Assembly (NCBI GenBank): GCA_913061415.1
Contig: CAJXUD010000007.1
Location: 62,001-126,000 of the forward strand
Direction: 5' to 3'
DNA length: 64,000 bases
DNA from: an uncultured Oleispira sp.
GTDB lineage: Bacteria; Pseudomonadota; Gammaproteobacteria; Pseudomonadales; Oceanobacteraceae
Both the position numbers and the translations under genes were made by a program. Below the pieces are notes generated by a model. That model saw only the letters and a list, made by a program, of their open reading frames with translations, did no database searches and was not told where the DNA came from. This document shows, piece by piece, positions 1 to 64,000 of the stretch (positions within the stretch are counted from its first letter, which is position 1; every line of letters begins with the position of its first letter).

Positions 1-1
1 G

Positions 2-1192
2 TTGAATAAGGCTAAAAAAGAACTAAAAGCTCAGCAAAAAATTGCTGACGATCTTAAAGCCAACTTTGACAAAAATGAAAAACGGTTAACCGAAAAAGAA
101 GATCAGTTGCGTTTACGTATTGGTAATTTGGGTGAAATGTTTGGTGTGGTTCGTCAGGTAGCTGATGACTTGAACGGAACGCTGCATACCAGTTTAACCC
201 GTGCAGAAAAACCGGTGCGACTTGCGAATCTTGATAAACTTTCACAAGCAAAAGAATTACCCAACATTAAAGAGCTGCAAGGACTGTGGTTAACCTTACA
301 AGAAGAAATGACGATGTCTGGGCAGGTTAGCCAGTTTAATGCGCCGGTTGTACAAAACGATGGCAGTGAGACCGAGCAGCTTGTGACGCGTATAGGGACT
401 TTTAATGCGATCACCGATAAAGGCTATTTGCGCTTTGACGAAGAAACCGGTCGTTTAATCACCATGGCACGCCAGCCAAGTCATGCAGGCTTGGTAGCGG
501 ATTATTTAGCGGGTACTGCGGGTGAGTTTAAAGCCATTGGCTTGGACCCTACGCGTGGCGCGTTATTGGGCTTAGTATTATCCAATCCCGATTTAATGGG
601 GCGCATTAAGCAAGGTGCGTTAGTGGGGTATATTATTATTGGCTTAGCGACGATTGGTCTGTTATTGGCCGCTTGGCGCTTAATTAGTTTATTTTCAATT
701 CGCAAGAAAGTTGAAGATCAGATTAAACATCTTGATCAGCCTAATCTTAACAATCCTTTAGGGCGTGTGTTAGCAACAGCAGCATCCCTTAAAGACAGTG
801 AGCAAGAGTTAGAAACCTTAGAGCTAAAAATAGACGAAGCCATTTTAAAAGAAGTGCCGCAGTTAGAAAAAGTGCAGTCGATGATTAAATTATTTGCAGC
901 GATCGCCCCGTTGTTAGGGCTGCTGGGTACTGTGACAGGGATGATTGCAACGTTTCAGGCGATCACTAATTTTGGTACTGGCGATCCTAAGTTAATGGCC
1001 GGTGGTATTTCTCAGGCCTTGATTACTACGGTATTAGGTTTGGTTGCTGCGATTCCATTATTGCTGTCGCATAATTTAGTGAGCAGTCAGAGTAAACGTT
1101 TGGTGCAGATTCTTGACGAGCAAGCAGCCGGTTTAATTGCAACTGCGATGGAAGCGCGCAATGCGTTATCGTCAACAAAGAAAGATAAGTAA
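2..1192 (+). CDS. MotA/TolQ/ExbB proton channel family protein (long, TtpC-like component of a TonB2-type system); 5' end probably truncated by the window edge
   Basis: C-terminal ExbB/TolQ core (LFAAIAPLLGLLGTVTGMIATFQAI..GGISQALITTVLGLVAAIPLLL) after a coiled-coil N-terminal region; no signal peptide visible, ORF begins at window position 2. Confidence 0.88.
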   Translation: MNKAKKELKAQQKIADDLKANFDKNEKRLTEKEDQLRLRIGNLGEMFGVVRQVADDLNGTLHTSLTRAEKPVRLANLDKLSQAKELPNIKELQGLWLTLQEEMTMSGQVSQFNAPVVQNDGSETEQLVTRIGTFNAITDKGYLRFDEETGRLITMARQPSHAGLVADYLAGTAGEFKAIGLDPTRGALLGLVLSNPDLMGRIKQGALVGYIIIGLATIGLLLAAWRLISLFSIRKKVEDQIKHLDQPNLNNPLGRVLATAASLKDSEQELETLELKIDEAILKEVPQLEKVQSMIKLFAAIAPLLGLLGTVTGMIATFQAITNFGTGDPKLMAGGISQALITTVLGLVAAIPLLLSHNLVSSQSKRLVQILDEQAAGLIATAMEARNALSSTKKDK

Positions 1193-1194
1193 TT

Positions 1195-1701
1195 ATGTTA
1201 GCTTGGCTTTTTGACTTTCTTGATCGTGGCGGCCCTGTGCTTTATGGCATTTTGGTTGTGTGCGTAATGTTGTGGACGTTGATATTAGAACGCTTGTGGT
1301 TCTTTTATCGCACGATGCCGAGCCGAATTAAAAACTATCGTCAAACCTGGGCTGATAGAAGCGATCGTAATTCTTGGACCGCACGACACATTCGTCATTA
1401 TATGATTAGCCAGTTTAAATTAGAAACTCAGACTTGGTTGTCGTTTATTACGCTATTAATTGCTATTTGTCCTTTGCTGGGTTTGCTCGGCACCGTAACA
1501 GGAATGATCAGCGTTTTTGATGTGCTGGCCATTACCGGTACGGGTAATGCGCGCGCCATGGCCGCAGGAATTTCTAAAGCGACTTTGCCAACGATGGCGG
1601 GTTTGTTGGTTGCGCTGACGGGCTTGTATTTTAAAACGCGCTTCCAGCGACTTTCGCAACAAGGTCATCAGCGTTTGGCTGATATTCTTATTACCGATTA
1701 A
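1195..1701 (+). CDS. exbB: ExbB-type biopolymer transport protein
   Basis: ICPLLGLLGTVTGMISVFD...MAAGISKATLPTMAGLLVAL motif; 2 bp after the upstream ExbB-like ORF. Confidence 0.9.
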   Translation: MLAWLFDFLDRGGPVLYGILVVCVMLWTLILERLWFFYRTMPSRIKNYRQTWADRSDRNSWTARHIRHYMISQFKLETQTWLSFITLLIAICPLLGLLGTVTGMISVFDVLAITGTGNARAMAAGISKATLPTMAGLLVALTGLYFKTRFQRLSQQGHQRLADILITD

Positions 1702-1759
1702 TCGCTTAATTTACAGTTTGAGCTAAACAGTTACTGATCGACAGTAATGGATTTTATTT

Positions 1760-2173
1760 ATGAGCAGAAGACGACATACCGCGACAGAGACTGATGAGAG
1801 CGATATCGACATCACCCCGATGCTGGATATTGTATTTATCATGCTGATCTTTTTTATTGTGACGACTTCTTTTGTAAAAGAGTCGGGGGTTACTGTAAGC
1901 CGTCCGAGTGCAGAAACCGCGGTGCAGCAAAAAGGCAGCAATATCCTGGTCGCCATTCGCCCTAATGGTGAGATTTGGATTGATCGTCGCTCTATTGATG
2001 TACGTGCTGTGCGTGCCAATATTGAACGACTTAAAGCTGAAAACCCTCAAGGTGCCGTTATTATTCAAGCGGATGAGTATTCTAATACCGGCCTGCTGGT
2101 TAAAGTAATGGATCAAGTACGCTTAGCCGGTGTGAGCAATATTTCTATTTCTGCTGAAATTTCAGGTAGCTAG
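1760..2173 (+). CDS. exbD: ExbD/TolR family biopolymer transport protein
   Basis: DIDITPMLDIVFIMLIFFIVTTSFVKE transmembrane/Asp motif. Confidence 0.92.
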   Translation: MSRRRHTATETDESDIDITPMLDIVFIMLIFFIVTTSFVKESGVTVSRPSAETAVQQKGSNILVAIRPNGEIWIDRRSIDVRAVRANIERLKAENPQGAVIIQADEYSNTGLLVKVMDQVRLAGVSNISISAEISGS

Positions 2174-2177
2174 TTTA

Positions 2178-2795
2178 ATGAAACTTATTTTAGCGTTTCT
2201 GTGTTCGGTTATTGTGACAGGCAGTATTTTTGCTGTGATGAGCAGTATGGTGAGTAGCGACGGTGCGCAAAATAATAATCAAGGCGAGCAAACCGTTATT
2301 GATTTTATTCGCTTAAAACAAGATAGCGAAAGCCGCACTAAGCAGCGTGATAAAAAAGAACCCCCAAAACCTAAAAAACCTCCAATGCCTCCCGAGCAAG
2401 CTTCGCAGCAAAATACGCCGATGAAGCAAATTGCGATGCGCATGCCGAACATTACCCCGGACTTATCGTTAGCCAATAAAAGTTTATTGGGTGATGCACA
2501 AGTCGGTATGGGCTTTGGTGATGGCGACGTTATTCCTTTAGTGCGGATGCCTGCTCAATATCCTAGCAAAGCGAAGCGCCGCAATATTGAAGGTTTTGTC
2601 AAAGCGCGCCTAGAAGTTAATGCTCAAGGCACTGTTGATTCAGTAGAGATTGTGGATGCTAAACCACGAGGGGTATTTGAACGTTCAGCGATTCGTGCGC
2701 TGTATAAATATAAGTTCAAGCCTCAGATTGTAGACGGTAAACCTCAACCACAAACGGTCACACAAACGCTTGAATACTCTTTGGGTAAGGATTAA
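2178..2795 (+). CDS. tonB: TonB family energy transducer
   Basis: N-terminal TM, Pro/Lys-rich segment, C-terminal TonB domain (VRMPAQYPSKAKRRNIEGFVKARLEVNAQGTVDSVEIV). Confidence 0.92.
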   Translation: MKLILAFLCSVIVTGSIFAVMSSMVSSDGAQNNNQGEQTVIDFIRLKQDSESRTKQRDKKEPPKPKKPPMPPEQASQQNTPMKQIAMRMPNITPDLSLANKSLLGDAQVGMGFGDGDVIPLVRMPAQYPSKAKRRNIEGFVKARLEVNAQGTVDSVEIVDAKPRGVFERSAIRALYKYKFKPQIVDGKPQPQTVTQTLEYSLGKD

Positions 2796-2798
2796 TTA

Positions 2799-4112
2799 AT
2801 GGTTCATTCTTACTGCTTAAAACCTAGCAACAACTCAAGCCTTTCTGCTTTTTTTGTTTCTATATCGTCATTTTTGATGGCATTGGCACTGACACTTGTT
2901 TTTGCCTTATCTCCAATGATGGCTCATGCTAAAACGCCCAGCCAATCTTTATCGCCAAAAACATATCAAAAGCTGAATGATATTCAGGGGCTATTAGCTG
3001 AGAGCAAATTTGCTGAGGTAGAAGAGGAACTTAAAGATTTAGAAGAAAATCTTAATCCTGGTTTTGGTTTGGCGCTTACCTATCAAACTCATGCGCAATT
3101 ATTTTTAGCCCAAGAAAATAGCCCAAAAGCGCTGGAGTATTTTAATAAAGCTTTGGCGTTAGAAGCGTTAAAGTCGACTCAGGCCGTATCGTTAGCCACC
3201 AATGTTGCACAGCTTTATTTAGCCAATAGCCAAGTGGAAGAGGCGATTGGCGTTTTGCAATCACGCATCGAAGCCGCTGAACAAGAGAAGCCAGGGTCGA
3301 CGATTGCGATGGCATATATTTCTTTGGGTTCTTCTTATCAATTAAAGCAGGACTTTGCGAACGCCATTATTTGGTTGCGCCAAGGTATTGAGCGAGCCAA
3401 GATTCCAAGAGAAAATTGGTTGCAGATGTTGATGGCGGCTCATTATCAATTACAACAGTATGCTGAAGCGGTTGTGGTTATTGATCAGCTGATTACGATT
3501 AATGAGCAAAAAGAAGAATACTGGTTACAGCAAGCGTCACTGTACCAGATGATGAATAAGCCAAAAGATGCGCTTAATGTATTACAGTTGGCGAATGTGC
3601 GTAATGTTTTGGTCAAAGAGGATGGGCTGATTAGTCTAGTTCAGTTGCTCATTACTGAAGGCGTACCAGAACGTGCGGGGCGAATTTTGCTAGCGCTTTT
3701 GGAGAATCAAAAGATTGAGCTGACGGATGATAACTGGACGTTATTAGCGTCTGCTTGGTTGCAAAGTCGGGAGCGTTCTCTTGCGATTGCGGCTTTTATA
3801 AAAGCGGCTGACGCTAGCCAAGCATCAGCAAATAAGAAGGATGCGGCAAATTTATATTTCCGCAGTGCGCAGCTGCAGTTTGATGAATCTGATTTTAACG
3901 GCGCTATCGCAAGCTTTGCTAAGGCAAGGGAGCTTGGGCTTGGTAGTAAGCAAACTGGAATCAGTCTGTTAATGCAGGGGAATGCGTATTTTGAGCTTGA
4001 GGATTATAGCAATGCAAAGGTCTATTTTTCTAAGGCGCTACAAGAACCGAGTTCGACGAACAGTGCTAAAGCATGGTTAGAATATATGGAGCAGTTGGAG
4101 TTGTTGGATTAG
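2799..4112 (+). CDS. TPR repeat protein of the TonB2-type operon
   Basis: Repeated TPR-like helices (SPKALEYFNKALALE; AIASFAKARELG; AKVYFSKALQEP), N-terminal signal peptide, 3 bp after tonB. Confidence 0.85.
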   Translation: MVHSYCLKPSNNSSLSAFFVSISSFLMALALTLVFALSPMMAHAKTPSQSLSPKTYQKLNDIQGLLAESKFAEVEEELKDLEENLNPGFGLALTYQTHAQLFLAQENSPKALEYFNKALALEALKSTQAVSLATNVAQLYLANSQVEEAIGVLQSRIEAAEQEKPGSTIAMAYISLGSSYQLKQDFANAIIWLRQGIERAKIPRENWLQMLMAAHYQLQQYAEAVVVIDQLITINEQKEEYWLQQASLYQMMNKPKDALNVLQLANVRNVLVKEDGLISLVQLLITEGVPERAGRILLALLENQKIELTDDNWTLLASAWLQSRERSLAIAAFIKAADASQASANKKDAANLYFRSAQLQFDESDFNGAIASFAKARELGLGSKQTGISLLMQGNAYFELEDYSNAKVYFSKALQEPSSTNSAKAWLEYMEQLELLD

Positions 4113-4144
4113 TTGCTGAGTTGCTTGTGAAATAGTTGCTGAAA

Positions 4145-4170
4145 AACCTCAGGTATTAATACCTGAGGTT
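4145..4170. terminator. Perfect palindrome aacctcaggtattaatacctgaggtt, probable bidirectional terminator
   Basis: 26-bp perfect inverted repeat between convergent genes, flanked by A- and T-rich tracts. Confidence 0.75.
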
Positions 4171-4204
4171 CGCTTTTAAACTGACTGCTCAGTTTTTCAA
4201 TTTA

Positions 4205-4444
4205 CTACTCGGCGCTTGCCGAGGTATTCTCTTCTCGTAAAAGATCAACTAAGCCGACGACTTTATCGTTCCAAGCTTGGCGCTCAGATTCTAGCTTGGC
4301 ATTTTCTTCCTTTAACGCATTGTTTTGTTCTTCTAGATCGCTATTACGCTGTTTCTCTTCTTCTATTTCTAGATTTAAAAGTTCCATTGTTTCTAACGTT
4401 GTTTGAATCTTTGCTTCTAGAGTGGCTAATAATTCTAAGCTCAT
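4205..4444 (-). CDS. zapB: Cell division protein ZapB-like coiled coil (start set at internal Met of the 99-aa ORF)
   Basis: [34 protein letters not shown] resembles the ZapB N-terminus ([34 protein letters not shown]). Confidence 0.8.
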
Positions 4445-4600
4445 GTGTCTATTTACCTCTTTTGTCTTCGTATTGGCTGTGTTGTTTGTACTTTTAAAAA
4501 TCATGAATATGACAATGTTTTCGCGAATAAGTTTAACACTTGTTCGTCATTTTGGCAGAGCAAACTTCACATATTCAACTTTATTGTCATCCAGCAGGTT

Positions 4601-5425
4601 TTAAACTTTCGTTAGATCAAAATCCGACCAAATTGGTGCGTGGTCAGACGGTTTTTCCATACCGCGAATATCATAGCTAATACCTGCTGCGGTACAGGCT
4701 TCGGTCAAAGCAGGGGTTGTTAAAATGTGATCGATGCGCAGCCCTCGCTTGGGTTCATCGGCAAAACCTTTTGAGCGGTAATCAAACCAGCTGAATTGGT
4801 CGTTGCTAGTTGGATAATGCTTACGGTAAGTATCGGTTAAGTTTCTTGAAAGTAAATCTTGATACCATTCACGCTCAATGGGTAAGAATGAGCATTTTTT
4901 GGTTTTTAACCAGCGCTTACGATTCGGTTCGCCAATACCAATGTCGGTATCTTCTGGTGATATGTTCATATCGCCCATTAGTAAAATATTGTCAGCGTCT
5001 TTTAATTCGTTATCTAGGTAGTTATTGAGGTCGACATAAAACTTAGCTTTCGCGGGAAATTTAGTTTCATGAACTTCACTTTCCCCTTGTGGGAAGTAGC
5101 CATTTAAAACGTCAATGATTTTGCCATCGATGTCATAGCGGCAGTGTATTAGGCGTTTTTGATCATCTTCGCTATCGCTAGGGAAGCCTTTTTGTACAAA
5201 GATAGGTTTGCTTTTGGAAACGAGCGCAACGCCGTAGTGGCTTTTTTGGCCAAAGTATTCAACGTGCCAACCAATGGATTCTACATCGGCTAATGGAAAA
5301 GATTCATCGTGAACCTTGGTTTCTTGTAAGCCCATGACTTCTGGGTCTAGTTGTTCTTTGATGGCTTCGAGCTGATGTTGACGGGCACGGATGCCGTTGA
5401 TGTTGAAGCTAATGAAACGCGTCAT
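4601..5425 (-). CDS. xthA: Exodeoxyribonuclease III
   Basis: [56 protein letters not shown] motifs of the EEP nuclease family. Confidence 0.9.
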
Positions 5426-5610
5426 AGTAGTCTCTTAAAATATCTTAACGATCATAATCGGAATAAATTGTTAACCTGATTCTATCAGTTCAAATAGTTT
5501 AAAACACGCACAACTGTCTATTGTTACGGGTCTGCAGCATAGATTACACCCGCATAACTGGGTAGGATGTGACTTACTTTTTGTTTTGCTTATTTTGATG
5601 GTAATTTTGT

Positions 5611-6468
5611 ATGTGGCGGTTAGTAGCAGTATCGATTATTTGGGCGTTTTCATTTGGTTTAATTAAGGGGAAGCTGACGGGGCTTGATTCAGGTTTGGTG
5701 GCGAGCATTCGTCTTATCTTATGCTTTCTATGCTTTATGCCGTTTATCTTTAAGGTTTCGCAGTACAAAATGCGATTTCGCTTAGCCTTATTAGGCATCG
5801 TGCAATTTGGCATTATGTACTTGGCGTATATAAAATCTTATCAGTATTTGCCGGGATATTTGGTGGCGGTATTTACTATTTTCACCCCTTTTTATGTTAT
5901 AGCGCTCAATACTCTATTTGATAAATCCAGCCGTGATTCTCGTCAGTTGGCATTATCGTTGGCGGCTGTTGTGATAAGCATTGCAGGGGCTGCGGTGATT
6001 GTTTTTAAAACCCCAGGGCAGGAAGAGTATTTGATCGGCTTTTTGATTTTGCAGAGTGCGAATATTGCTTTTGCGATTGGGCAGTGGAATTATCAACGCT
6101 GGGCTGATCAAGGTAGCAATGCTGGCAATATGGCTTGGATGTATTTGGGCGCTGCTGCGTTTGCTAGCTTAGTGACGTTCCCGCAACTTGATATGAGTGA
6201 AGTTGTGGTGAGCAACGAGCAGATTGGTGTATTGCTGTATTTAGGTATTATTGCCTCGGGCTTGTGCTTTTATTTATGGAACAGCGGCAGTAAGCAAGTG
6301 ACGCCGGCAACGCTGGCAGTGATGAATAATGGTTATATTCCGGTCGCGGTGGTTGCCTCTATTGTATTGTTTTCTGAAGAAGCGAATTTATTGCGATTGG
6401 TTATAGGTGGAGGATTAATTCTTCTTTCTGTGGTTATTTCTTACCGCACTTCTTACAGCACGTCTTAA
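5611..6468 (+). CDS. EamA/DMT family transporter
   Basis: Roughly ten hydrophobic helices in the DMT pattern (IIWAFSFGLIKGKL ... VASIVLFSEEANLLRLVIGGGLILLSVV). Confidence 0.85.
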   Translation: MWRLVAVSIIWAFSFGLIKGKLTGLDSGLVASIRLILCFLCFMPFIFKVSQYKMRFRLALLGIVQFGIMYLAYIKSYQYLPGYLVAVFTIFTPFYVIALNTLFDKSSRDSRQLALSLAAVVISIAGAAVIVFKTPGQEEYLIGFLILQSANIAFAIGQWNYQRWADQGSNAGNMAWMYLGAAAFASLVTFPQLDMSEVVVSNEQIGVLLYLGIIASGLCFYLWNSGSKQVTPATLAVMNNGYIPVAVVASIVLFSEEANLLRLVIGGGLILLSVVISYRTSYSTS

Positions 6469-6598
6469 CGAACTTATTACTGAACTTATTCCTGAACTTG
6501 GATCGTCAGTGACAATAACAATAAAAACAACAGTGCTGCGTAAAGCGGCCTACCAATGTTAGTATTAAATTAATTATTTTCGGTAAAGTTGCCTACTT

Positions 6599-8455
6599 AT
6601 GTCAAAGAGCCTTATGTTTTTAAAGAAGCCTACACACACGCTATTACCTATCGCCATTTCTTTTGCTAGCTTATCCATGTCATCTGCTTGGTCAGACAGC
6701 AGTGTAGAGCTTGATGCCCAGGTGGTGAGTGGTCGACTTTATGCCAATCCTGTTTCAGCCGCGGCGTTTAATGTAACGGTACTCGAACAGGCAGACTTGC
6801 AAAGACTGCCCGTTAATAATGTCGTGGATGCACTGGAGTATGTTTCGGGCATTGATGTACGTAAGCGTGGCATTTCTGGTATTCAAGCCGATGTGGGTAT
6901 TCGTGGCAGCACTTATGAGCAGACCCTTGTTTTGCTGGATGGCGTTCGTATGAATGATCCACAAACAGGGCATCACAATTTTGATTTGCCAATTGCATTT
7001 GAAGATATTGAACGCATCGAGATTGTTAAAGGCCCTGGCGCCGCGCAATATGGTCCAAGCTCAAATGGCGGTGTGATTAACATTGTTAGTCGCAAAGAAA
7101 TCATTACTGAGTCTGGTCGTAACGCTAAAGTAAATGTGCAACGCGGTAGTTATGACTACGAACGTTACGCCTTGAGTCTAGCGAAGACGGAAGGGGCTTA
7201 CAGTCAGTTTTTAAGTGCTTATCATTCGGCGTCAGATTCTTATATTCGCGATGAAGCGCTGGATTCTCGCCAAGGGCAAGGCAGTTATCGCGTTGTGCAT
7301 CAAGGCGAGAAAACTATGACACAGGTTGCATTTGGTTATGTTGAGAAGGACTTTGGGGCGTATCGTTTTTATGTTGATACCGATGCACAGTCTAGAGAAA
7401 GCACTTCTCAGCGTCATGGCTATGGTATTCATCAATACCGTTTAGATAATGGCAGTCAGATTGAAGCAAGCTTAAATTGGCGCAATCACTTTGATGAATA
7501 TGTATATTCACCTACTTCCGCTGCAAACGAGCATGAAACAGAAGCACTGCAGTCTCGCTTAACTTTCACTCATGGCTCATTCGTGACAGGGCTAGAATAC
7601 AATCAAGAAAACATGGACAGTAATCGTGATGGTCGTAAGGGTCGTCACTTTGCTAGTGCTTTTGTTAACCATAAGCAATTGATCGGTGCCAATATAAGCC
7701 TTACGGGTAACCTTTCTTATGTTGATTATGATAGTGAAGAGCAGTTTGTATTGCCGGTAATTGGCATTGATGCGCTTATTTCTGAAAATGTAGAAGTGTA
7801 TGCCAATGCTGGGCAGTCGGTTAGAACGCCAACACTGAATGATTTATTTTTGAATATGCCGGGGCGCGACTTAGGCTCAGCCGATCTTGAACTTGAGAGA
7901 ACGGATAGTGCAGAGATAGGCGTTCGATTAAATTCTAGCGATATTAATATCACCGCCAGTATCTTTTATAAAGACACTCAGGATGCGATTGATTTTACTA
8001 AGTCACAATCTGAAGTCACTGCCAATTCTGCGCATATTGCTCGTAACTACGGCAATAATGAAACCAAGGGTTTTGATGTTGAATTTGACGCTTCCGCTTT
8101 TGCGGCTATGCGCATGGGTATGAATACGTTAAAGCTAACCCATACGCGGTTGATTCAAACGATTGAAACGGATTTCGCCGTTCTGAAAAATACGGACGGA
8201 CAGCTGCAAAATCAAACGGCGTTGCACGCAGGGTTTGATTTCTATAATAATTATTCGCTGCTCACGACTTATAAATATGAAAGCCGTTTTGATAGTGACG
8301 ATTATGAAATCTTAGATTTACGCTTAGCTTATGAAGATAATAACTTAACCGTCGCGCTAGCAGGGTCTAACTTATTAGACGCCGAGTATGTTGATGCGGG
8401 CTTTGTTGAAGTAGCCGGTCCGGCCTTAATTCTTGAAATTGGTTACCAGCTGTAA
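6599..8455 (+). CDS. TonB-dependent outer membrane receptor (BtuB/FepA-like plug and barrel)
   Basis: Plug motifs VVDALEYVSGIDVRKRG, LVLLDGVRMNDPQTGHH, IERIEIVKGPGAAQYGPSSNGGVINIVS; C-terminal beta strand ending in an aromatic-rich motif. Confidence 0.92.
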   Translation: MSKSLMFLKKPTHTLLPIAISFASLSMSSAWSDSSVELDAQVVSGRLYANPVSAAAFNVTVLEQADLQRLPVNNVVDALEYVSGIDVRKRGISGIQADVGIRGSTYEQTLVLLDGVRMNDPQTGHHNFDLPIAFEDIERIEIVKGPGAAQYGPSSNGGVINIVSRKEIITESGRNAKVNVQRGSYDYERYALSLAKTEGAYSQFLSAYHSASDSYIRDEALDSRQGQGSYRVVHQGEKTMTQVAFGYVEKDFGAYRFYVDTDAQSRESTSQRHGYGIHQYRLDNGSQIEASLNWRNHFDEYVYSPTSAANEHETEALQSRLTFTHGSFVTGLEYNQENMDSNRDGRKGRHFASAFVNHKQLIGANISLTGNLSYVDYDSEEQFVLPVIGIDALISENVEVYANAGQSVRTPTLNDLFLNMPGRDLGSADLELERTDSAEIGVRLNSSDINITASIFYKDTQDAIDFTKSQSEVTANSAHIARNYGNNETKGFDVEFDASAFAAMRMGMNTLKLTHTRLIQTIETDFAVLKNTDGQLQNQTALHAGFDFYNNYSLLTTYKYESRFDSDDYEILDLRLAYEDNNLTVALAGSNLLDAEYVDAGFVEVAGPALILEIGYQL

Positions 8456-8964
8456 TGAGTGATTTTATTCCTTCTGAAAATAGAACCCAAAGAATCATCA
8501 TTGCAGATTATTATAATGTGATTGATTCAAGCGCCATCGTAGAGCTGATGGATCAATACGCACAAGACAAAATGGGCGGTGGTGTGAGTCTGCCAGATTC
8601 TGTTAAGACGGCCTTAGTACCCGCCATGGCCAATGTGCCCGGAGCATTTACCGTATTAGCATTGATTGAAGGTAAGCCAGCAGGCCTGATTAATTGCTTC
8701 ATGGGCTTCTCAACGTTTAAAGCCAAGCCGCTAATTAACATTCATGATGTGATTGTTTTATCTGAGTATCGCGGACGTAAATTGAGCCAGTTGATGCTAG
8801 AAAAAGTTGAAGCGGTGGCGCGGGAGCGGGGCTGCTGCAAGTTGACGCTTGAAGTATTGCAGGGCAATAAAATTGCGCAGAATGCTTATTTGAAGTTTGG
8901 GTTTAGTGGGTATGAACTGGACCCTGAAATGGGCGGTGCTTCTTTTTGGCAGAAGGCTCTTTAG
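8455..8964 (+). CDS. GNAT family N-acetyltransferase
   Basis: HDVIVLSEYRGRKLSQLMLEKVEAVARERGCCKLTLEVLQGNKIAQNAYLKFGF; start overlaps stop of the receptor gene (TAATG). Confidence 0.9.
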   Translation: MSDFIPSENRTQRIIIADYYNVIDSSAIVELMDQYAQDKMGGGVSLPDSVKTALVPAMANVPGAFTVLALIEGKPAGLINCFMGFSTFKAKPLINIHDVIVLSEYRGRKLSQLMLEKVEAVARERGCCKLTLEVLQGNKIAQNAYLKFGFSGYELDPEMGGASFWQKAL

Positions 8965-9003
8965 GCTTGCCCTCCTGGCTTTAAGATAGTTAAAAGATAA
9001 TTT

Positions 9004-9128
9004 ACCACCGAGGCACCGAGGCGCTTCGCTGCACCGAGGGAGAACAAGAAAATATTAAGAAGTAAGGGCGGAGTATTAGTCCTTTTCTTGCTCATTGCTT
9101 TTCTCGGTGTTCTCGGTGCCTCGGTGGT
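9004..9128. repeat. Long imperfect inverted-repeat intergenic element (17-bp perfect arms accaccgaggcaccgag / ctcggtgcctcggtggt)
   Basis: Read directly: arms at 9004-9020 and 9112-9128, about 91 bp spacer. Confidence 0.8.
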
Positions 9129-9137
9129 GAACCGCTT

Positions 9138-10685
9138 TTAGTCTTTAGTCTCAGTCCCACTCTCAGCTTCAGCTTTTTGCGAAGCTTCCCACAAGGCTCT
9201 TTTCTCAGCTTTGGTATCAACCAGCTTAGGCTTCTCTTCAAGGTAAACCTTAATGTTGGCCATGCCTTGCTTGTTGAGGTGGTGTGCGTGGATTTTGCTC
9301 ATCGTGCCTTTTTGGCAGTACAGCAAATACGTTTGGTCTTCTTCTAGTTCGCTTTTGCGGGTTTCTAATTCGTAGAACGGCATTTCGATGATCTTGTTAT
9401 GAGTAAGATCCAGTGGCGCTACTTCGATTTCGCTTGGGTGGCGAATATCTAGAATGATGTCGTTTGGTGAGGGTAGGCTTACGTGCGCTACTTCTAATGC
9501 ATCATTTTCTTCCTTAACGAGATTACCAATAAACTGATGAACGGAGTCTTCAACGGCTTTATTTAGTACAGCTAAATCAAACTTGGCTTCTTCGGCTAAA
9601 ACCTTGTCCATTTTGGCTTCGGTTGTGGGTTTGACTGATATCACGCCGCAGTATTCTGGCATGGTCGCTGCGAAAGCCTCGGTACCAATTTGGCGTGAGA
9701 TGCTGATAATCTCTGGTTTATCCATAACAACCAGCGGGCGCAAAACAAGTTTGTCGGTGACTTTGTCGATTACGGCTAGGTTGATTAGGGTTTGGCTGGA
9801 TACTTGGGCAATGGATTCGCCGGTAACGAACGTATCGAGGTTGATCATGTCGGCTACTTGCTCTGCAGCGCGGTACATCATACGCTTTAGAATTACGCCC
9901 ATGTGGCCGTCTTCTACGTTTTCTAGGATTTCTTTTACAACACCATCAAAAGGCACACTGATAAAGCGTGCCTTGTGGGATGCGCCGTATTTGTCCCATA
10001 AGTAATAAGCAACTTGCTTTACGCCAATTTCATGGGCGCTGCCGCCTAGGTTAAAGAAGCAGTAGTGAGTTTTTAGGCCACGCTTCATCATTAAATAACT
10101 AGAAACGGTTGAGTCAAAGCCGCCTGAGATAAGAGAAAGCGTATCGCCTTGAGAGCCCATTGGGTAACCGCCAAGACCGGTAAAGCGATTCTTAACGGCA
10201 AATAAGCTTTGGTCGCGAATTTCTACCTGAACGGTTACGTCTGGGTTTTTAAGTTTTACGCCAATCGCGTCGGTCTCTTTTAATAAGCCACCGCCAATAT
10301 AACGTTCGGCATCGTTACTGTTATATTCGTGAGTACCACGACGCTTAACGCGTACGCAAAAGGTTTTTCCTGCTAATGATGGGCCATTTACTTGCTTGAT
10401 GATTTGGTAAGCGTCATCAAGGGTTTCAAAGTCGTGTTCTTCTATCTCGTAAGAGAAGGCGATCCCTGGTGTATTGCTTAGGATGTTGATCATCGCACGA
10501 CGAATTACGGCGTCATCACTATTGATGCTGATGGATAAATTATCCCACTGGCCTTGTACGTCAGCTTTAAAACCGTTACGACCGACTAGATTTCGCACGT
10601 TCATCTGTAGTTGTTTCACAAAGCGTTTGCGTACAGGGCGGCTCTTCATGATAATTTCTGGGAAATATTTGGCTACAAACTTCAT
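9138..10685 (-). CDS. thiI: tRNA 4-thiouridine synthase with C-terminal rhodanese domain
   Basis: THUMP region, SGGFDSTVSSYLMMKRG PP-loop, rhodanese C-terminal YLLYCQKGTMS. Confidence 0.93.
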   Translation of the reverse strand: MKFVAKYFPEIIMKSRPVRKRFVKQLQMNVRNLVGRNGFKADVQGQWDNLSISINSDDAVIRRAMINILSNTPGIAFSYEIEEHDFETLDDAYQIIKQVNGPSLAGKTFCVRVKRRGTHEYNSNDAERYIGGGLLKETDAIGVKLKNPDVTVQVEIRDQSLFAVKNRFTGLGGYPMGSQGDTLSLISGGFDSTVSSYLMMKRGLKTHYCFFNLGGSAHEIGVKQVAYYLWDKYGASHKARFISVPFDGVVKEILENVEDGHMGVILKRMMYRAAEQVADMINLDTFVTGESIAQVSSQTLINLAVIDKVTDKLVLRPLVVMDKPEIISISRQIGTEAFAATMPEYCGVISVKPTTEAKMDKVLAEEAKFDLAVLNKAVEDSVHQFIGNLVKEENDALEVAHVSLPSPNDIILDIRHPSEIEVAPLDLTHNKIIEMPFYELETRKSELEEDQTYLLYCQKGTMSKIHAHHLNKQGMANIKVYLEEKPKLVDTKAEKRALWEASQKAEAESGTETKD

Positions 10686-10703
10686 AACGGACTCATCTAA
10701 AAA

Positions 10704-10727
10704 GACGTTTTGGCAGTGCTAAACGTC
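10704..10727 (-). terminator. Hairpin gacgttt-N10-aaacgtc followed on the minus strand by TTTTT; terminator of the upstream integrase or thiI leader attenuator
   Basis: 7-bp stem and U-tract on minus strand just upstream of thiI. Confidence 0.5.
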
Positions 10728-10774
10728 GGGTAAAAAATTGGGTGGCAAATTATACGTCATTATTGGTGAATAGT

Positions 10775-11920
10775 TTAGAACTTAAGCTTTTGCCATGCTT
10801 TGTGCCATAGATCGTCTTCTGCATGCTGGTATATGGCGGTTGTTTCTATTTTCTCGTGTCTGGCAGAGCGGGTTAGGTATTTAAGGTCGATACCCGCATC
10901 GTCACCATGCGTTACCGAAGTATGTCGAAACCAGTGGGTTGATGCTTTTTCAAGTATCGATGCTTGGATCGGGTTATCTAGTTTGATTGACTCTGCGGCT
11001 TCTTTTACTACCGTTTTGACTTGTCGATAAACCATGTTGGCACTAATGCCTTTACCACCACTAATGCTACGCAATAATGGTGAGTGGTCATCTTCAGATG
11101 GGAGTGGGGTTAATCCTAAGTGCTCACGATACTGTATTAATGCTGCGAGCATCTCATCACTTGCTGGGATTTTTCCTTGTTTTTCGCCTTTGCCCAAAAC
11201 AAACCACCACCACTGTCCGCGATACAGACGAAAGCTGTTCATGCTGTGGCTGCTAACTTCACTGACTCGCGGCGCCATTAAATACAGCAAGTGAAATAAG
11301 AAGCGATTGCGCTGAAAGTGATTCATTTGCTTGGGGCTATCTGTCGGCTGACTTGAAAGGTGGTTTTTTAGCAGTTGCCAGGTTTTGTGATCAAGATAGC
11401 GCTGCTGGCTGATTGCCTGGTCTGTTTGCGGGCGCAGCTTTCGATTGCGGCGGCGAATAAGAGACAGTGGGTTGCCTGCTAAATAGCCCGCATCTACTAA
11501 ATAACTGAATAGGGCATTAACAATAATAAGCGCCTGACGTTGGCTATTCTCGCTTAACGGCCCCTTGAATGGACGCCACTCAGTACTGGTTCGCTCGGCG
11601 CGTGGCCCGCACCAGATTTCACTGGGCTGTGGGTCGGTGAGGAACTCTTGGTAAAGCTGAAAGTCTTCACGGCTTAAGTCTGATAGGGCTTTTCTGCGCT
11701 GATTGATGGACCAGAGTAAAAGGCGCTCGGCTTCTTTGCGGTAATTGCGTAGGGTTTGCGGTGAGTCGTAGAATTCGTTTAGCCAGCATTGGATGGCTTG
11801 CCAGTCGGTATTGGCGTTGATTTGGCAGTACTTAATATCATAGCGATTACGGCCTTGGCTGCCTGTTAGGTGTGGTGGCAGGGTGAGGGATTCTATCGGG
11901 ATTATTGGGTGTTTTTTCAT
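10775..11920 (-). CDS. Site-specific tyrosine recombinase (integrase 1)
   Basis: Catalytic set: APRVSEV (R), GKGEKQGKIP (K), HWFRH (HxxR), ARHEKIETTAIYQH (H...Y). Confidence 0.9.
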   Translation of the reverse strand: MKKHPIIPIESLTLPPHLTGSQGRNRYDIKYCQINANTDWQAIQCWLNEFYDSPQTLRNYRKEAERLLLWSINQRRKALSDLSREDFQLYQEFLTDPQPSEIWCGPRAERTSTEWRPFKGPLSENSQRQALIIVNALFSYLVDAGYLAGNPLSLIRRRNRKLRPQTDQAISQQRYLDHKTWQLLKNHLSSQPTDSPKQMNHFQRNRFLFHLLYLMAPRVSEVSSHSMNSFRLYRGQWWWFVLGKGEKQGKIPASDEMLAALIQYREHLGLTPLPSEDDHSPLLRSISGGKGISANMVYRQVKTVVKEAAESIKLDNPIQASILEKASTHWFRHTSVTHGDDAGIDLKYLTRSARHEKIETTAIYQHAEDDLWHKAWQKLKF

Positions 11921-12003
11921 TTGCTGGCTTTGTACATCTGTTGTGAATGGCTTTTATCTTGTGCGTGTTTTTCAAATACAGGACTCTACCATTCCAAGGA
12001 AAT

Positions 12004-12035
12004 AAATTCATGATAATAGGGTTAATCATGAATTT
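12004..12035. promoter_or_regulatory. Perfect inverted repeat aaattcatgat-N10-atcatgaattt between divergent integrase 1 and KfrA-like gene; candidate operator or recombination core
   Basis: 11-bp perfect arms read directly; spacer aatagggtta. Confidence 0.6.
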
Positions 12036-12199
12036 TTTCTTAAAGGTTGGTATTTTGTAATGTTTATCTAACACATTAAACCTTACAAACTGAAACTCAT
12101 TCATTTAAACTAACGCCAAAGGTGGCTCCTCAATACAAAATGGTTCACCAGTCGCTTAAGTAGATCTCAAATAAAACTCTAACCCAAGGCCTTAACTTA

Positions 12200-13246
12200 A
12201 TGAGTATTAAAAAAGCCACCCCAAAAGCTGTATTCGATGCCTGCGAGCAACTAGAGCTGTTAGACAAGACATGGAATCGCGATGACGTTCGTATGATTAT
12301 TGGTGGCGGAAGTTTCGTGGTTATTGATCCGCTAATACAGGCTTGGCGTAAGCTTCAGCCTGTTCGCGAGGTGGCACCAACCGTTCCGACCGAACTGTTA
12401 ATTCAAGTAGCCTCCATGCTTGAAAAGCAGATGGCGGATTTTATTGGGACAGTTGAGCAACAGGATAAAGAGCGTGAAGAGATTCTTTTATCACTCAATA
12501 AAAGTGCTTCAGAAAACTTTGAACTTAGGGAGTCACAATTAGAAGCTGAGCTTGAGCTAGCTCGACACGCTAATCATGAGTTAGAAGCGGAGTTTTCGCG
12601 CAAGGAGTCCGAGTTAGTCAACTGCAGGCAGGAAATTCAAGCGCTGCAGTTAAAGCTACAAGTATCAAACGAGGCGGCGGTTTCTTTGAATGCTCGACTG
12701 CAGGAGCAAAAAGAATTTTATGAGCATACTATCGAAGAGCAGAAGCAAGCTCATGCAGGTGACAAGGAAAGAACTGCGGAGCAACATTTGCTTACCATTA
12801 ACGAGATTAAGCTTGATGCGCAGCAGCAGCTAGCCCAGCAAAAAAACGCACTTACAGAATCTGCGGAGATTGCCGAAAATCGCTTAATGAGACTTCTGGA
12901 CCAGTCTCGCAGCGAGCAAAAACAATTAGTTGGCGAGCTTACTAAAAAGACAGAATCCCTGAGCCATGACTTGCAAGGAGAGAGGCAGATTTGTCATGGG
13001 CAAAAGCTTGAGATTGCATCACTGACTTCGGCGCTAAATGATACTAAGGAAAACCTGCAGGCTCATAAAGAGGAGCAGGCTGAGGCCTTTACCTTGCGAC
13101 TTGCTGCACTTCAAGCTGAGAATGACGACCTAAAAGAACAGGTTGCTGGATTTAAAGATAAGGACGGAGTGCGGGAGTTGTCGGATATTCAGCAATTACG
13201 CGAGTCTATTAAACAGCTTCAGGATCGGGTTTTGGGTGGCTCTTGA
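12200..13246 (+). CDS. KfrA-like DNA-binding protein with long coiled coil
   Basis: N-terminal TPKAVFDACEQLELLDKTWNRDDVRMIIGGGSFVVIDPLIQAWRK resembles the KfrA N-terminal DNA-binding domain; remainder heptad-rich (Q/E/L-rich). Confidence 0.8.
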   Translation: MSIKKATPKAVFDACEQLELLDKTWNRDDVRMIIGGGSFVVIDPLIQAWRKLQPVREVAPTVPTELLIQVASMLEKQMADFIGTVEQQDKEREEILLSLNKSASENFELRESQLEAELELARHANHELEAEFSRKESELVNCRQEIQALQLKLQVSNEAAVSLNARLQEQKEFYEHTIEEQKQAHAGDKERTAEQHLLTINEIKLDAQQQLAQQKNALTESAEIAENRLMRLLDQSRSEQKQLVGELTKKTESLSHDLQGERQICHGQKLEIASLTSALNDTKENLQAHKEEQAEAFTLRLAALQAENDDLKEQVAGFKDKDGVRELSDIQQLRESIKQLQDRVLGGS

Positions 13247-13273
13247 TAGTTAATCACAGGAAACCAGAAGGCA

Positions 13274-14548
13274 TCATTCAGGCTTGATCTTCTTGTGCTT
13301 GGCACTGGCGTGGCGTTCGCGCATTTCGGTATCAATATAGCGATCAGTTGTTGCCATACTTGCATGTCCGGCGTCGTCACGAACATGTTCTTTTGGTCGG
13401 TGCTTCACATCTTCAGATATTCCTGTGTGCCTGAGCCAGTGAACGGTAGCGGCTTTAAGCTCAAGAGCCTCTTCTTTTAATCCTTGTTCGCGCATCCTTT
13501 GATATGCTTGATCAAAGCAATCCTGCACAATGAATCGAATTTGACGCGTACTGGTTACCGGCCCTGTGCCTTTTATTTTGGATATCATTGGCGTAGATTC
13601 ACTCACATGAGGCAGCGGTGATAGCCCAAGGTGGGTTCGGTAGCGCTTTAGTGCCGCTAGCATGTCATCGGACACAGTAATCATTCTGACTTTGTTACCC
13701 TTACCTGTAACCTGCAACCACCAGTTGTTATCAATATCAGCTCGAAAATCACCCATGGTTGGGGTTGAGCGGCCATCGGCGACCAGCTCAGAAATTCGCA
13801 AGTACATTGCAAATAGGCAATTCATAATAAACAAGCTGCGCTCATGCTGCTTAGGGTTTTCTGCTGCGTTCATCTCCACAGTTTCTAGAACAAAGTCCCA
13901 CTGTAAGTTTGAAATGCGGCGAATAGGTTCTTTATAAGCATGGGTCTGAAGGTATTTGCTTTTTTGTCGAATTAAAGCAACAGGGTTTAGTTCGCCATAA
14001 TCTTCTTGCAGTAAATAGTTAAAGAAGGTCGATAGTATGGAAAAGACGGCCTGCAGGCTCTTTTGAGAAAGCTTGAAGTGCTTAGTGTCAGGGCGCTGGC
14101 CAAGCTGGGTCTCTACTTTTGTTATTTGGCTAACAAAAGGGCGCCAGTCTGGGTTGATGATGCGCTGGCCTTGACTGTTTTTAAAGCGAGCAACTTGTTT
14201 TGTGCCTATCCAGCTAAGAGGAGGGTGCTGGCAGAATTCTAAATACTCTTCAATATCTAGGCGTCTGAGCTCAGGTAATGTTTTTTCTTGAACAAACCAA
14301 GACCATTGCACCAATCGCTCGACTTCTCGGCGGTAGCTATTGAAGGTTGCCTGACTGCCGTTATAGCTCTGTAAAAATGTCAGGCAGTGATAAAGATCCT
14401 CCTTGCCACACTTAGGTGTCTGCTTTATCTGCCTAGCAAATATTGCATCAACTTCCTTTAATGGGCCTGCTAGATATTGAAGGTTATCAAACATAGGGCT
14501 TGGAGACTGTGACAAAAGGGCAGATAAGGTATTGGAGATTGAGGTCAT
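13274..14548 (-). CDS. Site-specific tyrosine recombinase (integrase 2)
   Basis: MYLRISEL (R), GKGNKVRMITV (K), HWLRHTGI (HxxR), AGHASMATTDRYID (H...Y). Confidence 0.92.
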   Translation of the reverse strand: MTSISNTLSALLSQSPSPMFDNLQYLAGPLKEVDAIFARQIKQTPKCGKEDLYHCLTFLQSYNGSQATFNSYRREVERLVQWSWFVQEKTLPELRRLDIEEYLEFCQHPPLSWIGTKQVARFKNSQGQRIINPDWRPFVSQITKVETQLGQRPDTKHFKLSQKSLQAVFSILSTFFNYLLQEDYGELNPVALIRQKSKYLQTHAYKEPIRRISNLQWDFVLETVEMNAAENPKQHERSLFIMNCLFAMYLRISELVADGRSTPTMGDFRADIDNNWWLQVTGKGNKVRMITVSDDMLAALKRYRTHLGLSPLPHVSESTPMISKIKGTGPVTSTRQIRFIVQDCFDQAYQRMREQGLKEEALELKAATVHWLRHTGISEDVKHRPKEHVRDDAGHASMATTDRYIDTEMRERHASAKHKKIKPE

Positions 14549-14924
14549 AACGATCGGCTTGTTTTAGGCTTGTTTGATGAGATGCATAACCAATAATCCC
14601 ATAATTATCGGAAATAACAAGTCGGATCAAATACTATTTACCGCTCATCGCGCAAGTGTTTAATAGAGCGTTCAAATTACGAAACGGCCAGCAAAGGGGT
14701 GTAATACTTCACACGATGAAGATTAGCAAGAAACATATACCTTGCTATATTGGGGTGAAATCTATATTGTAGTGTTCTGGCTTGAGAAAGAGTCCTTATT
14801 TTTGTTTGTCGTACCACGTTGTTATTAGTAATAATCCTTCGCGTTATCCTCAGTAAAATATTAATTTTTCCCAGCTTAATCGCCTATTTTGGCACTTTTA
14901 TTTTTTATATTAGGATATCTAATT

Positions 14925-15134
14925 ATGTCTACTACAACTACTGGTACAGTAAAATGGTTTAACGAAGCTAAAGGTTTCGGATTTATCGAACAGAAATCTG
15001 GTCCTGACGTTTTCGCTCATTTCAGCGCAATTCAAAGCAGCGGCTTCAAAACTTTGGCTGAAGGCCAAGCAGTAGAATTTACTGTTACTGACGGTCCTAA
15101 AGGTCCTCAAGCTGAAAACATCGTTTGTATCTAA
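14925..15134 (+). CDS. Cold shock protein, CspA family (start set at [12 protein letters not shown])
   Basis: [33 protein letters not shown]1/RNP2 motifs. Confidence 0.93.
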
Positions 15135-15156
15135 GCTTTAGCTTATACACGTTGTG

Positions 15157-15181
15157 ATTAGTGCGATTCTTTCGCACTAAT
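15157..15181 (+). terminator. Stem-loop attagtgcga-ttctt-tcgcactaat downstream of the csp gene
   Basis: 10-bp perfect stem, 5-nt loop; no strong U-tract. Confidence 0.5.
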
Positions 15182-15487
15182 AATCCCACTCGTAATGCGC
15201 GATAAAAGCTTTCAGCTGAAATCGTGAATACTTATGAGTGGGGTGCTTAAGTCAAATTCCCCATCAGATTTATACCTCGTAAGACCCCCTAGCTTTATAA
15301 AATCTCTACTCGTATAAACAATCTACCTCTCTAATCATGTTTATTTCTAGTCTTACTTATTTCTGGCTATGATTCTTAGCAATGATGTTTTTAGGATGCT
15401 GTAATTCGTCGTGTGCAATTCTGAGGGTATTAATAACAAGTATACATGTGGGCCTGGAATACTACTAAAATGGCGATTGTTCTTTTA

Positions 15488-15511
15488 TTCCGATAATAAC
15501 AATTATCGGAA
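15488..15511. repeat. 24-bp palindrome ttccgataat-aaca-attatcggaa
   Basis: Perfect 10-bp arms read directly. Confidence 0.7.
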
Positions 15512-15675
15512 GTATAAGGTATTGTTAAGTGTGAGTATATCTACCTGATTTATCGACTACAGCCTGTGCGGCATGGTCAGCCTACACAACGATTCTTTAC
15601 GGTCAGCATATTCAAGAATTACATATGCTATTTCAACACTACTTTTTTTAGAAGAAATTAAAGGCTTAGAAATAA

Positions 15676-16023
15676 TTAAAGGCTTAGGAATAGCTCAAAT
15701 TCTACCTCTAACTGGTAATAGGCTTTAGTTAGCTCCGCATGAATGCTTGCTGCTTCTTGCCAGTCTTGCAGCTTAAGCGCTTTCAATAACTCAGTGCATA
15801 TACCCTCAAAGTGTACGGTACAAAAATTTGAGGATGTTCCTTTTAATGAATGTACTGCGACGTGACTTTCATCATAATCTTGCCGCTGAATGCCATTCAG
15901 CGCTTGATGCAATTGCCCTGGAGCATCTCGTAAGAATAACGTAACCAGCTTTTCGATTAAGCTACGATCACCGCCTAAGCGTGATATGGTTCTTTCTTCA
16001 TCCCAGCATGGCTGCTTACTCAT
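15676..16023 (-). CDS. Hpt (histidine phosphotransfer) domain protein
   Basis: LVTLFLRDAPGQLHQALNGIQRQDYDESHVAVHSLKGTSSNFC: HSLKGTS phospho-His motif. Confidence 0.88.
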   Translation of the reverse strand: MSKQPCWDEERTISRLGGDRSLIEKLVTLFLRDAPGQLHQALNGIQRQDYDESHVAVHSLKGTSSNFCTVHFEGICTELLKALKLQDWQEAASIHAELTKAYYQLEVEFELFLSL

Positions 16024-16294
16024 GGTTGCCTTAATACTCTTATTGCTATTTATTAAGCATAGCTCTATTTAGTCGTTAGGTTCAGTTCCCTATCCCACGA
16101 ATTATTCTTTGCTTATTATATATTCTATTTATTGCCTGCCTAAGCCGACTCATTGCTCAAAACTTAAAGCGAAGTAATGGTTAATACAAATTATTACCTA
16201 TGATTAAGCAATAACACAGCATACAAGCTGTCTTTGCGGCGTATCATCCTTTAAAATGCGCGGCATAATTTATTAGATTTGGAGTGAGTGGCGC

Positions 16295-19075
16295 ATGTTT
16301 GAAGTTGGTCAGCGTTGGATAAGTGACACGGAGTCTGATTTAGGCCTAGGAATGGTTCAGGAAGTTACCTTTAGGCAGGTAGCGATTTTGTTCCCGGTTG
16401 CAGATGAAGTAAGGCGCTATTCAAAAGATCAAGCCCCTCTTACTCGTATAAAATTCAATATTGAAGATACGGTTCTTTTGGAAGACGGTAGTAAACTTAC
16501 CATCACCGAAATTCAAGAAATGAACGGTATTTTGTTTTATGGCGATGCGGATCGTATTATTCCTGAAACTCAGCTGAGCGGTCAGATTCAGCTAAGTCAG
16601 GCGTCTGAGCGTTTGTTGGCGGGTCAGGTGGATAACAGCAAGGCTTATGAACTGCGTTTACGTGCTTTGCAAATGAAGAGCAAGCTGCAAGAACGTAAGC
16701 ATTATGGCCTTGTAGGAAGTCGTACCACCCTGCTTCCTCATCAGTTATTTATTGCAAATGAAGTGGCTAGTCGTGAAGTTCCTCGTGTATTGCTTGCCGA
16801 TGAAGTAGGTTTAGGTAAAACCATTGAAGCTGGCATGATCATGCATAGCTTACTATTGAGTGAGCGCATTGAGCGCGTATTGGTTTTATTGCCAGAAGCA
16901 TTAACGCATCAGTGGCTGGTCGAAATGGTTCGCCGTTTTAACTTACGCTTTAGCGTATTGGACGAAGGCCGCTGCTTGGCGCTTGAAGATCAAGAAGATG
17001 GCGCAAATCCTTATGTGCAGCAGCAATTGGTGCTTGCACCGTTAAATGCGGTTGCTAATGACCCTAAGCGTCGCGAGCAAATCTTGTCTGCTGGCTGGGA
17101 CATGGTTGTTGTCGACGAAGCCCACCACCTTGGCTGGTCCCCGACCGCTCATGATGAAAGTTATGGATTAGTTGAGTCTTTGGCTCATGAATGCCCTGGT
17201 CTACTATTGCTTACCGCTACACCTGAGCAGCTAGGTATGGAAGGTCACTTTGCGCGCTTGCGCTTGTTAGATCCTGAGCGTTTCCATAATTTAGAAGAAT
17301 TCATTCAAGAACAGTCCCAGTTTCAGCCTGTTGCTAATGCTGCACAGTCTTTGCTGTCGGGCAGTGAATTGTCAAATGCCGAGCGCGATGCGTTAAAAGG
17401 TCTATTAGGGCAAGATATCCCTGCACAGCCTGATGCTGAGCAATCTCAAATTTGGATCAAGCAGTTAATTGATCAGCATGGTACTGGCCGAGTCTTATTC
17501 CGTAATACTCGTAGCGCAATGGAAGGTTTTCCTAATCGTGAAGTGATTGCACAGCCTTTCTTACTACCTGAAGCTTATAAAGCGCTTTCTGGTTTAGACG
17601 GCTTGTATCCTGAGCGTCAAATAGACGATTGGGAGAGTGTTGATCCTCGCATTGATTGGATTAATGAGTTAATCAAAGCAAATAAGGGCGAAAAGTTCTT
17701 ATTAATTACCCATCAGCAGAAAACGGTTCTTCAGATCGAGCGTGCTTTATGGGAGCGCTATGGCACTCAATGTGCGGTATTCCATGAAGATATGGATATG
17801 ATCGAGCGAGATCGTGCGGCAGCCTATTTTGCGGAACAAGAAGGCGGTGCTCAAATTTTGCTTTGCAGTGAAATTGGTAGCGAAGGTCGAAACTTCCAGT
17901 TTGCTCGCCATTTGGTTTTGTTTGATTTGCCTGACAACTGCGATCTTATTGAGCAGCGCATTGGTCGACTTGACCGTATTGGTCAGAAACACGACATTCA
18001 GTTGCATATCCCTTATTTTGAAGAGCACTCTTCTGAACGTTTATTTGAGCTGTTAAATATTGGCGTAGATGTCTTTAGTCATCCGAATCCCCTCGCTCAG
18101 TCTTTGTTGAATCATCATCATACGCAAATGGTTAAAGCGCTTAATAGTCCTAAGATCAGTGATTTACATAAGTTGGTTGATACCTTGATTCCTGAACGTG
18201 AAACTCAACAGCAAGAGTTGGAGCAAGGCCGTGACCGCTTATTAGAATTGCAGTCGTGTGATCCTGAAAAATCGAAAGCTTTGTTAGATCAGATTCTTGC
18301 GGATGACCGCCTTGATCAAGCTATTTTGCCGAGTTTTCTTGAGCAGGTTTGTGATGTTTATGGAATTATTCAGCAAGACCACAGCCATCACTGCTTTATT
18401 CTGCGTCCTGGCGACCACATGCTAACCAGTTATTTCCCTCATCTTCCTGAAGATGGTTTAACGTATACCTGTCGTCGTGATGTCGCGGTTGCCCGTGATG
18501 ATGTGCAATTTTTCACCTGGGAACATCCGTTAATCGTGGGCGCTTTGGATCTAATTCTTTCCGAAGATCATGGTAATTCAAACGTTGCGTACGTTGAAAA
18601 TCATCAGTTCGCTACAGGAGATTTTTACTTCCAAGCTCAGTATACGCTGGAGTCACAAGCACCTAAGGCTTTGCAAATTCAGCGTTATTTACCTGCAGAA
18701 GGTATTCACATTGCGGTTGATCCTGACGGCGGTATTGAATTTCAAGAGCCAGATTACCTTGATTTTCCTGAAGACTTGAAACGCTCTACTGCGACCGGCT
18801 TGGTTAAGCGTGTTGAAACGGGCATTAAGAAGTCGTTAAAAATTGCTAAAGAAGCGGCAGAAGCTCAGCTTCCTAAGCAGTTAGCATTGGGCGCTAAAAG
18901 AATGGCGACAGAGTTAGATGGTGAGATCTCTCGCTTGCAAGAGTTGCAGAAAACCAATCGAAACATTCGTGATAGTGAGATTAATTTGCTTAAGCAAAAG
19001 AAAGTCGCACTTGAGAAAGCTATTAGCCAAGCAAACTACAAAATGGATAATATTCGCATTGTGTTTTGTGGGTAA
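16295..19075 (+). CDS. rapA: RNA polymerase-associated helicase RapA (Swi2/Snf2)
   Basis: LLADEVGLGKTIEAGMI, VVDEAHHL, LLTATPEQLGMEGHFARLRLLDPERF, SEIGSEGRNFQFARHLVLFDLP, QRIGRLDRIGQ. Confidence 0.96.
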   Translation: MFEVGQRWISDTESDLGLGMVQEVTFRQVAILFPVADEVRRYSKDQAPLTRIKFNIEDTVLLEDGSKLTITEIQEMNGILFYGDADRIIPETQLSGQIQLSQASERLLAGQVDNSKAYELRLRALQMKSKLQERKHYGLVGSRTTLLPHQLFIANEVASREVPRVLLADEVGLGKTIEAGMIMHSLLLSERIERVLVLLPEALTHQWLVEMVRRFNLRFSVLDEGRCLALEDQEDGANPYVQQQLVLAPLNAVANDPKRREQILSAGWDMVVVDEAHHLGWSPTAHDESYGLVESLAHECPGLLLLTATPEQLGMEGHFARLRLLDPERFHNLEEFIQEQSQFQPVANAAQSLLSGSELSNAERDALKGLLGQDIPAQPDAEQSQIWIKQLIDQHGTGRVLFRNTRSAMEGFPNREVIAQPFLLPEAYKALSGLDGLYPERQIDDWESVDPRIDWINELIKANKGEKFLLITHQQKTVLQIERALWERYGTQCAVFHEDMDMIERDRAAAYFAEQEGGAQILLCSEIGSEGRNFQFARHLVLFDLPDNCDLIEQRIGRLDRIGQKHDIQLHIPYFEEHSSERLFELLNIGVDVFSHPNPLAQSLLNHHHTQMVKALNSPKISDLHKLVDTLIPERETQQQELEQGRDRLLELQSCDPEKSKALLDQILADDRLDQAILPSFLEQVCDVYGIIQQDHSHHCFILRPGDHMLTSYFPHLPEDGLTYTCRRDVAVARDDVQFFTWEHPLIVGALDLILSEDHGNSNVAYVENHQFATGDFYFQAQYTLESQAPKALQIQRYLPAEGIHIAVDPDGGIEFQEPDYLDFPEDLKRSTATGLVKRVETGIKKSLKIAKEAAEAQLPKQLALGAKRMATELDGEISRLQELQKTNRNIRDSEINLLKQKKVALEKAISQANYKMDNIRIVFCG

Positions 19076-19092
19076 AAAGCGAAGCTTTTTAC
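19072..19092 (+). terminator. Hairpin gtaaaaagc-gaa-gctttttac overlapping the rapA stop
   Basis: 9-bp perfect stem with 3-nt loop. Confidence 0.5.
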
Positions 19093-19292
19093 GACTAGCC
19101 ATGGGTTCGCGTGACCGAAACGAAGTTTCGCAGCTCAGCGAGCGACTACGCAAGGATGCGTAGGCTGGCATTCACTCCAGGGATGGACAATTTGATTACT
19201 CCTATCTTTTGAAGCGAAGCTTGATCTTTGGTTTATCGGCATGCCTATAAAATCGACATTCTAACGCTCAATAGTATTTCAAGCGTTGCATC

Positions 19293-19391
19293 AGGGAGTT
19301 TATTTTTGGGGACGTGGTGAATACGCCGCTTCGCTCTCCCTGTACACTCTCTACAGCTCCCTGCTGTAGAAGTCCCATAAATAAACTCCCT
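19293..19391. repeat. MITE-like intergenic element bounded by inverted repeats agggagtttattt / aaataaactccct
   Basis: 13-bp perfect terminal arms (extends imperfectly inward); internal hairpin tctacagctccctgctgtaga. Confidence 0.65.
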
Positions 19392-19564
19392 AATACAACA
19401 CCAAGACAGTTATTTGTAATTGAGGTTTTTAGTTGAGATTTTAATTGTAGGTCGTCCTTCAGGGCAACGGTTTTGCCTTATTGATAATTGTCGGGCTGAC
19501 CCCCGACCCACTTTAGGTAAGTTAGGCATATCTAATGTGGGTCGTCCTTTAGTGCGACAAGCTG

Positions 19565-20965
19565 CTAAGACCTTGGCGATCTCATCGTTACAAATTCTTC
19601 TGCTGATGTTGGGTGAATCCCAATCGTTGCGTCGAAGTCTGCTTTGGTTGCGCCGGCTGTGATGGCTACGGCAATCCCTTGGATTGTTTCCCCTGCGTCA
19701 TGGCCTACCATGTGTGCGGCTATCACTTTGTTATTCGCTTTATTAACGATCAGCTTCATCAGTGTTCTCTCGTTCATACCAGAGATAGTATGCTTTAGAG
19801 GCTTAAAGTTGGATTCGTAAACGTCAAATTCGATGCCTTGGGCTTTGCATTCGTCTTCAGTTGGACCAACGGTGCCGATATTAGGCTGGCAGAATACGGC
19901 AGTTGGAATATTGTTGTAATTCATTGGTACAGTATCACCGTGATACTGATGCGCTAAGAATTTCATTCCTTGTGCTAGCGCAACGGGGGTCAGTTGCGGA
20001 GTGCCGATAACATCACCCAGTGCATAAATTGATGGAACACTGGTCTGAAAGAAGTCATCTACCTTAATGGTCGTATTCTTGTTCAGTTCGATACCTAGCT
20101 TCTCCAAGTTCAAACCGTCGGTCATTGGGCGACGGCCTGTGGCATACAATACAAGGTCAAATTCTTGTTGTTGCTTATTAGTGAAGGTAACCAGTAGCGT
20201 ACCATCGGTTTGTTTTTCGATGCTTTCTACTTCGGTCTCTGCTGCGATATTAACGCCCTTCTCGATCATTTGTTCTTGCACGAAAAGACGAATATCATCA
20301 TCAAAGCCGCGTAATACAAGATCTTTGCGAACCGCCAGAGTCGTTTCAACTCCTAGGCCATTAAAGATACCTGCAAATTCGACGGCTATGTAACCCGCGC
20401 CAACGACTAATGCGCGCTTAGGGAAGTCTTCTTCACTTAGGTCAAAGACTTCGTTTGAAGTAATTGCATGCTCAACACCGGGGACTTCTGGTTTAAAAGG
20501 CCAGCTGCCCGTTGCGATTAGAATTGTTTCGCCGGTAATGTCTTGATCTGTACCATCTTGGCCATTGATGTGGACAGTATTGGCATCCACTAAACTGCCA
20601 GTGCCATTAAAAATGGTAGCGCCTGGGCCGGTTAATAAATTTTGGTAAATGCCGTTTAGGCGTGAGATTTCATTGGTTTTATTATCGCGCAGTGTTGGCC
20701 AATGAAAATCATTGAATTGGCTATTGATACCGAAGCCTTTGGCTTCTTCAATTTTTTCGCGGTATTCCGATGCATAAACAAACATCTTTTTAGGAACGCA
20801 ACCAACGTTAACGCACGTTCCGCCCAAATAACGATTCTCAATAATAGCAACTTTTTTGCCTTGAGCAGCAGCCATACGGGCTGAGCGAACGCCGCCTGAG
20901 CCTGCGCCAATCACTACTAGGTCAAAGTGTTGAAGTTCTGTATTCACGTTAAATCTCCGTAACAA
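19565..20965 (-). CDS. gor: Glutathione-disulfide reductase
   Basis: VIGAGSGGVRSARMAAAQGKKVAIIENRYLGGTCVNVGCVPKK; GIHPTSAEEFVTMR C-terminal motif. Confidence 0.94.
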   Translation of the reverse strand: MLRRFNVNTELQHFDLVVIGAGSGGVRSARMAAAQGKKVAIIENRYLGGTCVNVGCVPKKMFVYASEYREKIEEAKGFGINSQFNDFHWPTLRDNKTNEISRLNGIYQNLLTGPGATIFNGTGSLVDANTVHINGQDGTDQDITGETILIATGSWPFKPEVPGVEHAITSNEVFDLSEEDFPKRALVVGAGYIAVEFAGIFNGLGVETTLAVRKDLVLRGFDDDIRLFVQEQMIEKGVNIAAETEVESIEKQTDGTLLVTFTNKQQQEFDLVLYATGRRPMTDGLNLEKLGIELNKNTTIKVDDFFQTSVPSIYALGDVIGTPQLTPVALAQGMKFLAHQYHGDTVPMNYNNIPTAVFCQPNIGTVGPTEDECKAQGIEFDVYESNFKPLKHTISGMNERTLMKLIVNKANNKVIAAHMVGHDAGETIQGIAVAITAGATKADFDATIGIHPTSAEEFVTMRSPRS

Positions 20966-21051
20966 AGGTTCAAATTTGACATAACCTTTGATTATTAATT
21001 TTCTGTAGCAGGCTTTAAAGCATGAGTAGAGTCTAGATGAATTTATTGGCG

Positions 21052-21102
21052 AGGTCTCATAGTGAGTATTAATAGCTTAGATTAACATTCTCTATGAGAC
21101 CT
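21052..21102. terminator. Inverted repeat aggtctcatag ... ctatgagacct between gspM and gor
   Basis: 11-bp perfect arms, 29-bp spacer; location downstream of gspM on minus strand. Confidence 0.4.
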
Positions 21103-21117
21103 GCTCAGCTTTGCTGG

Positions 21118-21654
21118 CTATTTATATAAAGAGCCGCGCAAATCTACAAGCCCTGGTTTGTCGCCACGCTCTACATTGATTTGTTTGATTTGAATGTTGT
21201 GCTTTTGGTTTAAATCTTCTAACCAGCGCATGGCGTCATCGAAGACAGCGCCCTCTAGCCATATTCTTAGGCCATCGCCATCTGGTTCAAAGCGCTTCAG
21301 GTTGATATTGGATCGCTTTGCTTGCTTTGTCACAATAGCCAATATCGGCGCGCTGCTTGACTGATTGCTGGTCTGCCCTTGAAATTTATGAGCGTTATTC
21401 GCAAGGGTTTCGTAGGTTGCAATACTCTTGGCAAGTTTGGATTGATACAGTTCTTGCTTAGCTAAAAAGGGTTGTACGAACAGGACGATAATTAAACAAA
21501 GTACAATAAAGGCAGAGATGCCTTTGATGATTTTTTGATCGCGAACATTCTGGCTGTCATACCAAAGATTGAAGCTTACGATAGGAGGAAGTTGCTTTAA
21601 CTTTAGTAGGCTCTCATTCCAGCTGGAGCTTAGCTTCTGCTTTAGGGTGTTCAT
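21118..21654 (-). CDS. gspM: Type II secretion system protein GspM
   Basis: Position after gspL; single TM (IIKGISAFIVLCLIIVLFVQPFL), GspM-like C-terminal domain. Confidence 0.85.
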   Translation of the reverse strand: MNTLKQKLSSSWNESLLKLKQLPPIVSFNLWYDSQNVRDQKIIKGISAFIVLCLIIVLFVQPFLAKQELYQSKLAKSIATYETLANNAHKFQGQTSNQSSSAPILAIVTKQAKRSNINLKRFEPDGDGLRIWLEGAVFDDAMRWLEDLNQKHNIQIKQINVERGDKPGLVDLRGSLYK

Positions 21655-22892
21655 GCGGAAGCTCCTATTTTGATTCGGCCTTTAACGCCATTTTTGTCAT
21701 TGGTTGCTTGGGCAATTTCAACACTGAGACCTTGCTGTTCAATGGCGGCTTTATAGCTTTGCAATTGGGCCAAGGTTTTGGACGTTAGGTCTATCACCAG
21801 CTCATTTTGACGATCATTAAAGCGAAAGCTCTGCCATTCAATGGATTGCTTTAAATTGCTTTGCTGCAGCGCTTTGCTCGCTTGAGAAAGTAATACCATG
21901 ACTCCAGCGCTGGTGACGGTACTGTCCCCTTTTACTTTGCTGCGAATTTGGCGTTCTAAGAACCGAACCCTCTCACCAGGGAATAGGCGCTTGTATAAGC
22001 CGATGGTTTCAGCTTTCACGTAATCTTGCTGGGCGACCAAGCGCTTGTTTTCCAAAGAAATTTCGGTGAAGCTAAATATGCACCAGCAAGCTGCAAGTGC
22101 TGCTACAGGTTTCCACCATACCGCTGGTTGATCTTTTTTGGGTTCTACAGGGCGAAACTCACCGGTTAATAAATCACTGCATTTGTTTGATAATGCATCA
22201 TCTCTTAGGCTTGAAAAGTCGCCGTGCTGAACACTAACGGCTTTAAATATTCCTGCTGAATTGGTTTCTATCTGTGTCTTAAGTAAGTTTGCACTATCAA
22301 GATTCGAGTCGACTAACGTTATCGCTGCTTGGGAGTCTTTGGCCAAGTCATTGCATAAGCCTTCAAGGAAGGCAGCTAATGCCGATTCGTGAATTTTAGC
22401 TTCACTTAAGCCCGGGATATTAATAAACCAAAACTTACCGTCGTGCACTAGGCTGTTTTCTGGCACCAAGCTGGTTTCAGGAATCAGTTGGCGCAGCTTA
22501 ATGTGTCTCAACTCGCAGGCTTCAAGTAATCGATTAAAATTGTCGGCCATGCTGCAGTATACGCGATGGGTAAATTTACCCATCTTGCCCGCAGTGACTA
22601 AATGGTAGTGACTAATGTCTTCAATAAGGCTTTCTTCAAGTGCGAAAGGCAGGGCTTTCGGTAGATGCCTTCCTTGTACGCCGGGTAGCGTTAACCAGCG
22701 GCACACATAGTTTTCACCTTGTAAGATAAAGCGTAATTGTGTCAGGTCTTCTAGCGCTTCCGCCCACTCATCCAAAGGGAGCCAGTGGGCATTACTTTCA
22801 CTGTCGGTGTTATTTTCTTGTATTGCTGGGGTGAGTGGTGAAACAAACCAAGTTTCTAGCTCTACACTCCAACGTACCGCAACTGTTTCCAT
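21651..22892 (-). CDS. gspL: Type II secretion system protein GspL
   Basis: Actin-like cytoplasmic domain with LPGVQGRHLPKALPFALEESLIEDISHYHLV; gene order. Confidence 0.88.
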   Translation of the reverse strand: METVAVRWSVELETWFVSPLTPAIQENNTDSESNAHWLPLDEWAEALEDLTQLRFILQGENYVCRWLTLPGVQGRHLPKALPFALEESLIEDISHYHLVTAGKMGKFTHRVYCSMADNFNRLLEACELRHIKLRQLIPETSLVPENSLVHDGKFWFINIPGLSEAKIHESALAAFLEGLCNDLAKDSQAAITLVDSNLDSANLLKTQIETNSAGIFKAVSVQHGDFSSLRDDALSNKCSDLLTGEFRPVEPKKDQPAVWWKPVAALAACWCIFSFTEISLENKRLVAQQDYVKAETIGLYKRLFPGERVRFLERQIRSKVKGDSTVTSAGVMVLLSQASKALQQSNLKQSIEWQSFRFNDRQNELVIDLTSKTLAQLQSYKAAIEQQGLSVEIAQATNDKNGVKGRIKIGASA

Positions 22893-22917
22893 TATTTCAG
22901 CCTAAAACATGTTTCTA

Positions 22918-22942
22918 AATACCACCGCACCTGGGTGGTATT
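22918..22942 (-). promoter_or_regulatory. Intra-operon hairpin aataccacc-N7-ggtggtatt between gspK and gspL
   Basis: 9-bp perfect stem, 7-nt loop in a 57-bp gap. Confidence 0.5.
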
Positions 22943-22949
22943 ACTATTA

Positions 22950-24095
22950 TTATTCAGTGTTGTTGTTGCCACTAATATTATTGCCACTGCTATTATCAAC
23001 ACCATTGTTAGCGCTGCTATTAGCATTAGATACCACAGGAAGGCGCGCTTCAGTTCGAGAGTAATCTCGGTAATAGGTGCGCATATCTCCAGACTGTAAA
23101 TCGCGGTGCATCAACATCTCTACGGTGGCAATTCGGTCTGCCAGTGTAACGCGTGCAAAAACCTCAAAGTACTGAGAGTTTACACTGAAATCAGCCTTAT
23201 CCCATACTTCCTTCGGGTTTTGATTAGCTGAGCCATTATTTGAACTTGGGTCATTCTTATCCGCTTCGGTAAATGGCTGCACTTCAGCCAAGCTCCAAAA
23301 TTCTTCAAGACTATTGAAACCCTTTTCACCCCGACTATTAATGACAGTATCGGCATCAGAGAGTGACCACGTTGATGACAATGATGCTAATACCTTATCA
23401 CTGGCGGTATTTACGTTTAGCGTTGCATTAACGGGTAACGTGCTGATGTAAGGTTTGAGCTTGCGATAAATGTCGGCATCGACTTCTTTTACTAATAGTA
23501 ATTCAGATGAATGTTTAAATAACGCGTAGCTCGCACGGTATGGCACTTCCTCTGCTAAATAGTCATTATCAACCATACTGTCTTCGTCCATAAACTGCTG
23601 AGTATTGTCTGCAATAATGGGGTCGATACCGAGCTCAGCCAGTAAGTTTTTAAATCTCTGGTTTTGAGCGGCTCGGTTGCTTGCACTTTTATGTAAGCTG
23701 TTGAGATTAAATCGGGATTGGGCATCGATGATTTGAATTTCGGCGGTGCCTGGATCTAACGGGTATGTGAGTGGGCTTGCCCAATCTTCTGATAAATTAT
23801 CGATTTCGGCATTGTTATCAAAATCTAGGCGTAACCCTGCGCGCACTGCGTACTCTATACCGCTGCTATAGGCTCTTGCTTGCTGCAAGGCTTGTAGGTT
23901 ACCACTGCGTTGAATGTCTAAGCTTTGGCGCTCGATCATTGCCGTCGCCAAGACGGATACGATGGCAAAAATAAGCAAAACCGAGATGAGTGCTAGCCCC
24001 TGCTGTTTTTGCGGATTAATGCTGCGCTTATGACTGAGGCTATTACTGGAGCTATTGTCGAAGCTGTTTTTAATTGGCGTATTATTGATCATCAT
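22950..24095 (-). CDS. gspK: Type II secretion system minor pseudopilin GspK
   Basis: QQGLALISVLLIFAIVSVLATAMIERQSLDIQRSGN; DAQSRFNLNSL; gene order. Confidence 0.92.
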   Translation of the reverse strand: MMINNTPIKNSFDNSSSNSLSHKRSINPQKQQGLALISVLLIFAIVSVLATAMIERQSLDIQRSGNLQALQQARAYSSGIEYAVRAGLRLDFDNNAEIDNLSEDWASPLTYPLDPGTAEIQIIDAQSRFNLNSLHKSASNRAAQNQRFKNLLAELGIDPIIADNTQQFMDEDSMVDNDYLAEEVPYRASYALFKHSSELLLVKEVDADIYRKLKPYISTLPVNATLNVNTASDKVLASLSSTWSLSDADTVINSRGEKGFNSLEEFWSLAEVQPFTEADKNDPSSNNGSANQNPKEVWDKADFSVNSQYFEVFARVTLADRIATVEMLMHRDLQSGDMRTYYRDYSRTEARLPVVSNANSSANNGVDNSSGNNISGNNNTE

Positions 24096-24843
24096 ATGCC
24101 AGCAACCATAATCGTTCTATTTCACCTATCTTAGGCAATGTTAGCTTCCATCGCATGGCGACTGGGATTTCTGGTGCCCCGCCTGTTTGTAAATTTGGCC
24201 ATTGAGTATACCAGTTAGATTCACCGCTTTGAGCTTGTGTATTACTTCCGCTGGTCTTGATGTTTTCTTTGGCAAAAATTTCTATTTCTAAAGAATCCAC
24301 AAGATCTAATACAATTTGCGTTTTAGCTTCTGTATCCCCTGAGCGGTCAAGTACTGGCCAAAAGTAACGCACCAAACAAGATCCTTCAGGCTCTAAGTTG
24401 CCCCAATCCTGAAGGCGCAGCTTTGCTTGCGCGCACTCCTCTTCTTGAATATCAAATAATTGAAACGCTACGCGCTGCATAATGGCGCGGCCATTAGGAT
24501 CGATTGGGTTGTTGCGCCACCCAAGTCTTGTCCATTCTGCTAAATAATCAGTGCTATCAAGAATAATAGAGGGCTGGGAGTCGCCGTATTGATCTCGAAT
24601 GCCTCGATTGATTATCTGCTCGACATCACGACTCACAAATTGGTTAAATCTTTGCAAGGTCGTCAGTTGTTCCGAGCGAATGTCGGTTATTTTCTTCGTT
24701 TCGATAATATTGCTGAGCAAGCTGGTTGAAGAAATTCCAATCAGTGCTGTGATGGATATCGCAATCATGACTTCTAGCAAGGTAAAGCCAATTGCTTTTT
24801 GTCTTAGTGAATACGTAAATGAATGGGGCTTATGGCTGATCAT
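24082..24843 (-). CDS. gspJ: Type II secretion system minor pseudopilin GspJ
   Basis: AIGFTLLEVMIAISITALIGISS prepilin motif; order. Confidence 0.9.
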   Translation of the reverse strand: MISHKPHSFTYSLRQKAIGFTLLEVMIAISITALIGISSTSLLSNIIETKKITDIRSEQLTTLQRFNQFVSRDVEQIINRGIRDQYGDSQPSIILDSTDYLAEWTRLGWRNNPIDPNGRAIMQRVAFQLFDIQEEECAQAKLRLQDWGNLEPEGSCLVRYFWPVLDRSGDTEAKTQIVLDLVDSLEIEIFAKENIKTSGSNTQAQSGESNWYTQWPNLQTGGAPEIPVAMRWKLTLPKIGEIERLWLLAYDDQ

Positions 24844-25238
24844 CAGTATTTACCCATAAAACCCGTTAGGCTTACTAATGAATTTTCTTTATCGGTCACT
24901 TTAGAGACCTTAATCTCAATACGTCTAAAATTGGGCAGCGGCGTATCTTCGACTTTAGTAACAATATGCCATTCGCGCCCAGCCATTTCTTCTTCGTCTT
25001 TTGTTTGAGTTGCTGCGGGGTACCCTAATAACTTTAATTTGTTAAGGCGGTTTTCAGCAACGAAAGACGCCAAGGTCTTTTCTTCTAAATAAAGCACGGT
25101 ATCGGCGTTTTGACTTGCGGTACGGCTAATAGCAGCGGCCATCACGGCAAAGATCGATAAGGCAATCATTACCTCGATTAAGGTAAATCCACGCTTGCTA
25201 TGAATGCTACTGAGGGGATTATTCTTCATATTGCTCAA
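24843..25238 (-). CDS. gspI: Type II secretion system minor pseudopilin GspI
   Basis: KRGFTLIEVMIALSIFAVMAAA prepilin motif; order. Confidence 0.9.
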   Translation of the reverse strand: MSNMKNNPLSSIHSKRGFTLIEVMIALSIFAVMAAAISRTASQNADTVLYLEEKTLASFVAENRLNKLKLLGYPAATQTKDEEEMAGREWHIVTKVEDTPLPNFRRIEIKVSKVTDKENSLVSLTGFMGKY

Positions 25239-25821
25239 TGTTCATTTGAAAGCGGCTAAAGCCATCGCCTTCAATAAAAATACTGAAGCTCTCATCGTAT
25301 TCGTGATTAATCGCGACTTTGAATGGTGTGTATTCATCGGAAGATAAAAACATAATGGCAGGCTTTACCCCGTCGTCACTTATCAGCTCAGCAAAATCAA
25401 ACTCTTTATCTTCGATGAATAATGACATAGAAAGCTGTTCTGGAAGTTCTATTGAGGCTTTAAGGCTGCCCTGATAAGTGTCCCAGGGGATGTCCTTGAG
25501 CTTGCTAAGTTCTTCGCTGGTTTTCCCTTCAATGTGTTTAGGGTTATAAATGTCGAAAAATTTTAATAGCTGGGTCGACTGACCATCCATCGCCAAACCT
25601 AGGTCAATGTTTTGAAATACGGCTTCGTCACGATAAGCACTTAGCTGGGCAACAAATTTTAATGCTTGCTGCTTTGCTTCGTGTTTTTGTTCGTTGCCAC
25701 CACCACTTAGGGTTGCCATGCCGAGCATGAGACCAATAATGGTGAGCACAACCATTATTTCGAGCAAAGTAAAGCCTGAATGTGCACGGTAGCTTGATGG
25801 CATACGAACGTTATTGAACAC
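25219..25821 (-). CDS. gspH: Type II secretion system minor pseudopilin GspH
   Basis: HSGFTLLEIMVVLTIIGLMLGMATLS prepilin motif; order. Confidence 0.9.
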   Translation of the reverse strand: MFNNVRMPSSYRAHSGFTLLEIMVVLTIIGLMLGMATLSGGGNEQKHEAKQQALKFVAQLSAYRDEAVFQNIDLGLAMDGQSTQLLKFFDIYNPKHIEGKTSEELSKLKDIPWDTYQGSLKASIELPEQLSMSLFIEDKEFDFAELISDDGVKPAIMFLSSDEYTPFKVAINHEYDESFSIFIEGDGFSRFQMNIEQYEE

Positions 25822-25825
25822 TCAA

Positions 25826-26278
25826 TTATCCTTGATGTTCTATATCGGCTAGCTCTTCTTCTCCGCCTTCTTGACCGTCAGCACCCAGTGATAGAATGGT
25901 ATAGCTGCCTTCTTCATAGAAGTATACAAACTCATTACCCCAGGCATCCAAAGGTAGTTTGCCACCTTTTAAGTAGCCGCCAGACTTCCAGTTTTTAGGT
26001 TCTGGGCTGCCGCTTGGCTTGGTAATTAAGGCTTCTAGGCCTTGATCGGTTGTTGGGTAGGTGTAGTTGTCGAGCTTATACAAATCAAGTGCGTTACCGA
26101 TTAAAAACATCTGGCTCTTGGTTGTTTTAATGCGGGCTTCACCGGCATTGCCCATGATGTTACCTGCGACTAACGCGAGCATACCGCCAATAATTGCTAA
26201 TACAACCATAACTTCGATGAGGGTGAAGCCCGATTGCTTTACAGTATTGGCGCTGTGTTTATAAGACATTTTTTGCAT
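25826..26278 (-). CDS. gspG: Type II secretion system major pseudopilin GspG
   Basis: QSGFTLIEVMVVLAIIGGMLALVAGNIMGN; LDLYKLDNYTYPTTDQGLEAL. Confidence 0.95.
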   Translation of the reverse strand: MQKMSYKHSANTVKQSGFTLIEVMVVLAIIGGMLALVAGNIMGNAGEARIKTTKSQMFLIGNALDLYKLDNYTYPTTDQGLEALITKPSGSPEPKNWKSGGYLKGGKLPLDAWGNEFVYFYEEGSYTILSLGADGQEGGEEELADIEHQG

Positions 26279-26352
26279 GACGATTTTCCTAGTTTGTTGT
26301 GAGTTTATTTCTAATTTTGTTTCTAGCTTGGTTTCTAACTCTACTTCTGAAC

Positions 26353-27576
26353 TTATTGAACCATATTCTGCAATTCTAAAATTGGCAGCATAATGGCGGT
26401 TACAATCGTGGCGACAATGGCGCCCATGGTCAGTAACATAAGAGGTTCGAACATTTTAACCAAGGCTTCAATGGTTGCTTCTAAGCTGGCTTGCTGTTGG
26501 GCAGACGTTCTTGCGAGCATATCATCGAGCTCACCACTGCTTTCACCACTGGCAATCATATGCAGCATCATGGGTGAAAAGAACTTGGTCGCGGTCAATG
26601 CCTTACTTAGACTGCCGCCTTCACTAACCTGAACTGTTGCTTCTTTTACCCCAGCCTGAATAGGTAAATTCTCAACTACTTGAGACGCTATTCGCATGGC
26701 TTCTACTAAGGGAACACCTGAGCTGGTCAAAATAGCTAACGTGCTGATGTAGCGTGCAGTATTTGCGCTTTTGGTAAAGTTTTTAATCCCTGGCGCCGTC
26801 AGTAAAAACTGATGATATCGATATTTGAAGGCTGGTTTACGCAAAGCATAAAGAAAACCTGCCCAGCTGAGTCCGCTAACAATAACAATAACTAGTCCAT
26901 AGTTGGTGATTAAGTGGCTGATATCCAACATGAGTTGGGTAAGACCAGGCAGCTCTTGGCCATTTCGCACAAATACCTCAACAATATCGGGCACGACGTA
27001 GGTTAAAAGCCCCACTACAATACCGATTGCAACGATGCAGAGGATGATGGGATACATCGCGGCCAATTTGATTTTAGTTTGTGCGGTCTGTTGCGACTCT
27101 GTGTAGTCGGCAAGTTTGTTAAGTACGCCATCAAGATGACCTGCATGCTCGCCGGCACTGACTGTCGCTCTATACAGATGCGGAAAAGCACGAGGGAATT
27201 CTTTTAGTGCGTCAGCTAGTGTGTGCCCTTCAAGTACTTTCGAACGAATCGACAGTACCATACTTTTAACAACTTGTTTTTCGCTTTGCTCTGAAACGGC
27301 TTTTAAGGCCTCGTCGATCGGTAAGCCTGCAGCAATCAGCGTGGCGAGCTGGCGTGTAATTAATGCTAGATCGGCGGTTTTTAAGGACGGACCTAAAGAA
27401 AACTGAGCAAGAAAGCCCCCCTTCTTTTGCTTGCCATTACTGGTCGCCTCAACAGAAAGTGGCATCCAGCCTTTGTCACGTAGCTGTTGTCGTATTTGAC
27501 GCGAGCTATCCGCTTCTAAAACACCTTTGTGCTGTTTGCCTTTATTGTCTAAGGCTTGGAATTCAAATGCAGCCAT
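26353..27576 (-). CDS. gspF: Type II secretion system inner membrane protein GspF
   Basis: FEFQALDNKGKQHKGVLEADSSRQIRQQLR; RQLATLIAAGLPIDEALKAVSEQ; LEPLMLL-type C-terminus. Confidence 0.95.
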   Translation of the reverse strand: MAAFEFQALDNKGKQHKGVLEADSSRQIRQQLRDKGWMPLSVEATSNGKQKKGGFLAQFSLGPSLKTADLALITRQLATLIAAGLPIDEALKAVSEQSEKQVVKSMVLSIRSKVLEGHTLADALKEFPRAFPHLYRATVSAGEHAGHLDGVLNKLADYTESQQTAQTKIKLAAMYPIILCIVAIGIVVGLLTYVVPDIVEVFVRNGQELPGLTQLMLDISHLITNYGLVIVIVSGLSWAGFLYALRKPAFKYRYHQFLLTAPGIKNFTKSANTARYISTLAILTSSGVPLVEAMRIASQVVENLPIQAGVKEATVQVSEGGSLSKALTATKFFSPMMLHMIASGESSGELDDMLARTSAQQQASLEATIEALVKMFEPLMLLTMGAIVATIVTAIMLPILELQNMVQ

Positions 27577-27590
27577 AATTATTCAAAAGG

Positions 27591-29105
27591 TTACCCTTTT
27601 GCCACCCTTAATAATTCTTCAATTGTGGTGGTTCCCTGCAAGACTTTGCGTATTCCGTCTTGTTGAATAGAGGTGCAGATTGTACGCGCGTGAGCTTCTA
27701 GCGCTTGCTCCCCGACTCGATCATGAATTAATGACTTCATTTTTTCATCAATGGGGACCACTTCGTAAATCCCCTGTCGACCACGGTAACCAAGCTGGTT
27801 GCATTTATCACAGCCTTTGGCATGGAAGATGGTGGGAGCTTGCTGCTTATTGGCACCCAATAATTCACATTCGGCGTCATTGGCAATACTGGCTTGCTTG
27901 CAGTCTTCGCAGAGAACCCGCACAAGTCGCTGCGCTAATACGCAGACTAGGCTTGATGACAGTAGGAATGGCTCAACTCCCATATCTTGCAAGCGTGTAA
28001 CAGCGCCGACGGCTGTATTGGTATGCAGTGTTGATAAAACCATGTGACCGGTAAGAGAGGCTTGAATGGCAATTTCTACCGTTTCTAAATCTCGAATCTC
28101 ACCGATCATTACGACATCAGGGTCTTGACGAAGAATCGCTCGCAAGCCTTTGGCGAACGTCATTTCAACCTTGGTATTAACCTGAGTTTGGCCAATGCCT
28201 GGTAGGCTGTATTCGATAGGGTCTTCTACCGTTAAGATATTACGACTGGCATCGTTCAGCTCACTAAGCGAGGCATAAAGTGTGGTTGTTTTACCAGAAC
28301 CGGTAGGCCCTGTTACCAGGATAATACCGTGAGGTTTTTGGATTGCTGACAGTAGGTTATTGAGATCGGTAGGCTCCATCGCCAGTTGGCGTACATTTAA
28401 ACGCCCTGCTTGTTTATCTAGCAAGCGCATTACAATACGTTCGCCGTGATTCGATGGCATGGTTGATACACGCACATCGACTTCTCGTCCACCGATGCGT
28501 AAAGATATGCGGCCATCTTGAGGAACACGTTTCTCGGCGATGTCGAGTTTGGCCATTACCTTGATGCGTGAAATAAGCAACGGCGCTAGCGCACGCTTTG
28601 GCTGTACGACTTCGCGCAGAACGCCATCGACTCGAAAGCGAACCAATAAGCGTTTTTCGTATGTTTCGATGTGAATATCCGAAGCGCTGTCTTTAACGGC
28701 TTCGGTTAATAATGCATTAATTAGGCGAATAATCGGAGCATCATCTTCTTGCTCTAGCAGATCTTCGGTCTCTGGAACTGAGTCCGCAAGGCTCGCAAGG
28801 TCCATTTCATCACCTAGGCCTTCAACCATGCCCATGGCTTCTGAAGAGTCTGTTTGGTAAACCTGCCCTAGGATGCGCTCAAAGTCGTCATTACTGGCGA
28901 CTTCTAGTGTGAAGGCACTACCAAGAAAGCGCTGTACTTCTAACAGAACATGGGGCTGCAGCCCTTCTTTGTGAGCAGCAACAAAACCAGTAGGTCGCTT
29001 ATCTAGAACAATACCAAAGCGCTTAGCGAAGGAAAATGGTAAGCGTGGAATCGTTAGGCTTTGCTGTACGGATACAGCCTGCTCTGGCATTACATTGTCG
29101 GTCAT
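27591..29105 (-). CDS. gspE: Type II secretion system ATPase GspE
   Basis: GPTGSGKTTTLYASL Walker A, GEIRDLETVEIAIQASLTGH, CEDCK...CDKCNQLGYRGRQGIYEV zinc motif. Confidence 0.96.
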   Translation of the reverse strand: MTDNVMPEQAVSVQQSLTIPRLPFSFAKRFGIVLDKRPTGFVAAHKEGLQPHVLLEVQRFLGSAFTLEVASNDDFERILGQVYQTDSSEAMGMVEGLGDEMDLASLADSVPETEDLLEQEDDAPIIRLINALLTEAVKDSASDIHIETYEKRLLVRFRVDGVLREVVQPKRALAPLLISRIKVMAKLDIAEKRVPQDGRISLRIGGREVDVRVSTMPSNHGERIVMRLLDKQAGRLNVRQLAMEPTDLNNLLSAIQKPHGIILVTGPTGSGKTTTLYASLSELNDASRNILTVEDPIEYSLPGIGQTQVNTKVEMTFAKGLRAILRQDPDVVMIGEIRDLETVEIAIQASLTGHMVLSTLHTNTAVGAVTRLQDMGVEPFLLSSSLVCVLAQRLVRVLCEDCKQASIANDAECELLGANKQQAPTIFHAKGCDKCNQLGYRGRQGIYEVVPIDEKMKSLIHDRVGEQALEAHARTICTSIQQDGIRKVLQGTTTIEELLRVAKG

Positions 29106-29181
29106 ATCAGTTTCTTAGCGCTGTTTTGATGTTGTATTAATGCTTGTTGTTGTAATTCTAATTGTTTTGAAAGTAAAACCA

Positions 29182-30549
29182 CTAATTAGTTCGCCCAATA
29201 CCAGAATATTTGAATCCGTCTGCTTTCAATGTCGCAGGATCGTATTGATTACGCCCATCAACGATGACTAACCCCTTCATTAAGCGCTTCATTGCATTGA
29301 AATCTGGCTGAATGAAGGGTTTCCATTCAGTGACCAAAACCATGGCGTCGGCATCTTTCAATGCATCGTACTGGTGATCAACAAGAGTGATCATGCTCTC
29401 GTCAAAATTGTTTTCTGAGAAGTATGAACGTGCATTATCCATCGCTACAGGATCGTAAGCGCGTATCTTGGCGCCTGCTTTTAGCAGAGCTTCGATCAGA
29501 ACTAAGGAAGGTGCTTGGCGTAAATCATCAGTGCCTGGTTTGAATGCTAGACCCCATACCGCAATGGTTTTGCCTGACAGGTCATTTTCGAATTGCTCAT
29601 TGAGCTTTTCAAATAAACGCATTTTTTGTAATTCATTGCGATCATCAATCGCATGCAAAATTTTAGCTTGGTAGCCGTGCTCGGCCCCCATGTTGATCAA
29701 GGTTTTTACATCATTTGGGAAAAATGAACCGCCATATCCACAGCCGGGATGAATATATGAAAAACCGATGCGGCTATCAGCTCCCATGCCTGTTCGAACG
29801 TGTTCTATGTCGACTTTTAGCTTCTCTGCTAGATTCGCCAGTTCATTCATGAAGGAGATTTTTGTCGCCAGCATGGCATTTGTCGCATATTTAGTCAGCT
29901 CGGCATCGCGAATGCCCATAAATATAAGCTTATCGAAACTGTGTGAAAAAGGCTTGTACAGCTCTGTCATGAGGCGCTTTGCTTTATCGCTTTCAACGCC
30001 AATAATAATGCGGTCTGGGCGGTTGAAATCTTCAACTGCGGTGCCTTCTTTCAAAAACTGCGGGTTGGCAACGACATCTATTGTGCAAGGCGTTGAGAGT
30101 TGTTGAAGCACTCTGTTCTTAATTTTTTCTGATGTGCCAACAGGGACGGTAGATGCCGTAATGATGATCGAATCTTGTTTTATTAACTTGGCAATGCCAT
30201 CAATAACTTGCCAAAGCTCTGATAAATCAGCACTGCCATCGCGGGCACTTGGTGTATCTACTGCGATATAGAAAACTTGGCATTCTTGTGAGATTAAAGA
30301 GAAATCATTGCTGTAGTTTAGGCGGCCAGCATTAAGGTTTTCGCTTAAGATGCTATCTAAGCCAGGCTCGTAAAGTGGGGTTTTGCCCTGCTGAAGCTGC
30401 TTGATTGGCGATTCGTTGATGTCTAAGCATAAAACGCCATTGCCCATCTCCGCAAAGCAAGCCGCGCTGACTAGGCCAGTATAGTTTGTTCCGACTACAG
30501 TAATATCCAAAATGTTTCTTTCCCTATTTGACAATTGCACGGCTTGCAT
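29182..30549 (-). CDS. ugd: UDP-glucose 6-dehydrogenase / nucleotide sugar dehydrogenase (start uncertain, a TTG near 30510 is plausible)
   Basis: DITVVGTNYTGLVSAACFAEMGN; NPQFLKEGTAVEDFNRPDRIIIG; HPGCGYGGSFFPNDVKTL (catalytic Cys). Confidence 0.9.
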   Translation of the reverse strand: MQAVQLSNRERNILDITVVGTNYTGLVSAACFAEMGNGVLCLDINESPIKQLQQGKTPLYEPGLDSILSENLNAGRLNYSNDFSLISQECQVFYIAVDTPSARDGSADLSELWQVIDGIAKLIKQDSIIITASTVPVGTSEKIKNRVLQQLSTPCTIDVVANPQFLKEGTAVEDFNRPDRIIIGVESDKAKRLMTELYKPFSHSFDKLIFMGIRDAELTKYATNAMLATKISFMNELANLAEKLKVDIEHVRTGMGADSRIGFSYIHPGCGYGGSFFPNDVKTLINMGAEHGYQAKILHAIDDRNELQKMRLFEKLNEQFENDLSGKTIAVWGLAFKPGTDDLRQAPSLVLIEALLKAGAKIRAYDPVAMDNARSYFSENNFDESMITLVDHQYDALKDADAMVLVTEWKPFIQPDFNAMKRLMKGLVIVDGRNQYDPATLKADGFKYSGIGRTN

Positions 30550-30654
30550 AAAAATAACGGTGCATTAAAACATGCGTTTAAACTACCTTAACTGAAAAAA
30601 ATCACAAGCGTAAAGCCGCGATTTATAAGGAATCTGAGACGAAATTTTGACAAA

Positions 30655-30685
30655 AAAAAGCCCAGCGGAGCTGGGCTTTTTTTGA
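30655..30685 (-). terminator. Rho-independent terminator downstream of etfA (aaagcccagc-gga-gctgggcttttttt)
   Basis: GC-rich perfect stem flanked by A- and T-tracts. Confidence 0.85.
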
Positions 30686-30705
30686 GTTGATTATACTTTA
30701 AACAA

Positions 30706-31635
30706 TTAAAGTAATTTTTCCAACTCAGGAACCGCGTCAAACAAGTCAGCAACTAAACCGTAGTCAGCAACTTGGAAGATTGGCGCTTCTTCGTCTTTGT
30801 TGATCGCAACGATCACTTTAGACTCTTTCATACCGGCCAAGTGCTGAATCGCACCTGAAATACCAACTGCGATGTACAAAGAAGGAGCAACGATTTTACC
30901 CGTTTGGCCAACTTGCATGTCGTTTGGTACGAAACCAGCATCAACAGCAGCACGAGATGCACCAACAGCAGCGCCGATTTTATCAGCAACCTTGTATAGG
31001 ATCTCAAAGTTTTCGCCGTTACCCATACCGCGACCACCAGAGATAACAATCTCAGCAGCAGCAAGGTCAGGACGGTCAGATTTTGCAAGCTCTTCGCTAA
31101 TAAAAGCAGAGATAGCAGATTCTTTAACGATTGCAGTTGCTTCAACAGCGGCAGAACCACCCTCAGCAGCAACAGGATCAAAACCAGTACCACGTACTGT
31201 GATCACTTTAACGCTATCAGAACTTTGAACGGTTGCGATTGCGTTACCCGCATAAATTGGGCGTACAAACGTATCGGCGCTTTCAACAGCAACGATGTCA
31301 GAGATCATGTTCACATCAAGCAATGCAGCTGTGCGAGGCATGAAATCTTTACCGGTTGTAGTAGCAGCAGCAAGGATGTGGCTATAGCCAGCACCAAGCT
31401 CAGCAACTAGATCACCCATAGATTCGGCGATCTGGTATTTGTAAGCAGCGTTGTCAGCAACAACAACCTTACTAACACCTTCAATTTTTGCAGCAGCATC
31501 AGCAACTGCGCCACACGCTTCACCAGCAACTAATACTTCGATGTCGCCACCGATTTGTTTAGCAGCAGCAACAACGTTTAGAGTCGCAGCATTTAACGCA
31601 GCGTTATCATGTTCAGCGATTACTAAAATAGTCAT
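30706..31635 (-). CDS. etfA: Electron transfer flavoprotein alpha subunit
   Basis: [73 protein letters not shown]. Confidence 0.96.
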
Positions 31636-32384
31636 TACAATACCTTCGCTTCGTTTTTCAGTTTCTCAACAAGCTCAGCAACGTCAGCAACCTTGATGCC
31701 AGCAGAGCGCTCAGCAGGAGGAGTTACTTTAACTACCGTTTGAGTGCTCTTGATTTCAACGCCCAAATCGGCAGGAGAAACAACTTCAAGAGGCTTACGC
31801 TTAGCTTTCATGATGTTTGGAAGAGAAGCGTAACGAGGTTCGTTCAAACGTAGGTCGGTTGTTACGATGGCTGGAAGGCTTAAGCCTACAGTACGTAAAC
31901 CAGCGTCTACTTCACGAGTAACGTTAACTTTATCGCCGTCAACAACCACTTCAGAAGCGAATGTGCCCTGAGGTAAACCAGTTAATGCGCCAAGCATCTG
32001 ACCCGTTTGGTTGTTATCACTGTCGATAGACTGCTTACCAAGAACAACAAGCTGAGGCTGTTCTTTTTCAACAACGGCTTTAAGCAATTTAGCAACAGTA
32101 AGAGATTCTAACTTCTCGTCGGTTTCGATTAAGATTCCGCGATCTGCGCCAAGCGCTAAAGAAGTACGAATTTGCTCTTGGGCAACTTTAGGACCGATAG
32201 ATACCACTACGATCTCAGTAGCTACGCCCTTTTCTTTTAAACGAACCGCTTCTTCTACAGCGATTTCACAGAAAGGGTTCATAGCCATTTTGACGTTATT
32301 TAGATCAACATCAGAATTATCAGGCTTTACACGTACTTTGACGTTGTAGTCAATTACGCGCTTTACAGCAACAAGAACCTTCAT
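31635..32384 (-). CDS. etfB: Electron transfer flavoprotein beta subunit
   Basis: [59 protein letters not shown]. Confidence 0.96.
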
Positions 32385-32720
32385 AGATTCTCCGTATTCG
32401 TCTAGTGAATGATTGAAGAGAGTCTCTCATTGGATCTAAAAACTGCCAATGACTCTCTCCCAGCGCGCAATATTATTCGTATCTTTCGCCCTAAGGTCAA
32501 TAGAAACTATTCAGGTAATGAGAATTCCTATTATTTAACGCGCTTTTTTAGCCAGAAATTGTCCAGAAAGGGTGAAAAATCAATAAATTAGCGCCAAAAG
32601 CTAGGTATATAGAATGCACAGACGTATAATATTGGCCTTTATTTAGAACGCTATAATAAATCGCTAGTATTATTAGCAACTGTAATTAGCTCCCAGCTTA
32701 TTTTTCGAGGAGATCACAAT

Positions 32721-34364
32721 ATGCAACGTGAATCGATGGAATATGATGTCGTTATTGTTGGTGGAGGCCCATCGGGTCTGTCTACTGCAATTCGTCTAAT
32801 GCAATTGGCACAAGAAAACGAACAAGAACTGACCGTATGTTTGGTTGAAAAAGGTTCTGAAGTCGGCGCGCACATTTTATCCGGTGCCGTTATTGAAGAT
32901 CGCGCTTTGGTTGAGCTGTTCCCTACTTACAAAGAAATGGGCGCACCACTAAATACTGAAGTACTTAAAGATGAAGTTCATATCTTAACCAGTGCGACTG
33001 GCGGAATTAAAACCCCTAACTGGGCAATTCCTAAGCCAATGCACAACGACGGCAACTACGTTGTTAGTCTTGGTAATGTTGTTCGCTGGTTGGGCGAGCA
33101 AGCTGAAGCGCTAGGCGTAGAAATCTACCCAGGCTTCGCAGCAGCGGAATACATTGTTGAAGATGGCGTAGTTAAAGGCATCATCACTGGCGATATGGGC
33201 GTTGGCGAAAACGGCGAACATACCGACATGTATATGCAGGGTATGGAGCTTCGCGGCAAGTACACTGTTTTCGCTGAAGGTTGTCGTGGACACCTTGGTA
33301 AGCAGTTGATCTCTGAGTTCAAATTGGACGAAGGTAAAGATCCACAGCATTACGGTATTGGTATTAAAGAATTATGGGACATTCCTGCTGAGCAGCACCA
33401 AGAAGGTTTGGTTGTTCACGGCGCAGGTTGGCCTTTAAATGAATCTGATTCTTCAGGTGGTTTCTTCTTATATCACGCTGAAAACAATCAGGTTGTTTGT
33501 GGTTTGATCACAGATTTATCTTACTCTAACCCACACGTTAGCCCGTTTGATGAATTTCAGCGTTTGAAGCATCACCCAGTTCTAGCTAAGCACCTTACGG
33601 GTGGTAAGCGCGTATCTTACGGTGCTCGTGCGATTGCTAAGGGCGGCTTAAACTGTCTTCCTAAGATGACCTTCCCGGGTGGTTTGGTTGTGGGTTGTGA
33701 TGCCGGTACTTTGAACTTCGCTAAGATCAAGGGTACTCACACCGCAATGAAGAGCGGCATGATTGCGGCTGAAGAAATTGTTAAAGCGATTAAGTCTGAG
33801 CGTCAGCATGACGAAATCACTGAGTTCACTGCTGCATTTGAATCTTCTTGGGTTTATCAAGAGCTTAAAGATAGCCGTAACTTCGGTCCTGCGATGCACA
33901 AGTTTGGTATGTACTTAGGTGCTGCTTTTAACTTCATCGATCAGAACTTGTTCAAGATTCCGGTAAGCTTACACGATACTACGCCAGATCACGCAACTTT
34001 GAAGCCTGCTTCAGAATGCAAGAAGATCAACTATCCTAAGCCGGATGGTGTATTGAGCTTTGCTAAGCTTGATTCTGTATTTATCGGCAACGTAAACCAT
34101 GCTGAAAATCAGCCGTGTCATTTACGTCTTAAGGACGTAACGATTCCTCTAGGTTCAAACCTTGAGAAATTCGACGAGCCAGCTCAGCGCTACTGCCCTG
34201 CTGGTGTTTATGAGATTATTGAAGAAGAAAATGGCGACAAGCGTTTCCAAATCAACTCTCAGAACTGCGTACACTGTAAAACTTGTGATATTAAAGACCC
34301 TGCGCAAAACATCACCTGGGTAACGCCAGAGGGTGCTGGTGGTCCAAACTATCCTAATATGTAA
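32721..34364 (+). CDS. Electron transfer flavoprotein-ubiquinone oxidoreductase
   Basis: YDVVIVGGGPSGLSTAIRLMQ; C-terminal 4Fe-4S motif CVHCKTCDIKDPAQNITWVTPEGAGGPNYPNM. Confidence 0.95.
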   Translation: MQRESMEYDVVIVGGGPSGLSTAIRLMQLAQENEQELTVCLVEKGSEVGAHILSGAVIEDRALVELFPTYKEMGAPLNTEVLKDEVHILTSATGGIKTPNWAIPKPMHNDGNYVVSLGNVVRWLGEQAEALGVEIYPGFAAAEYIVEDGVVKGIITGDMGVGENGEHTDMYMQGMELRGKYTVFAEGCRGHLGKQLISEFKLDEGKDPQHYGIGIKELWDIPAEQHQEGLVVHGAGWPLNESDSSGGFFLYHAENNQVVCGLITDLSYSNPHVSPFDEFQRLKHHPVLAKHLTGGKRVSYGARAIAKGGLNCLPKMTFPGGLVVGCDAGTLNFAKIKGTHTAMKSGMIAAEEIVKAIKSERQHDEITEFTAAFESSWVYQELKDSRNFGPAMHKFGMYLGAAFNFIDQNLFKIPVSLHDTTPDHATLKPASECKKINYPKPDGVLSFAKLDSVFIGNVNHAENQPCHLRLKDVTIPLGSNLEKFDEPAQRYCPAGVYEIIEEENGDKRFQINSQNCVHCKTCDIKDPAQNITWVTPEGAGGPNYPNM

Positions 34365-34398
34365 GGTCTTCTATTAAATAGAAGATTGAATGTATTAA

Positions 34399-34428
34399 AA
34401 GAAAGCGGCTTCGGTCGCTTTTTTTGTG
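34399..34428 (+). terminator. Rho-independent terminator after ETF-QO (aaagcggcttcggtcgcttttttt)
   Basis: Short GC stem with TTCG-containing loop and T-tract. Confidence 0.7.
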
Positions 34429-34440
34429 CCTGTAATTTGT

Positions 34441-34531
34441 TTAAGAGCGACTAACCACAGGGCGCACAAAGGAAAGGAGAAATGATTTACCACGGAGTGC
34501 ACGAAGGCGCTTCGCTACACAAAGAAAGATA
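34441..34531. repeat. Intergenic repeat fragment related to the 9.0-kb element (taccacggagtgcacgaaggcgcttcgctacacaaag)
   Basis: Shares taccac-gag-gca...ggcgcttcgct framework with 9003-9040. Confidence 0.5.
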
Positions 34532-34608
34532 GGCTTTGACGGTTGATATATTAAGAGCTATATTCTATTTTGGTTATATTGATTTTTGACTATTTTTTAG
34601 GGATCATC

Positions 34609-35193
34609 ATGAAAAAAATTCTAGCTTCATCCGCTTTAGCGCTCTGTCTTCAAGGCCTTTCACCTATGCTTTATGCAGACCAGATGAGTGCAGCCGAAAA
34701 GCAGGGATTAGTAAAGGATGCCAAGACCCAAGTGATGTCACTGGCCGGTGCGCTAACCGCGACTCTTAAGCAAGGCATTAAGACTGATGGCCACGCTGCT
34801 TCGGTGAAACTGTGCAACTTACAGGCACCTGCCATCACTAAAGCATCTTCTATTGAGGGCGGAGCTACCGAATGGACAGTGAGTCGTACATCACTAAAGC
34901 TACGCAGCCCTGCTAATGTGCCTGAAGGCTGGGTTGAGCAGGTCATGAAAGATTTTGAACAAAGAAAAGCGAATGGCGAGCCTGCAGAAACTATTGCCCA
35001 TACCGAAGTGCGTGACGGTAAGTTTTACCTAGTGAAAGCAATCCCAACAAAGGCAGGCTGCTTAGCATGTCACGGCAGCAATGTTGCTGAAGACGTAAAG
35101 TCAAAGCTTGCTGACTTGTATCCTAATGATAAAGCAACGGGCTTTAATGTGGATGATATTCGAGGTGTTTTTGTAGCGTCTAAAAAATTATAA
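34609..35193 (+). CDS. Periplasmic DUF3365/Tll0287-like heme protein (start set at MKKILASS)
   Basis: Signal peptide; single CxxCH motif (GCLACHGS); VKLCNLQAPAITKA...KLRSPANVPEGWV family pattern. Confidence 0.8.
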   Translation: MKKILASSALALCLQGLSPMLYADQMSAAEKQGLVKDAKTQVMSLAGALTATLKQGIKTDGHAASVKLCNLQAPAITKASSIEGGATEWTVSRTSLKLRSPANVPEGWVEQVMKDFEQRKANGEPAETIAHTEVRDGKFYLVKAIPTKAGCLACHGSNVAEDVKSKLADLYPNDKATGFNVDDIRGVFVASKKL

Positions 35194-35242
35194 ACACTAC
35201 GTTTTGAGAATTTACTTTCCCAGCAATGCTAGGAAGGCATCA

Positions 35243-35800
35243 TTAAGAAGGCACCTGTACTGAGTAATCGCCACTGCACACAACATAACCTTCGGCGGTT
35301 TCTTGGGCTAAATTTATCAATTCATAATAAGTGCTTTGATTTAATTTGGCCCATAGATTATTTCGGATCATTACATACGGAATCAGTTCTCTAAATTCCA
35401 TTGGGTGCTCGGCGCTCATGATCACTTCGTCACCTAAGCTGGTAATAAAGCTTAAAACACCCTCTTTTTCGCTCATCAAAACAATCGAAAAAGGAACATC
35501 CTCAACTTGAATCTTTAACTTCTCAGCAGGTGTCACTAAGTAATAATTCTCACCCTCTTTGCGTAAAATGGACGCAAACATGCGGGCAAGATCTTGGCGT
35601 TTAAAATAGCCGCCTTCGTGATACCACTCACCTTTGGTATTGATGAGAATGTCGATTTCACCTTCTCTGGCTGGGTTCCAGCTTTCGACCGGAGGCATTT
35701 TTTGTTGCTGCTCGAACTTGCCTAGCAGCTTAAAAAGATCTTTATCGGTTGTGCTTGTCATACTGCTACCCCACCTTTTAATTAAAGTCCGCGCTGCCAC
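35243..35800 (-). CDS. DUF1285 family protein
   Basis: PPVESWNPAREGEIDILINTKGEWYHEGGYFKRQDLARMFASILRKEGENYYLVTPAEK. Confidence 0.82.
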   Translation of the reverse strand: MAARTLIKRWGSSMTSTTDKDLFKLLGKFEQQQKMPPVESWNPAREGEIDILINTKGEWYHEGGYFKRQDLARMFASILRKEGENYYLVTPAEKLKIQVEDVPFSIVLMSEKEGVLSFITSLGDEVIMSAEHPMEFRELIPYVMIRNNLWAKLNQSTYYELINLAQETAEGYVVCSGDYSVQVPS

Positions 35801-36660
35801 TCTTGGCGCAGAGCTATACGCCCAGCAATGGCATCGTCCAGCTGATCTAAGAGCTTTTGTTTATCAGCGCCCAAAGTCCCTTTAAGAGTAACGTAGTTAG
35901 ACGCATGATCGCTGCGGAAAACCGTATTGTCTAATTCAAGGGTTTCAATAAGGTGTCGCATTTCCATAAATAAAGTACGCTGATCAGGTAGCTCGTATTC
36001 ACCCTTAAAGCCTTCACGTACGCGCTCGTCACCCATGGGGTAGCTAACCACAAGCGTTGATAAGAAGTCAGGCTGAGCTTCATTCATCAATCGAGCCGAG
36101 TTTTCAGCATGCTGCTGGCTATATTTCATGCCGCCCATGCCATTTAAAATCATCACAGACGTTTTAATGCCCGCTTCTTTCAACTTAACCAAGGCGCTCA
36201 ATGTTGACTCGTAAGTCTCGCCTTTATTGATGAATTCAAGAATTTCATCATCACCACTTTCAGCGCCTACGTAAGCCATACCAAACCCAAGCTCTTGTAG
36301 CTGTTTAAGATCTTCAACGGTTTTTTTACGAATATTGCGCGGCAAGCAATAACTGCTAACGCGTTTAACCCAAGGCATATATTTTTTGATGGCGGTTAAG
36401 ATTTCAACCAAGCGACGAATAGGCAAAACCAGAGCATCGCCATCGGCTAGGAACACCTTTTCAAATTGTGGACCTGCGGCTGCGGCCTTCTTAATTTCAG
36501 CCAAAGTTTCATCTTCTGGCTTAGCTTTAAATTTCTTTTGTGGCTGGGTATACATGTCACAGAATGTGCATTTATTCCATGAACAACCATTGGTCACCTG
36601 AAGGATTAGCGATCGTCCTTCACTCGGTGGACGAAATACCGGCTCAACGTAATTCAGCAT
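35782..36660 (-). CDS. Radical SAM protein
   Basis: NGCSWNKCTFCDMY CxxxCxxC-type motif near N-terminus; LADGDALVLP. Confidence 0.9.
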   Translation of the reverse strand: MLNYVEPVFRPPSEGRSLILQVTNGCSWNKCTFCDMYTQPQKKFKAKPEDETLAEIKKAAAAGPQFEKVFLADGDALVLPIRRLVEILTAIKKYMPWVKRVSSYCLPRNIRKKTVEDLKQLQELGFGMAYVGAESGDDEILEFINKGETYESTLSALVKLKEAGIKTSVMILNGMGGMKYSQQHAENSARLMNEAQPDFLSTLVVSYPMGDERVREGFKGEYELPDQRTLFMEMRHLIETLELDNTVFRSDHASNYVTLKGTLGADKQKLLDQLDDAIAGRIALRQEWQRGL

Positions 36661-36751
36661 GATTTATTACCCATAAAAGTATCAGGATATTTTACAGGAA
36701 AGAGAATAGCTTTGTCTCATTGGCTTAACGGTTATTCAAAAGCTGAATTGA

Positions 36752-37654
36752 TCAAGTTTTACTAAAATTGACTTTATTCACGGCGTATCGAATCAACTGC
36801 TGCATTGAAACAGAGAATAAGCGTGGAAATAAACGTGATATCAGAATCAAAGATTTTGCATTCATACTTGGAATGATCATCCACTTCCCCGCCTCAATAC
36901 CTTTAAAAATTTGATCGCAGGCGACATCTGGCTGCATGGAGCCGGCAAATTTTTTCAATTCAAGAGATACAGGATCACCGCTGGCGTGCTCTACGGCAAC
37001 CATAGGAGTTTTCACTTCAGGAGGGCAAATGCACGATACGTTTATACCTTTGTGTTCATATTCATAGCGCAACGTCGTCGCTAAGCCCACAACGCCAAAC
37101 TTGGATGCACCATAAGCGCTGTAGCCATAATTGCTGATCAAACCCGCAACCGAGGCTATTAAAGCAATACGAGAGCCGGGTTTCATTAAGGGCAATACAG
37201 CCGAAGCAAAATTGAAGCTGCCGTTAAGATTCACGTCAATGATGTGCTTAAACGCCTCAGATGTCGTATTCTCTAGGGTTTTATTAATTAAAATTCCGGC
37301 GGAATTAATCGCCAAGTCTGGCGGACCGTACTGCTCAACCGCAGTGCTAACCGATTGCTTAACCTCTTCCGCCACCGTGATGTTGGTGGTTAAAAACAAA
37401 CAGCCTGCATGGTTGTTTTTAGCACTCTCAGCCAAGGTGTTTTGCTGCTCATCGGTAATACTTAAATCGAGTATGGTAACGCTTGCGCCTTGTTTTAAAT
37501 AACGAATAGCAAGACCAAAGCCCAAGCCACTACCGCCACCAGTGATAATGACATGCTTCTGGCGAGAGCTGGACTTGGCGTGTTTTCTATTTTTCTTATT
37601 ATCTTTCATATTGTCTTTCATATTAAAATGTCTTTCATGTTGAATGCTCAGCAT
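36752..37654 (-). CDS. SDR family oxidoreductase (start may be the internal MKDNMKDN)
   Basis: VIITGGGSGLGFGLAIRYLKQG (TGxxxGxG), NSAGI, SAYGASKFGVVG (YxxxK). Confidence 0.92.
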   Translation of the reverse strand: MLSIQHERHFNMKDNMKDNKKNRKHAKSSSRQKHVIITGGGSGLGFGLAIRYLKQGASVTILDLSITDEQQNTLAESAKNNHAGCLFLTTNITVAEEVKQSVSTAVEQYGPPDLAINSAGILINKTLENTTSEAFKHIIDVNLNGSFNFASAVLPLMKPGSRIALIASVAGLISNYGYSAYGASKFGVVGLATTLRYEYEHKGINVSCICPPEVKTPMVAVEHASGDPVSLELKKFAGSMQPDVACDQIFKGIEAGKWMIIPSMNAKSLILISRLFPRLFSVSMQQLIRYAVNKVNFSKT

Positions 37655-37698
37655 GGCTGCTCAAGCTGATCGTAAGTAATTTGTGTGAAAAAACTGAA

Positions 37699-39543
37699 TT
37701 ATTGGTTTTCAGATAAAGTCAGACAAATTAACTTACCTCGTCCACCTTCGATGGCTGAAGAAGGTAGATTTGCATTACTGGTACATACTTCGCCCTCTGG
37801 AGTAAATATGAAATCACGAATAAAGGTGACCCGTGTCGGGCTAGGGTAAGCCATGAACGTTTCTTCTTCTGGGTTGAAACGTAAGATACGATCCGACATA
37901 TTGGCGGCAATCCACACATGTTGTGTATTGGGTTCAATGCCAACCGCATACGGGGTTTCATATTCACCTTCGGCCAATAAGGGTAATTTATAATCTTTCA
38001 CGAATGTTTTGCTGCGTGTATCAAATTTCATTAATACGCCACTTTCAAAGGAGGGTATCCAAAGCGAGCCATCTTTTGCGAAGCGTAAGCGACGCGGTGA
38101 GGGATATGGGGTTTTAAATTCTGTTATCTCCCCAGTTACTGGATCGATTTTTCCGATGTAACCGGAATACAGCTTGGAGTACCAAATGGTGCCATCAATC
38201 GGGCTGATATCAATCCCGTAAGGCAGATTTAATACTTCTCGCCCTTCACCACTCACCTTGTGATGCGACAAAGCAACATGCATATCTTCCTTACCAAACC
38301 ATGAAGCAACTTTAAGAATAGAGGGCAAGAAAGCATCGGATATCCAGCGCCAAAAGCCATTAGAAGGCAAATCAATTAAAGTAATTTGTTTCGTTTCTAT
38401 ATTCATCCGCCCTACTTGATTGGATAACGCTACGGTAAACCAAAGTTCACCGTTATTATCAAAGCGCAATGTATGTGGATAAATCGCATCTTTGCCAATG
38501 GTAATGAATTCAGTTTCACGTGTTTTAGGGTCGATAATACCTATTTCAGCTGCAAGTGAATTGGTGGTATACAGCTTTTCATCAGGGCCAATAACAATGG
38601 AATGTGGACCATGATAAGCCTGAAAAGTGCCTAGTGGCGCGACGGCACCAGAGAACATTCCACCTAGAGGCAGGTCATTCGCAGGCCACTGAATATGATC
38701 AATCTCATTGGTTTTTCTGTCTAATATCCAAATTTTATCAGCGCTCATATCGACGCCGTAAATTAACCCATCTTTGCCAATTTCAACGTCATGTACATAG
38801 TTCACTGGGCCGCCGAATGACCATTCTCGCCAAACGGACCCAGGCAGCTGAGGGTGCATTGAGCGAGTTCGTAATGCCTCAATAGCCTTGCCATCAAAAT
38901 TGCTGGCCAAGGTTTCAGCGAAAGCTGTTTCATTCTCCCAAGTGACCAGTGCGCCATAACCTTGCATGCGCTTAATAACTTGCGTCCATTGCTCTTCTGT
39001 TTTTGGAGCTCGGGTGGTGCTATTGCCAATCTGATGGCAAAAATGACATTGACTTATAAAGTCTTGCTTGGTTTTGGAATCGTCCCACTTTACCGATGAT
39101 GCATGTGCACTGGCGGTTAGGCGCTCAGAAATTTTAATGGGATCATTAAGTGTATGAACTTGTAATATTTGATGTGCTAATTGACCTGCAGAAATGTCTA
39201 TTTCATGGTCTAAAAAAGCGGCCCCAGCCCTTGCGCGAAGTGTTAAAGGTGGCACTAATGAATCTTCTTCAAGCGCCCACTTACCGTGATCATCGGTGTA
39301 GTGCGTTATACTCACGCCGCGACTGTCGGTAACGGTAACCATCGCCCCCGCAATAGGCTGACTTTGCGGGCTTTCATCTTCTGAAGAATTTAGATTATTA
39401 AGTAACACAGCCCCTGAAACTCGGCTGTGGGAAGTACTGGTCGATGTACTTGTAACATCAGCCAGTGCCAAATGGGTTGATAGCATTAAAATGCTTAAAC
39501 TAAATATCTTTTTATTGTTATTTATTTCTTTTAGTACAGTCAT
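37699..39543 (-). CDS. Secreted multidomain protein: carboxypeptidase-regulatory-like domain, c-type heme motif, Vgb/SMP-30-like beta-propeller
   Basis: Signal peptide; VSGAVLLNN...GAMVTVTDSRGVSITHYTDDHGKW; FISQCHFCHQIGN; repeated propeller blades (YPHTLRFDNNGELWFTVALSNQVGRMN, SPRRLRFAKDGSLWIPSFESGVLMKFD). Confidence 0.8.
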   Translation of the reverse strand: MTVLKEINNNKKIFSLSILMLSTHLALADVTSTSTSTSHSRVSGAVLLNNLNSSEDESPQSQPIAGAMVTVTDSRGVSITHYTDDHGKWALEEDSLVPPLTLRARAGAAFLDHEIDISAGQLAHQILQVHTLNDPIKISERLTASAHASSVKWDDSKTKQDFISQCHFCHQIGNSTTRAPKTEEQWTQVIKRMQGYGALVTWENETAFAETLASNFDGKAIEALRTRSMHPQLPGSVWREWSFGGPVNYVHDVEIGKDGLIYGVDMSADKIWILDRKTNEIDHIQWPANDLPLGGMFSGAVAPLGTFQAYHGPHSIVIGPDEKLYTTNSLAAEIGIIDPKTRETEFITIGKDAIYPHTLRFDNNGELWFTVALSNQVGRMNIETKQITLIDLPSNGFWRWISDAFLPSILKVASWFGKEDMHVALSHHKVSGEGREVLNLPYGIDISPIDGTIWYSKLYSGYIGKIDPVTGEITEFKTPYPSPRRLRFAKDGSLWIPSFESGVLMKFDTRSKTFVKDYKLPLLAEGEYETPYAVGIEPNTQHVWIAANMSDRILRFNPEEETFMAYPSPTRVTFIRDFIFTPEGEVCTSNANLPSSAIEGGRGKLICLTLSENQ

Positions 39544-39703
39544 GCTTCTTACTCTTGATATTCGTTTTACTAGCTCATTATTTTTTTACTCATCATATAG
39601 TATAAGAATAGGATGTCCTCCCTTGCTTTGACAGGCCAAATGGTTCATTTAGCCTGCCAGATTAAGTTTAATTTGCGGATGCCCTAGAGGGCAAATGATG
39701 CGA

Positions 39704-41362
39704 TTAAAGAGTGGGGATGATTAAGTCTGACTGTGCACCACGCTGAAATTCAAGATCAATGACATAGCCTTTCTTTGTGGTGGGCTCATACTCAATGTCT
39801 TGACTGTCTAGGGCCAACACTACTTTATGCCCTGCGGGTACATTGTAGGCAATGGTCGTCATATCAAAGGTTAAGCGCTGTTTTTTACCCTTTTGTGCAA
39901 CCGGCAACGTTTTTGCACCGTGGGTAATCAGTGTCGCAAGACCACTGGTTGACATATCGTAAAGGTAAGCCATTACCTGAATAGTGTCCGCGTGAGGTTT
40001 AACCTGAACACTAATACTGGGTGTACCACGAATCTGCATGGTTTCCGTTAATCTTGCGGAATTATAATAAAGCGAATTAAGCGGAGATGATAACGGTACA
40101 CTGGCTACTACAGGCACATCCAGCTGACCTAAAAGTTCAGAAAAAAGCGGAACTCCGGAAGTAAATAAAGAGTCCAGTTGCGTATGATAGCTGTTTTTAC
40201 GAGATCGCCACTTACTATACTCATAGGTCTCTAAATCACCACTATCAAACAGTTTGCGTGGATGTAAGAAGTAACGCGTATTTTGCACTTCTGCGATTGG
40301 GAATTCATCGAATCCTTCAAGCTTATCGGTAAACTTAACCTTCATCTGTACAGGCTTAGCACTGGCGATATCGGTTTGTTTGCCCTTTAAGTGAAGATCA
40401 AACCATTGATACGTATTGTTCCACATTAGGTTGTCGCCAATACCGGTTAGGCTGGGCAAAACTTCTGCCGAAGCATGTGTGCCTGGTAGTAAATCAATGT
40501 GTTTTGGCACGGTTAGCTGGCTAAATAAATCAAGGACGGTATTGGGCTGAAATAAATTATCGCCATACGCCTTGCCTAAATAAATCGCAGCGCCATTAGC
40601 ATTCAGCTGATCAACATAATTAATCGGTGAGCGAATAGCAGCCCAGTCCAAAATTGCAGGGATTGCGGCTAAATTTTGCTTTTTTAGATCATCCCAGTGC
40701 TGATTCAAAATAGGGTCTGGTTTTGCCAGCAAATCACCCAGCAAGGTTAAAAACTCCCCCCAAGCTCTACGAGGGGTTTTTTCACCATAAAGTGCATCAC
40801 CTAAATCTCCCCAGGCACTCATGGCTGAAACCGCAGAAATTCGATCGTCAGCCGCCGCACCCAATAAACTGATGCCAGCGCCATATGAAATGCCCGCTGT
40901 GCCAAGCGCGCTAGGATCTACTGGGTAGTTGGCAATGAGATAATCAACCACGCGAGAGAAATCATCGACGTCTTTGGGCCCCGCCGTATCCACTAGCCCG
41001 CCAGAAGTTCCCCAGCCACGAGATGCATAACTTAAAACGATATACCCCTCCTTTGCCAGGTCTTCAGCTTGTTCTAAGTATTGATATTCGGTCATGGCCC
41101 AGCTGTTAATGAAAATGATAGCGGGTGCTAATCCATTTAGCTCGGTCGGAACAAAGATATTGGCCGATAGTGAGATACCATCGCTTGCGGTAATCACAAT
41201 ATCATCATCCGTGGTGAACGCATCTGACTCAGGGAAAACTCCTTGATTAAAAATACCTGAGACAAAATTTAGAATGGGAATTAACCTACCTTCAGAGTAA
41301 GCCAAGGGAGAGCTCATCATGAGCGCGCTCATGCTGAGTAATAACAGTATTTTTTTAAACAT
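39704..41362 (-). CDS. CocE/NonD (X-Pro dipeptidyl-peptidase S15-type) secreted alpha/beta hydrolase
   Basis: Signal peptide; LSANIFVPTELNGLAPAIIFINSWAMTEYQY; GTAGISYGAGISLL nucleophile elbow; C-terminal jelly-roll region. Confidence 0.85.
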   Translation of the reverse strand: MFKKILLLLSMSALMMSSPLAYSEGRLIPILNFVSGIFNQGVFPESDAFTTDDDIVITASDGISLSANIFVPTELNGLAPAIIFINSWAMTEYQYLEQAEDLAKEGYIVLSYASRGWGTSGGLVDTAGPKDVDDFSRVVDYLIANYPVDPSALGTAGISYGAGISLLGAAADDRISAVSAMSAWGDLGDALYGEKTPRRAWGEFLTLLGDLLAKPDPILNQHWDDLKKQNLAAIPAILDWAAIRSPINYVDQLNANGAAIYLGKAYGDNLFQPNTVLDLFSQLTVPKHIDLLPGTHASAEVLPSLTGIGDNLMWNNTYQWFDLHLKGKQTDIASAKPVQMKVKFTDKLEGFDEFPIAEVQNTRYFLHPRKLFDSGDLETYEYSKWRSRKNSYHTQLDSLFTSGVPLFSELLGQLDVPVVASVPLSSPLNSLYYNSARLTETMQIRGTPSISVQVKPHADTIQVMAYLYDMSTSGLATLITHGAKTLPVAQKGKKQRLTFDMTTIAYNVPAGHKVVLALDSQDIEYEPTTKKGYVIDLEFQRGAQSDLIIPTL

Positions 41363-41638
41363 TCTGTGTGCCTTCTTATTGTTTTTATAATGTATTTTTT
41401 TTGGTATTACTTTCCTTTCATACTTCTTTAATGCTCCTTTCTCATGCCTAATAAATAGGTATGATCTTCAATACTAGTAGGCATCAGTATTTCTATTTTT
41501 TATCACAGGCCACGTTTTTGTTTTAATAGGACAATGAAAAGTATAATGAAGTACTCTGTATGGATTTTAGAAGAGAGAATTGGTATGTTTTAACGCTGAT
41601 GACTCATAATCACTACCACACCCTCTGAGAGATACTAA

Positions 41639-42667
41639 ATGTCAGCTATTCGCGCGCCTGGCCTAGGTCGCGGCAGTATTTCTGCCCTTATTCGTCACGC
41701 TAACGCGCACTCGTTACCGTTATCACTCTGCTTGGCGGAAACCAAGCTTAAACATAACTTTAATAAGCTTGTTGAAGATCCTACGCCCGAGCAAGAAATA
41801 ATGTTAATCGAAAATCTTATTCGTGAGCAGGGCCAGCCCTTCCGTAATGGTTTCGCGGTAGGTCTAAACTATGAGGTGGGAGACTTGGGAGTATTAGGCT
41901 TGGCATTAATGTCGAGCAAAGATGCCACGCATGCTGCTGAAATTGGCGTACGTTATTTAAACCTAGCGTTTAATTTCACACAATTTAGCCTTCAGCAAGA
42001 GGATGGCAAATTGACGATGACTTGGCATATCACAAAAAATTACTCAGAGCCGGTACGACAATTCTTAATTGCTAGAGATATGGGAATTATTCATTTTTTA
42101 TATCGACACCTCAATTCAGAGTCTGACACACTGTTCTTTCATAAGGTCGGGGTTAGTTTTGATTATTTGGCAGGTATGGATGATGCCAGTAAAGCTTTTG
42201 GCTGTGGTGTGCATTATAACCAAGACTCTACTTATATAATGTCAGAGCTTATTTACCTACAAGCGGTCCCGCCGTTTTCAAATCCTATTAATGCTCAAAT
42301 TATCGAAGATACGTACTTTAGGAATCTAAATAAGCACGAAGTCAGTTTGACTCAAAAAATAAAACAAACGCTCATCATAGGCTCAAGTACAAACATTCAA
42401 AAAAATGACATTGCTAACCAATATCACTTATCAGAAAGAACGCTTTCTCGTCGCTTAAAAGACGAAGGCACTCATTGGAGAAGGTTGTTGAGCGAGGCGC
42501 GTATTGAAAAAGCCGAATTACTATTGAAGAACAGTAATGATTCCATTCAGAGTGTGTGTGAACAGGTAGGTTTCGCGAATCTAAGTTCTTTTTGTCATGC
42601 ATTTCAAAAAGGCAATACAATGACGCCAACAGAATATAGAAGGAAAATTGCTAAGAAACTCGTTTAA
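41639..42667 (+). CDS. AraC family transcriptional regulator with arabinose-binding-like N-terminal domain
   Basis: C-terminal HTH: LSERTLSRRLKDEGTHWRRLLSEARIEKAELLLKNSNDSIQSVCEQVGFANLSSFCHAFQKGNTMTPTEYRR. Confidence 0.92.
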   Translation: MSAIRAPGLGRGSISALIRHANAHSLPLSLCLAETKLKHNFNKLVEDPTPEQEIMLIENLIREQGQPFRNGFAVGLNYEVGDLGVLGLALMSSKDATHAAEIGVRYLNLAFNFTQFSLQQEDGKLTMTWHITKNYSEPVRQFLIARDMGIIHFLYRHLNSESDTLFFHKVGVSFDYLAGMDDASKAFGCGVHYNQDSTYIMSELIYLQAVPPFSNPINAQIIEDTYFRNLNKHEVSLTQKIKQTLIIGSSTNIQKNDIANQYHLSERTLSRRLKDEGTHWRRLLSEARIEKAELLLKNSNDSIQSVCEQVGFANLSSFCHAFQKGNTMTPTEYRRKIAKKLV

Positions 42668-42725
42668 TGTCTTTAGAAAAAAGTACAAAGTATAAAAAAG
42701 GAGAGATTTATAATCGTAGTAAAGA

Positions 42726-42812
42726 TGGTACCCGGGGCCGGACTTGAACCGGCACAGCCTTGCGGCCGGGGGATTTTAAGTCCCCTGTGTCTACCAATTC
42801 CACCACCCGGGC
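42726..42812 (-). tRNA. tRNA-Leu (anticodon TAA), encoded CCA
   Basis: Reverse strand gcccgggtggtggaattggtagacacaggggacTTAAaatcccc...ggttcaagtccggccccgggtacca; cloverleaf readable. Confidence 0.95.
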
Positions 42813-42855
42813 ATCGAATGTTAGCTTGCGCTAAAAGATCTTACGATCTTGAGGA

Positions 42856-42929
42856 TGGAGGCGTGACCCGGAGTCGAACCGGGCTACGTGGATTTGCAAT
42901 CCAGTGCATAACCGCTTTGCTATCACGCC
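42856..42929 (-). tRNA. tRNA-Cys (anticodon GCA), encoded CCA
   Basis: Reverse strand ggcgtgatagcaaagcggttatgcactggattGCAaatccacgtagcccggttcgactccgggtcacgcctcca. Confidence 0.95.
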
Positions 42930-42971
42930 TTCCTGTATCTATATGCCACTTTAAAATGGTAAGTTTTAAAA

Positions 42972-43047
42972 TGGAGCGGAAAAGGAGACTCGAACTCCCG
43001 ACCCCAACCTTGGCAAGGTTATGCTCTACCAACTGAGCTATTTCCGC
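42972..43047 (-). tRNA. tRNA-Gly (anticodon GCC), encoded CCA
   Basis: Reverse strand gcggaaatagctcagttggtagagcataaccttGCCaaggttggggtcgggagttcgagtctccttttccgctcca. Confidence 0.95.
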
Positions 43048-43223
43048 AAAATACTTGATATTTAATCTGATCTCTCAGTTTGTTCTAGCGGGTTGATGTT
43101 GCTTTCCCCTTGAACTTGGTGCGTATTATGGCGAATTTTAAAAACCTGTCAACAGCTTTTTCCTTTATTTTTAAATAACTTACGAGTTTTTTAAAAAAAT
43201 ATGGAAAGTTGATTAAGTATTAA

Positions 43224-43772
43224 TCATTTCTCCATTAATTGAGGCCATGCAGCTCGTAAATATTGCATCATGGACCAAACTGTTAGGATTGCGGCTGCAT
43301 ATAACCCGATCATTCCTAGAATTCCCATCCAGTGGTCATCTGCAAACCCCATCACCATGGTGATCGATGACATCTGGACGAGTGTTTTAACTTTGCCTAT
43401 ATAAGATACCGCAACTTCAGCGCTCTGCCCCAGCTCCGCCATCCATTCTCGCAGTGCAGAGATGACAACCTCCCTGCCGATAATAATAAGTGCTGGAAGG
43501 GTCAACAGAAGTGAGTTGTAGTGTTCTATTAATAGAGCCAGTGCAATTACAACACTAAGTTTATCAGCTACTGGGTCCAAGAAAGCCCCCAATGGTGTTG
43601 ATTGGTTCAGTTTTCTAGCTAAGTAGCCATCAAAGAAATCAGTAAAAGATGCAATCATAAACACCCATGCTGCGATGTAGTGTGCATTATCGGCCGGCCA
43701 CTGGTAATAGCAAAAAACCATTACTGGGATCATGATAATGCGGGACATGGTGATTATATTGGGTAAATTCAT
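43224..43772 (-). CDS. pgsA: CDP-diacylglycerol--glycerol-3-phosphate 3-phosphatidyltransferase
   Basis: MNLPNIITMSRIIMIPVMV; ASFTDFFDGYLARKLNQSTPLGAFLDPVADKL (CDP-alcohol phosphatidyltransferase motif). Confidence 0.94.
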   Translation of the reverse strand: MNLPNIITMSRIIMIPVMVFCYYQWPADNAHYIAAWVFMIASFTDFFDGYLARKLNQSTPLGAFLDPVADKLSVVIALALLIEHYNSLLLTLPALIIIGREVVISALREWMAELGQSAEVAVSYIGKVKTLVQMSSITMVMGFADDHWMGILGMIGLYAAAILTVWSMMQYLRAAWPQLMEK

Positions 43773-43798
43773 AGTGTCTCTTAATTTAAAACTGACAA

Positions 43799-45625
43799 TT
43801 AGTCTTTTAGTTCGTTGTTTAATGCGGCATGTATATCGCTCGCAAGGCCTATGCTAATACCAGCGACCTTTGTGATTTCATCGATCGAGGCCCCTTTTAA
43901 AGTGCTCATACTACCAAAATGTCGCAGTAATTCACGCCTTCTTTTTGCGCCTATTCCAGGAATAGCTTCGAGTCCAGATACGGTCCGTGCTTTTGCGCGT
44001 TGTTTTCTATGCCCCGTGATTGCAAAGCGGTGAGCCTCATCCCTAACCTCTTGAAGCTGAAGGAATCCCCTATCATGCTGATTGGGTAAAATTGGAACTG
44101 ATTCTCCTTGTGGCCAAAGAAATTCCCAGCCAGCCTTACGTGTTTCACCTTTTGAAATACCTATTATCAAAACATCCGACACAGCGAGCTCCGTGAGTGC
44201 GCTATGTGCTTGATTAACTTGGCCTTGAGCGCCATCGATCAATAATACATCGGGGTAGTCTTGTTGTTCTTTTAAACGTGAAAAGTGTCGGAAAACGGCC
44301 TGCCTAATGGCTGCGTAATCATCTCCTGCCGTAACATCCTTGATATTAAATCTGCGGTAAAGGTCTTTTCGTGCGCCCTTTTGATCAGCGACTACACAAG
44401 AGGCTACTGTTGCCTCCCCCTTAGAATGACTAATGTCGAAACATTCAATGCGATTAGGAGGCTTATCTAATTCAAATAAAGCTTGGACTGCCTGAAAGCG
44501 CTCGAAGTAGGCATTTTTCTCTAATGACTTACTGGTTGCGGCGTTAATCGCATTTTCTTGTGTCATTTTTAGCCACTTTCGCTTATCTGCTCGTGGCTGC
44601 TGTAACCAATAGCATGGCTTTAGGCTAACTTCATTAATGGCCGCGAGAAGAATTTCTCCTGACTCCTGGTCTAGCTCGACAAGGACTTGATCAGGGAAGC
44701 CATTGCCAGGATTTCCAGAAAGGTAGTATTGCGCAAGCATCTCTTTAAGGACAGCGTCCTCTTCTTCATCGAGCTTATTGTCTGGAAAGTAGCTTTTGCT
44801 ATTAATTAGAGTTCCTTCTCGGAAACTCAAGCGCTGAATGCAGATACTGCCTTTGCTATTATGGCTTGCCCAGCAATCAACACTGCCTTTCTCTGTGCTT
44901 ACGTACTGTTTTTCTTGTAGGGTGCGTAGGTGCAGCAGCTGATCTCGAATCTCTCCTGCTCGCTCAAACAACAGCTGCTTAGCCGCCTCTTCCATCTGCT
45001 GCTCTAGTTCTTTTATAAGAACGCTACTTTTGCCCTGCAAGAAAAGAATCGCATTATCAATATCGTGCTGATAGTCCTCTGCGCCAATGTGCTTAACACA
45101 CGGCGCGCTGCAACGTTTTATTTGGTACTGCAGGCAGGGACGGCTGCGATTACTGAAATATGAGTCTTCACAGTTTCTGAGTTTAAATATTCTTTGCAGG
45201 TAGCTTAAACTTTCTTTAACGGCGTAGGCGTTTGGGTAGGGGCCGAAGTATTGGCCGCTCTTTACTTTCTGTCCACGGCGATAAGCAATGAGTGGGTATT
45301 TGTGCTTGCTTATGTAAATGTAAGGATAGGATTTATCATCTTTAAGTAGAATATTGTACTGTGGGCGATGCTTTTTTATCAGGGTTTGTTCGAGAATAAG
45401 TGCTTCGGTTTCACTTTGAGTAATGATCACTTCAATGCGAAATATTCGAGCAACCAAAGCAAGCGTCTTGTTGTTTAAGCCTCTTGCCCGAAAATAGCTG
45501 GATACACGCTGCTTCAGGTTTTTTGCTTTACCGACGTAGATTAGCTCACCCTTTTCATCAAACATCTGATAAACCCCTGTGCGCTGGGTTAGGTTTTCTA
45601 AAAAGGATGCAGCATCAAATGACAT
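43799..45625 (-). CDS. uvrC: Excinuclease ABC subunit C
   Basis: GVYQMFDEKGELIYVGKAKNLKQRVSSYF GIY-YIG; IECFDISHSKGEATVASCVV; C-terminal HhH IPGIGAKRRRELLRHFGS. Confidence 0.96.
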   Translation of the reverse strand: MSFDAASFLENLTQRTGVYQMFDEKGELIYVGKAKNLKQRVSSYFRARGLNNKTLALVARIFRIEVIITQSETEALILEQTLIKKHRPQYNILLKDDKSYPYIYISKHKYPLIAYRRGQKVKSGQYFGPYPNAYAVKESLSYLQRIFKLRNCEDSYFSNRSRPCLQYQIKRCSAPCVKHIGAEDYQHDIDNAILFLQGKSSVLIKELEQQMEEAAKQLLFERAGEIRDQLLHLRTLQEKQYVSTEKGSVDCWASHNSKGSICIQRLSFREGTLINSKSYFPDNKLDEEEDAVLKEMLAQYYLSGNPGNGFPDQVLVELDQESGEILLAAINEVSLKPCYWLQQPRADKRKWLKMTQENAINAATSKSLEKNAYFERFQAVQALFELDKPPNRIECFDISHSKGEATVASCVVADQKGARKDLYRRFNIKDVTAGDDYAAIRQAVFRHFSRLKEQQDYPDVLLIDGAQGQVNQAHSALTELAVSDVLIIGISKGETRKAGWEFLWPQGESVPILPNQHDRGFLQLQEVRDEAHRFAITGHRKQRAKARTVSGLEAIPGIGAKRRRELLRHFGSMSTLKGASIDEITKVAGISIGLASDIHAALNNELKD

Positions 45626-45637
45626 AGTAAGATCTAG

Positions 45638-46285
45638 TTATGCAGAGGTTTGAGTATCGAGAATACCATGCTTCATAGCCAGTACGGTAAGCTCAACATC
45701 GCCATCAATGCCTAGCTTTTCGAAGATACGATAGCGGTAACTATTGACTGTTTTTGGGCTCACGCAAAGTTTGTCGCTGATTTCTTGAACTTTGTGGCAA
45801 CCAACAATCATTAGTGTTGTTTGCATTTCGCGCTCTGATAATTGGTCAAAGGGGGACTCGCTGCCCTTCTGGAAAGGTTTTAGAGCCATTCGCTGCGCAA
45901 TGTCTGGGCTAATGTAGCGCTGTCCAGAGTTGACTTTAAGAACTGCGCGGACCATTTCGTTAACTTCTGCTCCTTTGCTCATAAAGCCAGCCGCACCGGC
46001 TTGCATAAGGCGTGTAGCAAAAGGGCCGTCATCACAAGCGGTCACCGCAATGACTTTGAGGTCAGGATTATAACGAACAGCTTTTCGGGTTGCTTCAAGT
46101 CCACCTATACCAGGCATATTGATATCCATCAATACTACGTCAGGTACTAGTTCTCGACACAATTTAACGGCGTCTTCACCACAATTTGCTTCACCTACAA
46201 CATCTATATTGTCACTATCTGCCAGTAACCTTACGATGCCCGATCGCACTAAGTCGTGATCATCTACTACTAATACTCTAATCAA
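45638..46285 (-). CDS. uvrY: Response regulator UvrY/GacA
   Basis: VLVVDDHDLVRSGIVRLL; LMDINMPGIGGLEATRK; LuxR-type HTH KVQEISDKLCVSPKTVNSYRYRIFEKLGI; next to uvrC. Confidence 0.92.
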   Translation of the reverse strand: MIRVLVVDDHDLVRSGIVRLLADSDNIDVVGEANCGEDAVKLCRELVPDVVLMDINMPGIGGLEATRKAVRYNPDLKVIAVTACDDGPFATRLMQAGAAGFMSKGAEVNEMVRAVLKVNSGQRYISPDIAQRMALKPFQKGSESPFDQLSEREMQTTLMIVGCHKVQEISDKLCVSPKTVNSYRYRIFEKLGIDGDVELTVLAMKHGILDTQTSA

Positions 46286-46358
46286 ACATCACCTCAGTAC
46301 TCTACGGTCATATGAGTAATACGCACAACATTTGCGGGTATTCTAACGAATTATACAA

Positions 46359-49058
46359 TCAAGTATATAGGCGTTTGGCCTGCCAGCTTTGAGTAGGCTC
46401 ATTTAAGTTCAATACTATTTCGACAAAGCCATCTTTTGGATTCTCTTTCTCGGTAAAGCCAAGCCTTCTAGCAAGCTTTAGCATAGGGTGATTATTCGGC
46501 ATTACGCTACCAATCAGTTGCAGAACACCACGATCATGGGTCAAATAATCGATCATTTTGGTCATGAGTATAAATCCAAGTCGCTGCCCTACTTGATCAT
46601 CCGCAATTAAAACCGAAAACTCAGATGTAATGCTATCTGGGTCAATCCAGCAACTGACTACCCCCGCAATTTCTTTTTTATCGAAGGCGACAAAATCCAT
46701 TTCGCGGTCATAGTCAATTTGAGTAAGGCGAGCCAATTCTTTATGATCAAAATTTTGGCGAGAGTTAAAGAATCGAAAGCGCAAGGTATCGGGGCTTAAT
46801 TTGCGATAAAAATCAGCCAAATACCCTTCATCTTCGCCCTTGATCGGTCTAACTTTGTATTTTCGGTTATTGTGATTGTGCAGAGTTTCTTCCAGCTCTT
46901 TTGGGTAGGCTTTAAAGGTAGGGGTAATACTCCGCCCTGTTTCGCCTGCCACTCCTAATACTAGAAACTCACCATTGTTAGCACGTATTGCATTCATCTC
47001 TAAGCCAGAGATGGTTGGGTAGTGACTAGAGAGTTGTGAAATTGCTACTAGCCATCGACTAAGGATGGTTAGCTCTTGCTCGTAATTCTCACTGCGCTCC
47101 CGCATAACTTGGCTTGCATGGCTTCGTTCAATTAAGTGACGAGCCAGTACCGTATTGAGTGGCGGAATTGCAACTTGACGATCGACTAGAATGTCAGCGG
47201 TACTGCCACCGCCGCCAAAAAATATAAAGGGCCCTACCTCTCTATCTCGACCGATGCCAAGACTTATTTGCATATTGTCCAGTGCGCGATGCATCGTTTG
47301 AATGCTGTAGCCGAGTACCGGACTGTCTGGAAAGCGGTCTTTGAGTTCACAATTGAGTCGTTTCACTTCTAGTTCTAAGTGACTTTCATTATTGATGTTA
47401 AGCCCAACGCTACGCCAACGCTGGCGAGCGTTATCGCCATAAGCGAAAGGCTTTAGATATTCTTTATGATGAATCTTTACAACCCAAGGGGGTGGCACCT
47501 TCTTGCTTAGCTCGGCTAAGAAGCCAGCGTCTTGGGTAAAGTGATTATCGACGGAAGCAAATCCGTAGTTATTCAGCAGCCGCCAAGCCAGCTGCGGATT
47601 AATGACATCATTAATAGGTAATAACTGGGCAATTTTTTCGGAATATTCTGCAAGGGTCTCGATACTGTCTGGAGTTTCACGCATGAGCTCCTGGGTTCGG
47701 GTATGCGAAACCATGTACATGAATGCTTTTATTGCGTTATCTGGCGTATCAAAATTCGGAATGGAGTGCTGGTCTAGCAATGCCCTAGCTGATTGAACGC
47801 TGTACTCGCCCATCCAGCTGCAAAATAACGTTTTGTTGGTTTCGCGTATTAACTCGGTAAGCGCAAAAGCATTATCGTCAGGATTAGTCCCAAGTCCTGG
47901 AGTATAAACAACCAATACCGCATCAATTTTATTGTCTTTTAATAAGAGTGATGCAACCGCCTTTAGCTGCTCGGCTTTAAGCTCAGGGTTTAATAAGACA
48001 GGATTGCTAGCAGATGCGTATTCCGGCAATATATTTGTGAGCTTTTGCTGCGTCTCCAGAGAAAGCTCTGCCAACGTTCCTTTATCGTGTAGCAGTCTGT
48101 CGATGGCCAGAATAGCACCGCCTCTGCTATTGCTGATAATGGCAAGTTTGTCACCTTTTAACTGCTTTTTCTTTTGCAGGGTATCTATATAGTCAAACAG
48201 CTCATCAGTTGCACCTACTCGCAGTACGCCCGCTCGTTGCAGTGCATGGTCAATTAGACCATCTCGGTTCAGTAGGCCGGGAGTATGGATGTTATTGCTA
48301 AGTGGTGAGCTAGGAAAGCGATTACTTTTAACAATAAGGACCAGTTTGTTACGAGAAACTGCTCGTAATGAGCGCAATAAAAAGCGCCCTTCTTTGAAAT
48401 CATCCAAATGAACCAGTAAAACTTTTGCCAGCTTATTAGGCGCTAAGTGGTCAATGACATCCGCTAATTTAATATCTTGACCCTGCCCAAGTGTGAGCAT
48501 GTGAGAAAAACCGATATCCCGGGATTTGGCCCAATCGGTTATGGCGCTTGCAATGGCTCCGGACTGACCAATGTACGCAATATGACCTGCTTTAACCGGC
48601 AAATGAAGATTACTTGCATTAAGTTGATGGTTTGGATTAACAACCCCTAAGCAATCGGGACCTAAAATACGCACTCGGGTTTGTTCTTGCGCTGCAGTTA
48701 GTCGGCTTTTTGATGGCATAAAGATTTTTGAGCGAATTCGGGCTGTTCCGCCCGTTAAGATAACTGCCGCTGGAATCTTTGCCTTAGCAAGTGCTTCAAT
48801 AATCTTATCGACGGTATCGGCGGGTGTGCAGATAATAGCAAGGTCGACATTCTGCGGCAGTTGAGATATTCGGGTGTAGGATTTAAGCCCGCCAACTTTT
48901 CTGTATCCACGAGCATTAACCGGATAAATAGGGCCACCAAATTTGGCTTGCAGTAAATTCCTTAATACTGCGCCACCTAGACTGCCAAGCTTATCAGAAG
49001 CGCCAATAACAGCGATTGATGAGGGTGTAAAAATTTGCTCGAGTGCACGCGTCCCCAT
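46359..49058 (-). CDS. Pat/YfiQ-like protein lysine acetyltransferase (NDP-forming acyl-CoA synthetase-like and C-terminal GNAT)
   Basis: IFTPSSIAVIGASDKLGSLGGAVLRNL CoA-binding domain; ATP-grasp FIFFGGGG; C-terminal GNAT VLIADDQVGQRLGFILMTKMIDY. Confidence 0.9.
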   Translation of the reverse strand: MGTRALEQIFTPSSIAVIGASDKLGSLGGAVLRNLLQAKFGGPIYPVNARGYRKVGGLKSYTRISQLPQNVDLAIICTPADTVDKIIEALAKAKIPAAVILTGGTARIRSKIFMPSKSRLTAAQEQTRVRILGPDCLGVVNPNHQLNASNLHLPVKAGHIAYIGQSGAIASAITDWAKSRDIGFSHMLTLGQGQDIKLADVIDHLAPNKLAKVLLVHLDDFKEGRFLLRSLRAVSRNKLVLIVKSNRFPSSPLSNNIHTPGLLNRDGLIDHALQRAGVLRVGATDELFDYIDTLQKKKQLKGDKLAIISNSRGGAILAIDRLLHDKGTLAELSLETQQKLTNILPEYASASNPVLLNPELKAEQLKAVASLLLKDNKIDAVLVVYTPGLGTNPDDNAFALTELIRETNKTLFCSWMGEYSVQSARALLDQHSIPNFDTPDNAIKAFMYMVSHTRTQELMRETPDSIETLAEYSEKIAQLLPINDVINPQLAWRLLNNYGFASVDNHFTQDAGFLAELSKKVPPPWVVKIHHKEYLKPFAYGDNARQRWRSVGLNINNESHLELEVKRLNCELKDRFPDSPVLGYSIQTMHRALDNMQISLGIGRDREVGPFIFFGGGGSTADILVDRQVAIPPLNTVLARHLIERSHASQVMRERSENYEQELTILSRWLVAISQLSSHYPTISGLEMNAIRANNGEFLVLGVAGETGRSITPTFKAYPKELEETLHNHNNRKYKVRPIKGEDEGYLADFYRKLSPDTLRFRFFNSRQNFDHKELARLTQIDYDREMDFVAFDKKEIAGVVSCWIDPDSITSEFSVLIADDQVGQRLGFILMTKMIDYLTHDRGVLQLIGSVMPNNHPMLKLARRLGFTEKENPKDGFVEIVLNLNEPTQSWQAKRLYT

Positions 49059-49153
49059 TACTTATTGCCTTTTTAATCTATGGATCATTAATGATCTAAT
49101 CGTTACACTAACTAAATGCACTCAGTATCATACATAATAAGTAGAATAATCAA

Positions 49154-50074
49154 ATGAAGCTTGGCTATTATAGCTATACATCACATCTTGAACATGATGT
49201 TGGTGATATACACCCAGAACACCCTATGCGTGTCATTGCTATTAATCATCAGCTCGAATGCATGGGGATTCTGCACGGCGCGCATCTAGGTAGCTGTCAT
49301 CAGGTGCATAGGCAAGATTTAGTTCGTGCTCACAAAGAGGGTTATGTCGATCAGTTAGAATTAATGAGCCCGACTAATGGAAGTATTCTTGCCAATGTTG
49401 ATACACCCATGGCGGTGGGCTCTTTAAATGTTGCCTATCAAGCTGCTGGGTGTGTGATCGAAGCGCTTGATGATTTAATGCAAAACAAAGTCGATCGTGC
49501 ATTTTGCGCAGTCAGGCCTCCTGGGCATCACGCTGAAAAAAATAAAACTATGGGCTTCTGTTTTCTTAATAACGTTGCCATTGCAGCGAAAAAAGCCCAG
49601 CAGCATTATGGCCTAGCGCGCATCGCTGTCATTGATTTTGATGCACACCAAGGAAATGGCACTATTGATATTTTGGCAGATGATCCTGCTTTTCTTATTT
49701 GCTCAAGTTTTCAGCACCCTAGCTTCCCATTTTCTCATTGGCGTAACATTCATGAAAATGTCATTAATACACCACTTAATGAAGGCTCTAGCGGCATAGA
49801 TATGCGAAGAGCAGTTGAGACTCAGTGGTTAAAACAACTTCAAGACTTTAAGCCTCAACTAACAATCGTTTCGGCTGGCTTTGATGCGCATCGAGACGAC
49901 CCGATGGCTGAGCTTAATTGGTCGGCAGAAGACTATGCTTGGTTAGGGGGGTTTCTATCTGAGATAAGCAAGGAAGGGCCAGATAATCAAATACTGGCTG
50001 TTTTGGAGGGTGGCTATAATTTAGATGCGCTTGCAGTCTCTTGTGGTGAATTTATTACTGCGTTCCACCTCTAG
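49154..50074 (+). CDS. Histone deacetylase family (zinc-dependent, HDAC superfamily) protein
   Basis: VRPPGHHAEKNKTMGFCFLNNVAIAA; VIDFDAHQGNGT; VSAGFDAHRDDPMAELNWSAEDYAWLG; VLEGGYN. Confidence 0.93.
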   Translation: MKLGYYSYTSHLEHDVGDIHPEHPMRVIAINHQLECMGILHGAHLGSCHQVHRQDLVRAHKEGYVDQLELMSPTNGSILANVDTPMAVGSLNVAYQAAGCVIEALDDLMQNKVDRAFCAVRPPGHHAEKNKTMGFCFLNNVAIAAKKAQQHYGLARIAVIDFDAHQGNGTIDILADDPAFLICSSFQHPSFPFSHWRNIHENVINTPLNEGSSGIDMRRAVETQWLKQLQDFKPQLTIVSAGFDAHRDDPMAELNWSAEDYAWLGGFLSEISKEGPDNQILAVLEGGYNLDALAVSCGEFITAFHL

Positions 50075-50218
50075 TCATTATATTGCTCGCACTGTCGTGT
50101 GATTCACGCACTGATACTTAATTACAAGCAGCAACAATAAAGCCACAAAACACCTCAACTCATTTTCAATAATTACTGGCACTCTAAAGACCTGAATATT
50201 TATAGGCGGGTTGAGTCA

Positions 50219-50371
50219 ATGCTGAATTGGGTTTTAAATGACGCGAGTGGCAAAATACAGGTAAGCTCACTTAAGAAACTGTATAAAAATATTATCAAAC
50301 TTGAATGGTTTGCAATTGCAGGATTATCAGCGTGGGTATTTTTGGTGTTTTCGACAATTTTAAATTTATAG
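50219..50371 (+). CDS. Possible 50-aa single-TM small protein
   Basis: ATG...TAG ORF MLNWVLNDASGKIQVSSLKKLYKNIIKLEWFAIAGLSAWVFLVFSTILNL; no strong RBS seen. Confidence 0.3.
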   Translation: MLNWVLNDASGKIQVSSLKKLYKNIIKLEWFAIAGLSAWVFLVFSTILNL

Positions 50372-50429
50372 ATAAGAGATTATCTTTTGTGCTTCACACC
50401 GAATGTAGGAAGAACTCCTTGGTGTAAAA

Positions 50430-50520
50430 TGGCGGAGGGATAGGGATTTGAACCCTAGATAGGCTATAAACCTATGCCAGTTTTCAAGACTGGTGCTTTC
50501 AACCGCTCAGCCATCCCTCC
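50430..50520 (-). tRNA. tRNA-Ser (anticodon TGA), encoded CCA
   Basis: Reverse strand ggagggatggctgagcggttgaaagcaccagtctTGAaaactggcataggtttatagcctatctagggttcaaatccctatccctccgcca. Confidence 0.95.
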
Positions 50521-50710
50521 GCAACTGAGATGTATAATACATTGGAATAATTTTACGTCAAGTTTTTTTAATAAATTAATTGTAATTAATTCCAATGAAA
50601 TCAAGGAGCTAGACGGATGAACTAAACAAGTCTGTAATTTCCTTTTAAAACACCCCTATCCAACCTATCATTGCACGCTAACTTTCGCTCAAAGAATTGG
50701 ATGATTAATT

Positions 50711-51109
50711 GTGCCATCTGAACCACTTAGCTACACCCTTATATTGACTCACTCCCCTGTTCAATACGAAAGTAATTTAACGGCTCAATCCTTTGTTAAA
50801 GCGCTGATCGCATCGGGCGGGATTATTGATCGAGTATTCTTTTATCAGGATGCTGTTTATGTTGGGTTAAAATCACAGATACCTGGCCAGGGCCTAGAGG
50901 CAAGCTATAAAGGCTGGTTAGATCTTCAGGCCCTTCAGAAATTCCCTCTGCAGCTCTGCATCGCAAACAGTTTGCGTCGTGGAATACTGGATGAGGCCGA
51001 AGCTGCACGTTATTCACAAAACCCCAATTTGATTGATGGCTTTGAGCTTTCGGGACTAGGCGAAATAGCAGAAGCTTGTCAGTCATCAGATCGTATTATT
51101 AGGCTTTAA
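50711..51109 (+). CDS. tusD: Sulfurtransferase complex subunit TusD (GTG start)
   Basis: DsrE-like fold; IIDRVFFYQDAVYVG; LCIANSLRRGI with conserved Cys; followed by tusC/B/E-like ORFs. Confidence 0.88.
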   Translation: MPSEPLSYTLILTHSPVQYESNLTAQSFVKALIASGGIIDRVFFYQDAVYVGLKSQIPGQGLEASYKGWLDLQALQKFPLQLCIANSLRRGILDEAEAARYSQNPNLIDGFELSGLGEIAEACQSSDRIIRL

Positions 51110-51185
51110 TGATGAATAAGGTACTTATTAAGAGGTTTTTATTACCTCATCGTTTAAATTTAATGCAGATTAAGGGCATATCTAG

Positions 51186-51527
51186 ATGAGTTTGATCATA
51201 CTAACAAAGGCCCCTACTCCGGACCTTGAGCCGATTGAATTATTACTGGCGCTGGCTGCTTTTGAACAGGCCCCTAAACTTTTATTGCTTGGCGAAGGCA
51301 TTTATCATGCGAATTTATTCCAGCAAGAAAAGAAACCTCAAGGCAAAGCTGCTGGAAAAGTTCTCTCTGTGCTTCCTATGTACGATTGTGAAGAAATCTA
51401 TATCAGTAAGCTCGACTTAGAACAGCAATCGCTCAACATCGAAGACTTACAGAGCTTTTGCAAGCTCGTAAGCGATAAAGAAATTAAGCAATTAATACAA
51501 CATTCTAAACATTGTGTGACTTTTTAA
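51186..51527 (+). CDS. tusC: Sulfurtransferase complex subunit TusC
   Basis: DsrF-like pattern (LEPIELLLALAAFEQAPKLLLLGEGIY); gene order. Confidence 0.8.
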   Translation: MSLIILTKAPTPDLEPIELLLALAAFEQAPKLLLLGEGIYHANLFQQEKKPQGKAAGKVLSVLPMYDCEEIYISKLDLEQQSLNIEDLQSFCKLVSDKEIKQLIQHSKHCVTF

Positions 51528-51796
51528 TGACATTACATATTATCAAGAGCGGGCAAGCCACTGCCATTGAGCAGGTAGAGCGAATTATTCAAGAAGATGA
51601 CCAGGTTCTATTATTGGAAGATGGCTGCTATTTACTGACCTTGGCCGCTTCAAGATTAACCGCTGTATCGGCCTTGTCTGACCACATAAAAATGCGTGGG
51701 TTAATGAATAAGGCTGAAGGCCTAGGCATTAATTTGATCAGCGTTAAAGAATGGGTCCTTTTGACTCGCAGCCATCAGCAATCAACAACCTGGTAG
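51527..51796 (+). CDS. tusB: Sulfurtransferase complex subunit TusB (start at TAATG overlap)
   Basis: MTLHIIKSGQ...DQVLLLEDGCYLL; gene order. Confidence 0.82.
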   Translation: MTLHIIKSGQATAIEQVERIIQEDDQVLLLEDGCYLLTLAASRLTAVSALSDHIKMRGLMNKAEGLGINLISVKEWVLLTRSHQQSTTW

Positions 51797-51800
51797 CGCT

Positions 51801-52136
51801 ATGGATGATATGAACTTACCCCTCTCTAACTTGAATTTGGATAAGGATGGTTTTTTAGCTGACCACCTTAGCTGGAATGATGCGATTGCTGAACAATTAG
51901 CGGCAAACGAAAACATTATTTTGACCGAGGATCATTGGCAACTTATTCACTTGATTCGGGAGTTTTATAATGAATTTGGTTTGTCGCCTGCCATGCGCCC
52001 ATTGGCAAAATACATCAAGCTTCACCTGGGGGCAGAAAAAGCCAATAGCATTTATTTGATGCAATTATTCCCTCAAAGCCCTGCAAAATACTTAGCAAAA
52101 ATAGCCGGCCTACCAAGACCTGAGAATTGTTTATGA
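51801..52136 (+). CDS. tusE: TusE/DsrC/DsvC family sulfur relay protein
   Basis: DKDGFLADHLSWNDAIAEQLAANENIILTEDHWQLIHLIREFYNEFGLSPAMRPLAKYI, C-terminal Cys (GLPRPENCL). Confidence 0.93.
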   Translation: MDDMNLPLSNLNLDKDGFLADHLSWNDAIAEQLAANENIILTEDHWQLIHLIREFYNEFGLSPAMRPLAKYIKLHLGAEKANSIYLMQLFPQSPAKYLAKIAGLPRPENCL

Positions 52137-53110
52137 TTATTACCAATACCGAACATAATGAATTTACTCAATATGTTCGGATTTTAGCCCGTGGCCGTAA
52201 TGCCAGCCGAGATATGTCTCAAGCAGAAGCCAAGCATGCCATGACATTATTACTTGAAGGAAAGGCACTACCAGAACAACTGGGGGCTTTCTTTATGCTA
52301 ATGCGAGTAAAGGAAGAAACACCTGAAGAATTAGCCGGATTCGCTCAAGCTTGCACACCTTTATGGAAAGATCTTAAGGCGGATATCATTTGGCCCAGCT
52401 ATGCAGGTAAGCGTCGCCAGCCTTTATGGTACTTGCTCAGCATGCAGCTCATAAAGGCGGCAGGATATAGCATCTTGATTCATGGGACACATGGTCATAC
52501 TGCCGATCGTCAGTTTAGTGCTGATCTTTGTGAAGACTTTGGGATTCAAATTGCAGCCAGCCAGGTTCATGCAAGTGAATTGATTGCGAAAGAAAAAATA
52601 GCGTACCTGCCTTGTGAACTGCTACATGAGGAATTTCAAAACTGGCTGATGACGAAGCATACTTTAGGCCTTCGCTCGCCTATCAATACTCTTTTACGCC
52701 TCATAGCCCCCGCTGGTTGCGCTGGCGTACAGAGTGTATTTCACCCAAATTATGGCAAGACACATCAAGCGAGCTGTGCATTAATTGGCAAAGAGGCTTT
52801 GATCATGAAAGGTGAAGGTGGGGAGTTTGAAGTTAATCCAGAAAGAACAACTCAGGCCATCTTTACGCATCGAGATGAGATTGAAAAGATCTCAGGGATT
52901 CAACCTCATTTTGATGGAAAACATAGCATACCAAACAAGCAAGCGCTCATTGATTGCTGGAAGCATGAATCTGATGAATATGGTTATCATGCAACACTGA
53001 GAACTACCGCACTGATTTTAATGCTAAAGGATAAAGCCTTAGATTTTGAACTTGCTCTTAAGCAAGCGACAGCGCTTTGGGCGAAAAGAGATAAGCTCGC
53101 ATTCGGCTAA
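52133..53110 (+). CDS. ybiB: Glycosyl transferase family / TrpD2-like protein YbiB
   Basis: RDMSQAEAKHAMTLLLEGKALPEQLGAFFMLMRVKEETPEELAGF (TrpD-like N-domain); overlaps tusE stop by ATGA. Confidence 0.85.
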   Translation: MIITNTEHNEFTQYVRILARGRNASRDMSQAEAKHAMTLLLEGKALPEQLGAFFMLMRVKEETPEELAGFAQACTPLWKDLKADIIWPSYAGKRRQPLWYLLSMQLIKAAGYSILIHGTHGHTADRQFSADLCEDFGIQIAASQVHASELIAKEKIAYLPCELLHEEFQNWLMTKHTLGLRSPINTLLRLIAPAGCAGVQSVFHPNYGKTHQASCALIGKEALIMKGEGGEFEVNPERTTQAIFTHRDEIEKISGIQPHFDGKHSIPNKQALIDCWKHESDEYGYHATLRTTALILMLKDKALDFELALKQATALWAKRDKLAFG

Positions 53111-53144
53111 TACCCTATTTAAAGATATTAATAAGCTAGAAACA

Positions 53145-53181
53145 AAAAGATCCCTTCAAGATTACTTGAAGGGATCTTTCA
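53145..53181. terminator. Bidirectional terminator gatcccttcaag-attа-cttgaagggatc between ybiB and the MCP gene
   Basis: Perfect stem with flanking A- and T-tracts between convergent genes (plus-strand gatcccttcaagattacttgaagggatcttt). Confidence 0.85.
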
Positions 53182-53222
53182 TATGAATTGTAAACTAGAA
53201 AGCGACGAGCATAATCCTTTCT

Positions 53223-54842
53223 TTAAACCTTAAATTCACCCGTGACGCGTTGCAGGTTGCCAGAGATATCGACCAATGAAAGACTCGCCTCTTCGACCTT
53301 CTTGATACTTAGCATAGCCGTTTCTGATGTTTCTTTAATGCCTAAAACATTTTCTTTAATTGAGTAAGCTGCTCGTTCTTGCTCTTCAGCCGCTGATGCA
53401 ATTTGTCTATTCATTTCAGTAATGGCAGAAACTCGCTCAGTAATTGCTGCTAGCGATTCACCCGTTTGAGCGGCATGTTCAACACTGGCTTGTGCTCTTT
53501 GCTTGCTTTGTCCCATTACATCTACAGCTGAGCGTGCAGCAGTTTGCAGTTCTTCGATTACTTTTTGAATTTCTTGGGTGGAATCCTGTGTTCTTGAAGC
53601 CAGCGTTCTTACCTCGTCGGCAACAACTGCGAACCCTCGCCCCTGCTCACCGGCACGAGCGGCCTCAATGGCAGCATTAAGCGCTAGTAAGTTGGTTTGT
53701 TCGGCAATGCCTTTAATAACATCTAGAATCGTTCCTACATTACCTGTATCGGCCTCAAGCTTGCGAATAACCTCGCCCGCTCGCTCTACCTCTTCTGCGA
53801 GACCATTAATACTGGCAACCGTCTTCGTGACGATGTCACGACCATCCTTAGCAGCCTTATCAGCTTCGTTAGCTGCTTCTGATGCGGAGTTTGCGTTATT
53901 AGATACAGCTTTAACGCTTGAAACCATTTCTTCGACTACGAGAGAAACCTGTTCCGTTGCTTCATTTTGATTGGCCGAGATGGATAGTGTCTCACTCGTA
54001 AGGCTTCCAAGATCTGCCGATAGTGACGTTAAGGGTTCGATGGACTTCACAACATCAGTGATGCTGTTATGAAGCTTATCGACAAACTGATTAAACCAGT
54101 CAACCACATCGCCTAACTCATCATTTGATGTTTTCTGTATGCGTTTAGTTAAATCGCCATCGCCACTGGCGATATCCTTAAGTGATACCAGTAGTTTACC
54201 TAGTGCCGTACCGATACTATTTACAATGCTCCAGCCCAGCAATAACAATATAGCAATAGTAACCCCAGTCGCCAGCATCCCCAGTGTTAACGCTTTTTGG
54301 GCATCAGAGATAGAGGCTTCAACGGTTTGATTAAATTCAGCCAGTGCGTTCTCACTGAGCTTTTCCATGGAGATTTTTACGGTTGCTAACGCACTGTTCA
54401 TTCCATCAATTTTGCCTGACATTTTACTCATATCAAGAGTGCCGGATAGCATGCCGTCCGTTACTTCATGAGCCAGGGAATAATAGTTTTTAAATTGCGT
54501 GCGTAATTTTCTATTGTCACTACTGCGATCACTCCACAGCTCAATAATTCGATCCATATTACTAACGATTTGCTTATTCAGCTGACCAGCATTTTGAATA
54601 AACTCTACCTCTCCTGTGCTTACGGCGGTATTCAGTAGTTCTTTTATCTGGAGTAACTTGACGAGATTCTCGTCAGATTTTTGGACAACCGGAAAATACA
54701 CATCCCTTACTTTCTGAATGCGCTCACTGTTTTGTGAATTAATACTGGTATTCACTGCCAGGCTGATCATGAAGCCAATAATGGCTGCGCCTGCTAAAGC
54801 AATGATCTTGGCCTTAATACTAATATTGCTTAATAAACCCAT
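53223..54842 (-). CDS. Methyl-accepting chemotaxis protein
   Basis: HAMP region after TM; signalling hairpin [40 protein letters not shown]. Confidence 0.95.
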
Positions 54843-54982
54843 AATAATCCTATTTCTTATAACAACTCGTTAATTGAAGAATAGAACAAGTTACGGGGAT
54901 TGCCTTAAAAAAGCATAAAATTAATAGCAATGAGCTTGCTTGAGGCTAGAGAAGTGCAGGCATGGGGTGGAAATAAGAAATG

Positions 54983-55009
54983 TGATGCTAAGGACAGACC
55001 TTAGCATCA
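54983..55009 (-). terminator. Hairpin tgatgctaagg-acaga-ccttagcatca downstream of cysG
   Basis: 11-bp perfect stem; a second imperfect hairpin overlaps the cysG stop at 55021-55041. Confidence 0.5.
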
Positions 55010-55038
55010 ACAGCATTTTATAGTAGCCTTTGCGGCTG

Positions 55039-56400
55039 CTACCACTTTAGTTTTTTATGCAATCTAACAACATCGCCGACAATTGTTAATGTGGGTGCAG
55101 AGATTGAGTTGCTGGCAATTACACCACCAATGTTTGCGAGCGTACTGGTATAGACCTTTTGCTCTGGCAGCGTACCCTTTTCGACCAATGCAATGGGTGT
55201 GTCGGGGCTCATTCCATGCTGTATTAGAGCTTTACTAATATAGCTAATGCCAGTCAATCCCATATAGATGACTAAGGTCTGCTGAGGGTGAATTAGCTCG
55301 TTCCACGGTAAGTTAGTCGTACCATCTTTCAAATGACCCGTAACAAAGCGCACGGATTGAGCATAATCCCTATGAGTCAATGGAATACCAGCATAGCTTG
55401 AACAACCAGAAGCGGCTGTAATGCCGGGCACAACTTGAAACGGAATTTGTTGATCAGCCAGCAGCTCAATTTCTTCGCCACCACGACCAAAAATAAAAGG
55501 ATCCCCCCCCTTTAAGCGCAACACTGTTTTTCCAAGTTTTGCGTGATCGGCTAACAGCTGATTTATTTCGTTTTGCGGTACCGAATGATCGGACATGGCT
55601 TTGCCGACATAAAACATCTCTGCATGACTGCTGCAGTATTCCAAAATAGGCTTTGAAACTAAGCGGTCATAAAAGACAATATCAGCTTGCTGAATAAGGC
55701 GCACAGCTTTGAGCGTTAATAGATCAGGATCTCCTGGGCCTGCCCCTACTAAGAAGACTTCACCTATGCTTTTTCCAGCAATCACTTCATTGCACACTTT
55801 TTCAGCTTGATCTTCTTTACCTGCAAGAACTAAATTAGGCATTGGGCTCGACATCAGCTTGCGCCAAAGCTGTTGACGTTTTTGGGTATCGTCAAAGTGA
55901 GTTCTTATTGTCTTGCGCAGACTGGATGTGAATTTCGCCAATTGTGAAATTCTAGGAGATAACGCTGCATCAAGCTGATTTCGAAGGTAGCGTGTTAATG
56001 CTGGGGATTCGGAAGCGGATGAAACTGTAATCATCACAGGATTACGATCAATAATTGCCGGAAAAATAAAGTCGCTGCCTGCAGGATCGTCAGCAATGCT
56101 TACAGGACAGGACAGTGCTTTTGCCCAACGTGCAATTTCTTGATTGGTATCAGAATTATCGGTAGCGGCGACAATGCGATGCCCTTGCAGAACATGCTGC
56201 TCTTGCGCCAAGGCATTAATGTGATGAATACTCTGCTGATCAACAAGATCCTGCAAGCGAGCATCTAGATTAGGCGAGACCACCGTGATGGCGTGAGTGA
56301 ACTTGGTCAGCGTTTGGACTTTGCGCTGGGCTACCTGCCCACCGCCAAAGATAATGAATTTAACATCGTTTGAGCGGTGCAGCAGAGGTAGCCAGTTCAT
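55039..56400 (-). CDS. cysG: Siroheme synthase (uroporphyrinogen methyltransferase / dehydrogenase / ferrochelatase)
   Basis: FGGGQVAQRKVQTL; VGAGPGDPDLLTLKAVRLIQQADIVFYDRLVS; VVPGITAASGCSSYAGIPLTHRDYAQSVRFVTGH. Confidence 0.96.
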   Translation of the reverse strand: MNWLPLLHRSNDVKFIIFGGGQVAQRKVQTLTKFTHAITVVSPNLDARLQDLVDQQSIHHINALAQEQHVLQGHRIVAATDNSDTNQEIARWAKALSCPVSIADDPAGSDFIFPAIIDRNPVMITVSSASESPALTRYLRNQLDAALSPRISQLAKFTSSLRKTIRTHFDDTQKRQQLWRKLMSSPMPNLVLAGKEDQAEKVCNEVIAGKSIGEVFLVGAGPGDPDLLTLKAVRLIQQADIVFYDRLVSKPILEYCSSHAEMFYVGKAMSDHSVPQNEINQLLADHAKLGKTVLRLKGGDPFIFGRGGEEIELLADQQIPFQVVPGITAASGCSSYAGIPLTHRDYAQSVRFVTGHLKDGTTNLPWNELIHPQQTLVIYMGLTGISYISKALIQHGMSPDTPIALVEKGTLPEQKVYTSTLANIGGVIASNSISAPTLTIVGDVVRLHKKLKW

Positions 56401-56414
56401 TGTGTTACCTTATA

Positions 56415-58080
<1,666 letters not shown>

Positions 58081-58089
58081 AATCCTTTC

Positions 58090-59433
58090 CTATTGTTCAT
58101 TATAACGCTGACGACTGGCGGTTCTATTTAATTCATCCAGATAACGCAACTTTTCAGAAATTTTCTGCTCAAGCCCACGCTCAACTGGCTGATAAAAACG
58201 ACTGCCTTTTAATTCTTCAGGCAGGTAACACTCTCCAGCAGCAAAGGCATTCTCTTCGTCATGAGCATATCGATATTCGTTTCCATGCCCCATTTCTGCC
58301 ATTAACTTAGTCGGTGCATTACGCAAGTGAATGGGGACGTCATAAGAAGGCTGCTGACGAATGGTTGCAAGTATTTTATTGTACGCTTTGTAAACCGCAT
58401 TACTTTTTGCTGCGCAAGCTAAGTAACTAATCGCTTGGGCGATCGCTAGCTCCCCCTCAGGAGAACCCAGTCGCTCTTGAACATCCCAAGCATTCAGACT
58501 AATGGTGAGTGCGCGAGGATCGGCATTGCCTATATCTTCACTGGCCATTCTAACAACTCGGCGGGCAATATAAAGAGGGTCGCAGCCGCCGTCAATCATT
58601 CGTGCAAACCAATACAGAGCACCTTGAGGGTCTGACCCCCTAACGGATTTGTGCAATGCTGAAATTTGATCATAAAATGCATCCCCGCCTTTATCAAAGC
58701 GGCGAAAAGTATTCTGCAGGCTGGTGGCGACAACGTTCAAAGTAATAATATTGTCAGTGCTCAGCTGGCTGGCGATCTCAAGAAGATTTAAGGCGGTTCT
58801 CGCATCGCCATCAGCCGCTTTTGCTAAGGCTGATAAAACACCGTCTTCGGCAGTGTAGCGACCTGAGAAGCCTAATTTACTGCCCAGCGCACGCTCTAAA
58901 ACCGTTATAAGTACATCGCTATCCATCGATTTGAGTACATAAACTCGCGCGCGTGATAATAATGCGTTATTTAACTCAAACGAGGGGTTTTCAGTCGTTG
59001 CACCAATGAAAATAAAGGTGCCATCTTCTACATAAGGCAAAAATGCATCTTGCTGGCTTTTATTGAAGCGATGTACTTCATCAACAAAAAGGACGGTTTT
59101 GCGACGCTGAGCCTGATTTTGCTTGGCCTTAGCAACGACTTCGCGAATTTCTTTTATGCCTGCCATTACCGCACTTAAACTTAAGAAATCGCATTCTTCA
59201 CTCTGAGCAAGTAGTCGTGCCAGTGTTGTTTTACCGACACCCGGCGGCCCCCAAAGTATCATAGAGTGCAGGCTTCTTTGATCAAGCATTAAGCGCAAAG
59301 GCCCTGCTGGGCCTAATAAGTGTGTTTGGCCGAAATAATCATCTAGGGACGTAGGCCTTAAACGCGCCGCAAGTGGTGCGTGATTTTGTGCTTGATCGGC
59401 GTCCTGCTGAAAAAATAAATCATCTGCCGACAT
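58090..59433 (-). CDS. rarA: Replication-associated recombination protein A
   Basis: LAARLRPTSLDDYFGQTHLLGPAGPLRLMLD; GPPGVGKTTLARLLA; GATTENPSFELNNALLSRARVYVLK. Confidence 0.96.
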   Translation of the reverse strand: MSADDLFFQQDADQAQNHAPLAARLRPTSLDDYFGQTHLLGPAGPLRLMLDQRSLHSMILWGPPGVGKTTLARLLAQSEECDFLSLSAVMAGIKEIREVVAKAKQNQAQRRKTVLFVDEVHRFNKSQQDAFLPYVEDGTFIFIGATTENPSFELNNALLSRARVYVLKSMDSDVLITVLERALGSKLGFSGRYTAEDGVLSALAKAADGDARTALNLLEIASQLSTDNIITLNVVATSLQNTFRRFDKGGDAFYDQISALHKSVRGSDPQGALYWFARMIDGGCDPLYIARRVVRMASEDIGNADPRALTISLNAWDVQERLGSPEGELAIAQAISYLACAAKSNAVYKAYNKILATIRQQPSYDVPIHLRNAPTKLMAEMGHGNEYRYAHDEENAFAAGECYLPEELKGSRFYQPVERGLEQKISEKLRYLDELNRTASRQRYNEQ

Positions 59434-59436
59434 TTT

Positions 59437-60132
59437 TTAATACTTACCCTGTCGGCCATCAATGATGTCAATGCCATCAGGAATGGAAAAGTTGAAAGTA
59501 TCTTGAGCAAGAGTTGGGTTATTTAAAACGTCAGTGAAACTAATCTGGGTAATCTGTCCTGAAGCATCTCGAATGATCATTTGAGTAAGGGATTGTTGCT
59601 CATCGAGCTTATTGAAATCCAACTCTAAAGAATCGAATAATTGGCTTGTATCTTTAGGTTGCAAGATGAAGCGAATTTCATTCTCTGTATTACTTTCTGT
59701 AATAATGAAGTCATCCCCAATGGCACTGACGTCGCCACCCAGTAATAAAGCTGGGGTTTCAGAGAGGCGATTATCCATATCTTTAATGCTGACCTGTTCC
59801 AAATCCTCATCATAGATCCATAATGACTGACCGTCAGAAATCACTAATTGCTCATAGATGCCTTCAGTCTTCCAGCGGAGCTTTCCGGGCTTGGCAACTT
59901 GCATAAAGCCTTCCACGCGCTGGAGCGTATTGCCCAGGCCATCTTGAGTTAGCTGAACAAATTTGGCAGAAAAGCTATTGATCAGATTCAATTGCTGCTT
60001 CAGATTCTGAACTGCGTAAGTGGTATTCGCAACTGGCTGACTTAATACATGAATAGTATCACCTGCCCAGCTTGGGCTAGCGCATGTCAAAGCTAATGCT
60101 AGCCCTGTTCCGATAATAGAAGTACGTTTCAC
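59437..60132 (-). CDS. lolA: Outer membrane lipoprotein carrier protein LolA
   Basis: Signal peptide; FSAKFVQLTQDGLGNTLQRVEGFMQVAKPGKLRWKT; between rarA and ftsK. Confidence 0.94.
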   Translation of the reverse strand: MKRTSIIGTGLALALTCASPSWAGDTIHVLSQPVANTTYAVQNLKQQLNLINSFSAKFVQLTQDGLGNTLQRVEGFMQVAKPGKLRWKTEGIYEQLVISDGQSLWIYDEDLEQVSIKDMDNRLSETPALLLGGDVSAIGDDFIITESNTENEIRFILQPKDTSQLFDSLELDFNKLDEQQSLTQMIIRDASGQITQISFTDVLNNPTLAQDTFNFSIPDGIDIIDGRQGKY

Positions 60133-60215
60133 AAACTCTCCAAATACATCGCCATCAAAATTTATGGCTTACTTAAAACACTGTTGATTATTAATTTTCT
60201 TCCGACGGCTATTGG

Positions 60216-62813
60216 CTAGCGATTTATCGGGGGTGGAGCAATAACTTCACGACTACCATTGTGCGCAGCAGGTGAAACCACCCCGCTTGCTTCCATTGTT
60301 TCTACTAACCGAGCCGCGCGGTTATAGCCAATGCGTAATTTACGCTGTACTGATGATATAGAGACCTTGCGCGTTTCTGTAACAAAAGCAACAGCTTGAT
60401 CGTACAGGTCATCCTTCTCATCGCCACCTTCAAGGGTTAGCCCAGCTTGCTCTGTGGCCTGGGTGATTTCTTCGATGTAATTCGGCTCGCCTTTGGTCTT
60501 CCATTCAGCAACAACCCTATGAACCTCATCATCATCAACAAAAGCACCATGAACACGAATTGGAATGCTGGTTCCTGCGGGCTGAAATAGCATGTCACCA
60601 TGGCCTAATAACTGCTCTGCGCCACCTTGATCTAAAATAGTGCGAGAATCAATTTTAGATGAAACTTGGAACGCTATTCGGGTAGGTACGTTGGCCTTAA
60701 TTAGGCCGGTAATAACATCCACCGAAGGACGCTGGGTGGCTAGAATCAGGTGAATACCTGCCGCTCGGGCTTTTTGTGCAATTCGAGCGATGAGCTCTTC
60801 AACCTTTTTGCCAACCGTCATCATCATATCGGCAAACTCATCCACTATGACAACAATATAAGGCAGTGGTTCTAATGTAGGCGGCGTAGTATCAAAACTC
60901 TGATCTATGCGCCAAAGTGGATCGGGGACGGGCTTACCTTCAGCAATCGCAGCTCTTACTTTAGCGTTGTGCCCAGCTACATTACGAACACCCATCGCCG
61001 CCATCAGCTGATAGCGGCGTTCCATTTCTTCTACACACCAGCGTAAGCCATTTGCCGCTTCTTTCATGTCAGTAATAACGGGCGTTAAAAGATGCGGTAT
61101 ACCTTCATAAACTGAGAGTTCAAGCATCTTTGGATCAACCATAATCAAGCGAACTTCATCAGGAGTCGACTTGTATAACAGGCTGATAATCATGGCGTTC
61201 ACGCCTACAGATTTACCCGAGCCAGTGGTGCCTGCAACCAGTAAATGCGGCATTTTAGCCAAATCAGTCACCACTGGATTGCCTGCAATGTCATGACCTA
61301 ACGCGATGGTTAGTGGCGATTTGGATTTGTCGAAATCTTCTGATGATAAAACGGAAGAAAGGCGAACCATGGCGCGGTGTTCATTGGGGATTTCTATTCC
61401 CATAACAGACTTGCCTGGAATTACTTCGACCACACGAACGCTATTCATTGCCATTGAACGTGCAAGATCTTGTGCAATACCCGAAACCTTGCTGGCTTTG
61501 GTTCCAGGGGCAGGCTGAATTTCAAAGCGAGTAATTACAGGGCCTGGGGCGACGGCCATTACTTCTGCTTTGATGCCAAAATCAGCCAGTTTCTGCTCGA
61601 GCATAATGGATAATTCTTCTAGACGCGCTTTTGAATATCCTATTTTTTGATCTTCATCGGCTGGGTCTAATAAGGCAATTGAGGGGAGTGGATTTTCTTC
61701 TGTGAATAATTTTCCTTGAAGATCACGAACCGCGCGCTCGCTTGGTTTCGTATCACGTTTCTCAAGCGGCTCTATCTTTACCTCTTTCATAAGTGCAGCA
61801 GAAGTACTCAGTTTTGTATCAAGCTCTACACTGTCGATTAAAATGGGGGGTTCTTTATCCATATCGGCTGCTTTGGCTTTGACCTTACTGATAGCCGGTG
61901 CCACGAGTGCTTTGACTCGAGAGCGCACAGTGCTTAGGTTGGCATTGTCATTTATACCAGAGGTATCATTTATACCAGAGGTATCATTTACGTCAGTATC
62001 ATTTGAGGTGGCGATGCTAGACAGTAACGGTTCAATTTTTACTGATCGAGCAGGTGTTTGTAAGCCCTGCTCTAATGCTTGATCGGGCGATTGCTGTGAT
62101 GATTGTTGTCTTGAATGCAGCGTTTTGCTGGCTTTGCGTTTATTCATTTTCAACTGAATCTTTGCGGCTAAGCTCTTAAATAATTGAACGGCAGATTCAA
62201 TGATACTAAAGACAAAGCTACCAATAGCATCAAATACAGCCAGCCACGAAAACTCCCAGAACAGCATTGAGCCAATACACAACATAAGGGTCAGTAGAAT
62301 CGAGCCGCCAATCGTGCTGAATAGTGAGATTGTCAGACTGGCAATGCTCTGCCCTATCATCCCTCCTACACCCGCTGGCAACGATTCAGCCGTGAAAACG
62401 CTGAATTCAAACAACGCCGCTAGTGAGAAAACAGACAAGAAAAAACCAAGCAGGCGTAACATCCATATCGCACCGGAAGTTTCAGCCTGATGTGTCCTGA
62501 ATATTTGAACGACTTTGCCTGCAGCCAGTAATGGAATAATGTAGGCCAAATAACCGAGAGCATGAAGCAACCCATCTGCTAAATAAGCGCCGACTGGGCC
62601 GCCTGCATTTTTAAAGGATGTGTTTGCGCCTGCTGTTGACCAGCCATCATCAAGAGGGGAATATGTAACCAGCGAGAGTAAAAGATAAGCGCAAAGTGCT
62701 GTGAGGCATAGCAGAGCGATATCCTGCTTTAAATTACGTTCCTTTTTTTCTAGTTTTTCTGCTGCCAAAGCAGGTATCCTTAATAATAACAATAGATTGG
62801 CACAGTCTATCAC
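60216..62813 (-). CDS. ftsK: DNA translocase FtsK
   Basis: N-terminal TM region; [87 protein letters not shown]; gamma domain. Confidence 0.96.
61948..62000. repeat. 18-bp tandem repeat tcatttataccagaggta (two exact units plus degenerate copies) within ftsK linker
   Basis: Encodes NDTSGI-type repeats ([20 protein letters not shown]). Confidence 0.85.
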
Positions 62814-62865
62814 GCATTTTCGTACAATATAGCCTTAAGCAAGACAACAGAAAAAATAGACTTTT

Positions 62866-63570
62866 ATGATAGATTGGTTACAAGAAGATTTACCCCCTTA
62901 TTTTCCCGATACGGCACTGGCTCAAACAGACCCCAACGGTTTGCTTGCCGCGGGCGGGCTGTTAACCCCTGCCTGGCTAGTAGCGGCGTATCGGCGCGGA
63001 ATATTCCCTTGGTATGATGATGAGAGTCCTATTCTTTGGTGGAGTCCTGCTCCCCGCATGATTTTAAAAGCCAGCGATTTTCATCTTGGTCGAACCGTGC
63101 GCAAGCTGTTAAAGAAAAGTGACTATAAAATAAGTTGTGATCTAGCCTTCAATGAAATCATCTATCAATGCGCTCAACCGCGTGATGGTCAAGACGGTAC
63201 ATGGATAACAGATGAGATGGAGCAAGCCTATATTCGCTTGCACGCAAATGGTATTGGTCACTCGGTTGAATGCTGGAGTTCAAAGGGTGAGTTAATTGGC
63301 GGGCTTTATGGCCTACAAATCAACGGTGTGTTTTTTGGCGAATCAATGTTCAGCTTAGCGAGCAATGCGTCAAAGCTCTCTTTTGCTTATTTTGCTCAAT
63401 TCTTATTTGATTCCGGTATTAAAATAATTGATTGCCAGATGCACAGTGACCATATGGCTCAGTTTGGTGCCAAAGAAATTGAACGACACGAATTTGAAAA
63501 CTTGCTGAGCAGCGCTATTAGTGACTCATTAGTATTTAACTACCCCGCTTTTTTGACAGATGGGGTTTAA
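62866..63570 (+). CDS. aat: Leucyl/phenylalanyl-tRNA--protein transferase
   Basis: FPDTALAQTDPNGLLAAGGLLTPAWLVAAYRRGIFPWYDDESPILWWSPAPRMIL. Confidence 0.97.
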   Translation: MIDWLQEDLPPYFPDTALAQTDPNGLLAAGGLLTPAWLVAAYRRGIFPWYDDESPILWWSPAPRMILKASDFHLGRTVRKLLKKSDYKISCDLAFNEIIYQCAQPRDGQDGTWITDEMEQAYIRLHANGIGHSVECWSSKGELIGGLYGLQINGVFFGESMFSLASNASKLSFAYFAQFLFDSGIKIIDCQMHSDHMAQFGAKEIERHEFENLLSSAISDSLVFNYPAFLTDGV

Positions 63571-63575
63571 TTCAA

Positions 63576-64000
63576 ATGCACGATTCTGAAGTATTATTCT
63601 ATCGCCATATAGAGAATAGCGAATGCGGCTACCTCCCAAGCCTTGAAAGTAATAGCATTTTCATTGATCCGGAAAGTAAGCCCACTAAAGATCAGCTTAA
63701 CCTGCTTCACCTTCAAGGCTTTCGTCGCAGTGGCAAGCTGGTCTATCGGCCGCATTGCCCTGACTGCAATGCGTGTCAGTCATGCAGGATTATTAACCCT
63801 GAATTTCGCGCTAGTAAAAATCAAAAAAAAGCGATAAAGCGAAATCAGGATATCAGCCTGCATTGGTCTGAAGCGGCTTTTAATAACGAGCACTACCAGC
63901 TTTACCAGCGCTACATCAATCAGCGTCATCAGGATGGCGAAATGTTCCCCGCGAGTGAGGAGCAATATCAGGGATTTTTAATAGAAGGGCATGGCACTCA
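63576..64000 (+). CDS. bpt: Aspartate/glutamate leucyltransferase (arginyltransferase family), truncated at window end
   Basis: Translation MHDSEVLFYRHIENSECGYLPSLES...GFRRSGKLVYRPHCPDCNACQSCRI; adjacent to aat; ORF runs off window. Confidence 0.92.
   Translation, partial: MHDSEVLFYRHIENSECGYLPSLESNSIFIDPESKPTKDQLNLLHLQGFRRSGKLVYRPHCPDCNACQSCRIINPEFRASKNQKKAIKRNQDISLHWSEAAFNNEHYQLYQRYINQRHQDGEMFPASEEQYQGFLIEGHGT

What the first reader, a model, noticed from the sequence alone, without database searches (positions are those of the whole stretch)
10775..14548. Three-gene module: two related, apparently intact tyrosine recombinases bracketing a KfrA-like coiled-coil DNA-binding protein
Both integrases keep R, K, HxxR, H and Y catalytic positions. 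They are paralogous by eye: shared ERL..WS, WRPF, F.YL...G/..L.PV/LSLIR, and ALxxYRxHLGLxPLP blocks. Integrase 1 is divergent from the KfrA-like gene and integrase 2 is convergent with it, with a 27-bp gap. KfrA-type proteins are known from plasmids as autoregulated DNA-binding proteins; pairing with two recombinases at a chromosomal locus between thiI and a csp gene has no obvious cargo. It could be a minimal mobile element, a two-recombinase inversion/excision switch, or a domesticated recombination system. This is the most likely undescribed system here.
Basis: partly seen in the sequence, partly recalled or inferred. Interest (0 to 1): 0.75.

Follow-up and report, generated by a model that had tools for sequence, protein, structure and literature searches.

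The report
XerL-type chromosome dimer-resolution locus at terminus
The two "integrases" and the KfrA-like gene are not a mobile element: they sit at the chromosome's replication terminus, where one recombinase and a newly found 28-bp DNA site very probably replace the standard XerC/XerD-dif machinery that separates joined chromosomes, and the other recombinase plus the KfrA-like protein are a second, plasmid-derived resolution module with its own DNA site.

Summary
All three genes exist as described. They form two systems, not a trio. (1) INT2 (13274-14548, -) is ancestral: its orthologue lies beside thiI in most other genomes of the family, without INT1 or KfrA. These genomes lack XerC, XerD and the usual dif. 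A de novo palindrome screen found a site shared across the family, TTCCGATAA-N6-TTATCGGAA (window 15488-15511, 0.94 kb from INT2). It is intergenic, shown in 31 of 36 family genomes, and lies where GC skew and KOPS polarity flip in three complete chromosomes. Among 362 Gammaproteobacteria INT2 and XerD exclude each other (43 of 44 INT2 genomes lack XerD, p=5e-34). INT2 is 53% identical to a Legionella gene that is almost certainly xerL, the experimentally proven single recombinase of Legionellales. So INT2/dif is very probably the chromosome dimer-resolution system. (2) INT1 and KfrA are found here only in the Oleispira genus, diverging around an invariant, single-copy palindrome (12004-12035). 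The same gene pair and palindrome occur on a Halioglobus plasmid; related pairs with 11-6-11-bp palindromes occur on other plasmids. This resembles TnpS/TnpT/rst of Tn4651: a plasmid-type resolution module kept under strong constraint at the terminus. No recombination was tested.

The parts
13274..14548 (-). INT2: XerL-type single tyrosine recombinase, probable chromosome dimer resolvase (catalytic Y404)
15486..15513 (.). Candidate dif site of INT2: 11-6-11 bp, TATTCCGATAA-TAACAA-TTATCGGAAGT; intergenic between csp and the 15676-16023 ORF
   Evidence: De novo palindrome screen; unique in window; family-wide; terminus position
10775..11920 (-). INT1: second tyrosine recombinase, paralogue of INT2, nearest to plasmid-borne recombinases
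12004..12035 (.). Candidate crossover site of INT1 (AAATTCATGAT-AATAGGGTTA-ATCATGAATTT; 11-6-11 core 12006-12033)
   Evidence: Only long invariant stretch of the intergenic region in six species; one near-exact copy per genome; same palindrome on Halioglobus plasmid
12057..12086 (.). Second inverted repeat (consensus GTAAGGTTAACTGTACACATTAAACCTTAC), probable KfrA operator/accessory site
   Evidence: Conserved in the genus and partly on the Halioglobus plasmid at similar spacing
12200..13246 (+). KfrA_N coiled-coil DNA-binding protein, probable accessory/regulatory partner of INT1 (TnpT-like architecture)
60216..62813 (-). ftsK with gamma domain, the translocase expected to bring dif sites together

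Best explanation
This is the terminus chromosome-dimer-resolution locus of a lineage that has lost XerC, XerD and dif. INT2 alone (a homotetramer, because the arms are perfect inverted repeats) binds the two 11-bp arms of the site at 15486-15513 and exchanges strands across the 6-bp centre, turning a dimeric chromosome into two monomers; FtsK, loading on polarised KOPS, brings the two copies together at the septum. Beside it lies an independent plasmid-derived module: INT1 recombines its own 28-bp palindrome between the divergent genes, and KfrA binds the neighbouring inverted repeat as autorepressor and accessory factor, as TnpT does for TnpS. Shown here: gene-site co-occurrence, XerCD/dif absence, terminus position, sequence constraint, plasmid relatives. 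Inferred: binding, catalysis, FtsK control, and the present function of INT1/KfrA (most likely a second or back-up resolution system at the terminus).
For: INT2 orthologue in 34 of 36 family genomes searched, mostly next to thiI and without INT1/KfrA. Canonical dif and above-cut-off XerD: 0 of 38 INT2 genomes, 14 of 20 others. In 362 Gammaproteobacteria, INT2 in 44, XerD in 287, both in 1 (p=5e-34); replacement within families f57, f134 and f146. Family-wide palindrome found de novo, exact in 31 of 36 family genomes shown, intergenic with varying neighbours. GC skew flips at it in G005, G016 and G017 (G017's numbering is offset, so this is not a numbering artefact); KOPS polarity 18:1 versus 2:17, p=2e-7. 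FtsK gamma in all family genomes. INT2 is 53% identical to the L. adelaidensis tig-clpP-clpX-linked gene and clades with it (100/96); its catalytic Tyr is at 385, against 387 in XerL (PMC9765430). An IncP-2-type plasmid with a 41% INT2 homologue carries TTCCGATTA-N6-TAATCGGAA 2.8 kb away. INT1+KfrA+palindrome on the Halioglobus plasmid; divergent KfrA_N/recombinase pairs with 11-6-11 palindromes on four more plasmids. INT1 dN about 0.10 with dS saturated, like ThiI.
Against: No recombination, binding or dimer phenotype was tested. G031 and G034 have neither an INT2 orthologue nor XerD; G105 has XerD plus a partial INT2; 32 of 362 genomes have neither. The pairing of INT2 with the site rests on co-occurrence. 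The Legionella protein is assigned as XerL by gene context, length, Tyr position and clade, not by direct comparison with Lpg1867. In some genomes INT2 and the site are over 100 kb apart. The role of INT1/KfrA is weakly constrained, and TnpS shows no BLAST similarity to INT1.
Confidence: 0.88

Rival explanations
1. A mobile or recently inserted element carrying two recombinases and a KfrA-like gene.
For: INT1+KfrA is restricted to one genus in this sample and has plasmid relatives; small variable ORFs lie between KfrA and INT2 and between INT1 and thiI in some species.
Against: Same locus in all six species, INT2 ancestral at thiI, no empty site within the genus, no flanking repeats, constraint like ThiI.
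Confidence: 0.04
2. INT1/KfrA is a surviving but functionless remnant of a plasmid or transposon that integrated near dif.
For: Plasmid-borne relatives with the same layout and palindrome; no partner site in the genome.
Against: Reading frames, catalytic residues and the 32-bp palindrome are kept across six species while the rest of the intergenic DNA has diverged.
Confidence: 0.2
3. The palindrome at 15488 is a transcription-factor operator or a terminator and INT2 acts elsewhere.
For: Perfect palindromes are common operators.
Against: Near-unique per genome, neighbours vary, position at the GC-skew and KOPS switch, 11-6-11 geometry, and a similar site with an INT2 homologue on a plasmid.
Confidence: 0.05
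4. INT1 and INT2 work as a heteromeric XerC/XerD-like pair on one site.
For: Paralogous, adjacent, both conserved in the genus.
Against: INT2 occurs alone in the other genera; two different sites exist, each nearly perfectly symmetric.
Confidence: 0.05

Closest known systems
XerL/dif of Legionellales (PMC9765430)
   Same: Single tyrosine recombinase of about 400 aa, about 53% identity to INT2 by the inferred orthologue, catalytic Tyr at an equivalent place, palindromic site with perfect arms near the terminus, XerC/XerD absent.
   Different: Here in marine Pseudomonadales; site usually close to the gene (0.1-30 kb in most) rather than over 400 kb; an extra INT1/KfrA module in Oleispira. That paper described xerL as restricted to Legionellales.
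XerCD/dif
   Same: 28-bp 11-6-11 site at the terminus, KOPS/FtsK context.
   Different: One recombinase not two; arms TTCCGATAA unrelated to the canonical ones; proteins are not XerC/XerD.
XerH/difH and XerS/difSL
   Same: Single-recombinase systems with the site near the gene.
   Different: Per the literature read, their dif arms are only partly symmetric; no specific sequence match was found here.
TnpS/TnpT/rst of Tn4651
   Same: Tyrosine recombinase divergent from a KfrA_N coiled-coil protein, with two inverted-repeat pairs in the intergenic region.
   Different: No transposase; INT1 and KfrA give no BLAST match to TnpS/TnpT.
KfrA of plasmids
   Same: KfrA_N domain plus long coiled coil.
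   Different: Chromosomal, coupled to a recombinase.

Membership tests
XerL/dif | Sequence orthology of the recombinase to XerL | tested here: met
   52.7% over 406 aa to the L. adelaidensis gene beside tig-clpP-clpX-lon; same clade 100/96. Caveat: not compared with Lpg1867 itself.
XerL/dif | Palindromic about 30-bp intergenic site near the GC-skew switch | tested here: met
XerL/dif | Absence of XerC/XerD and canonical dif | tested here: met
XerL/dif | Recombinase necessary and sufficient for recombination at the site | not testable with these tools
   Needs experiment
XerCD/dif | XerC and XerD plus the canonical site | tested here: not met
TnpS/TnpT/rst | Divergent tyrosine recombinase and KfrA_N coiled-coil gene with inverted repeats between | tested here: met
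TnpS/TnpT/rst | Sequence homology to TnpS and TnpT | tested here: inconclusive
   No BLAST hit at E<0.01; shared KfrA_N and Phage_integrase domains only
TnpS/TnpT/rst | Part of a Tn3-family transposon with tnpA | tested here: not met
   No transposase ORF among thiI, INT1, KfrA, INT2, csp, rapA
GInt or RIT recombinase elements (recalled, not looked up) | Operon of three recombinases (RIT), or three plus a fourth gene (GInt) | tested here: not met
   Only two recombinases, not co-operonic

The most novel reading that the evidence does not exclude
Oleispira keeps two independent resolution systems side by side at its terminus: an ancestral XerL/dif and a recruited plasmid-type INT1/KfrA/site module in which KfrA, a family whose members cluster near dif in several related genera, organises the terminus or gates recombination. 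More widely, XerL-type systems have replaced XerCD in about one in eight sampled gammaproteobacterial species.
Probability: 0.45. Interest if true: 0.8.

Novelty: new variant of a known kind. Interest (0 to 1): 0.7.

Why it matters
A 2009 survey found dif/Xer missing from 12.2% of the proteobacterial species studied, including large-genome marine ones, and asked what happens to chromosome dimers there (PMC2731167). Here a concrete, testable replacement is named for a whole marine family and for over 40 sampled species: one recombinase and one 28-bp site. It predicts where dif lies in these genomes, and shows a terminus-located plasmid-type resolution module under selection.

Tried and rejected
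Mobile-element reading: no flanking repeats, no empty sites in the genus. Inverted repeats directly flanking INT2: nothing common to the family was recognised, so the search was widened to 20 kb, which gave the dif candidate. PADLOC: no hits. PDB by sequence: INT2 none, INT1 weak XerD. AlphaFold model of INT2 was low confidence (pLDDT 64.7) and not used. Scans of viral contigs for the sites failed on the server. dN/dS ratios could mostly not be computed because dS is saturated. INT2 in phages: only distant hits.

Full report
What is there. The three genes lie exactly where reported, with intact catalytic residues. Relatives brought in by INT2 are named Oleispira, Thalassolituus, Oceanobacter and Oleibacter; the window belongs to the Oleispira genus group (six genomes, G000-G005).

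INT2 is an old core gene. An orthologue at 58-90% identity is present in 34 of the 36 genomes of the family. In most of them it sits beside thiI (often with a gene of the SDR type between) and there is neither INT1 nor the KfrA-like gene. In all six Oleispira-group genomes KfrA and INT1 are inserted between INT2 and thiI. So the "trio" is an old gene plus a later two-gene insertion, fixed in the genus.

XerC, XerD and dif are missing. The canonical gammaproteobacterial dif is absent from all 36 family genomes but present in 14-15 other genomes of the order; XerD passes its curated cut-off in the same 14. Of 38 genomes with an INT2 orthologue none has XerD or canonical dif; of the 20 without, 14 have both (p=4e-9). 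In an even sample of 362 Gammaproteobacteria, INT2 (E<=1e-50) occurs in 44, XerD (E<=1e-75) in 287, and both in one genome, G105, whose INT2 match is partial (p=5e-34). Sister genera of one family differ: f57 (G217 against G090), f134 (G269 against G167), f146 (G179 against G358), which argues for repeated replacement rather than one shared loss. Related genomes are not independent, so the p-values overstate the evidence; the within-family switches are the better argument.

A new dif candidate. A screen for palindromes shared among 36 loci, mostly about 20 kb, around INT2, with no sequence given beforehand, returned one motif far above all others: TTCCGATAA-N6-TTATCGGAA in 21 loci. It is unique in the window at 15488-15511, exact in 31 of the 36 family genomes whose sites were displayed (the other five have a match within three mismatches that was not displayed), and further near-matches are scattered and at background level. 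The arms are invariant among the exact sites by construction, the centre varies, and conservation drops within about three bases outside. It is intergenic in nearly all loci and its neighbours differ. In three complete chromosomes the GC skew changes sign at this locus, including one whose numbering does not start at the origin, and the FtsK-orienting motif GGGNAGGG flips polarity there (18:1 against 2:17 in samples). In the window itself the skew falls from +0.13 to about zero between 0 and 20 kb. FtsK with its gamma domain is present in every family genome and encoded in the window at 60216-62813. These are the hallmarks used to recognise dif in Legionella (PMC9765430).

Relation to XerL. 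INT2 is 52.7% identical over 406 aa to a Legionella adelaidensis protein of 405 aa encoded next to tig-clpP-clpX-lon; the record is labelled a plasmid but carries core chromosomal genes. Its catalytic Tyr is residue 385, against 387 in L. pneumophila XerL and 389 in Coxiella (PMC9765430). Both fall in one clade with support 100/96, separate from XerD. That XerL was described as restricted to Legionellales; only two papers on XerL were found in the library. INT2 is therefore best filed as a XerL-type recombinase outside Legionellales.

The second module. The INT1/KfrA intergenic region is saturated with change except for two blocks: the palindrome AAATTCATGAT-AATAGGGTTA-ATCATGAATTT (12004-12035) and an inverted repeat at 12057-12086. 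The palindrome occurs once per genome; G004 has one further match at three mismatches. A Halioglobus pacificus plasmid carries INT1 (60%), KfrA (37%), the same divergent layout and the same palindrome with almost the same centre. Azonexus, Comamonas, Cupriavidus pENH91 and Paraburkholderia plasmids carry the same pair of gene types with 11-6-11 palindromes between them, beyond shuffles in most cases. TnpS/TnpT of Tn4651 has the same layout, and TnpT carries a strong KfrA_N domain (93 bits), but no BLAST similarity links TnpS to INT1. So it works like, but is not shown to be a member of, that family. INT1 evolves as slowly as ThiI and INT2 (dN about 0.1 with saturated dS), KfrA much faster.

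Mechanism. INT2 with its site very probably resolves chromosome dimers. INT1/KfrA most likely is a resolution module taken from a plasmid; its single-copy site 3.5 kb from dif makes a second resolution point at the terminus the simplest use, but a functionless remnant is not excluded.

Confidence. INT2/dif as dimer resolution about 0.88 to 0.9; INT1/KfrA as a functional plasmid-derived resolution module about 0.6.

Noticed in passing
L094:4-1133; L117:1483-2632; KfrA_N genes cluster near the new dif in related genera; in genus g3 the order is kfrA-dif-rapA with dif 39-59 bp after the kfrA stop, and G024 has three KfrA_N genes within about 31 kb of dif.
   Followed up: partly
[quoted passage not shown]
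   Followed up: yes
L330:1198-1225 and 3962-5257 (pRBL16, Pseudomonas citronellolis): A megaplasmid with a 41% INT2 homologue carries a near-identical palindrome TTCCGATTA-N6-TAATCGGAA; the same homologue is on many Pseudomonas megaplasmids.
   Followed up: partly
G145 and G251 (family f112): Exact TTCCGATAA-N6-TTATCGGAA sites in genomes with neither INT2 nor XerD at the thresholds used; a more divergent recombinase may act there.
   Followed up: no
G261 (family f123): 23 copies of the palindrome, apparently mostly the one sequence TTCCGATAAGGTCTATTATCGGAA, probably a dispersed repeat.
   Followed up: no
L097:8108-10470 (G030): Another divergent INT1-like/KfrA_N pair at a different, mobile-looking locus.
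   Followed up: partly
L201 (NZ_LR134418.1): A Legionella adelaidensis record labelled plasmid carries tig, clpP, clpX, lon, spoT and gmk, so it is probably a chromosomal contig.
   Followed up: no
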